Positions 1-36,780 of a DNA stretch of 36,780 nucleotides are shown piece after piece; position 1 is the first letter of the stretch; each line of letters starts with the position of its first letter. The notes beneath the pieces were generated by a model, which saw nothing but the letters and a program-made list of their open reading frames with translations, was not told the origin of the DNA and did no database searches. The translations under genes and the position numbers were made by a program. The stretch spans positions 6,503 to 43,282 of the forward strand of contig JABAZT010000020.1 of the NCBI GenBank assembly GCA_018608565.1. The letters are read 5' to 3'. The stretch comes from Candidatus Altimarinota bacterium. Its GTDB lineage: Bacteria > Patescibacteriota > Gracilibacteria > UBA4473.

Positions 1-14
1 ATTCAGAAAAAAAA

Positions 15-1346
15 TCAGTTGCGAAAAATCAAAAAAAAAGAATATTTTGAATTTACTGAATTTTTTTTATAAGTTATAAAATCCGTTTTCCATTCCCCTC
101 GAGCCTGACATTTCCCATTACGAAATGTATATCCAGTCTGACATTTACATGATGGATAATTACCCGTTGAACCAATAGGACAAACTTGTTCTGATCTACA
201 CATATACGTTTCACCCCAAACACCTCCAAACGCAACTCCATTCCCCGAAACCTTGCAACTAAACTGCCCCCCATCACAAGGAGATCCATGTGTTTGATCC
301 TCTGGATATTTCTTCCCCTGGCTTGTTGCACACTCCTTACCATCTATATATATACTAGGTTGAAACTGCCATGTTTTTGGCAACACACATTCATTTTTAT
401 CCACATCATAATCATACTTGTCTGGACACACACAAGTCGGATGTCTTCCTGTAGAACCTATAGGGCAAATAATATTAGAATTATTTCCTCCAGCTGAATT
501 TCCAATCCCATTCAGCTGTATCTGAATTCCAGATTGAGAAAACAAACTATGAGAAACCAATTCACATTTTAATCTATTATTTCCCTCAAAAGAACTCGGG
601 GTATGCCACTGCTTAGAATCACGAAACGAAGCTACACAACTGGTACTCAAAATATTTACAGGCACTCTTGCCTCCTTTGCTTCAAAACCAAACCCGCCTA
701 ATGCAGCAAGATCAATTTCTATCTGCTTCTCTTCATCCAATACAGTTTGAACTTCATTATCTACAACATGAGCCTCTGCAACAACACCAAGTCCAAGATT
801 ATTTGAAGTAACCTCAAGTAATACTGCAGGAATAACCAATAATATTTCATTATCCTCTTTCACTTCGGTAGTAGTAACTAAATCTTCCACAACATCAGTT
901 TGATCAACCACTCCAAGATTTTCCAATGAAAATTCAAGTAAAACCGCAGGAATATTTAATATTTCATCTTGTCCACTATCTGAAGATATACAAGTCCCCC
1001 GACAAACACCAGATCTACACTCCGTATCAGCACTACATACTTCTCCATCCAAAATCAATTCAACATTAGGTAATCCAAAAAACTCCCCACACTCTCCATT
1101 CCCCAACGACTCCCAACCATCAGAACACTCAATACATTCCAATGTAGGACATCCATCAACTATTTTCTGCTTAGAACATCCTAACAAATCGATTTCAGGA
1201 CACTCAGTCGTTTCCGGCGGAGCTACCATAAGGGCAAAACTACTATTAAGTCCAAAAAATCCTAACACACACAAACACATAAAACACCTCTTCCAGAATC
1301 CTGGAAAAGACATAAATGTCCTAAAAGAGTGTATTTTTTCTAACAT
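15..1346 (-). CDS. Secreted cysteine-rich modular protein, 443 aa
   Basis: Unrecognised family; the role is probably extracellular. The N-terminus has a basic stretch and then a hydrophobic core (residues about 19-38, ending NSSFA), which fits a signal peptide; M12 is an alternative start. The mature part begins with closely spaced cysteines (residues about 48-120). Two copies of an 'IPAVLLE....NLG' segment follow (DNA about 793-850 and 912-967). Next comes a 25-residue CxASFR..QWH..xxFEG...KC module (DNA 564-638), also present in the next upstream gene. The C-terminus carries two EGF-like Cys units that both contain 'CPIGSTG..P.C.C'. There is no sortase motif or C-terminal membrane anchor. 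The last 15 residues are low-complexity, and the stop is TGA, which is rare in this window. The gene is probably cotranscribed with, or just downstream of, the 1,557-aa gene. Secretion is fairly sure; function is unknown. Confidence 0.75.
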   Translation of the reverse strand: MLEKIHSFRTFMSFPGFWKRCFMCLCVLGFFGLNSSFALMVAPPETTECPEIDLLGCSKQKIVDGCPTLECIECSDGWESLGNGECGEFFGLPNVELILDGEVCSADTECRSGVCRGTCISSDSGQDEILNIPAVLLEFSLENLGVVDQTDVVEDLVTTTEVKEDNEILLVIPAVLLEVTSNNLGLGVVAEAHVVDNEVQTVLDEEKQIEIDLAALGGFGFEAKEARVPVNILSTSCVASFRDSKQWHTPSSFEGNNRLKCELVSHSLFSQSGIQIQLNGIGNSAGGNNSNIICPIGSTGRHPTCVCPDKYDYDVDKNECVLPKTWQFQPSIYIDGKECATSQGKKYPEDQTHGSPCDGGQFSCKVSGNGVAFGGVWGETYMCRSEQVCPIGSTGNYPSCKCQTGYTFRNGKCQARGEWKTDFITYKKNSVNSKYSFFLIFRN

Positions 1347-1422
1347 ATAAAGCTTTTATATCACGGAATTATAGCATAAAACCCAGATCCCGTAAACCTA
1401 TTATGAATAATTTCTACAAAGA

Positions 1423-1452
1423 AAGAAGAGAATCAATATTGACTCTCTTCTT
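1423..1452 (-). terminator. Rho-independent-like terminator after the 1,557-aa gene
   Basis: Two 13-nt arms (1423-1435 and 1440-1452) pair around a 4-nt loop. The single mismatch on the plus strand becomes a G-U wobble in the minus-strand transcript. A T-rich run (TCTTTGT) follows on the minus strand. It lies 33 nt past the stop of the large surface-protein gene. The stem is A/U-rich, so its strength is uncertain. Confidence 0.5.
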
Positions 1453-1485
1453 CTTGGCAAACACAAATCACAAATTAATAGACTA

Positions 1486-4400
1486 TTATTGAGGAACACA
1501 CTGATTCCCATCAATATTATAGCCCCCCACACACGATAAACATCGAGCAGGAGCAGCTGGACATCCATCAGCCCCAAGTTGATATGAATTACAATATGGT
1601 AAACCTACTAGTGGACAACTTGGAATACTAGAAATACAAGTTGGATCAGTTCTATTGGCTGCACAATATCTGATACCATCTCGAGGACAAACAGCAGATT
1701 CAGATTCCGCGCCAGGACTACAAGGATTGATAGCTGGACATCCAAATGTAAATGGATCAAGCAAGCACACCGGATTTTCTGAGGCAGTACATTTTGAATC
1801 AAAAGGAGTTAAGTAACAATTAACCCTATCACTTTGTATACATTTTCCTAGATCTTGCCCCGTAAGACACTGACACTCGGCATCATCAGGATGACAAGTA
1901 AAATCAGAACAAACTCCATCTGCAGACTTACAGACATCACTCGAATCTAGTTTTAATGGAGGTGAAGTACATACTTCACAATTTCCAAGCTGATCACAAA
2001 CCTGCATAGAGCACATATCTCCATGAATTGGCTCAAGTGAATCAATTTCAGAAATAGAATATTGCGATGTCTCATTAACAACTCCACAAATCGCTTCTAC
2101 CGCAGAACCACAGGAACTTGTCTGGCTATTGGTTGGAGAGGTTGCGCCCTGCCATCCATTTCCAGATGGAAAAGTTTCTGATACATGACAGGTTCCATTT
2201 GTACTAACCCAATCTACTCCTCCTCCTAAAATTGATTTTCCAACAGGACAAGAAATTACACCAGTTCCTCGCACAATTTCTGGAGCAAAATCTCGACTAG
2301 TCATGAGACAAATAGCCTCTACTGCAGAAGCACAAGAGCTCGTCTGGCTATTGGTTGGAGCCGTTCCTCCCTGCCATCCAGTCAATCCTTTTGGCCGAGA
2401 TTCTGCTACATGACACGTTCCATTTGTACTAAGCCAATCTACCCCTCCCCCAGTTACGGTAGAACCAGCTGGACAACTAACATCACACTGACCATTTGGA
2501 CAATTCCTACTAACTTTCTGTGTCGCAACTCCATCGGCTAATACACCACAAATCGCATGTACTTTATATGTACAACTAGAAGTTTGACTATTCGTCGGAG
2601 ACGTAGCTCCCATCCAACCATTTCCATACGGTTTTGTTTCTGATACATGACAAGTTCCATTGGTACTTACCCAATCAACCCCTCCACTCAACACAGAGGT
2701 CCCAGCAGGACAACTCGCCGTACAATTTTGACCATTAGTACAAACTCCACTCGTAATAGTCTGAGTAGAAAGAATCACTCCCCCAGGTGCTACACTGCAA
2801 GTATTAGTATTCATATCATAACTCATCCCACCTGCACACACACAACCGGGATAGTTTCCAGTTGCATTGGAGGGACATTGAGCCACATCTTCCTCTTGAA
2901 TAGCAAGCCAATCAAATGTTGATTGAACCGTACCTCCACTCGAATTCGTAGAAGCCCAGCACGTGGTCGTAAAGACCAGCTTAGAGATCTTCGTAAATCC
3001 ACAGAAACTTGCATCCATCGTATTTCCATTCACTGAGTTGGCATTATAATTCCGCTCTGAAACAATGATATGTGGTTCTCGCCCATTTATATCAAATCCA
3101 TAGTTAGCTAAATCTATCACCGCCTGATTCGTAGCCGTATTGGGACCTGAAACATTTTGTCCAGAAGCAATTCCTTTTCCTTCTAAAACAGAATTTTCAT
3201 TACCGACCGCAGAAACCATAGTTATCTTAGCCGTTGCATTCACAGTACTTGGTCCTTGATATCTATTAGCAGCAGTACAAACTCTATAAATACCTGGTGC
3301 AGAAACTGTTTTATTAAGCTTCTGTGTTCCAGGGTTCACATTATATTTACGATGAACGGTAGCAACACTAGCAAAACTACCACTACCATCTACATTTTTC
3401 TTTTGTAGTTGTATCCAAGCCGAACCAATAGTTCTATGACCAGTTGCCGTACCAGTTGCCAAAATTTCTGCATTACAACCCTCTGGAATAACCATTTCAT
3501 CACTACAATGATGCGTTCCTCCATTTGAACTTGAGGGAACTCCTCGCGCATTCAAAACAGTTCCAATAGCCGTTACATTTTCACATAAACTCACACTACT
3601 ACCCCCATTTTGACCATCAAATGCTGGCTGTACCGCCATCCAGTCAAAACTAGATCGAACCGTACCTCCACTTGCATTAGTAGAAGCCCAACACGTAGTC
3701 GTAAAGACTAACTTAGAAACTTTCGTAAATCCACAGAAACTTGCATCCATCGTATTTCCATTCACTGAGTTGGCATTATAATTCCGTTCACTCACGATGA
3801 TATGCGGATCTACACCATTTACATCAAACCCATGATCTGCTAAATCGATCACCGCTTGATTAGTCGCACTATTTGGTCCCATTACATTTTGTCCTGAAGC
3901 TACCACATCACCAACTCGAGGCTGTACCGCCATCCAATCAAAACTTGATCTCACTGTCCCGCCACTTGCATTAGTAGAAGCCCAACACGTAGTCGTAAAG
4001 ACCAATTTAGAAACTTTCGTAAATCCACAGAAACTTGCATCCATCGTATTCCCATCCACGGAGTTAGCATTATAATTTCTTTGACTCACGATGATATGTG
4101 GATCAGCTCCATTTGGATCAAACCCATGATCACCTAGATCTATCACGGCTTGATTCGTCGCGCTATTTGGTCCCAATACATTTTGCCCTGAGGCAACGTA
4201 ATTAGTTCCTAAAGAGCCACCTCCATTCCCTACACTTATATCTACTGAAGTCATAGTCAATGTTCCACCAGCGTCAGCCTGTGCGGCACTATGCGCATTA
4301 TTCTCCGCTTCACAAAGTCGATAAACACCAGGGTCTGTATAAGCTTCATTCAGATTCAATCGGGTTCCATTATTATAATGACTATTAAGTGTCTTTATTA

Positions 4401-6159
4401 CAGCAAAACTACCTCCATCTAAAGGTTGTCTTTGTACATAGAGCACCGCCCCTCCTCCACTAATCCCAGCTTCTCCGACTCGAACTCCATCAGCATGTCC
4501 TGTCGCTTGAATTGAAGCCGTACATCCAGTAGGAATAGTAAGCGTTCCACTACAATGCAACGTTCCTCCATTCGAACTCGCTGGAACACCAGGAGTTGTC
4601 ACCGTTGTCCCTACAAGACTTGCATCTACACAGCTTCCACTTGTATTAATACCATTCCCTCCAAAATTTCCAGTCCATCGAACTACGACCAAACCACTGC
4701 CTCCATTTCCTCCTACTACACCAGTTCCCACTCCAGTTATATAATCTGGATCTGATGTATTTCCCGTATTTGAATTTATACCTGATACCGTAGCAAATCC
4801 CTGTAAAACAGAAGATCCATAAGAAGATCCCCCTCCACCACCTGAATCTTCACATCCATAATTCGCTCCTCCACCTCCTCCCCCAAAATATCCTCCTCCA
4901 CCACCTCCTCCTCCATTCGCATTCAATGCACGAGTTCCTTCAGATCCAGATCCTCCCTGGAACTGAGTCCCAGCCGTCGCTGGTGCAGTTGAAAAACCAG
5001 TTCCTGCAGCTCCTCCTTCATTTAGACTTCCTCCAATTCCCCCAGTCGCTACTCCTCCTGGCGTTGGAGCAAAACATTCATCAGCAGTTCCTCCTGAAAT
5101 TCCAGAAGTACCTCCTCCTGCTCCGGCAGCTCCTAGTCCTCCGGAGGCTTCTCCTCCTCCTCCCCCAGCAATTAAAATTGCATCAGAGGCACTTGAAATA
5201 GCAAAAGCTCTTCGAAAAAGACCTGATAACCCCCCTCCTGATCCAGCTGATCCATGTGAATCAATTTGAGCAGAGGCAACCACGGATACTCCTGTTGCTT
5301 TAACTGATCCTCCCATTCCCCCTCCTCCATAAGTCATATCCGCTCCAGATAAAAACGGGCTAGCACCTGAAGCTCCTTTAATTCCTCCTTGCCCAACGAC
5401 AACAGTATATGAACCACTTGGATTTGGTAAAACACCAGTCGCATATCCTCCTCCTCCCATATATTCAAATTCAGCCGTCTGATTTACCGGCGCTCCTCCT
5501 TCCCCTCCTGCAGCACCCCAAGCTTTGACTTCAATACTAGAAGCCCCCGCCGGAACATTCACTTTCTGATCCGATCCTGTATAATTACAAACCGTCTTAA
5601 TCTCTGTATCCGATATCTTAGTCGAGATACACGTATCACTAATACCATCAATCCCAACTCCAGGATTTGGAATCGGATTTGGATTGGTTGGTAGATTAAG
5701 ATTCCCAATCAAACATTTCAACGGATTCATCCCTTCAAACTCTTCTGGTCTATGCCATTGAAATGGATTTCGAAATGTCGCGGTACAGAGAGAACTCTGT
5801 ACCGGAGAAGTATTTTGAACCGCAAAATTATTCCCTTGTCCACTAAATACATCATGTAACAAAGCTTCCGGATGTGAAACAATCAAAGGTTTCGTTGGAA
5901 TATAAATATCATCAGATTTTTCCGTAAGTTGTTCAATCTTAGTTACAATCTGAGACAAAAGTCCCTGAAGTGAATGTACCAAGCTCGTAAGCACTCCAAC
6001 ATCATTAACCGAAGCTATATCCACCGAAAGATCTGGTGGCGCTTGCCGTGCATCTGCGGTATTCATACCTCCTACAAGGATTGAATTTGAAATAAATACT
6101 AAAATAAAAAGCATCGCCATAGAGTGGCGTGCACGGGAACAACAAGACAACAGATTCAT
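1486..6159 (-). CDS. Giant secreted mosaic protein with Gly-rich domain and three repeat families, 1,557 aa
   Basis: Function unknown; the architecture suggests an exported adhesin or surface fibre. Order from the N-terminus: signal peptide (hydrophobic residues about 14-30); the CxATFR..QWH..EEFEG...KC module (about 125-150) shared with the downstream gene; a long Gly-rich domain (about 200-497) that opens like the 'VPAG..SIEVKAWGA.GG' beta-sandwich domains; a Cys-containing domain with 'GVP.SSNGGT.HCS' (about 500-645), repeated at about 850-995; three 92-residue ASGQN repeats (656-747, 754-845, 998-1089); an EGF-like 'CPSNATGNYPGCVC' unit; three 56-57-residue SCP.G...GGVDW repeats; and a Cys-rich tail with two C-x3-P-x4-C motifs, linking it to the 1,419-aa protein upstream. 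There is no C-terminal anchor. ATG start without a Shine-Dalgarno motif. The ORF is intact throughout. Confidence 0.8.
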   Translation of the reverse strand: MNLLSCCSRARHSMAMLFILVFISNSILVGGMNTADARQAPPDLSVDIASVNDVGVLTSLVHSLQGLLSQIVTKIEQLTEKSDDIYIPTKPLIVSHPEALLHDVFSGQGNNFAVQNTSPVQSSLCTATFRNPFQWHRPEEFEGMNPLKCLIGNLNLPTNPNPIPNPGVGIDGISDTCISTKISDTEIKTVCNYTGSDQKVNVPAGASSIEVKAWGAAGGEGGAPVNQTAEFEYMGGGGYATGVLPNPSGSYTVVVGQGGIKGASGASPFLSGADMTYGGGGMGGSVKATGVSVVASAQIDSHGSAGSGGGLSGLFRRAFAISSASDAILIAGGGGGEASGGLGAAGAGGGTSGISGGTADECFAPTPGGVATGGIGGSLNEGGAAGTGFSTAPATAGTQFQGGSGSEGTRALNANGGGGGGGGYFGGGGGGANYGCEDSGGGGGSSYGSSVLQGFATVSGINSNTGNTSDPDYITGVGTGVVGGNGGSGLVVVRWTGNFGGNGINTSGSCVDASLVGTTVTTPGVPASSNGGTLHCSGTLTIPTGCTASIQATGHADGVRVGEAGISGGGAVLYVQRQPLDGGSFAVIKTLNSHYNNGTRLNLNEAYTDPGVYRLCEAENNAHSAAQADAGGTLTMTSVDISVGNGGGSLGTNYVASGQNVLGPNSATNQAVIDLGDHGFDPNGADPHIIVSQRNYNANSVDGNTMDASFCGFTKVSKLVFTTTCWASTNASGGTVRSSFDWMAVQPRVGDVVASGQNVMGPNSATNQAVIDLADHGFDVNGVDPHIIVSERNYNANSVNGNTMDASFCGFTKVSKLVFTTTCWASTNASGGTVRSSFDWMAVQPAFDGQNGGSSVSLCENVTAIGTVLNARGVPSSSNGGTHHCSDEMVIPEGCNAEILATGTATGHRTIGSAWIQLQKKNVDGSGSFASVATVHRKYNVNPGTQKLNKTVSAPGIYRVCTAANRYQGPSTVNATAKITMVSAVGNENSVLEGKGIASGQNVSGPNTATNQAVIDLANYGFDINGREPHIIVSERNYNANSVNGNTMDASFCGFTKISKLVFTTTCWASTNSSGGTVQSTFDWLAIQEEDVAQCPSNATGNYPGCVCAGGMSYDMNTNTCSVAPGGVILSTQTITSGVCTNGQNCTASCPAGTSVLSGGVDWVSTNGTCHVSETKPYGNGWMGATSPTNSQTSSCTYKVHAICGVLADGVATQKVSRNCPNGQCDVSCPAGSTVTGGGVDWLSTNGTCHVAESRPKGLTGWQGGTAPTNSQTSSCASAVEAICLMTSRDFAPEIVRGTGVISCPVGKSILGGGVDWVSTNGTCHVSETFPSGNGWQGATSPTNSQTSSCGSAVEAICGVVNETSQYSISEIDSLEPIHGDMCSMQVCDQLGNCEVCTSPPLKLDSSDVCKSADGVCSDFTCHPDDAECQCLTGQDLGKCIQSDRVNCYLTPFDSKCTASENPVCLLDPFTFGCPAINPCSPGAESESAVCPRDGIRYCAANRTDPTCISSIPSCPLVGLPYCNSYQLGADGCPAAPARCLSCVGGYNIDGNQCVPQ
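2086..2715 (-). repeat. Three tandem SCP.G-GGVDW repeats (168/171/168 bp)
   Basis: Copies lie at 2548-2715, 2308-2478 and 2086-2253. Each encodes 56-57 residues running from SCP.G to AIC and contains GGVDW(V/L)STNGTCHV and PTNSQTSSC. Four cysteines are conserved per copy, which suggests small disulfide-stabilised domains. The one-residue length difference falls in the variable segment before the conserved GW.G. Confidence 0.85.
2893..3168 (-). repeat. ASGQN repeat copy C (276 bp)
   Basis: The third and most diverged of three copies, all exactly 276 bp (92 aa). It retains ASGQNV, NQAVIDL, HIIVSERNYNANSV, DASFCGFTK and TTTCWASTN, but ends LAIQE where the other copies end MAVQP. Confidence 0.9.
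3625..3900 (-). repeat. ASGQN repeat copy B (276 bp)
   Basis: The second copy, separated from copy A by only 18 nt (RVGDVV). A and B are nearly identical as protein and very similar as DNA, so this is a recent tandem duplication or a pair kept alike by gene conversion. Confidence 0.9.
3919..4194 (-). repeat. ASGQN repeat copy A (276 bp)
   Basis: The first copy in protein order. It has two cysteines (FCGF and TTCW) in the same places as the other copies, which could pair within the domain. I do not recognise a named domain family. Confidence 0.9.
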
Positions 6160-6218
6160 AGTTAATAATGATTAATCAGATCATTATATCAAATTTCACT
6201 ACAGAAAACAATTACAAA

Positions 6219-9200
6219 TTATTGTGAAACACTATACCCAGAATTATTTCTAAATCCGGGAGGAGGGCTAGTTGTAACTTTATTATCAACATGAATTACA
6301 AATGGATGACCATTTTCATAACATCCATCATCCAACGATCTATCATCAGCTCCATCAACCTTAGAACAATATCCTTCTACCTCATCAGGATCAACCGCAC
6401 TATACAAAAACTGTCGCACAAAATGCAGATCAAAAATTTTCGCATACATATCTCCAACAGAACTGTGATATACATACCGCCCCCATGGATCTACCATTTT
6501 CTCTTCAAACATAGAACCACCGAAAGTGTTATTTGAATTTAACATCCCCGTAAGTACCAATTGATTAAATAAATGATCTGGATTAGGGCGTGGACTTCTA
6601 TTTATACTCGTATCAAGAATATCCAAAACATTGGCACCACTCGCTATTGAAATAGGATCTTCAATCGTAGAGGTAAAGACTCCGTCCGCATGATACGTCC
6701 CTACCATTTGTTTCACCGTATTAGCTACAAATATATTCCCATACAAATCATTTGTCAGATCTCCATCATTACGATTAATTGAATACAATCCGGTAGAAGC
6801 ATCAAACGGCGGCGCATCATAATGAGAATTAAACAAAACAAACCCCCATGAATCTTGAGCATTATCGAGATATACCAAATCATCTCCAATCATCAATTCT
6901 CCATCCTCAATTATTATGGTATGTCGACCAGTCAGTTCCATTTTTTCCTGAGCTTCATCAGCGAGCACGACCGTTACTCCCTTATAATACGTAATACCTC
7001 CATCCTCAAATGCTTCTAAATCATTCGCCCTCAGAACTACAACTTTGTCTACATGTGAATTAGCTGGATCAACCCCTGTAGTAAGAGAACGAACTGACTC
7101 CATAAGATCAGAACGAATTCGTGTATTATCAAATTTCTCCAAATACATTTCTGTTAAATCCGCATCCTCATCAATAAATACATTTTCATTCTTAGCCAAG
7201 AAACGCCCTTCAACATCCGCATTTCGTTCTTCTAACTCCGGAATTTCAAGTGATCCCATAACACCATCTAAGTCAGTCAAAGCCACTCCACAACCTCTTG
7301 GATATCCAAATGCCATAGCTGGATAACTTACCTCAATCGGGGTACCTACTCCAGAAATAGAAGCCGGAACTGTATAAGTAATAAGGGAAGAAAAACTAAA
7401 CCCCTTATCGCCTCGTCCCCTTCCCGGCACCGGAATTAATTTTGTTTTATCAGGATGACGAACCTTAGAGTCATCAAAATCATATGTTTTATCCACTTCG
7501 GGATCCGCAAAATCTTTATCCTTAAATCCACGCAAAGAAGAAAAGCCATCAACCGAAACCTGAAACTTTTCAAAGTCATTCTTCGCACCATGAATATCTC
7601 CATGAATAAAGACAGGCAATATTCCGTTTGATTGGGGATGAATCGTATCAGGAAGTGGATTAGCAAAATCTCCAGACAATGAAACTCCACCCAAAAATGG
7701 AACATCAAAATGCACTGGAACTTGCGCCTCAATACGTTCAAAAAAACCATACGGCCGACGACTTCCATCTGGGTTATACCCCAGAGCCTGAATTTCAAGC
7801 GGAACCAGCATATCTTTCGGTTCTTTTAAAGCATAAAAAGAACGTCCATCACCACACACATTTTCAAGAATGACCGTCTCCGCCGTTGGCAAAAAACTCA
7901 CAAGCTCAACCTTCGTACCACCATCATCATCCACCGATTGCCATTTAGTATCAACACTGATCGTTTTATCTATATGATTCCTAAATCTTAACCCGGAAAG
8001 ATATGCCGCTGGATCACTTCGTTGTTCCAAATTATAAAAATCATCACGCCCAATAACACCGGCTCTATATACCCCACGAGCATCACTTCCAACCACCGGA
8101 TTTCCAAAACGATCCTGTAAACTAAACATAATTTCACATCCAGGATTCTTTCCTCCATCCGCATACAACTTACTCAATGAATCAGTACAATTAAGCAAAA
8201 CACTCGACTGAAACACATCCATAGAAATATCCCCAGGCACAATCTCAATTGTGTTTTGAGGCGTATATTCACAATTTCCCGCCTTATCACAAATCCCTAA
8301 AACAAATTCATACACCCCAACCTGTGAAAATATTTTCTTTTCAGTCCCAGCCCAACGATGTTGATTAATGTCCCATTGAAAATAAATTTGATCCGCCTTG
8401 TGAACAATCCCTGGATTAATAAATAATTCTTCATCCAGAGTCTTTTTATCACGAATTATCAAATGAGAAATATAGACCGAAGATGGATCTGTAAAATTGA
8501 TTCCCGACTGAACTCCAATCCCCAAAGGTTCTTGACTCAAAAAACTCAAATAAATAGGATCTTCACTCGCTTTGTAAGTCTGACGAATTGAATCTTCTAT
8601 ACAATTCTCACGACCAGCACAATGACCTTGATACTGAATCCCAAAATAATCAGAAAACCCCTCATGTTCTAAAGAAATTGTGTGCCCTAAGCAATCAGAA
8701 ATATCGCTAGCGACAAAATCACACATACCAAATACAACATTAGTATCATAGACATCATCACACACTCCATAGTCAGTAACATCCAACCCAGAATCTTCTC
8801 GAATTACAGCACAATAAGACTTTTCAACCGAAACATCCCCTTGATTACAAACCCCCAAAAAACTCATCCCATCCAGAGCACAAAATTCAGCCTGCCCCAG
8901 ATGAGGTTCCAGGATATCTGGATGACTTTGATCCAGAGATAACTGAGTACAAATTCCAGTTTCAAAATCCAACGTACAACAAGATGGGTCCAATGGATAC
9001 ACCTCACAAAAATGAGGACAATTATCATTGAGAGGATCAATCTCACAAAGAGAAGAACAATATTTATCTTGTGGATACAATTCACAATACCGTTGATCTT
9101 TCTTGATACAATTAGTGTCAGATTTCAACGTACAATACGGTTGAGCAAAAACCCCAATTCCCTGAGACAGAACTCCCGCAGGAGCACAACTACTATTAAA

Positions 9201-10478
9201 TGGATCACTCTGACAACTCTCATGACAACCTATAGACAACTGTGCTTCAGACAAAGCTCCTATCTGACAAACATTATTACAGGAACGATCATACAAATCC
9301 TCTGAACAACCAAAATCATCCATCTTAGCATCCTCACACACCCCCGTCACCGTACAAATATAATCACACTTAGGATGTAGTGGATTGGTCGCACAATAAT
9401 CAGGACATCCTTCTTGATCGGGAGAAGCATGACAATCCAAATACGGATCCTCATCACACGCCCCATCCCCTCCATACAAACAATCCCAATTACATCCCCA
9501 ATGACTCGGATTATCCAAACAAAAATCAACGCAATCTTCACGATTTTCGGAAAGACCATACGCACACAATGGAACAAAGTCTTCTTCGCAACGAGTAGGA
9601 TCTACACTGCAATAATCAGGCATTCCCGAACAACCTTCAGGATTCTCTATACAAGACGGCTTACATTTCCAATATTCAGGATATTTAGAACACTGAGTTT
9701 CATCCCACTCACAAGACGAATCAAATGGATCCAATAAACAAACATCATACTGTAGATCTGAAGTTACACACTGCACAAAATCACCTCCTGAAACTAATTC
9801 ACAAGATCGGCCAATCGTGGCCTCACAAATAGAATTACTTCCACAACTATTTTGATTCAAATTTTTACAAATTGAAGCATCATGTCTCTCTCTAACATCA
9901 CAACCGATAAAAATTTCTGTGACCGAACCATTCCCCCCTTCGCCCAAAACAATATTAGATAAACAGCCAGGACTAGAATCACACAATGACTGTGAACCAA
10001 TACTTCGACAAGATTCAACATTATATTTTAGATCACAACCCAAATAAGCATCATCACGACACTTCATACTATCAGGTGTTTTTAACGACTGACAATTTTC
10101 GACACCATCACAATCATCCGAAGTAATAAACGCACTACATTCATCACTCAATCCATCACACATATCTGGCTGAACAGTACAAAAATAATCGCACGATGAA
10201 TCCTGAGGATTAGTCATACAAAACAATCTACAGCCAGGAGAAGTTGGATCGCTACAATCTGGCTTTGGTACATCACATTTCGTTGAACCATTTCCGCAAG
10301 ACCAACTACAAGCATAGTGACTCGGATTTTCATCACAAAAATCCAAACAAGCCTCCAACTGTGTGTCATTCTCCAGATCAATATCAGGACACACTGGGAA
10401 TCCAGCAGCTTGTGTACTAGAGATACACAAGCCAACAACAGAGAAGAGAAAAACCAAAAACTTCTTATCAATACGCAT
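6219..10478 (-). CDS. Secreted protein with many C-x3-P-x4-C motifs and a large beta-rich C-terminal part, 1,419 aa
   Basis: Unrecognised as a named family. Residues 1-24 form a clear signal peptide (MRIDKK, hydrophobic core, TQA). Residues about 25-640 are extremely Cys-rich and hold eleven decapeptides of the form C-x3-P-x4-C, such as CDENPSHYAC, CATNPLHPKC and CLLDPFDSSC. At about 700-760 there is an Ig-like segment ending in 'CDKAGNC'. The rest is Cys-poor and beta-rich; near the C-terminus 'TIIIEDGEL', 'GNIFVANTVKQMVGTYHADG' and 'QLVLTGML.SNNT.GGSM' resemble a C-terminal region I associate with CPR surface proteins, perhaps a beta-helix. There is no C-terminal membrane segment or sortase signal. 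The gene lies 59 nt upstream of the 1,557-aa gene on the same strand, so cotranscription is likely. Exported, function unknown. Confidence 0.8.
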   Translation of the reverse strand: MRIDKKFLVFLFSVVGLCISSTQAAGFPVCPDIDLENDTQLEACLDFCDENPSHYACSWSCGNGSTKCDVPKPDCSDPTSPGCRLFCMTNPQDSSCDYFCTVQPDMCDGLSDECSAFITSDDCDGVENCQSLKTPDSMKCRDDAYLGCDLKYNVESCRSIGSQSLCDSSPGCLSNIVLGEGGNGSVTEIFIGCDVRERHDASICKNLNQNSCGSNSICEATIGRSCELVSGGDFVQCVTSDLQYDVCLLDPFDSSCEWDETQCSKYPEYWKCKPSCIENPEGCSGMPDYCSVDPTRCEEDFVPLCAYGLSENREDCVDFCLDNPSHWGCNWDCLYGGDGACDEDPYLDCHASPDQEGCPDYCATNPLHPKCDYICTVTGVCEDAKMDDFGCSEDLYDRSCNNVCQIGALSEAQLSIGCHESCQSDPFNSSCAPAGVLSQGIGVFAQPYCTLKSDTNCIKKDQRYCELYPQDKYCSSLCEIDPLNDNCPHFCEVYPLDPSCCTLDFETGICTQLSLDQSHPDILEPHLGQAEFCALDGMSFLGVCNQGDVSVEKSYCAVIREDSGLDVTDYGVCDDVYDTNVVFGMCDFVASDISDCLGHTISLEHEGFSDYFGIQYQGHCAGRENCIEDSIRQTYKASEDPIYLSFLSQEPLGIGVQSGINFTDPSSVYISHLIIRDKKTLDEELFINPGIVHKADQIYFQWDINQHRWAGTEKKIFSQVGVYEFVLGICDKAGNCEYTPQNTIEIVPGDISMDVFQSSVLLNCTDSLSKLYADGGKNPGCEIMFSLQDRFGNPVVGSDARGVYRAGVIGRDDFYNLEQRSDPAAYLSGLRFRNHIDKTISVDTKWQSVDDDGGTKVELVSFLPTAETVILENVCGDGRSFYALKEPKDMLVPLEIQALGYNPDGSRRPYGFFERIEAQVPVHFDVPFLGGVSLSGDFANPLPDTIHPQSNGILPVFIHGDIHGAKNDFEKFQVSVDGFSSLRGFKDKDFADPEVDKTYDFDDSKVRHPDKTKLIPVPGRGRGDKGFSFSSLITYTVPASISGVGTPIEVSYPAMAFGYPRGCGVALTDLDGVMGSLEIPELEERNADVEGRFLAKNENVFIDEDADLTEMYLEKFDNTRIRSDLMESVRSLTTGVDPANSHVDKVVVLRANDLEAFEDGGITYYKGVTVVLADEAQEKMELTGRHTIIIEDGELMIGDDLVYLDNAQDSWGFVLFNSHYDAPPFDASTGLYSINRNDGDLTNDLYGNIFVANTVKQMVGTYHADGVFTSTIEDPISIASGANVLDILDTSINRSPRPNPDHLFNQLVLTGMLNSNNTFGGSMFEEKMVDPWGRYVYHSSVGDMYAKIFDLHFVRQFLYSAVDPDEVEGYCSKVDGADDRSLDDGCYENGHPFVIHVDNKVTTSPPPGFRNNSGYSVSQ

Positions 10479-10539
10479 TCACGTGATTATATCACAAAGA
10501 ATACTCAAAATCAAAACCTTGAGCAATACTAAAGAATCC

Positions 10540-10590
10540 CTAGTCTGTCTTCCGTTACTCATTTACTTAGCTATTCAGTTACCCGTTATC
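10540..10590 (+). repeat. Degenerate GTTA(C/T)TC-type heptad tract
   Basis: A run of imperfect 7-8-nt units (GTTACTC, CTATTCA, GTTACCC, GTTATC) ends 3 nt before the ATG of the pyrophosphatase gene. Similar tracts occur at 21190-21226, 21643-21668 and 21883-21915. The unit boundaries are my reading of a degenerate pattern. Confidence 0.45.
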
Positions 10591-10593
10591 ATC

Positions 10594-11514
10594 ATGTCTA
10601 TCAAAATATTCGGACACAAAAACCCTGACACAGATTCTGTCTGCGGAGCTATAATCGCCGCCTGGTATTATACAGAAGTCCTCGGACGACAAGCCAAACC
10701 CTATAGACTTGGTGCATTAAATAAAGAAACAGAATACGTCCTCAACAAATTCAAACTCAAAGCCCCAGAACTCCTCGAGTCAGTTTCTGAAAAAGACAAT
10801 ATTATCATCGTCGACACCAATAACGCCGACGAGCTATTTGAAAACATAAATGATACCAACCTCATAGGAATAATCGATCATCACAAACTCTTTGGAAACA
10901 TATCCACCGCTGGTCCCATCGATATTCAAATCAAACCACTCGCTTCCACTGCCTCAGTATTATTTGAGATGGGACTCTCTGATTTTGATCTACCAAAACA
11001 CATAGCCCAACTCATCTGTGCCTGTATCATCTCTGACACACTATTATTTCGAAGCCCAACTACAACGACTACTGACCGAGAAATTCTAGCTGAGCTAGCA
11101 CACGAACACGACATAGATACAGAGAAACTAGCTGAAAAAATGTTCGAAGCTAAATCCAACATATCACATCTCTCGCCAGACCAGATCATCACCTATGACT
11201 CAAAAAAGGTAAATATCGGAGGAAAAGATATACTCGTCGGAGTACTCGAAACAACAAACCCAAAAAGTGTTTTTGAACAAAAAGAACAAATACAAGAAGC
11301 CATGAAAGCAAAGGTAAAATCAGATAACCTTCATGCTGTATTATTTTACGCTATCGATATACTGAACGAAGAATCTATTGCGATAACCTATGACGAAATT
11401 TCAAAAGAAATAATTGAATCAGCCTTCGAAACAACCGTCAAAAACGAAGAAGCAAAACTAAAAAACATAGTATCAAGAAAGAAACAGATTATTCCAGCGC
11501 TTGAGAAGGCCTAA
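10594..11514 (+). CDS. ppaC: Manganese-dependent inorganic pyrophosphatase (family II), 306 aa
   Basis: Hydrolyses pyrophosphate to two phosphates in the cytoplasm, pulling biosynthetic reactions forward. The family II (DHH) signatures are present: GHKNPDTDS at the N-terminus, IIDHHK around residue 90, ISDTLLFRSPT around residue 147, and SRKKQIIP near the C-terminus in the DHHA2 domain. The length matches the usual 305-310 aa. The reading frame stays open about 230 nt further upstream, but I chose this ATG because family members start just before the GHxNPDTDS motif and the upstream part overlaps the divergent surface-protein gene. No Shine-Dalgarno motif is visible, and a heptad repeat tract directly precedes the start. 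It converges on the kinase-like gene with an 8-nt gap. Confidence 0.95.
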   Translation: MSIKIFGHKNPDTDSVCGAIIAAWYYTEVLGRQAKPYRLGALNKETEYVLNKFKLKAPELLESVSEKDNIIIVDTNNADELFENINDTNLIGIIDHHKLFGNISTAGPIDIQIKPLASTASVLFEMGLSDFDLPKHIAQLICACIISDTLLFRSPTTTTTDREILAELAHEHDIDTEKLAEKMFEAKSNISHLSPDQIITYDSKKVNIGGKDILVGVLETTNPKSVFEQKEQIQEAMKAKVKSDNLHAVLFYAIDILNEESIAITYDEISKEIIESAFETTVKNEEAKLKNIVSRKKQIIPALEKA

Positions 11515-11522
11515 GAAGAACT

Positions 11523-12317
11523 TCACCCCTTAAAACAAAGAGTACCCTCCCCCACACCATAACCACGATCAGGACTACAAAATCCATCAGTATTTGTAAT
11601 AAGCACCCGATCAACGTGACCCAACATCGATTGAACAACTTCAAGCTTTAACCTCATCCCTTGAGCAACATTTAGCGTCGGATACCAAATATCCCCCTCC
11701 TTAAGCTCAATTTTTGGATGTGTAACATTCCCACCTGGACGAGTATTTATCCCCTTAGTACGAGTCAGAAAAACCACCTCATCAATTTCACACAAGAACT
11801 GCACCATCAAACCCAATGCCAAATTATCCCCATTCACATTAACCTTTTGCCCTTCTACATCTCCCAAAAAACCAAATCCAGTAATACTCGAATCCAACCT
11901 CACCCCATCAGCACGTCTTACACCCCCAACTAACCCATATTCCTCTCCCATATAATCACATTCCACAGACTCAGGATCTACAACGACGACATCATCACCA
12001 AAAGCAGATTCGATACGAGACCGAATATCTAAATATGCAGGAACTACAGCCTCATCCAACAGCCCCTCATCCGTTACCCCAAAACCATCAAGCATTGTTC
12101 GCTTAGAATTACCACCATCATTCCATAATTTATTAATCAAAAAACCACCCCCAAAAATCAAAATAAACCTAACCCCTTCTTGCACTTCCTCTCGGATCTT
12201 TGGAACTAATTCATCAAAACTATCTCGAAAAACAGTCCCAGAAAGCTTCAGCAAAACTGTCCGAAAAATTCCTTCCTTCTGCTCACCCTCGAAGTCGTTT
12301 AGTTTTTCATCTCCCAT
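11523..12317 (-). CDS. Acetylglutamate kinase-like protein (amino acid kinase family), 264 aa
   Basis: Probably an ATP-dependent kinase of the amino acid kinase fold, closest by eye to acetylglutamate kinase (ArgB). Supporting segments are LLKLSG near the N-terminus (ArgB K-x-GG), IFGGGFLINKLW (compare HGGGPQIN), DGFGVTDE (compare NGLRVTDE), NVNGDNLALG (compare NiNaD), VVFLTRTKGI (compare LTDv.GV) and GMRLKLEVV (compare GMiPKv). Several are diverged: the usual NxNAD is NVNGD, and the stretch before it is shortened. Substrate specificity therefore cannot be assumed, and no other arginine gene is nearby. ATG at 12317 was preferred over an in-frame TTG two codons earlier. The stop is TGA. UMP kinase or glutamate 5-kinase are less likely alternatives. 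Confidence 0.6.
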   Translation of the reverse strand: MGDEKLNDFEGEQKEGIFRTVLLKLSGTVFRDSFDELVPKIREEVQEGVRFILIFGGGFLINKLWNDGGNSKRTMLDGFGVTDEGLLDEAVVPAYLDIRSRIESAFGDDVVVVDPESVECDYMGEEYGLVGGVRRADGVRLDSSITGFGFLGDVEGQKVNVNGDNLALGLMVQFLCEIDEVVFLTRTKGINTRPGGNVTHPKIELKEGDIWYPTLNVAQGMRLKLEVVQSMLGHVDRVLITNTDGFCSPDRGYGVGEGTLCFKG

Positions 12318-12323
12318 AACCAA

Positions 12324-12521
12324 TCAATAGTGACACAAAAGACAAAGTCAAATATATTTTTACAGAAAAGTAAAATAAATAAAAAATAAGCACAAAAAAT
12401 GAGCACAAAAATAAAATAATTTAACTAAAGACAGCTAAAATTAATTAAGATGCATTAAAAAAAATCAAATACAATCCTCTCACACGCTTGCATATTTTCG
12501 TATTCCCACACTCACCTTTTT
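12324..12521. other. AT-rich intergenic stretch
   Basis: About 200 nt, very A+T-rich, with a short direct repeat (GAGCACAAAAA-like, around 12388-12411). I see no tRNA-like or riboswitch-like structure. It must hold the promoters of the divergent kinase-like and Nudix genes, but I cannot assign a convincing -35/-10 pair. Confidence 0.4.
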
Positions 12522-12618
12522 ATGCCAAAAATTCTCTCCAAAACCCAACTCAAGAATCATAAAGATCAAAGAACGAGAAATAGAATTTGAAAACGGAAAA
12601 ACAAAACGCCAAAAATAC

Positions 12619-13065
12619 ATGGAAAAAGGAGAATCCGTCATAATCATCCCCCTAGATGAAAATAAAAACGTCATCTTCATACGAGAATATTTCACCACTA
12701 TAAACCAAACGCAAGTCGCCCTCCCAAAAGGACGAATCGATCCAGAACAAACCCCAGAACAAGCCGCACAAAAAAAACTCCAAGAAGAAATCGGATACAA
12801 AGCTAACAAGTTGAAATTTCTCACAAAAGTCACCGCCACCCCTGGATACAATTCTCAAATCACACACATCCTCCTCGCTCTAGACCTCACAGAATCAAAA
12901 CTCAACACCGGAGACGAACTCGAAATACTCGAACAATTTCGACATCCACTCTCAGAATTCCAATCCTTAATCAATTCAGAAGATCTCACCGAAGCCAGGA
13001 TCATCACCGCATTATTTTTAGCAACTATAAAATTCAAAGAACCAATATACGATCACGCCCCCTAA
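12619..13065 (+). CDS. Nudix-fold protein with degenerate catalytic box; 5' end probably extends upstream, possibly frameshifted
   Basis: Resembles ADP-ribose-pyrophosphatase-type Nudix hydrolases, which cleave nucleoside diphosphates linked to other groups. VIIIPLDENKNVIFIREY, then LPKGRID, then LQEEIGY and the TPGY segment follow that family's order. The Nudix box is G-x5-E-x7-RE-U-x-EE-x-GU, but here the first Glu is Gln and the 'RE' pair is Lys-Lys; only the final EE remains, so catalysis is doubtful. The family normally has about 30 more residues. In-frame coding-like sequence continues upstream (KEREIEFENGK) without a usable start, while an ATG at 12522 (MPKILSKTQL) lies in another frame. 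One indel between about 12555 and 12590 would join them. It may be a decaying gene, a non-ATG start, or an inactive paralogue. Confidence 0.65.
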   Translation: MEKGESVIIIPLDENKNVIFIREYFTTINQTQVALPKGRIDPEQTPEQAAQKKLQEEIGYKANKLKFLTKVTATPGYNSQITHILLALDLTESKLNTGDELEILEQFRHPLSEFQSLINSEDLTEARIITALFLATIKFKEPIYDHAP

Positions 13066-13127
13066 AAGACCAATACCATTTAAAGGAACGAGACACACGA
13101 GGAAAACCTCAGATTTCAGTCCGCGAC

Positions 13128-14789
13128 TTAATCAACCACCTCCTGATAACATTTTTCACACAATACTTGTTCCTCCCTTTCCGGCGCATAACTCGTCCGA
13201 ATATCACACTCACATTCACTACAAGTACGATTCCAGAGTTTCCGCGGATTACGAAGCACATGCCTCTGCCGATGCCGTTCATCTGGAGAAATTCTTGGAA
13301 TTGGCAAATTCATATCCTGATAAAACTTCAATTCCTGAGGAATAATCCGATAATTCTTCCCGGTAACCCCACACGTCAACACTGATTTCAACAGAGATGA
13401 ATCAACCTCCTCAATAGAATCTGGAACTTCACACTTAGGACCATCATACCGAGCCTTAGATTCTTCTTTTTTCCATTTATATCCTCGTCTTTCCGCTTCT
13501 TCTTGAGATAGAGGATAGTAATCAGAGGCAATAGATTCGTTATATGCCACAGGGCTAATCCTAGCTGGAAAAAACTGCCCCCATTCTCCTGTTTTTTTCA
13601 TATACGCAATAATCTTGGGAACTAATTCCTTATATTCTGCCTCTGTATACTGTTTATTGAGAATACAATACTTCATCTTCCGAGCCCCAATACATCCAAA
13701 CAAATTTTCTCCCTGCTGAGAAAAAATACAATACGTCGAATCAACCAGTTTGGGATAATTACAAGCACTAAACATCACATTCTTTGCCGGACTCCCCATA
13801 TAACAACACTGATACGCAAGCTCTACATCTATTCCTACCTCCGTACAATCCATACTATCTTTGACCGAACCAAATGTTTGATTTACATGCTTACAATCCC
13901 ACAAATCCCCACTATCAAAACATTCAATTGCATTCTTTGAATTAGTCAGATAATCCCCCGTCACCTTCTCATTTTGGACTCCCTGCATATATCGCTGCGG
14001 AAAAGTCTTAGCATACGCCAAAAACTGAGACCGCATTTGCTTCAACTTTGAATATTTATACAACTCTAGTTCCGCCAATTTTTGTGTGTATTCATCTTTC
14101 GTACACTTTTCATTGAGAAAATAATACTGTTTGTTTCTCAAATTCACCGACCCAAAACAATCCTGACATCCAATACAATTCTTCAAAAACCAAGAAGAAT
14201 GACAATTTTCACAATTCTGCAAAAATTTCGCATCATAACACTTAAAACAATCCACACACTCATAACACAACTCACAACTCCAAGACCGATAACAATCCAC
14301 CAGATTAACCCCTCGATTAACTCCATACCCATAATAACAATCTCTATTCATATCCGAATCGAACATCAGGTAACAATCTTTATTAAGTCCTGCAAAATTA
14401 GTAAAATCACTATTTTCATCCTGCACATGATCTTTCAATAACGCAGGACGAGGCGCCACCAAATGAAGATCATATAATTGATCAAAAAACGGACGATGAA
14501 AATCAAACTCTTTCCCAACACTCCTCGGATCCCAATCATCAGACCAAAAATAAGCCACATCATACACCGGAAATTCTTTTTCCTCAGAAAACATAGAAAT
14601 AATTTTCTTCCCAGAACCACTACAGGTTCGATGATACAAATTTCGTTGATTTGCAATAGCCATACGCTGCATCTCCCTTTCGTCAGAACACAGATCAGGA
14701 ACAGGTACATCCATCTTTTTATAAAACTCTAAATCTTCATCCGTCACAACAAATTCCGCTCCAGAGATAACACAAACTTTAGTAAGCAT
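13128..14789 (-). CDS. Large cysteine-rich zinc-ribbon protein of a type recurrent in CPR genomes, 553 aa
   Basis: Function unknown. The two ends are homologous: residues about 5-60 and about 465-520 both read C..(S/T)G......LxFY..M..P.P...(S/P)DER...R....NxR.L..RTCS. The C-terminal copy continues into an intact CxxC...CxxC ribbon (CSEC, then LCEKC). The N-terminal copy has lost most of these cysteines but keeps IISMFSEEKEFPVYD and FDFHRPFF, which I recognise from the CPR family. The middle (about 135-380) is a Cys-rich array (CELC, CVDC, CFKC, NCENC, CIGCQDC, then NLRNKQYYFLN), which may form a regular repeat fold. There is no signal peptide or membrane segment, so the protein is cytoplasmic. 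Nucleic-acid or protein binding through zinc is an inference. Confidence 0.75.
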   Translation of the reverse strand: MLTKVCVISGAEFVVTDEDLEFYKKMDVPVPDLCSDEREMQRMAIANQRNLYHRTCSGSGKKIISMFSEEKEFPVYDVAYFWSDDWDPRSVGKEFDFHRPFFDQLYDLHLVAPRPALLKDHVQDENSDFTNFAGLNKDCYLMFDSDMNRDCYYGYGVNRGVNLVDCYRSWSCELCYECVDCFKCYDAKFLQNCENCHSSWFLKNCIGCQDCFGSVNLRNKQYYFLNEKCTKDEYTQKLAELELYKYSKLKQMRSQFLAYAKTFPQRYMQGVQNEKVTGDYLTNSKNAIECFDSGDLWDCKHVNQTFGSVKDSMDCTEVGIDVELAYQCCYMGSPAKNVMFSACNYPKLVDSTYCIFSQQGENLFGCIGARKMKYCILNKQYTEAEYKELVPKIIAYMKKTGEWGQFFPARISPVAYNESIASDYYPLSQEEAERRGYKWKKEESKARYDGPKCEVPDSIEEVDSSLLKSVLTCGVTGKNYRIIPQELKFYQDMNLPIPRISPDERHRQRHVLRNPRKLWNRTCSECECDIRTSYAPEREEQVLCEKCYQEVVD

Positions 14790-14949
14790 ATTGCAAATAT
14801 TAGTAATTCATTGTTTAGTATTATACATGGATTTAAATAATTAAGACAGAAAAAATAAAAAACAAAGAAAAGCCTTTTAAAAAGAGCAATTTAATGATAA
14901 ATATATTGTAGAAACAAATTTACAACAAGAAAACTAACAAATCCTCTTA

Positions 14950-15711
14950 ATGCACAAACAAGCCCTTACAAACCTCGGACTATCAGAAGAAGAAGCCCAA
15001 ATCTACCTCTGCCTTCTCGAATACGGAACTTCCTCCGTATCCAACATATCCCAACACACCAAGATCGGACGAGTAAATTGCTACCATCATCTCGAAAAAT
15101 TACTTCAAAAAGGTCTCATATCCGCTTCTTCTAGATCAAAAATAAAACAATTTACCGCCGAGAACCCCAAAATTCTGATAAATAAAGAAATAGAGCGACT
15201 CAACCAAGCCAAAACACTTGTACCAGAACTACTAACCCTCACCTCAAACAATCCACTTAAACCAAAAATCGCCTTCTTCGAAGGAAAAGATGGAATCAAA
15301 TCTGTTTTCGAAGAAATGATCCAAACTCAAACAGGAGAAATCGTAAGTTTTTCAAATTTCGAACGACTCTCTCAATTTCTTCCAGATTTTCTTCCAACAC
15401 ATTTTGCAGAACGAACCAAACACAATATTAAAACCAGATTCATCTCCCCTAGAACCCCTGACTCTGAATCATTTATAAAAAACTTCTTTCCAGAAAAATA
15501 CGATGAACGACTGCTCGAAGTCTTCCTTATCTCTCCAGAAGAATTCCATTTCGAATCAGAAATCACCATCTTTGCTGGATCCATCGCCATCATAAATCTC
15601 AACGAAATCAATCCCATTGCCGTTCTTATAGAAAATGCCGAGCTCTATCATACTCAAAAAGCTATCTTTGATCTCGCCTGGCTCGGAGCGACAAGTTTTA
15701 TTACACAGTAA
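14950..15711 (+). CDS. TrmB-family transcriptional regulator, 253 aa
   Basis: DNA-binding regulator. Residues about 1-70 form a winged helix-turn-helix typical of TrmB: LTNLGLSEEEAQIYLCLLEYG, then SNISQHTKIGRVNCYHHLEKLLQKGLI. A short helical linker follows (about 80-105). The C-terminal part (about 110-250) resembles the phospholipase-D-like effector domain found in many members, with IAFFEGKDGIKSVFEEM and a late FAGSIAIIN. No ligand can be deduced. It is the first of four same-strand genes spaced 39, 59 and 31 nt apart, so it probably controls its own operon and the envelope genes behind it. The start ATG lacks a Shine-Dalgarno motif. The 160 nt upstream, shared with the divergent zinc-ribbon gene, is AT-rich without a clear operator. 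Confidence 0.85.
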   Translation: MHKQALTNLGLSEEEAQIYLCLLEYGTSSVSNISQHTKIGRVNCYHHLEKLLQKGLISASSRSKIKQFTAENPKILINKEIERLNQAKTLVPELLTLTSNNPLKPKIAFFEGKDGIKSVFEEMIQTQTGEIVSFSNFERLSQFLPDFLPTHFAERTKHNIKTRFISPRTPDSESFIKNFFPEKYDERLLEVFLISPEEFHFESEITIFAGSIAIINLNEINPIAVLIENAELYHTQKAIFDLAWLGATSFITQ

Positions 15712-15750
15712 ATTGACGAAAAAGAGAAAAGAAGATACAAAGGATTAAAA

Positions 15751-16917
15751 ATGGATGAATTAGAAAAATTTTTAGAACACCCAGAAGTCGCCACATTATT
15801 AAAAAACTTAAGAGGCCCAACGCTTCAAATTTTTATGAGTTTGATGATCTCGATAATACTAACAGCAGAAACAAAAGCAGAAGAAATAACACCGTTACCC
15901 ACGCCAATAGATATAAGTATTCATCCAAGCAACCAAAAAAGACCAGAAAGCATAGACACACTAATTAAAAACCGAATAGAATACCTTACCGCAGTAGAAA
16001 AAAAAATTATAAACGAAGGGAAAGAGCCGCCAAAACCTAGCTCTGAAAAAGAAATCAATGATCTAATAACTATAGGACAACACTTAGAAATCCCCGAACT
16101 TCAAGAGAGAGAAACATTAACAAATACTTCTTATATTAATTTAAATATAAAACTCATTCAAAAACTAAAAGATCCATATGCAGAAATATGTGATCCAAAA
16201 TCAGAAATATTTGGAATCGACCTCGACACATATCAAACTCCAATAACTATAAAACGATACAAAGGGGAGAATGATGAAGACTTACTGTATATAAAAATAG
16301 ACGACTTCTTTGGGAAAAACATAATTCCAACGGTCAGAAAAGCCTTGATTGAAGAAAAAGATATAGAATACGTAGTTCTTGATTTAAGCGAAAACGGAGG
16401 AGGGCTACAAAGCAATGCTATTGGGCTGTTAAACTTATTTTTCTCTGAAGGAATACCATTTCACAAAATCACATCACAGAGTAAAATTCCTTTTGAAATG
16501 ACAAAGGAAGAAACTGATAGATTTCCAACTAAATTCCTGACAATTGTAATCAATGGACGAAGTGCTTCAGCCACAGAACAAACTGTTCTTGGATTTCAAA
16601 CACTCGCTGACAAAAAAACACTCATAATCGGGGACGAAAGCGTTGGAAAATACTATGGACAGACATTATACAGTCTATTCGAATCCGGAATAACGATAAA
16701 ATATTCAACATTTTACTATGATCAGAATCACCCAGGAAGCGGCGTTGGAATTAAACCTGAAATTTATGCCGTAGACATAATGAAGCAATGGACGACAAAA
16801 AAAAATATTAAATCAAGTGATCTCGTCGGATGGTTTTTAGACAATTTTGGAAACCAAGTAGTACCACGATACATACTCAGCGGAGACATAAAACTAAAAC
16901 CGAAAAAACAAGAATAG
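15751..16917 (+). CDS. S41-family (C-terminal processing protease-like) serine peptidase, 388 aa
   Basis: Membrane-tethered or secreted peptidase of the CtpA/Tsp family. A hydrophobic stretch at about residues 27-41, followed by ETKAEE, is a signal anchor or signal peptide. The S41 core is recognisable: VVLDLSENGGG (about 209-219), NGRSASATE with the predicted nucleophile Ser273, ESVGKYYGQ with the predicted general base Lys300, and GVGIKPEI at about 330. The Ser-Lys spacing (27) is close to that of Tsp. I see no PDZ domain; the N-terminal 150 residues are helical and charged instead, so substrate recognition may differ. AAAGGA lies about 8 nt before the ATG, one of few Shine-Dalgarno-like sites here. 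Second gene of the probable TrmB operon, likely processing exported proteins. Confidence 0.88.
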   Translation: MDELEKFLEHPEVATLLKNLRGPTLQIFMSLMISIILTAETKAEEITPLPTPIDISIHPSNQKRPESIDTLIKNRIEYLTAVEKKIINEGKEPPKPSSEKEINDLITIGQHLEIPELQERETLTNTSYINLNIKLIQKLKDPYAEICDPKSEIFGIDLDTYQTPITIKRYKGENDEDLLYIKIDDFFGKNIIPTVRKALIEEKDIEYVVLDLSENGGGLQSNAIGLLNLFFSEGIPFHKITSQSKIPFEMTKEETDRFPTKFLTIVINGRSASATEQTVLGFQTLADKKTLIIGDESVGKYYGQTLYSLFESGITIKYSTFYYDQNHPGSGVGIKPEIYAVDIMKQWTTKKNIKSSDLVGWFLDNFGNQVVPRYILSGDIKLKPKKQE

Positions 16918-16976
16918 TAACAAAATCAACAAACACACCTACCCTTCAAAAGTGAAAAAGAATAGAATAAACGCGA

Positions 16977-18617
16977 ATGTTCAAAAAAGTATTAATTCTT
17001 CAAATAATCCTGTTACTACAAGCCACCTGCTTCAGGCCAAAAGCGGAAGCAAGCTTCACAGATGTATCCGAACTCTATCCCTACCACTCAGCCATAGAAA
17101 ACCTAGAAAAACTAGAAATCATAAAAGGCTACGAAAACAAAACCTATCGCCCAGAAGCTCCGATAAACAGAGCAGAATTTGTAAAAATAATAGTAGAGAC
17201 ATTTCCTGATAGTTTCACTGAGTGCAAAGGAAAAGAAAAGAAATTTTCAGACGTAACACCCGAAAATTGGTTTTTCCCCTATGTCTGTAAGACCGCCGAA
17301 AAAAACATAATCAAAGGGTACCCCGACGGACTCTTTCACCCAGAACGTTTTCTAAACATCGCAGAAGCCTCAAAAATAATATCCCTCATCAAAAACCCAG
17401 AAGCCTTCACTCTCACCCCTTCAGCCTCTCAATCTATCAACCTCCCCTGGTACACCTCTTATGTTCAATATCTCGAAGTCGAACACGCACTTCTTCACAC
17501 CTTTACAACTCCAAGCGACTTAGTAAATCGAGGAGAAGTAGCAGAACTCATAGATCGAATAAGCAATAATAGAAAAGATAACAATTTTTCAGGATACGAC
17601 TCAACCCACCAAAAATTCATCCCTCAACCAACCAATACAATATATACATATCCATCAAAAATATCACTCCCAGCCCTAAAAAACCAAAAACTTGAAGGAA
17701 AAGATTTTACCATAGAAAAAAAAATATCAGAGAACGAAATCTATACTGAATATGAAATAGGATACACCAGTAATGGAACTTATATTTCCGGAATAATGCT
17801 AATTCCAAAGACAGGAGGATTGAAAAATAAAAAGATAGATAGTAAAACCTCTCAGCCTCTCAACCTATCTAACTCTCTACCACTCCTCATCCTCAACCAC
17901 GGATACTACCCCGACGAACTCTACCAGCGAGGCACTGGACTCAAACGCGAGCAAGATTATTTCGCTCGAAAAGGATATATCGTAATTCACTCAGACTATC
18001 GAGGTTATGCTGATTCGGCCCCAAATCCAGAAGATCGAGGTCTCTACGATGGAGCACTAGGATATACTATGGATGTATATAATCTCATCTCCGCACTCAA
18101 GAAATATCAAAAACACCCATCCCCTCAAGCATTCAAAATACCAAAAATAAACTTCCAAAACATCTTCATGCTCGGACACTCTATGGGAGGCGCCATAACC
18201 CAAAACATAATCACCCTATGGCCTGATTTAGTCTCTGCCGCAGTCCTCTATGCGCCATCTGGAGGGAATGCCTGGAACAACTACGCTCGATGGTGGAAAG
18301 ATCGTACAGAAACTAATAAATCCGAACAATCCTGGAAAACCCCCACCGAAAATCCATGGAGTTGGAACAACCTTTCTGCCATTCACTTTTATCAGAATAT
18401 AAAAACACCACTCTCTATATTTCATGGAGTAAAGGATGCCGCGACCAGTTTCGGAGTTCCTATTGCCTGGAGTGACGAAATCTCAAAAAATCTCAAACAA
18501 CACAACATCCCTCATCAATACACTCAATATCAAGATCAAGGACACACATTCCTTGGAAGCGATTGGAACAACATGATCGAACAAGCACAGCAATTATTCC
18601 AAGCACACACAAAATAA
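16977..18617 (+). CDS. S-layer-homology protein fused to an alpha/beta hydrolase (S9-like), 546 aa
   Basis: A cell-surface hydrolase. After a signal peptide (residues 1-25, ending AEA) come about three SLH modules (about 27-190): FTDVSELYPYHSAIENLEKL..IKGYENKTYRPEAPINRAEFVK, then FSDVTPENWFFPYV..A...IIKGYPDGLFHPE, then a weaker third. SLH domains bind secondary cell-wall polymers. The hydrolase domain (about 240-546) has LLILNHG, FARKGYIVIHSDYRGYADS, GHSMGG and HGVKDAAT. The predicted catalytic triad is Ser402, Asp487 and His523. It resembles dipeptidyl-peptidase/acylaminoacyl-peptidase or esterase types; the substrate cannot be told. Two low-complexity linkers (about residues 151-157 and 292-302) come from similar CCTCTCAA-rich DNA. 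Third gene of the operon. Confidence 0.88.
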   Translation: MFKKVLILQIILLLQATCFRPKAEASFTDVSELYPYHSAIENLEKLEIIKGYENKTYRPEAPINRAEFVKIIVETFPDSFTECKGKEKKFSDVTPENWFFPYVCKTAEKNIIKGYPDGLFHPERFLNIAEASKIISLIKNPEAFTLTPSASQSINLPWYTSYVQYLEVEHALLHTFTTPSDLVNRGEVAELIDRISNNRKDNNFSGYDSTHQKFIPQPTNTIYTYPSKISLPALKNQKLEGKDFTIEKKISENEIYTEYEIGYTSNGTYISGIMLIPKTGGLKNKKIDSKTSQPLNLSNSLPLLILNHGYYPDELYQRGTGLKREQDYFARKGYIVIHSDYRGYADSAPNPEDRGLYDGALGYTMDVYNLISALKKYQKHPSPQAFKIPKINFQNIFMLGHSMGGAITQNIITLWPDLVSAAVLYAPSGGNAWNNYARWWKDRTETNKSEQSWKTPTENPWSWNNLSAIHFYQNIKTPLSIFHGVKDAATSFGVPIAWSDEISKNLKQHNIPHQYTQYQDQGHTFLGSDWNNMIEQAQQLFQAHTK

Positions 18618-18648
18618 ACAACTCAAATAATACGATTAAAAAACTATC

Positions 18649-19452
18649 ATGAGCAACAAATACAAACACCCAAAAAAAACAAATCATCAAAAAATAAGTA
18701 AAAATAAAAAGAGTTTCTTAGTACCAAAATTAGTCATATTTATCTGTCTTATTGTTATTGGATATACCGTAATCCAAAAATCAGTAACGCCAAAAACAAC
18801 TAACTGGAGCATCGAACACCAGTTCATCTCAAACATAGAAACCTATAAAAACCAAGTCTACTTCAATAAATTTAGAAATTTCATATACGAACGCGGAAGC
18901 ATCAAAAAAAATCAGTGGACTCAAAAAGCGGTAGACAATGAATACATAGAAAAAGTAGAAATCATTATTTCCGAAGAAAACAACATTGATCATATCCCAA
19001 AAGAAATGATCGTCTTCGACCTAGGAATACAAGGGAAAATAGCCATCTCAATAGAACCAAGGCTAAAATCTAAACAATTATTTTCTAGAAAAAAAGGATT
19101 TTTTAATATCTATGATCTCATTTATGTAATAGGAAGTGAAAATGATCTTCTAACCGCAAGAAAGCTAAATGGAAATCCACTATACCGACTCCCCCTAAAT
19201 ATAACCCCGGAAGAATCCATCCAACTATTCACCGACATGATAACCAGCACAAAAAAAACATTTATCAGTACAAAAAAATACAATTCAATATTTAGACACA
19301 GCAACACAGAAATACGAAAACACCTCTACCAAGTCACAGGCAAAAAAGTCTCAAATAACATCATAAAATCACTCTACAAAAAGAATCTCATCGACGTACC
19401 TGCCGAATCACTCGAAGTACTGAAAGAAAAGACCAATATCTTATCGCAATAA
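18649..19452 (+). CDS. Membrane-anchored DUF4105 (Lnb-like) protein, expected Cys replaced by Ser, 267 aa
   Basis: A basic N-terminus and one transmembrane helix (about residues 25-42) place the bulk outside the membrane. The region FDLGIQGKIAISIEPR..., then NIYDLIYVIGSENDLLTARK and PLYRLPLNITPEESIQLF, follows the DUF4105 pattern (SvEiR, eLiYviGdErDlirlR, vylYpL, peear.lf). That domain occurs in Lnb, which transfers an acyl chain between positions of bacterial lipoproteins. In DUF4105 a YN....NC element follows, with a conserved Cys; here it reads YNSIFRHSNTE, placing Ser where Cys is expected. The protein may be inactive, use Ser, or do something else. Last gene of the TrmB operon; its 3' end overlaps recN by 12 nt tail to tail. 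The family call is by eye. Confidence 0.6.
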   Translation: MSNKYKHPKKTNHQKISKNKKSFLVPKLVIFICLIVIGYTVIQKSVTPKTTNWSIEHQFISNIETYKNQVYFNKFRNFIYERGSIKKNQWTQKAVDNEYIEKVEIIISEENNIDHIPKEMIVFDLGIQGKIAISIEPRLKSKQLFSRKKGFFNIYDLIYVIGSENDLLTARKLNGNPLYRLPLNITPEESIQLFTDMITSTKKTFISTKKYNSIFRHSNTEIRKHLYQVTGKKVSNNIIKSLYKKNLIDVPAESLEVLKEKTNILSQ

Positions 19453-21090
19453 TAACCGCGCCTGCTCTAGAGCCGAGTCAGAAAGATCACTCCCACTGAT
19501 CATTTGAGCTATCTCCGCCACTCGATCCTCCTCCCCAAGCGCGACAATTCGAGTATAAGCAGAGACCGCATCACCTTCTTTGAGAACTTTGAGCTGTTGT
19601 TCCCCCTTAGCCGCAACTTGAGGCAAATGACTAATCGCCATCACCTGCCGATTTCCAGCCATCGCTCGCATCATCTGACCGACCTTATCCGCAACATCAC
19701 CACTCACCCCCGTATCAACCTCATCAAAAATAACCGTCGGCAACTGCACCAAGTCCGCCAAAATATTCTTAAGCACCAACATAATCCGGGCCACTTCTCC
19801 TCCACTGGCAATCTGAGCCAACGAACGAGGAACCATACTCTCATGGGCTACATACATAAACTCAAGCTGATCTACTCCATAAGTACCAAACAAGCCATCC
19901 TCTAATTTTTTATTACAAATAGTCACAACTGCATCTTTCATACCCAAAAACGATAACTGCTCTCCAATCTTCGCCTCCAAACCAGAAATAACTACATTTC
20001 TTTTGTTCGAAAGAGCCAACGCTAATTGCTTCATTTCATCCTTCTTCTTTTTTTCAGCTCCTTTTTTCTCAGAAAGCACGGTTTCAAAATCCTCCACCAT
20101 CGCTACTTTTTGCTCAAGTTCTACACGAATATTCCACAAATCATCCACCGAATGCACATTATACCGCTTCATCAGACCATATACTCGCGCCAAGGTATCC
20201 GCTACATATTCCACCCGTTCAGGATCTAAATCAACCGTTCCCTGCTGCCCTTCTACTTCTTGCTTTATATCCTGTAAATCAAAATACAAAGACTCTATCC
20301 GTTCTTTCCAACGCTTCGCTGGTTCATAAAATCCTTCCAAACGATTCAAAACCTTCAAAACATCATCCAATCCATCTACCTTTCCATCAATCAATCCATC
20401 TATCTCTCTCACTCCTCCTTCTATCTCAACACCATGAGCCCCAATCTCCTGCTCCGATTCCAACGCAGACAAATCCAACTCTTCATCCAATCCCTCAAAT
20501 GCCTCCAACTGAACCTGATTATAGTCATACTCAGCCTTCGCCTGCTCTTGTTGGGCAATAACGGCATCCAAATCATCACACACCACACGCCACACACCAT
20601 AGGCTTTCTGATATTCACCCAACAGCGCTCCATTCCCGGCAAATAGATCCACCACCTCTCTCGTAAAATCAGCATCTCTAAGCAACAGATTTTGATGCTG
20701 AGAATGAATATCCACCAACTGACCTCCCAATAATTTCAAATCTTCAAGCTTCACCGGTTCTTCGTTTATATACGCTCTAGATTTTCCACTCGGGAGTATC
20801 ACTCTTCGAATCGTTAGTATATCTTCCTCCTCCACAATCTCCTTCACAGCATCATTTTCAATCTTCAATCCATAATTCTTAATCCCAAATTCCCCCTTCA
20901 CCACACACTTCACTTCCGGATTCTTCAGCGCCTTACTATCAGCTCGATTCCCAGTCAACAACCCCAAAGCACTCAACATCACCGACTTACCAGATCCAGT
21001 CTCTCCGGTAATGGTCGTAAAACCACTCTGAAAATTAATCTCCAGATTCTCCACCAACGCAAAATTTGAAATCTCTAGTCGTTGTAACAT
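19441..21090 (-). CDS. recN: DNA repair protein RecN, 549 aa
   Basis: SMC-like ATPase that acts early in double-strand-break repair. MLQRLEISNFALVENLEI and the Walker A motif GETGSGKS (29-36) open the protein. A long helical coiled-coil region (about 155-390) is rich in Glu and Lys. The ABC signature SLAQIASGGEVARIMLVLK, Walker B VIFDEVDTGVSG and the switch histidine in AISHLPQVAA close the ATPase head. Length and order match RecN. The ATG is preceded by a 150-nt spacer that also contains heptad-like repeats. The next gene on the same strand, upstream, is the thioredoxin-like lipoprotein. Confidence 0.97.
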   Translation of the reverse strand: MLQRLEISNFALVENLEINFQSGFTTITGETGSGKSVMLSALGLLTGNRADSKALKNPEVKCVVKGEFGIKNYGLKIENDAVKEIVEEEDILTIRRVILPSGKSRAYINEEPVKLEDLKLLGGQLVDIHSQHQNLLLRDADFTREVVDLFAGNGALLGEYQKAYGVWRVVCDDLDAVIAQQEQAKAEYDYNQVQLEAFEGLDEELDLSALESEQEIGAHGVEIEGGVREIDGLIDGKVDGLDDVLKVLNRLEGFYEPAKRWKERIESLYFDLQDIKQEVEGQQGTVDLDPERVEYVADTLARVYGLMKRYNVHSVDDLWNIRVELEQKVAMVEDFETVLSEKKGAEKKKKDEMKQLALALSNKRNVVISGLEAKIGEQLSFLGMKDAVVTICNKKLEDGLFGTYGVDQLEFMYVAHESMVPRSLAQIASGGEVARIMLVLKNILADLVQLPTVIFDEVDTGVSGDVADKVGQMMRAMAGNRQVMAISHLPQVAAKGEQQLKVLKEGDAVSAYTRIVALGEEDRVAEIAQMISGSDLSDSALEQARLLLR

Positions 21091-21189
21091 GATCTGAGTA
21101 TAGGAAAGTCAGAAAAGTTAGAAAGCAAGAAAAAGGCTAAAGAAGAAGTCCGAAGATCCCTCAAGAAAAACTTCCATTCTAAGTTTGAG

Positions 21190-21226
21190 AATAGATTCTT
21201 ATTCTTAATTCTTATACTTATTCGTA
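21190..21226 (+). repeat. Degenerate ATTCTTA heptad tract
   Basis: Intergenic run of ATTCTTA / TTCTTA / ATTCTTA / TACTTA / TTCG units just downstream of the thioredoxin-like gene. It resembles the tracts at 10540-10590 and 21883-21915. A purine-rich counterpart (GAAAGTCAGAAAAGTTAGAAAG) sits at about 21107-21128. Confidence 0.4.
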
Positions 21227-21237
21227 AACACATACAT

Positions 21238-21807
21238 CTAACGTTCCTCCAACATACTCCTCACCTTCTCCTCCATTTCCATCTGATATGCCGTCCCATA
21301 CCTCAACCATTGTAGCTTACCCTCCCTATCTATCAGATACACCGCTGGACGATATCTATTATGATAGGCATTCCACGTCCTTCGATCATTATCCAATCCT
21401 ATTAGATACTCTATTTTCAGTTTTTCCACCCACTGCTTCACATTCTTTTGTTTTTTCTCATACGCAAACTCTGGAGTATGAATCCCAATAATCTCCAACC
21501 CTTGATCTCCATACTCCCTCTCCAGCTCATTGAGCCATCCCACCACCTCCCGACAAAACCCACAGTCATACGACCAAAAATTTAACAATACCACCTTTCC
21601 TTCAAGATCTTCTAGCTCTATTTTATTTACATTATTATTTGGTTGCTCTGTTATTCGGTTATCCAACCACTCAACATCTTCGAACTCTGGCGCCGCATCC
21701 CCCATCTCAAAAACCGTATTAGATATTGGCTGATATTCAGAAGAATCATGAACCAAATCACAAGCAGTCAAAGCCAAAACAAAAAAAACAAAAATAAAAA
21801 ATCGCAT
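21238..21807 (-). CDS. TlpA-like thioredoxin-fold lipoprotein, 189 aa
   Basis: Membrane-anchored extracytoplasmic thiol oxidoreductase. The N-terminus MRFFIFVFFVLALTAC is a lipoprotein signal with lipobox LTAC (lipidated Cys16). The redoxin/TlpA core follows: APEF, then LEGKVVLLNFWSYDCGFC (active-site CGFC at 82-85), GLEIIGIHTPEF, RYRPAVYLIDREGKLQW (cis-Pro region). Between APEFEDVEWL and the KIELEDLEGK strand there is an extra loop, DNRITEQPNNNVN, encoded by a GTTATTCGGTTATCC-type repeat tract. It may reduce or isomerise disulfides in exported proteins, which would suit the Cys-rich proteins here, but that link is inference. The start lies 109 nt from the divergent helicase start. Confidence 0.88.
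   Translation of the reverse strand: MRFFIFVFFVLALTACDLVHDSSEYQPISNTVFEMGDAAPEFEDVEWLDNRITEQPNNNVNKIELEDLEGKVVLLNFWSYDCGFCREVVGWLNELEREYGDQGLEIIGIHTPEFAYEKKQKNVKQWVEKLKIEYLIGLDNDRRTWNAYHNRYRPAVYLIDREGKLQWLRYGTAYQMEMEEKVRSMLEER
21643..21668 (+). repeat. Heptad tract inside the thioredoxin-like gene
   Basis: GCTCTGTTATTCGGTTATCC lies inside the coding sequence and encodes, on the minus strand, the loop DNRITEQPNN, which has no place in the usual redoxin core. It is the same type of unit as the tracts just upstream of the pyrophosphatase and helicase genes. Confidence 0.45.
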
Positions 21808-21882
21808 CCCTACAACTATACCATTATTTAGAAAAATTATTTATTTGGTTCATCTTCCCTTTCAAGAGACCAAGAGAAGGTT

Positions 21883-21915
21883 TTATTATTCTGATACTCA
21901 GTTATTCTATTATCA
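21883..21915 (+). repeat. Heptad tract before the helicase gene
   Basis: TTATTCT, GATACTCA, GTTATTCT, ATTATC units end directly before the chosen ATG at 21917. Its position right before a start codon matches the tract at 10540-10590. Confidence 0.45.
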
Positions 21916-21916
21916 A

Positions 21917-24900
21917 ATGCAAAATTTCTCCCAAGCCCTCGACCAACTCAACCCTGCGCAGCAAGAAGCTGCCACCCATCTCTACGGTCCTATGCTCGTC
22001 CTTGCAGGGCCAGGAACAGGTAAAACTCAAGTTCTTACCACCCGCATCGCAAACCTCCTCCAAGCAGAAGTCGGAGCCGAACCTCAAAACATCCTCTGCC
22101 TTACGTTTACCGAATCAGGCGCGGTCGCCATGCGAAAACGACTCATCCAATGGATCGGCCCAGAAGCCTATAGAGTCAGAATTTCCACATTTCATGGATT
22201 TTGTCAGTCAGTTTTAGACGACTATGGAGAGATTTTTCGAGACAAGCTCCAGGACAAAATCGTCGCTGATGACCTCAACAAAGCCCTCATCTACCAAAAA
22301 ACCCTGCAATCCAAAAAATGGAAATACTTCAAACCTCTCTGGGATGAATTTTTTTATCGACGAGATTTCCTCATGGCACTCTCCCAACTCAAACGAGAAC
22401 ACATTGATCCAGAGAGTTTTTTAGAGTTGCTACCAACAGAAGAAGAACAATTTTGGGAAGATCCAAAGAATTTCTACGCCAAAAAATACAAAGAATTTCA
22501 AGCAGGAGATCGAAAACCCGCCGCAGAAAAAAAAATAAAAGACCGAATAGAAAAACTCACTGAATTCACCACACTCTGGAAAGCCTACGAAGACAATCTA
22601 TCTAACGCTGGATTCTATGACTTCGATGACCAGATCAACTGGGTCGTCAACGAACTTAAAAACAACGAAGCCCTTCGATTTGATCTTCAGGAACAATATC
22701 AATGGATCCTCGTCGATGAATACCAGGATACCAACGGATCACAAAACGAAATCCTTTGGTCACTCATAGACGGAATAGAAGAGCCAAATCTATTTGTAGT
22801 AGGAGATGACGACCAATCAATTTATAGATTTCAGGGAGCCTCCATCGCAAACATCACGGAGTTCCAGGCCAAACTCCCCTCCGCCAAAACCGTCAAGCTA
22901 GAGACCAACTACCGATCCGTCCAAGGCGTCCTCGATGCAGCCTACGCCGTAGTTGAACTCAATACCGAACGAGTCGACGCCAATAAAAAATTAACAGCCT
23001 TCTCTCCTCTTGGATCAAGGGGAGATGCTGAAGACAGAGAGGATTCTTCATCAATCATCCACCAATCCGAATTCTTATCTTCCTATACTGAGACGAACTA
23101 TCTCATCCAAACCATTCAACAAAAACTAGCATCAGGAATCCCCGCAGACCAAATCGCAATCCTCGTCCGAAACAACAAAGAAATCGAACACCTAGCACGA
23201 GAACTCCCACGATTTGGGATCGATATCTCCGCACAGATCACTCAGAATATATTTGAAAACCCGAGCGTCAATCTACTCTTACTGATGCTTCGAATCTTTA
23301 GCACCCCAGATCATGATACAGATCTGATGCAGCTTCTTCATGCACCACACCTAGATATACCCAGAGAAAAACTCCTCCAACTTTCACTCCAATCCAATAA
23401 AGAAAGAAAATCCATCCTAGAAATACTATCAGAAAAATATTCTAATAATCCTCCCCTTGAGAAGGTGAATTGTGCGAATAGCACAAGAGAAGCTCCCCTG
23501 GGGGATAAAGGGGAGCTAGAGGGGATTTCCTCTCAAGATCTAGGAGGACTCTTCGCCACATCAGAAGAAAACTCTCTCAACCTTTTCTACCACTTCTTCA
23601 TCACCACTCGTCCAGACTTCTTTCACCTGAGACCTCCAATCCTCGCCGAAAAAGTATTCTACGAATCCGGCCTTGCCCAATATCTTACCAAAACAAGAAA
23701 TTTTTTAGATTTTCATCATATCCGAACCACCATAGATTGGATACGAGAACAAAACGCAACAGACATATATGAGATATTAGAAAAAATAAGCCTTCACCAA
23801 GAACTCAATATTCCTGTCCGCCCAGAACCGCTTCCCACAGATAGAAACGCCATCCAGATAATGACCTCTCATCGAGCCAAAGGACTCGAATTTGAGATCG
23901 TTCTCATCCCAGGGCTTCAAGATGGGAAATGGGGAAATACAAAAAAACGTTCAAACATACCACTTCCACAATTGGGAAATTGTAATAAAGGCGACGATAA
24001 CCAAGAAGAGCGAAGACTTTTTTTCGTAGGACTCACGAGAGCAAAATCAGAAATATTCCTCTCCTACAGCGCATCAGATCCATCCGGAAGAGAAAAAAAT
24101 GTTTCACAGTTCTGGCATGAAATCCCAGAATCAATGGCCACAAAAACAGATACCCAAACACTCGAAACCGAGGCACATCAACTCCTCCCAACTCTCTCTA
24201 CCACTCTATCTTCTACCTCTCAATCTCCGCCTCAATTTACCCAAGAAGAAAAATCAATCCTCACTACTCTCACAGAAAACTACAAATGGTCCGCCTCTAG
24301 TCTCCAAGCATACATAGACTGTCCACGAAGATTTCTCTACCAAAATCTCTACCGTTTCCCAAGAAAATCAAAACCACAAATGGCTCTCGGAACCGCACTC
24401 CATCAAGGACTCGAACGATACTTCCGTCACTATCAAGAAAATTCGATTGATCCTCCCCTTGTGAAAGGGGATCTAGAGGGGATTTCTCCAAACACACTCC
24501 CCTCCTACTCCGTACTCAAGGAAGAATTTATCTATGCACTTCGTGGACAAAATGTGGACAAAAAACTATATGAAGAACTCCTCGAACACGGACTCAAAAT
24601 CAGCCAAATCTACTACGATCAACGAATCCAATCAAACAACTTCCATCCAGATGATTTACTCGAATTCAACTTCGGAAAACTACAACCAGAAATCGACGGA
24701 ATCCGCATCACTGGAAACGCCGACAAAATCTCATGGCTTAATGACGAAAAAACCGTCGCCAAAATCCTCGACTACAAATCCGGTAAACCAAAAGCCATCA
24801 AGCACGGAGAAAACTACTGGCGACAACTGGTATTTTACGACCTACTATCCAAACATACCAAAGGCATAAACTGGACCGTCGATCACTGCGAACTGGAGTT

Positions 24901-25087
24901 CCTCACCCCCGATCCAAAAAACGATCAAATCCAAACTAAATCCTACACCGTCACCCCAGAAGATAGAGAACAAGTCATCTCAGAGCTAAAATCCGCCGAC
25001 ACCGCCATCAAAAACTTCGAATTCCCAATCATAGAAAATCCGAATAACGACGCGGACATAGATTTCTGGAACCATTTTGGAAGTTAA
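21917..25087 (+). CDS. UvrD/PcrA-type superfamily 1 helicase fused to a PD-(D/E)XK nuclease domain, 1,056 aa
   Basis: ATP-driven 3'-5' DNA helicase with a C-terminal nuclease, likely for recombinational repair. Helicase motifs: Q-motif LNPAQQEA, Walker A GPGTGKT (31-37), motif II VDEYQDTN, motif III VVGDDDQSIYRFQGA, motif IV ETNYRS, motif V MTSHRAKGLEFE, motif VI RRLFFVGLTRAK. The nuclease part (about 805-1040) has SASSLQAYIDCPRRFLYQ, GTALHQGLE, GNADKI and ILDYKSGK, so the catalytic His, Asp and D-Y-K residues look intact. Only one Cys is in the CPRRF motif, so an AddB-type Fe-S cluster is unlikely. Start: ATG 21917 places the Q-motif normally; a TTG 24 codons earlier is in frame. Three in-frame palindromic insertions lie at about residues 363-377, 512-538 and 845-857. 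Confidence 0.93.
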   Translation: MQNFSQALDQLNPAQQEAATHLYGPMLVLAGPGTGKTQVLTTRIANLLQAEVGAEPQNILCLTFTESGAVAMRKRLIQWIGPEAYRVRISTFHGFCQSVLDDYGEIFRDKLQDKIVADDLNKALIYQKTLQSKKWKYFKPLWDEFFYRRDFLMALSQLKREHIDPESFLELLPTEEEQFWEDPKNFYAKKYKEFQAGDRKPAAEKKIKDRIEKLTEFTTLWKAYEDNLSNAGFYDFDDQINWVVNELKNNEALRFDLQEQYQWILVDEYQDTNGSQNEILWSLIDGIEEPNLFVVGDDDQSIYRFQGASIANITEFQAKLPSAKTVKLETNYRSVQGVLDAAYAVVELNTERVDANKKLTAFSPLGSRGDAEDREDSSSIIHQSEFLSSYTETNYLIQTIQQKLASGIPADQIAILVRNNKEIEHLARELPRFGIDISAQITQNIFENPSVNLLLLMLRIFSTPDHDTDLMQLLHAPHLDIPREKLLQLSLQSNKERKSILEILSEKYSNNPPLEKVNCANSTREAPLGDKGELEGISSQDLGGLFATSEENSLNLFYHFFITTRPDFFHLRPPILAEKVFYESGLAQYLTKTRNFLDFHHIRTTIDWIREQNATDIYEILEKISLHQELNIPVRPEPLPTDRNAIQIMTSHRAKGLEFEIVLIPGLQDGKWGNTKKRSNIPLPQLGNCNKGDDNQEERRLFFVGLTRAKSEIFLSYSASDPSGREKNVSQFWHEIPESMATKTDTQTLETEAHQLLPTLSTTLSSTSQSPPQFTQEEKSILTTLTENYKWSASSLQAYIDCPRRFLYQNLYRFPRKSKPQMALGTALHQGLERYFRHYQENSIDPPLVKGDLEGISPNTLPSYSVLKEEFIYALRGQNVDKKLYEELLEHGLKISQIYYDQRIQSNNFHPDDLLEFNFGKLQPEIDGIRITGNADKISWLNDEKTVAKILDYKSGKPKAIKHGENYWRQLVFYDLLSKHTKGINWTVDHCELEFLTPDPKNDQIQTKSYTVTPEDREQVISELKSADTAIKNFEFPIIENPNNDADIDFWNHFGS
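23003..23046 (+). repeat. In-frame palindromic element 1 in helicase gene
   Basis: Hairpin CTCCTCTT / AAGGGGAG (23004-23011 and 23017-23024, one G-T pair, 5-nt loop), then a GA-rich tail ending GAGAGGATT. It encodes PLGSRGDAEDREDSS, inserted after the KKLTAF segment where UvrD proteins are usually shorter. It is the most diverged of the three elements in this gene. Confidence 0.6.
23450..23530 (+). repeat. In-frame palindromic element 2 in helicase gene (compound)
   Basis: Starts like element 3 (CCTCCCCTTGAGAAGG). It continues with a perfect 6-bp hairpin TTGTGC-GAATA-GCACAA, then a perfect 8-bp hairpin GCTCCCCT / AGGGGAGC, and the tail CTAGAGGGGATT. It is translated in the helicase frame as NNPPLEKV...APLGDKGELEGISS. 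It looks like two elements nested or joined. Confidence 0.7.
24450..24487 (+). repeat. In-frame palindromic element 3 in helicase gene
   Basis: Perfect hairpin TCCCCTT-GTGA-AAGGGGA (24454-24471), then the tail TCTAGAGGGGATTT. Translated as DPPLVKGDLEGIS. The loop GTGA and arm order match the intergenic copy at 27361-27380. Confidence 0.75.
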
Positions 25088-25091
25088 ACAA

Positions 25092-25538
25092 CTATCTCAG
25101 ACTGTGCTTAAATTCACGCAATCCTCGCTCTCCAAGATCCCGAATATCACCATTTAAAGGAATATTCCCTCCTGAATGTTCATCAGATAATTTTGAAATT
25201 CTTATTCCAGCCGTCTCTACATCTCCAGAATACACAGGAACCGGGAATCCTGTTTCATTAGAAGTGAAGGCAGATTCCAAAAGACAGGCATCCAATAATG
25301 CATCACTACCGACAGGAGCATTCTCTGCAATTACGCTAAAAACCTGCTCAAAAATTTGTAAATCAGAAAATTCTAAAAAGTTAAAACCGTCATCGTCCAT
25401 ACAAATCTTAATCTTTTGAATAACTTCTCCACCAACGGCACTTTTGAGCCACGCAACAATATTAATTCTTGTGTCTAATCTGGGGACACAATTAAAATTA
25501 ATCACATGCGAATCTTCAGAATCAATAGCCTTAGACAT
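25092..25538 (-). CDS. Hypothetical protein, 148 aa
   Basis: Not recognised. A soluble, acidic protein without a signal peptide or membrane helix. It contains short segments VIQKIKICMDDDGFNFLEF and QIFEQVFSVIAENAPVGSDALLDACLLESAF, then a polar C-terminus that is Gly- and Asp-rich (SGGNIPLNGDIRDLGERG). I chose ATG 25538; an in-frame TTG at 25574 would add 12 residues. It converges on the helicase gene with a 4-nt gap, which fits the dense packing here. Real coding is likely from length and the absence of a competing ORF, but nothing ties it to a pathway. Confidence 0.55.
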   Translation of the reverse strand: MSKAIDSEDSHVINFNCVPRLDTRINIVAWLKSAVGGEVIQKIKICMDDDGFNFLEFSDLQIFEQVFSVIAENAPVGSDALLDACLLESAFTSNETGFPVPVYSGDVETAGIRISKLSDEHSGGNIPLNGDIRDLGERGLREFKHSLR

Positions 25539-25651
25539 CAAATAGACAATATCAGACGAACTGCTATTAGACAAATAATATATTGAGCTATATTTAGTTT
25601 AACCTTTATAGGCCAACTAATTGAAGAATCCTATGAAAAAAATACTGTGAA

Positions 25652-25716
25652 GTATACGTCAAAACCTCAAGCTTTAAGTCGGTCCAAAAACATTCGGTTT
25701 TGAGGTTTTAGTATAC
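25652..25716. repeat. 65-bp inverted repeat (possible miniature element or structured RNA)
   Basis: GTATACGTCAAAACCTCAA (25652-25670) and TTGAGGTTTTAGTATAC (25700-25716) are inverted copies differing by a 2-nt gap. The middle can form a second small hairpin (AAAAC/GTTTT on the minus strand). On the minus strand a run of eight T follows shortly after, so it could also act as a terminator for hisS. The flanking GTATAC ends look element-like; no clear target-site duplication is visible. Confidence 0.5.
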
Positions 25717-25810
25717 AAGTCGCTATTTTCTCTGAATTTTCTTTAGGAAGCAAAGATATTCTTGGTTCTTTCTTCATCTCTCAAAAAAAGGACCTCTAGA
25801 AGAATGAGAG

Positions 25811-25829
25811 ATCCCGCAACAAGTGCGGG
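25811..25829. other. GC-rich hairpin TCCCGCA-ACAAG-TGCGGGA
   Basis: A perfect 7-bp stem with a 5-nt loop in AT-rich surroundings, downstream of hisS. No U-run follows on either strand, so it is not a classical terminator; it may be an RNA 3'-end stabiliser. Confidence 0.4.
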
Positions 25830-25941
25830 AAATAAAAAATAATTGATTCCCCAACCTTTATGCAGAGAGTTTCATTTGAAACTTTAATTATCGCTCGTTA
25901 TTGTCATTTTCGTCGTTACTGCTCAATACCGTCATAATCTT

Positions 25942-27246
25942 CTACAGCTTAACCACCTTCTGCTCCCCCGTCTCCATCTCCTTCACCACAAAACAATTCT
26001 CTTTCACCTCATCCTCCCCAATCACCACCACATTTGGAATTTTGAGCTTCTCCGCATACGCAAACTTCTTCTTCATCTTTCCATCTTCTAGATACAGATC
26101 AACCCCAGCCCCCTTCTCTCGAAGCACTCGGGCTACCGTATACGCATGAGCTACTGTTTCCTCAGAATCATCCATTGGAATAATCATATATGACGCCGAA
26201 GACATCTCCACGGGCTTTAAAATCTCCGCATCAAACAACTGCCATAACAATCGTGTTAACCCAATCGAAATACCAACCCCAGGCATATTTTTTTGTGTAA
26301 AAACTGAAGCCAGATCCTCATACCGACCGCCACTACAAATAGAACCTAGTTCTGGATAATTGACCAGATTCGTCTCATACACACTCCCAGTATAATAATC
26401 GAGCCCACGCACAATACTAAAATCATGCTTATATCTTTTTGGATTTACCCCCATTTGCTTGAGGGAAATAAACACCGTAGACAACTCATTCCAACCCTGA
26501 AGAAAAAGTGAATTTTCCTCACAACCTTCCGCAAGAGCTGCAAAATCACCACCTTCCAAAAATCCATATATTTTTCCAATATCATCCTCCTTTAGCCCCA
26601 GAGCAACCAGCCGTTTAGTAATATCTGTTTTCTTCGTTTTCTCTAGATCATCAAACACATCCATGATCGCCTTCACTTCCTCAGCATCCGTAATCCCAAG
26701 TAATTCTTCAAAAAAACCAATAAGCAATTTTCGATTATTAATCCTGATAATAAAATCACCAATATTCAATTGCTCAAAAATCTGCACCATTACCGCCACC
26801 ACTAGTGCATCATTTTTTATATCCAAACTCTCCATCCCTACAATATCAATATCACACTGATCAAACTGCCGAAAACGTCCTTTTTGAGCTCGTTCTCCAC
26901 GAAACACAGGACCAATAGAATACCGCTTAAACGGAAACGCAATTTCATTTCGATGTCGAGCCACATACAACGCCAAAGGCACCGTATGATCAAACCTCAA
27001 CGCATTTCCACTATGACTTGTATCACCCGCTTCATCATGAAGTCTCTTGAGTACATACATTTCTTTTGGATTCCCCCCTTTTCCTAGGAGATTTTCCTCT
27101 CGCTCCACCAGAGGCGTTGTCACAGGACCAAAACCATATTGCTCAAATACACGCTGTATAACTGCGATCCAATGATGTCTCATCCGTTCTTGAGCCGGTG
27201 TAAACTCTGGAAATCCCGATGGCGTTTTAATATCAAATTTTGTCAT
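25942..27246 (-). CDS. hisS: Histidyl-tRNA synthetase, 434 aa
   Basis: Charges tRNA-His in the cytoplasm. The class II synthetase signatures are clear: GFPEFTPAQERMRHHWI near the start, VVTTPLVEREENLLGK-like motif 1 region, motif 2 with FRGERAQKGRFRQFDQCDID, the HisA motif RGLDYYTGSVYE, GSICSGGRYEDL, and motif 3 around GVGISIGLTRLL. The C-terminal anticodon-binding domain starts about residue 335 (SASYMIIPMDDSEE). The start is ATG 27246 (MTKFDIKTPSGF); an in-frame TTG 12 codons upstream is less likely. It lies 195 nt downstream of the V-ATPase A gene on the same strand, in the place where subunit B would normally be. Confidence 0.96.
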   Translation of the reverse strand: MTKFDIKTPSGFPEFTPAQERMRHHWIAVIQRVFEQYGFGPVTTPLVEREENLLGKGGNPKEMYVLKRLHDEAGDTSHSGNALRFDHTVPLALYVARHRNEIAFPFKRYSIGPVFRGERAQKGRFRQFDQCDIDIVGMESLDIKNDALVVAVMVQIFEQLNIGDFIIRINNRKLLIGFFEELLGITDAEEVKAIMDVFDDLEKTKKTDITKRLVALGLKEDDIGKIYGFLEGGDFAALAEGCEENSLFLQGWNELSTVFISLKQMGVNPKRYKHDFSIVRGLDYYTGSVYETNLVNYPELGSICSGGRYEDLASVFTQKNMPGVGISIGLTRLLWQLFDAEILKPVEMSSASYMIIPMDDSEETVAHAYTVARVLREKGAGVDLYLEDGKMKKKFAYAEKLKIPNVVVIGEDEVKENCFVVKEMETGEQKVVKL

Positions 27247-27359
27247 GTATAAAGTATTGTAAACATTATACAAAAAAACCAAAAAATATCAACGTGATAT
27301 TACGCTAAAACAAAAATGAGTAAAAAAGACAGAGCCAAAGCCCTGCCTTAATTTCCATT

Positions 27360-27440
27360 CCCCCTCTTGTGAAAGAGGGGGCTAGGGGGTGATTGCTCTT
27401 CAAGTCTCTCTCCCCATGGGAGAGAGATTTAGAGAGAGGG
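27360..27440 (+). repeat. Two palindromic elements in tandem, intergenic
   Basis: First unit: CCCCTCTT-GTGA-AAGAGGGG (27361-27380), then GCTAGGGGGTGATT. Second unit: a perfect 10-bp stem TCTCTCTCCC / GGGAGAGAGA with loop CAT (27405-27427), then TTTAGAGAGAGGGA. Both copy the layout of the elements inside the helicase gene (hairpin, TAGAG-type joint, G-rich tail). They lie just past the stop codon of the V-ATPase A gene. Confidence 0.7.
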
Positions 27441-27441
27441 A

Positions 27442-29202
27442 CTACAGCGCTCCAATTTGCTTCACAATATCTTTTCGTACCGTCTCAAATCCAGCCACAT
27501 CATCTGCTGCAATTTCTTTGATCTTCGCAAGTTTGTTGATCACTGGAAGTGCTTCTACTTGAGCAAAATCAAATTCTTCTCGATCCAACAATCTTTTCCC
27601 TTCTTCATACAGTGAAACAATTGTTTTAATCATTTGATACTGTTTCTCTGGGATAATATAAGCATCTTCAGGATCAAACGAATCTTGATATAGATAATCC
27701 TCTCGAATTGACTTAGAAACCAACAACACGAGTTTTTCTCGAGTAGAAAGAGCTTCTGGTCCTACAAGACGTACAATTTCTTCTAGCTTCGCTTCTTCTT
27801 GAAGAAGTGTCATAGCCACTTCTCGAACTTCCCAATAATCCGCTGCCACATTATCTTTCATATATTTCTCTACATTTGATTGGTAGAGAGAGTAACTCTT
27901 GAGCCAGTTGATCGCCGGGAAGTGACGTTGATAAGAAAGCTTACTATCAAGTCCCCAGTATACTTTTGTAACTCGAAGTGTATTTTGAGAAACTGGTTCA
28001 GAAAGATCTCCACCTGGAGGCGATACCGCTCCAATAACAGTAAGAGAACCAGTCCGTCCACCGCCACCAAGACAATCTACCGCACCAGCTCGTTCATAGA
28101 ACTCAGCCGTTTTAGACCCAAGGTAGGCAGGATATCCTTCTTCACCAGGCATCTCTTCAAGACGACCAGACATTTCACGCATAGCCTCAGCCCATCGAGA
28201 TGTACTATCAGCCATAAGTGCTACATGGTATCCCATATCTCGGTAATACTCAGCAATTGTAATTCCTGTATATACAGAAGCTTCACGAGCCGCTACTGGC
28301 ATGTTTGAAGTATTCGCCACCATGATCGTTCGTTTCATCAGAGGCTCTCCTGTATTAGGATCGATTAGATGTGGAAATTCTTCTAGTACCTCCGTCATCT
28401 CATTCCCTCGCTCACCACAACCAATATAAACAATCACTTCAGCATCACAGTACTTAGCCAGAGATTGTTGCGTTACCGTTTTTCCAGAACCAAATGGCCC
28501 AGGAATACATGCTGCTCCCCCTTTAGCCAATGGAAAGAACATATCGATAGAACGACATCCTGTTTTGAGTGGTTCACTTGGGATTAGTTTTCCATTTGTT
28601 TTTCGAGCATTCCGGATTGGCCAGTAATGTCGCATCTGAACTGATTCACTTCCCTTAGCTGTTTTAAGCATCGCAATATTTTGCGTTACATTGAAATGTC
28701 CTGATTCAATTTTTTCAACCATAGCTTCTCCTTTGATTGAAGCTGGAACCATAACCTTATGCATGATCAAGCTCGTTTCTTGAACCGTCCCAAGAACATC
28801 CCCTGCCACAACCTTGTCTCCTTTCGAAACACTAGGAACAAATTCCCACTTTTTTGTTTGATCCAATCCTGGAGCATCAATACCACGAGCCAAGAAATGA
28901 CCTGATTTTTCCTCAAGAATAGAAAGCGGACGTTGTACTCCATCATAGATAGACTCAAGCAATCCCGGACCAAGCTCTACAGAGAGTGTTTGTCCTGTAA
29001 GCTTTACAGGTTCTCCAGGTCCAACCCCAGCCGTTTCTTCATATACCTGGATAGACGCTTCTCCAGCCTCTAGCTCGATCACCTCTCCTACCAGTCCTTC
29101 ATCACCAACTCGAACTACTTCGTACATTTGTGCTTTTTCCATGTTTTCCGCCACGACAAGTGGACCAGCAACACGGACGATAATTGGATCTTTTGTGCTC
29201 AT
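27442..29202 (-). CDS. atpA: V-type ATP synthase/ATPase subunit A (catalytic), 586 aa
   Basis: Catalytic nucleotide-binding subunit of the V1/A1 head. Present are the N-terminal barrel with VRVAGPLVVAENM, the A-subunit-specific non-homologous insertion (about residues 110-200), Walker A GPFGSGKT (about 234-241), GERGNEMTEV, MADSTSRWAEAMREMSGRLEEMPGEEGYPAYLGS and the C-terminal helical domain. Length matches V/A-type A subunits (about 580-590). Start ATG 29202 (MSTKDPIIVRV); a TTG 11 codons upstream is in frame. In other operons A is followed by B and D. Here hisS follows, and the F gene that usually precedes A is 3.7 kb away behind opposite-strand genes. A weak promoter candidate (TTTGCA, 17 nt, TATCTT) lies upstream on the minus strand. 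Confidence 0.97.
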   Translation of the reverse strand: MSTKDPIIVRVAGPLVVAENMEKAQMYEVVRVGDEGLVGEVIELEAGEASIQVYEETAGVGPGEPVKLTGQTLSVELGPGLLESIYDGVQRPLSILEEKSGHFLARGIDAPGLDQTKKWEFVPSVSKGDKVVAGDVLGTVQETSLIMHKVMVPASIKGEAMVEKIESGHFNVTQNIAMLKTAKGSESVQMRHYWPIRNARKTNGKLIPSEPLKTGCRSIDMFFPLAKGGAACIPGPFGSGKTVTQQSLAKYCDAEVIVYIGCGERGNEMTEVLEEFPHLIDPNTGEPLMKRTIMVANTSNMPVAAREASVYTGITIAEYYRDMGYHVALMADSTSRWAEAMREMSGRLEEMPGEEGYPAYLGSKTAEFYERAGAVDCLGGGGRTGSLTVIGAVSPPGGDLSEPVSQNTLRVTKVYWGLDSKLSYQRHFPAINWLKSYSLYQSNVEKYMKDNVAADYWEVREVAMTLLQEEAKLEEIVRLVGPEALSTREKLVLLVSKSIREDYLYQDSFDPEDAYIIPEKQYQMIKTIVSLYEEGKRLLDREEFDFAQVEALPVINKLAKIKEIAADDVAGFETVRKDIVKQIGAL

Positions 29203-29292
29203 TTGATAATAATTAAGAATAACGCATAAATCCAACAGAAGATACTAAACAAAAAACGCTTTGCAAAAGGATTAAAGACCTTTTCGAACAAA

Positions 29293-29329
29293 TTGACAAA
29301 AGAGCACCAAATTAATACCATATAGGTAT
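29293..29329 (+). promoter_or_regulatory. Promoter and candidate operator of the toxin-antitoxin genes; likely leaderless start
   Basis: A perfect -35 TTGACA (29293-29298), 17-nt spacer, and -10-like TACCAT (29316-29321, 4 of 6). The antitoxin ATG starts at 29328, only 6 nt after the -10, so the transcript would begin at or next to the start codon. An inverted repeat ATACC-ATATA-GGTAT (29315-29329) covers the -10 and the start codon, where a RelB-type antitoxin would be expected to bind and repress. Confidence 0.55.
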
Positions 29330-29600
29330 GAAAACATCGATAATTTCTCTCAAAGTAGATGAATCCCTAAAAAACGAAGCCGCAAAAGTCGCCGACGAAC
29401 TAGGGATACCACTCGCAACCTATCTCAAGCTTTGCCTCAAGCGTCTTGTACGAGAACAACGAATAGACTTCCAACTGCTTGAAATCCCAAAAGAACTCAC
29501 CCGAGAACGTTGGCTTAAACAGCAGCAAGATGTCCAAAACAACAACAAACTCAGCCAAAAACTAAACACTCCACAAGATCTAAAAAACAATCTTAATTAA
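29328..29600 (+). CDS. RelB/DinJ-type antitoxin, 90 aa
   Basis: Antitoxin of a type II toxin-antitoxin pair. The N-terminus MKTSIISLKVDESLKNEAAKVADELGIPLATYLKLCLKRLV is the ribbon-helix-helix fold of RelB/DinJ proteins (beta strand, then helices with the LGIPL turn). The polar Gln/Asn-rich C-terminus would wrap the toxin. It lies 27 nt before the toxin gene, same strand. Its promoter carries an inverted repeat over the -10, suggesting autorepression. Confidence 0.85.
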   Translation: MKTSIISLKVDESLKNEAAKVADELGIPLATYLKLCLKRLVREQRIDFQLLEIPKELTRERWLKQQQDVQNNNKLSQKLNTPQDLKNNLN

Positions 29601-29627
29601 TACTTTTCAGTCTCTCGCCATCCTTCC

Positions 29628-29882
29628 ATGATTCAATACCACCAAAACTTCCAAGCTCGATATAAAAAAACACCAGAAACGATCCAAGAAAAATGTATTC
29701 CTATCATCGAAACACTACTACTCGAACCACATCATCCTATCCTGAGTCATACACAACTTCGAGGCGCATTTTCGGCTTGGCACAGTATTCAAGTCCATGG
29801 AGATTATCGACTAATATTCCAGTACATCACAGGAACCCTTATCCTACATGATATTGGTACCCATACCCAGCTCTATCAATAG
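29628..29882 (+). CDS. YafQ/RelE-family toxin (mRNA interferase-like), 84 aa
   Basis: Likely a ribosome-dependent mRNA endonuclease partner of the preceding antitoxin. The C-terminal half, HGDYRLIFQYITGTLILHDIGTHTQLY, matches the YafQ-like pattern (GDyrLiy....l.l..iGtHseLf), and the N-terminal helix pair fits the RelE fold. Histidines in the C-terminal half, including GTH near residue 79, are candidates for catalysis. The length suits the family (about 85-95). The pair sits at the edge of the block that separates V-ATPase genes A and F. Confidence 0.78.
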   Translation: MIQYHQNFQARYKKTPETIQEKCIPIIETLLLEPHHPILSHTQLRGAFSAWHSIQVHGDYRLIFQYITGTLILHDIGTHTQLYQ

Positions 29883-29955
29883 ACAGATATTCCATCATTG
29901 TTTTTTAGTCATTTTTGTGATAAAATAATTAGATTTTATTATAAAGATTCATCCA

Positions 29956-32475
29956 ATGGGAAAATCTCAAGCACTCTCCAGAGAAAACCAACCAAATCTA
30001 CAAACCCTAGAAAATCTCCATGCAGGAGAGCAGGGAAAAAAGTATGAAGCGGGAAAAGAACTAGACCTCAAAGTTCAAGCCGCAAAAACAACCGTCAATG
30101 AAAAATATAGCAAAGAACTTGAAGAATTTGAAAAAAACTATGGAATCAAAAGCGAAGACCTAGAGATAACCGAAAAAAAGAATCCAGCAGAAGAACTCGC
30201 CAAAAATTTCAGCAAAAGAGCCTTAGACGTTCTTGAAGCAACACAAAAGAACTACCAAGGAAATCTTGATAGCAATTTTGGGAATGTAGACGATGCCAAG
30301 ATGGTGTCCAGAATCCTAAAAGCAGATACCAACAACATCGGAAAAGCCATTGAGAATACAAGCCAAGAAGCCTACATCACCCTCACCCGTCTGGATCTAA
30401 ATAAAAATCTTCTCAAAGCAACTCAAGGAGACCTCAAGGAACAATGGCGGAGACACTACGACAAACAAGAAAGAATCTGGAAACAATACGAAGGACTTAA
30501 TCTAGAAAAATACAAGGAAAGCAAAGAAACCACGGGATGGGGATGGCTTAAAACACAAAATGAAGCTGGATTTGTAAAAGAATTTGAAGCCGAACAAGAA
30601 CAATGGGAAGCCTTTAACAAATTTGACAGTAGCTTCACTGGAAAACTAGAGGAACAATTTGGAGCCCTAGACGGTCAACTCAACACTCTCTCTCAAGGAG
30701 CCGAAGGACGACGAAAGAATATTATCACGGATATACAGACGGCTTTCCATGACGCCAAAAACGATCCAGAAGGAAAAGAGTATCCAGCCCTTATCGATGA
30801 ATTTCGAATTTTCTACGAAAACGGAGGCAAACAAAACATACAAAGTGATACACTTAAGAAAATAATAGCCAAAACAATTCCCGATGAAGATGCACAAGAA
30901 GCAGCACTATTAGACGCTATGGCGGATAAAGGATTTAAAAAATATCTAGAGGAAATCATTACCCAGACAGAACTCAACGAAAAAGTCGATGAACAAAATA
31001 AAAAATCCGAAATAGGAAAAAAGGAATATGAAAAAATAGACGAATGGACACAGACAGAATATACCGCACTAAAAGAGAAAGAAAGCTTCGAAGACGTCTA
31101 TACGATGGATTGCTTCCAAGATGTCCCAAGAGAAATAAAAGGACTCAAAGGAGGAAAAGCAATACAAGAAATCAACGCTGAACTTATCGCTCAAGGCGTA
31201 GTCCTATCGGAAGTGTACCAAGTCGAAAATTTTGAAAATCTACACTTTCAAATACAGATTCAATGTCTCCTTGCCTGGGCATTTGAAGAGAATACACCAA
31301 AAACAGAATTCTCCAAACTCTCAAAAGAAGCACGAGGCAGAGTCCTCAAATATCTCGAAGAACGATTCCTCGAATCAGAAACCGCTGAATACAGCCAAGA
31401 AGACGCCGAACGAGTCCAATCCACGATGAACAACCTACAACTCTCAGGAGGAGTCGTAGATCTAGCACAACAGTGTCTTGAACGGCTCGGAGACCGAAAT
31501 ACAAAAAATGACCCAATAGCGTTTGAATCCCTCATCAAGAAATTTGAACAAAGCTATGAATCTATAGAAGGAAGCCTCTCCGAATTAAATAAAACAGAAC
31601 TTGAAAAACACTTCGAAGCTAAAAAAGGAGCTGAATTTGAAGAGTTCAACATTGCCCAAACACTACAAAATATTCATACAGGACTAAAAGAATATAGAAC
31701 TGATACACTCAGCAAATATATAGATGCCTCCGAATCTCACGAAAAAAAACTCAAGAAAGCACAATACGAAACCAGCGCTCGAGAAGCAGACTGGAAAAAC
31801 ACACAACTACAAGAAAAACAAAAGGAACGAACAAAGGAAGGATCACTTACAAGCACCGCCTATAACGCATATAAAAAAGCTAGAACAAATTTAGAGAAAT
31901 TAGAAAATCCTAATGCTAAAAAAGAACTAAAACTAAAAACAAAAACAAGTCTAAAAGGAAAAGAAATAACAGACACACAAAAAAAACTACGAGAAATCAG
32001 AGAAATACCGTTCATAGAAAGATATAAAGCCAAAGACAAACGAGAACAAGAACCTTCTTTTGTAAACACGATACAAGAACAACTACAACACAACGCCGCA
32101 GATGAAAACTACAAACGACTCGTAAATCAGATGGAAGAATCCGATAGTTTTGATCTAATCAGCACCGTTCCCGTAGGACAAACCGTAAAACTCAACATCA
32201 CTCCCGTCCCAAACCACACCACCGAAATACCTGAAGATCTCCAAAAAGCAGCAAAAACAATCGTAACCGCAAAAGTAGAAGCAAATTATAAGGGACAAGG
32301 ATCTATCCTAACCATAGAAAGCTCAACCGGATCAGAACAAGGTTCATTCAAAACAGACTCAAAAATAAAAATATACGGATCCATCATTTCTGGAGGACGT
32401 TTCGCCGAAAATGCGAGCATAACCAAAAAAAACGGAGAACCCATCAGCTGCCTCTTTACTGGATTTTCTCTTTAG
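29956..32475 (+). CDS. Large cytoplasmic coiled-coil protein with C-terminal beta domain, 839 aa
   Basis: Not recognised. A highly charged Lys/Glu/Gln-rich protein with no signal peptide or membrane helix. Most of residues 20-720 is predicted helical by eye, with long heptad-like stretches (for example around 50-75, 330-380 and 590-690). The last 115 or so residues change character: VPVGQTVKLNITPVPNHT and IKIYGSIISGGRFAENASI look like a compact beta domain. Cysteines are rare. It is followed 9 nt later by a 139-aa helical protein, so the two probably work together. Possible roles are a scaffold or cytoskeletal element, or a cargo protein carried with the toxin-antitoxin pair; nothing in the sequence decides between them. 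Confidence 0.7.
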   Translation: MGKSQALSRENQPNLQTLENLHAGEQGKKYEAGKELDLKVQAAKTTVNEKYSKELEEFEKNYGIKSEDLEITEKKNPAEELAKNFSKRALDVLEATQKNYQGNLDSNFGNVDDAKMVSRILKADTNNIGKAIENTSQEAYITLTRLDLNKNLLKATQGDLKEQWRRHYDKQERIWKQYEGLNLEKYKESKETTGWGWLKTQNEAGFVKEFEAEQEQWEAFNKFDSSFTGKLEEQFGALDGQLNTLSQGAEGRRKNIITDIQTAFHDAKNDPEGKEYPALIDEFRIFYENGGKQNIQSDTLKKIIAKTIPDEDAQEAALLDAMADKGFKKYLEEIITQTELNEKVDEQNKKSEIGKKEYEKIDEWTQTEYTALKEKESFEDVYTMDCFQDVPREIKGLKGGKAIQEINAELIAQGVVLSEVYQVENFENLHFQIQIQCLLAWAFEENTPKTEFSKLSKEARGRVLKYLEERFLESETAEYSQEDAERVQSTMNNLQLSGGVVDLAQQCLERLGDRNTKNDPIAFESLIKKFEQSYESIEGSLSELNKTELEKHFEAKKGAEFEEFNIAQTLQNIHTGLKEYRTDTLSKYIDASESHEKKLKKAQYETSAREADWKNTQLQEKQKERTKEGSLTSTAYNAYKKARTNLEKLENPNAKKELKLKTKTSLKGKEITDTQKKLREIREIPFIERYKAKDKREQEPSFVNTIQEQLQHNAADENYKRLVNQMEESDSFDLISTVPVGQTVKLNITPVPNHTTEIPEDLQKAAKTIVTAKVEANYKGQGSILTIESSTGSEQGSFKTDSKIKIYGSIISGGRFAENASITKKNGEPISCLFTGFSL

Positions 32476-32484
32476 TACATACCC

Positions 32485-32904
32485 ATGAAAAACATACCCC
32501 CCGAGCTTCAAGAACTAATCCTCTGGATCACCAATCGAGAAGATATTGCACTGCAAGTCCGTCGAGATTTCATTCGACATCTACTAGAGACAAACACTCT
32601 TGATGAAAAATCATATGAATTCCTCATCACCAATCTAAAAAAGGATCTAAAGAACAACAACGTTCAAATTCAAAGACTGGAAAACCTCATGCTTTCACTC
32701 GAAAAAGAGTCCCAATATAATCAAAACCCAGAAAACAACGAACAACAAAAAGTAGAAAATAAAGCCATCGAAAAAATCGATACCATAACAGGACAATACC
32801 TCATTCGAACCAAACAAAGAAGTCATGATCTCGCCACAAAAACAGAGGCAAACCAAACAGACCACGAACTTGATACCATCGCCGCAATAAAAGCTTCGCT
32901 ATAA
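32485..32904 (+). CDS. Hypothetical helical protein, 139 aa
   Basis: Not recognised. A small charged protein: an N-terminal helical part (PPELQELILWITNREDIALQ), a middle Asn/Gln-rich linker (QYNQNPENNEQQ) and a C-terminal helix. No membrane segment. It starts 9 nt after the 839-aa gene, which implies cotranscription and perhaps translational coupling. It converges with the V-ATPase F gene with only 4 nt between the stop codons, so their transcripts must overlap at the 3' ends. Confidence 0.6.
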   Translation: MKNIPPELQELILWITNREDIALQVRRDFIRHLLETNTLDEKSYEFLITNLKKDLKNNNVQIQRLENLMLSLEKESQYNQNPENNEQQKVENKAIEKIDTITGQYLIRTKQRSHDLATKTEANQTDHELDTIAAIKASL

Positions 32905-32908
32905 GGAA

Positions 32909-33253
32909 TTATCCGAGAATATCACTTCCTACCGCTTTCTCAACCAATACTTTGAGTCGATCTGTACTATCCCCTTTCCCATCTGGAGACGGTACTGGTA
33001 CTACCGCTGGCAAGGGTCTTTTTGCAAAACGTTCCACTAAATCAGGAGGAAACGCATTATAATACGACTCTTCCACAAACACCACGGCATAATCACAACT
33101 ATCTTCTCCGATCTTTGGGAGTGCTATATCAGTCATTATCGTACGAGCTTCTTCATTATTCGTTACCCCAAAAACTTCTACTCCAACTCCTTGATACAAG
33201 AGAATAGAACTAGGAGAACCAACAACCGCAAGCTTATAATTTTCGTCTGACAT
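32909..33253 (-). CDS. atpF: V-type ATPase subunit F, 114 aa
   Basis: Central-stalk subunit that joins D and regulates coupling. KLAVVGSPSSILLYQGVGVEVFGV at the N-terminus and the end 'PSPDGKGDS...LVEKAVGSDIL' match F subunits (usually 100-115 aa). It follows C by 108 nt on the same strand. In typical bacterial and archaeal operons A comes directly next; here the next minus-strand gene is A at 29202, across a block of opposite-strand genes. Confidence 0.92.
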   Translation of the reverse strand: MSDENYKLAVVGSPSSILLYQGVGVEVFGVTNNEEARTIMTDIALPKIGEDSCDYAVVFVEESYYNAFPPDLVERFAKRPLPAVVPVPSPDGKGDSTDRLKVLVEKAVGSDILG

Positions 33254-33361
33254 AGTAGTAATAGCTAAATATTTAAGTATCTAAGATTTTATATTTGATT
33301 GGCTCAATTTATGATTTAAAAACGCCTTTCAATCTTTCCTCCCTTTATCTTTCTCACTTCT

Positions 33362-34348
33362 CTAGTGGCCTACATGCTTCAACTTATCTTGTATCTGCTG
33401 AACCTCAAGTCCATAAAACTTTCCGAGCATCACCGTCTTGAGCATACGAGCATTGGTAAGCCGTTGTTCAAAATAATACAAGACCCTCAGAATAGAATCT
33501 GATCCAAGAGAAATAGAACCAAGCCAACCATATACATATTGATCGAGAATTTTTTCAACACGTACCAGTAGCTCTTCTCCACTCAATGAATCAGGAGCCG
33601 AGCGTAACAATTCAGAAAAAGGAGTCGTTCCATATAAATCAACAAACTGATCTAGTGAAGTAACCGCCAAAAAACGATCACGATCCAATGAACCACCCTC
33701 AACCCAAATCAATGGATCAAGCGAAGATTCTAAAATAAGAACAGAACGCAATACCGATCGAAAGTTATGTGCATCAATAAGATGTTGAACATATGACCGA
33801 ACCAAGCCATTCTTCGATTGTTTCTTCGCAAATGCAAAGTAAGCCAAATCTAATTCCATCTCTACTTCACGAATATCTATAACATCCTTTTGAGCATGCT
33901 TAAACACAACAGAAAGAAGAGGACAATTAGATTCTTCAGGATTCCAAACCAGAGATTCTATTTTTTCCGCTGATAATCGTCCCAGAGCTGAGTACCCATT
34001 ATCTTCAGTAAAAGCTCCAAGTCCATCCTTTCCCTCTATAAAACGTTCCTTCAAGGCACGTTTCAAATTATTAAGATCAAATCGAGCCCAAATCAAATGT
34101 AGAACTCGATGATCATCAGTCCCATCAACGAGCAATTCTTTGGTCTCTTTTAATCCATTCTCTATCACCATAGAAAAATCTCTAGCTTCAAGAGAATCAT
34201 CAAAGTACTTGGCATATGAAAGTTCTGACATAACTCCAAAAGCCTCTTCAGGCGTTTTGGCACCAATCATACGATCCAGCTGCCCAGAATTGAGCAACTG
34301 GGATTCAAGCACCGCAATCTGACCAGAAATAAAATAAAGAGAAGACAT
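33362..34348 (-). CDS. atpC: V-type ATPase subunit C (AC39-like), 328 aa
   Basis: Socket subunit connecting the central stalk to the membrane ring. An all-helical protein: LYFISGQIAVLESQLLNSGQLDRMI at the start, LIWARFDLNNLKRALKERF around residue 85, and late ARMLKTVMLGKFYGLEVQQI match AC39/C subunits. The length (about 330) is normal. It sits in the conserved order E-C-F. The upstream spacer (91 nt) contains AT-rich ATTTTAGG/ATTCAGAA-like degenerate repeats. Confidence 0.9.
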   Translation of the reverse strand: MSSLYFISGQIAVLESQLLNSGQLDRMIGAKTPEEAFGVMSELSYAKYFDDSLEARDFSMVIENGLKETKELLVDGTDDHRVLHLIWARFDLNNLKRALKERFIEGKDGLGAFTEDNGYSALGRLSAEKIESLVWNPEESNCPLLSVVFKHAQKDVIDIREVEMELDLAYFAFAKKQSKNGLVRSYVQHLIDAHNFRSVLRSVLILESSLDPLIWVEGGSLDRDRFLAVTSLDQFVDLYGTTPFSELLRSAPDSLSGEELLVRVEKILDQYVYGWLGSISLGSDSILRVLYYFEQRLTNARMLKTVMLGKFYGLEVQQIQDKLKHVGH

Positions 34349-34439
34349 AGATAAGTATAAATTTTAGGTTTTAAATTTCAGAAAAATAGAATTCAGAATT
34401 TTAAAATTTAGATTGTAAGTGTTTGAAATAACACAAGCT

Positions 34440-34985
34440 TTACACAAGCTTAAGCTGTTCTGCAAAATAAATCTCAAGTTGAGATCGAAATTGCGAGTAC
34501 ACCAAACTCTCAAATGTATTATCAATAGTAACGGTTTTGTTTCTAAAGATAAACCCACCTGAAACAGAATCCACTTCCTTCAACTCAATCGAGGTATCAT
34601 AAAGTGATTTTTTTCCTTTTGGAATTTCAAGAACTCCATCTTTTTCATCAACTTGAGATAAAAGCGCTGAAATAAATTTCTTATACGCTTCATCTCCAAG
34701 TCCATTCAAATGAACAATCAAGGCAGCAAGTGATTTTTCAACCAAGTCTTTCTTGACTCCACCCAACATCTTAGCTGTATCTCTACGAGCCATTGACTGA
34801 GCTTTTGTGTCCACCGAACCAAAAGCACCCTTAGTACGAGCTTCAAGATCAGAAAGATCTTTTGATTCGATATCAGATGAAGCAGCCACTAAAGAGGCTT
34901 TTTTTTCTGCCGTTTCCTTTTCGATTTCTTTCACTTGAGCCTGAGCTTGGTCCAGAATCTTTTTCAGTATATCTTGCAAAGACAT
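34440..34985 (-). CDS. atpE: V-type ATPase subunit E, 181 aa
   Basis: Peripheral-stalk subunit. The N-terminal third is a long charged helix (ILDQAQAQVKEIEKETAEKK) that would pair with subunit G/H. The C-terminal globular part has the SGGFIFRN....DNTFESLVYSQ segment typical of E, where GG(F/V)....G.i.vDnTFe is conserved. Length is near the usual 185-200. No G/H partner is seen here; it may lie beyond the window upstream of I. Confidence 0.9.
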   Translation of the reverse strand: MSLQDILKKILDQAQAQVKEIEKETAEKKASLVAASSDIESKDLSDLEARTKGAFGSVDTKAQSMARRDTAKMLGGVKKDLVEKSLAALIVHLNGLGDEAYKKFISALLSQVDEKDGVLEIPKGKKSLYDTSIELKEVDSVSGGFIFRNKTVTIDNTFESLVYSQFRSQLEIYFAEQLKLV

Positions 34986-35031
34986 AAAATAAGTAGGTTT
35001 TAAAAACTAATGTAAAATCTCAAATTATCGA

Positions 35032-35520
35032 CTAAGCGATAGTGTTGAGAAGAAGAATACTTACAAGGAGAGCAAAAATTGCTGCCGTTTCAAGTAGTGC
35101 CGCAAGGACAATAGCAGGAGTAAAAGCAGATTCATTTTTCCCAACCGCTGCAACTCCAGCTGCCGCAGCTTTACCTTGAAGCCAACCAGTAAATAAACCA
35201 GCAAGTCCCATAGTAAGACCAACAAAAAAGAGTTGAGCTCCGACCGTAAGACTCATGTCACCATTTCCTAGTTTAAGAAAGATGAAAAGAGAAATCAGGA
35301 ATCCGTAGATCACTGAAGATCCAGGAAGAGCTACAAGTGGAGTAATTTTTCCGAATGCTGAAGGATTTTCAGCGATAACTCCAGCCCCTTTGGCTGCAGC
35401 AGGATAAGTACCAAGAACAGAACCAGCACCAGCCAAAACAATAGAAGCACCAGCTCCCATAAATGCCCAAACGGATCCATCAGCAAGGATACCAGGAGCA
35501 GTTGTTACAATCGTTTCCAT
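35032..35520 (-). CDS. atpK: V-type ATPase subunit K (duplicated c-ring proteolipid), 162 aa
   Basis: Forms the rotating membrane ring. Four transmembrane helices, i.e. two hairpins, with conserved GAGSVLG and GLFTGWLQGK loops. The essential carboxylate is Glu144 in LLETAAIFALL; the first hairpin has none, as in NtpK of Enterococcus hirae. Aligning the NtpK sodium site gives Leu65, Ser68 (Thr in NtpK), Ser69 (Gln), Gln115 (Gln) and Glu144 (Glu), so four positions are kept or conservative and one is changed. Coupling ion is therefore unclear. Cotranscribed with I (71 nt upstream) and E (46 nt downstream). Confidence 0.94.
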   Translation of the reverse strand: METIVTTAPGILADGSVWAFMGAGASIVLAGAGSVLGTYPAAAKGAGVIAENPSAFGKITPLVALPGSSVIYGFLISLFIFLKLGNGDMSLTVGAQLFFVGLTMGLAGLFTGWLQGKAAAAGVAAVGKNESAFTPAIVLAALLETAAIFALLVSILLLNTIA

Positions 35521-35591
35521 GAGATTAAAAGTATTAAAGGGTAAATAAAACTCGGAAGGATTCTACAGATAGGACGGAAAAGTCAAATGTT

Positions 35592-36780
35592 TTAATCCTT
35601 TAAGAAAAGGTACTTAAACCCCCTTCCGAAAGGTTTAAATTTTTCACCTCCGCCTCCGTAAAATTTACTAAAAAATTCAACAAACTGAAGTCTTCCAGTA
35701 TGTATAAACGCCGCCAAAAGTGAAAGCGCAAAATTAAGGGTATGACCAAAAAGAATAAACAAGACCAGTACTACTCCACCAACAACAGGAATCATATCCC
35801 CTAGAATAGTAGCCGTTAGATTCATAGCATATGCCACAACTCCAGTTGCCATTCCTAAAGCCATAAGCCGTGAATAACTCAAAAGATCCGTCACATAAGC
35901 CGTAATTCCAAAGAGTTTCAAGGCCCCAGTAATAGGCCCGACAAGAAGTGTCTTTAGAACTGGTTTTCCCTCAGCAAGTTCCAACACTATATGTCCTAAA
36001 AAGAGAACAACCGCGCCAATAAGAGCCAATATCTTGAAAAACTCAGGATTAATAAGATTAACTCCAAATAAAGTGTTCAAATCAGATCCAAATCCAAAAA
36101 GAAAAGCACCACCAAGCAATACACACCAAGGAATAGCTTCTAAGAATAAAGGTAATTTTTTTCCATTAATCCAAGATTTAACTCCTGAAAGAAAGATTCC
36201 AAGAATAATATGAGAAATCCCAAGAAACAAACAAATCTTCAAAAATATAAGCGGCTGTTTCAATGGAGCAAAAAGCTGTCCATAGAAAAGTCCTGTTTCC
36301 GGATTTACAAGAGCAGGGATTTGTTCCGGCTCTAATCCAAGATAACCTCCAAGCACAACACCTCCAATAACGGCTCCAATCCCACAAAAAAGTAAAAGAG
36401 CTAAAGAGTGCTTGGCTCCACGAGACATTTTTCCAAAAAGAATAAAAAACAAACTAACTAACGTAATAATCGTCCCATACCCAACATCTGAAAGACAAAG
36501 TCCAAAAAATATAAAAAAGAAAGGAGCTACCCATTTAGTAGGATCAATCTCCCCATTCCCTGGAAGCCCATACATTTCTACTATAGGCTCAAATGACCTG
36601 ATACCTGTTTTATTCTCAATCATTACCGGAATTGATTCATCTTCTTGCGCTTCAATCACCTCAACTGAAACATCACCCGCAAAGGCATTTTCAATCCATT
36701 TCTGAAATGACGCTAAAGCCCGAGTATCCATCCACCCCTCGAATGCAAAAACTCGATCTGTAAGATAAGCATGTTCTTGC
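35592..36780 (-). CDS. atpI: V-type ATPase subunit I, 5'-truncated by the window edge
   Basis: The membrane stator subunit that carries ions past the c-ring. About 396 C-terminal residues are present; the frame is open to the window end and reads RVFAFEGWMD, the usual segment before the membrane part, so the ATG at 36731 is internal. Seven or so transmembrane helices follow. Conserved features include FFIFFGLCLSDVGYGTI and, further on, LLSYSRLMALGMATGVVAYAMN, with the essential Arg in SYSRLMALG. The C-terminus FVEFFSKFYGGGGEKFKPF is typical. First visible gene of the I-K-E-C-F series. Confidence 0.95.
   Translation of the reverse strand, partial: QEHAYLTDRVFAFEGWMDTRALASFQKWIENAFAGDVSVEVIEAQEDESIPVMIENKTGIRSFEPIVEMYGLPGNGEIDPTKWVAPFFFIFFGLCLSDVGYGTIITLVSLFFILFGKMSRGAKHSLALLLFCGIGAVIGGVVLGGYLGLEPEQIPALVNPETGLFYGQLFAPLKQPLIFLKICLFLGISHIILGIFLSGVKSWINGKKLPLFLEAIPWCVLLGGAFLFGFGSDLNTLFGVNLINPEFFKILALIGAVVLFLGHIVLELAEGKPVLKTLLVGPITGALKLFGITAYVTDLLSYSRLMALGMATGVVAYAMNLTATILGDMIPVVGGVVLVLFILFGHTLNFALSLLAAFIHTGRLQFVEFFSKFYGGGGEKFKPFGRGFKYLFLKD

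Follow-up and report, generated by a model that had tools for sequence, protein, structure and literature searches.

The DNA analyzed here (the window) is a stretch of 36,780 nucleotides from contig JABAZT010000020.1 of a Candidatus Altimarinota bacterium. It carries a large helicase gene, the product of which matches the Pfam families UvrD-helicase (E 5e-61), UvrD_C (E 5.7e-38) and PDDEXK_1 (E 7.2e-19), and in which the original prediction had recognized three palindromic segments, referred to below as elements 1 to 3. The coordinates of the gene, of the elements and their parts, and of one further copy of the repeat are summarized in Table 1.

Table 1. Features of the helicase locus; positions are those of the window.
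Feature	Position	Strand	Sequence or product	Basis or remark
Host gene	21845..25087	+	1080 aa; UvrD-type helicase with C-terminal PD-(D/E)XK nuclease domain	ORF and Pfam
Insert-spanning helicase peptide (example)			PPLVKGDLEGISPN	
Element 1	23003..23046	+	hairpin CTCCTCTT...AAGGGGAG, no third arm; peptide SPLGSRGDAEDRED	possible decayed remnant
Element 2	23450..23530	+	peptide PPLEKVNCANSTREAPLGDKGELEGIS	long-form repeat copy
Element 2, pyrimidine (5′) arm	23451..23458	+	CTCCCCTT	sequence; pairs with 23508-23515
Element 2, constant loop module	23459..23507	+	inner hairpin TTGTGC/GCACAA at 23470-23486	RNA folds; module recurs in L151-L156
Element 2, purine arm	23508..23515	+	AAGGGGAG	sequence
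Element 2, linker	23516..23518	+	CTA	sequence
Element 2, third arm	23519..23526	+	GAGGGGAT, mirrors the purine arm	all triads formed
Element 3	24451..24486	+	peptide DPPLVKGDLEGIS	standard 36-bp unit
Element 3, hairpin arms	24453-24460 and 24465-24472	+		
Element 3, linker	24473-24475	+	CTA	
Element 3, third arm	24476-24483	+		
Further copy, intergenic	27358..27396	+	CCCCCTCTT/AAGAGGGGG/GGGGGTGAT	other arm subfamily

A covariance model (R1) built on 13 rows of the repeat was used to score the segments. Nine of these rows are copies from the source genome (element 3 included) and four come from other phyla; in each of the latter, one loop base was deleted, which kept the arms in register. Element 3, itself one of the 13 training rows, scored 54.4 bits (E 1.3e-16), and the 3′ part of element 2, which lies outside the training set, scored 36.7 bits (E 1.6e-10), in agreement with the predicted positions of both. 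The 23-nt 3′ parts of these two elements are 96% identical, and within the window the exact 12-mer CTAGAGGGGATT is confined to them; the hairpin pattern TCCCCTTNNNNAAGGGGA has its only mismatch-free match in the window at element 3. The score of element 1 (7.7 bits, E 1.5) is not significant, and no third arm was recognizable beside its hairpin. The claim of three related elements therefore stands for elements 2 and 3 and is unproven for element 1, yet this segment, too, corresponds to a gap in the orthologs, and since it is an insertion relative to the related genes, it may be a decayed copy. The intergenic copy listed in Table 1 (29.7 bits, E 4e-8; nine of nine pairs and nine of nine triads) had been overlooked in the original prediction.

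In an alignment of helicases from the same family, the sites of all three elements appear as gaps in the orthologous proteins. The helicase copies are all read in the frame PLxKGxLEGI, and the peptides originally assigned to the elements proved to be correct on translation. At the site of element 2, the helicase of the relative G001 (L033) has another palindrome pair instead, composed of CCCCCTTACAAGGGGG and of CCCCCCGCAAGGCGGGGGG, the latter with an AGGGGG tail, which indicates that this loop was either struck repeatedly or contains an old insert that has since diverged. The same loop in the helicase of another relative of this family (G006, L035) is occupied by an acetyltransferase-like domain of approx. 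170 residues, recognized as GNAT by eye.

The copies of the repeat are composed, in this order, of a pyrimidine arm, a loop, a purine arm, a linker and a third arm, as in CTCCCCTT-GTCA-AAGGGGAG-CTA-GAGGGGAT. The third arm mirrors the purine arm, with T permitted opposite A. A typical unit comprises approx. 36 bp and has 8-nt arms; a loop of 4 nt combined with a linker of 3 nt was found in 41 of 46 copies, most of which have all of their pairs and triads. Several arm subfamilies could be distinguished (CTCCCC, TCCCCC, TCTCCC, CCCTTCC and CCCCCTC types), and in each of them the three arms vary jointly. The linkers are diverse (CTA, TTA, TTT, GCA, GTA, TCG and others), and the ends of the unit read TT...ATTT(C).

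The joint variation of the arms was evaluated by a permutation in which the linker and third arm were swapped between copies and the register was re-optimized (5000 shuffles). The observed triad fraction was 0.974, as opposed to a mean of 0.806 with exchanged tails, and none of the 5000 shuffles reached the observed value, although this count is not a probability, because the copies share descent. In the more cautious variant, in which each of the 17 distinct purine arms was represented by a single copy, the triad fraction was 0.944 versus a mean of 0.808, and again no shuffle out of 5000 reached it. Across these 17 distinct arms, the third arm thus covaries with the stem.

By the order and polarity of its parts, the architecture is, at the level of sequence motif, that of a putative class II purine-motif intrastrand triplex. 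The ITxF rule for this class (three stems of 6–15 nt, loops of 1–6 nt and at most one mismatch above 7 nt) admits element 3, with one mismatched position (7/8 pairs and 7/8 triads); element 2 exceeds the loop limit with its loop of 49 nt, and element 1 fails, having no third arm. Retention of the third arm would reflect a role of a triple-stranded DNA fold in the spread or persistence of the repeat.

The 49-nt loop of element 2 contains the TTGTGC/GCACAA hairpin and the CTCCCCTGGGGGA palindrome, and it is the latter that gives the appearance of a second copy. Element 2, originally described as a compound of two copies, is rather one element, the arms of which surround a constant module of approx. 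49 nt. This module is present in seven copies in the source genome, i.e. in element 2 and at six other sites (L151-L156), where it lies within the arms of other subfamilies. The occurrence of the same loop inside different arm sets indicates that the family is modular. The long-form module was found in three of the 60 genomes searched (the source genome and two relatives), all of the same family, and a search of viral contigs with the module gave no matches. The second long form with CTCCCC-type arms, located in a ComF-like gene, reads PPLDKVNCANSTRENPLGDMGELEGVS, compared with PPLEKVNCANSTREAPLGDKGELEGIS in element 2.

The covariance model (E ≤ 0.05) detected 47 copies in the source genome (1.66 Mb). 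Two findings had been named as incompatible with inserted DNA elements, namely the lack of further genomic copies and the conservation of the same peptide loops in orthologs; neither was obtained, since numerous copies exist and the loops are absent in relatives. Among 60 genomes (source and relatives), 36 contained copies (E ≤ 0.01), numbering from 1 to 108 per genome, with the maximum in G001, and strong matches (E ≤ 1e-5) were present in 16 of 96 genomes sampled across the phylum. Within the family, some members are rich in copies (G001, G012), and others have none (G013, G014). Moreover, exact 20-mers (AAGGGGAGCTAGAGGGGATT) were identified in MAGs of Thiomicrospira, Denitrovibrio, Agitococcus, Trueperaceae and Dadabacteria, nearly all of them preceded by a matching pyrimidine arm. 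The copies in multiple genomes, together with the 20-mers in other phyla, indicate that the family is neither a product of chance nor private to this lineage. The idea of a family belonging to the lineage alone is not supported, also because the architecture is that of the BoxC/PIT/TM motifs. No Rfam family matched the repeat, long-form copies included.

Many copies of the subfamilies other than CTCCCC, TCCCCC and similar types form intergenic inverted pairs of two arm types. In C11, C12, C24, C26, C33, C34 and C36 of the source genome, the members of such pairs are 40–75 bp apart, and most pairs consist of a TCTCCC-type unit and a CCCTTCC-type or related unit. Comparison of two genomes of one genus (G012 and G018) revealed that the copy-bearing spacers of the former align to shorter spacers of the latter, with junctions blurred at approx. 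70% identity. An empty site was also sought for the E. coli BoxC copy located between tauD and hemB, but in the strains devoid of this copy most of the spacer is replaced, and no clean junction was detected. No clean empty site turned up within the species, and it is the copy number and the gaps in orthologs that suggest that the unit is able to move.

Sixteen of the 47 model hits are located within long ORFs, and UvrC adds one long form. The host products, named from Pfam matches or from sequence, are the helicase (two copies), GltX, a RibF/5-FTHF cyclo-ligase fusion, a prepilin peptidase, a FemAB protein, a flippase, a DegT-type aminotransferase (two copies), RibD, MurC, a hydrolase, the ComF-like protein (a phosphoribosyltransferase by Pfam), an AroA-NUDIX fusion, ValS (two copies) and UvrC. 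The 11 top-scoring copies, with CTCCCC, TCCCCC and similar arms, were all found in ORFs, compared with 5 of the 36 others (Fisher p 2.5e-7, a value that includes the MurC copy); this copy adjoins a run of N, past which the frame is unreliable, and when MurC is left out, 10 of the 11 top-scoring copies are in ORFs. In other genomes, copies were observed in ORFs resembling (by sequence, not Pfam) ValS, LeuS, PrmC, MraY, MnmA, RecG and YggS. In G001, 19 of the 20 best copies examined lie outside long ORFs. In-frame TGA codons are numerous in some genomes of the same class, a trait that points to the Gracilibacteria side of the Patescibacteria.

The elements had been predicted to share one codon phase, and this is true inside the helicase but fails across the genome as a whole. 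Two further sense frames of the unit yield SPC-type peptides (in the RibF/FTHF protein and the aminotransferase) and SPLSKGDLGGF-type peptides (in RibD, MurC, ValS and UvrC), and the unit is read in antisense in GltX (EIPPSPPLTSGE), the prepilin peptidase, AroA-NUDIX and ValS. Between two and four of the six frames of a unit are open, and the TAG of a CTAG linker closes one. Nine of the 11 best copies are in sense and two in antisense orientation (binomial p 0.065). The use of several frames and of the antisense strand indicates that a fixed phase characterizes the segments of the helicase and not the family.

The exact length of an insert could be defined only in GltX, where 12 extra residues, corresponding to a 36-bp unit, are present between conserved motifs whose spacing is constant in 17 relatives. 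At this single exact site, a target duplication of at most 1 bp is possible. Alignments with solved GltX, ValS and RibD proteins contain gaps at the insert positions. ValS was considered as a second site of exact length and rejected, as its loop ranges from 15 to 38 residues among the relatives where it was measured; the host loops of the helicase also vary in length among relatives.

Some of the host proteins have further unusual features. In UvrC (L156, C28), an inserted GNAT domain (Acetyltransf_10, E 6e-12) lies just after the long-form element, and ValS (L119, C12) contains a histidine phosphatase domain (His_Phos_1, E 2.3e-35) within its catalytic domain, across which several relatives of the same family align. 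The two fusion proteins (L094 and L115), in which riboflavin kinase is joined to 5-FTHF cyclo-ligase and EPSP synthase to a NUDIX domain, both carry palindromic units. The FemAB-like protein (L096, C18) includes another peptide of palindrome-like character, SSSPHPLGEGLGERV, possibly derived from a unit with other arms.

Taken together, the helicase segments are very probably short, non-autonomous repeats of the triplex type (BoxC/PIT/TM), which entered genes in frame and are tolerated there. We base this reading on a repeat family of defined architecture whose arms change in concert, on the in-frame copies in core genes, on their absence from orthologs and on the exact 36-bp insertion in GltX. 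In this respect the original prediction, which proposed DNA elements inserted in frame and tolerated as protein loops in the manner of the Rickettsia elements, is upheld by the orthologs without loops and by the many genomic copies.

According to the model that we favor, the unit would land as a discrete piece in permissive gene loops or between genes, probably moved by some factor acting in trans. Landing in an open frame within a permissive loop would add 12 or 13 codons to a protein that keeps working, and the insertion would be nearly neutral for this protein. Survival within genes could then be explained by (i) the addition of a whole number of codons, (ii) the two to four stop-free frames out of six, and (iii) a peptide of proline, glycine and charged residues, which makes a tolerated loop. 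A loop of 4 nt, a linker of 3 nt and five end bases would give a unit of 3n+12 nucleotides for arms of length n, so that changes in the arms would be frame-neutral; the rule is exact for the 36-bp case and suggestive for other arm lengths. The inserts at the ValS loop and at the element 2 site, which differ between genera, fit permissive loops rather than sequence-specific targets, and the way in which the three arms change together suggests recognition or copying of the folded strand itself. A bolder extension of the model, which we put forward as speculation and consider rather unlikely, is that the triplex fold constitutes the unit of selection of a mobile family inhabiting protein genes, whose length is frame-neutral (3n+12), whose arms co-evolve around a constant loop module, and whose copying depends on neither DDE nor Y1 enzymes.

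The other explanations of these segments were weighed against the same observations. REP elements, whose mobility depends on a Y1 tyrosine transposase (TnpA_REP) with single-stranded hairpins as its substrate, resemble the repeat in several ways: they form inverted pairs of short imperfect hairpins, they have in-frame intragenic copies, and they reside in UvrD, Uvr and tRNA synthetase genes; in addition, Y1_Tnp matches were found in 28 of the 60 genomes. However, the only Y1 sequence of the source genome is a remnant of 58 positions with three stops, the copy-richest genome (G001, 108 copies) gave a single weak partial match, and when approx. 1.8–3.4 kb were examined at each of 20 Y1 loci from relatives, only three contained any copy of the repeat. 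Neither a GTAG nor a CGTC tag is conserved at either end of the unit, and the linker varies freely, which makes a RAYT/REP-type element improbable, albeit deserving of consideration. The view expressed in the original prediction, that of a lineage-specific family akin to the Rickettsia palindromic elements and unrelated to other repeats, accounts for the in-frame entry into core genes and for the confinement of the long-form module, among the 60 genomes searched, to three genomes of a single family, but it is weakened by the 20-mers in other phyla, by the strong matches across the phylum and by the architecture shared with E. coli BoxC/TM_ECO, and we regard it as quite improbable.

Transcription terminators or other RNA hairpins lying in genes by chance would explain why the hairpins are G+C-rich, and the intergenic inverted pairs could stop transcription from both sides. 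The in-gene copies are nevertheless located in the middle of ORFs, in both sense and antisense orientation, the covariation of the third arm with the stem is needless for a terminator, and the long-form copies matched no Rfam family, all of which leaves this explanation with very little to recommend it. The recurrence of PLxKGxLEG-like peptides in several proteins might also point to conserved protein loops, selected for the function of the peptide, with the similarity of the DNA being secondary. This interpretation is contradicted by the fact that one DNA unit gives rise to SPCQRG, SPLSKGDLGGF and antisense peptides; furthermore, most other copies lie outside long ORFs and orthologs lack the loops, and we find it scarcely credible.

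The preferred reading, of triplex-type repeats tolerated within genes, invites comparison with the systems described so far. Holder et al. 2015 (PMC4666352), who cite Hoyne et al. 2000, set out how the parts of a class II intrastrand triplex are ordered and oriented, and reported that the TM_ECO repeats, with the BoxC consensus CCCTCNCCC N3-6 GGGNGAGGG N3 GGGNGAGGG, are always intergenic in strain K-12 and have no assigned function. The present repeat shares with BoxC/PIT/TM_ECO the pyrimidine arm, short loop, purine arm, 3-nt linker and mirrored third arm, and also the T opposite A in the latter (GGGTGAGGG versus GGGAGAGGG in TM_ECO, GGGGGTGAT versus AAGAGGGGG here). Both are interspersed, differ in copy number between relatives and form inverted pairs of two types (A+B). 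In contrast to the 9-nt CCCTCNCCC core of BoxC/TM_ECO, the arms here are of 8 nt and end in TT/AA, so that the strict consensus is not matched, and many copies lie in frame within genes, unlike the intergenic copies of K-12. The long form with its constant loop module is a further difference, not mentioned in the accessible sections of PMC4666352.

The Rickettsia palindromic elements (Ogata et al. 2000), as outlined in PMC10969869, are approx. 150 bp long and encode conserved peptides. Like these, the present palindromes occupy in-frame positions in numerous unrelated core genes, where they are tolerated, and are absent from orthologs; they differ in being three-armed units of 36 bp, of which several sense frames and the antisense strand are used. 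As described by Di Nocera et al. 2013 (PMC3733652), intragenic GTAG/CGTC REPs reside in UvrD/Rep helicases, Uvr proteins and tRNA synthetases; these REPs have in common with the repeat both the short in-frame hairpins and the kinds of host, but those REPs are end-tagged and tied to Y1, whereas here neither a tag nor a linked Y1 gene was found. With MITEs, the repeat shares the character of a short, non-autonomous interspersed element able to fuse in frame with genes; it differs from them in having no long terminal inverted repeats, and a target duplication of at most 1 bp is possible at its one exact site, in GltX.

In-frame palindromes were therefore already known (Rickettsia elements and REPs), as was the class of triplex motif (Hoyne et al., Holder et al.). 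What appears to be new is the combination of in-frame triplex units in core genes, one exact unit length, three-arm covariation and a long form. No description of this combination was found in the literature searched, which is weak evidence, as subscription papers lay mostly outside its scope. The lineage supplies insertions that can be counted, a unit length that is exact at one site, and covariation as evidence of selection on the third arm. It is thereby possible to test whether BoxC-like repeats owe their spread to the triplex fold, and how frequently short selfish repeats make protein loops. Triplex-motif repeats, which are reported to be intergenic in E. coli, enter core genes in frame in the present lineage, much as the palindromic elements do in Rickettsia.
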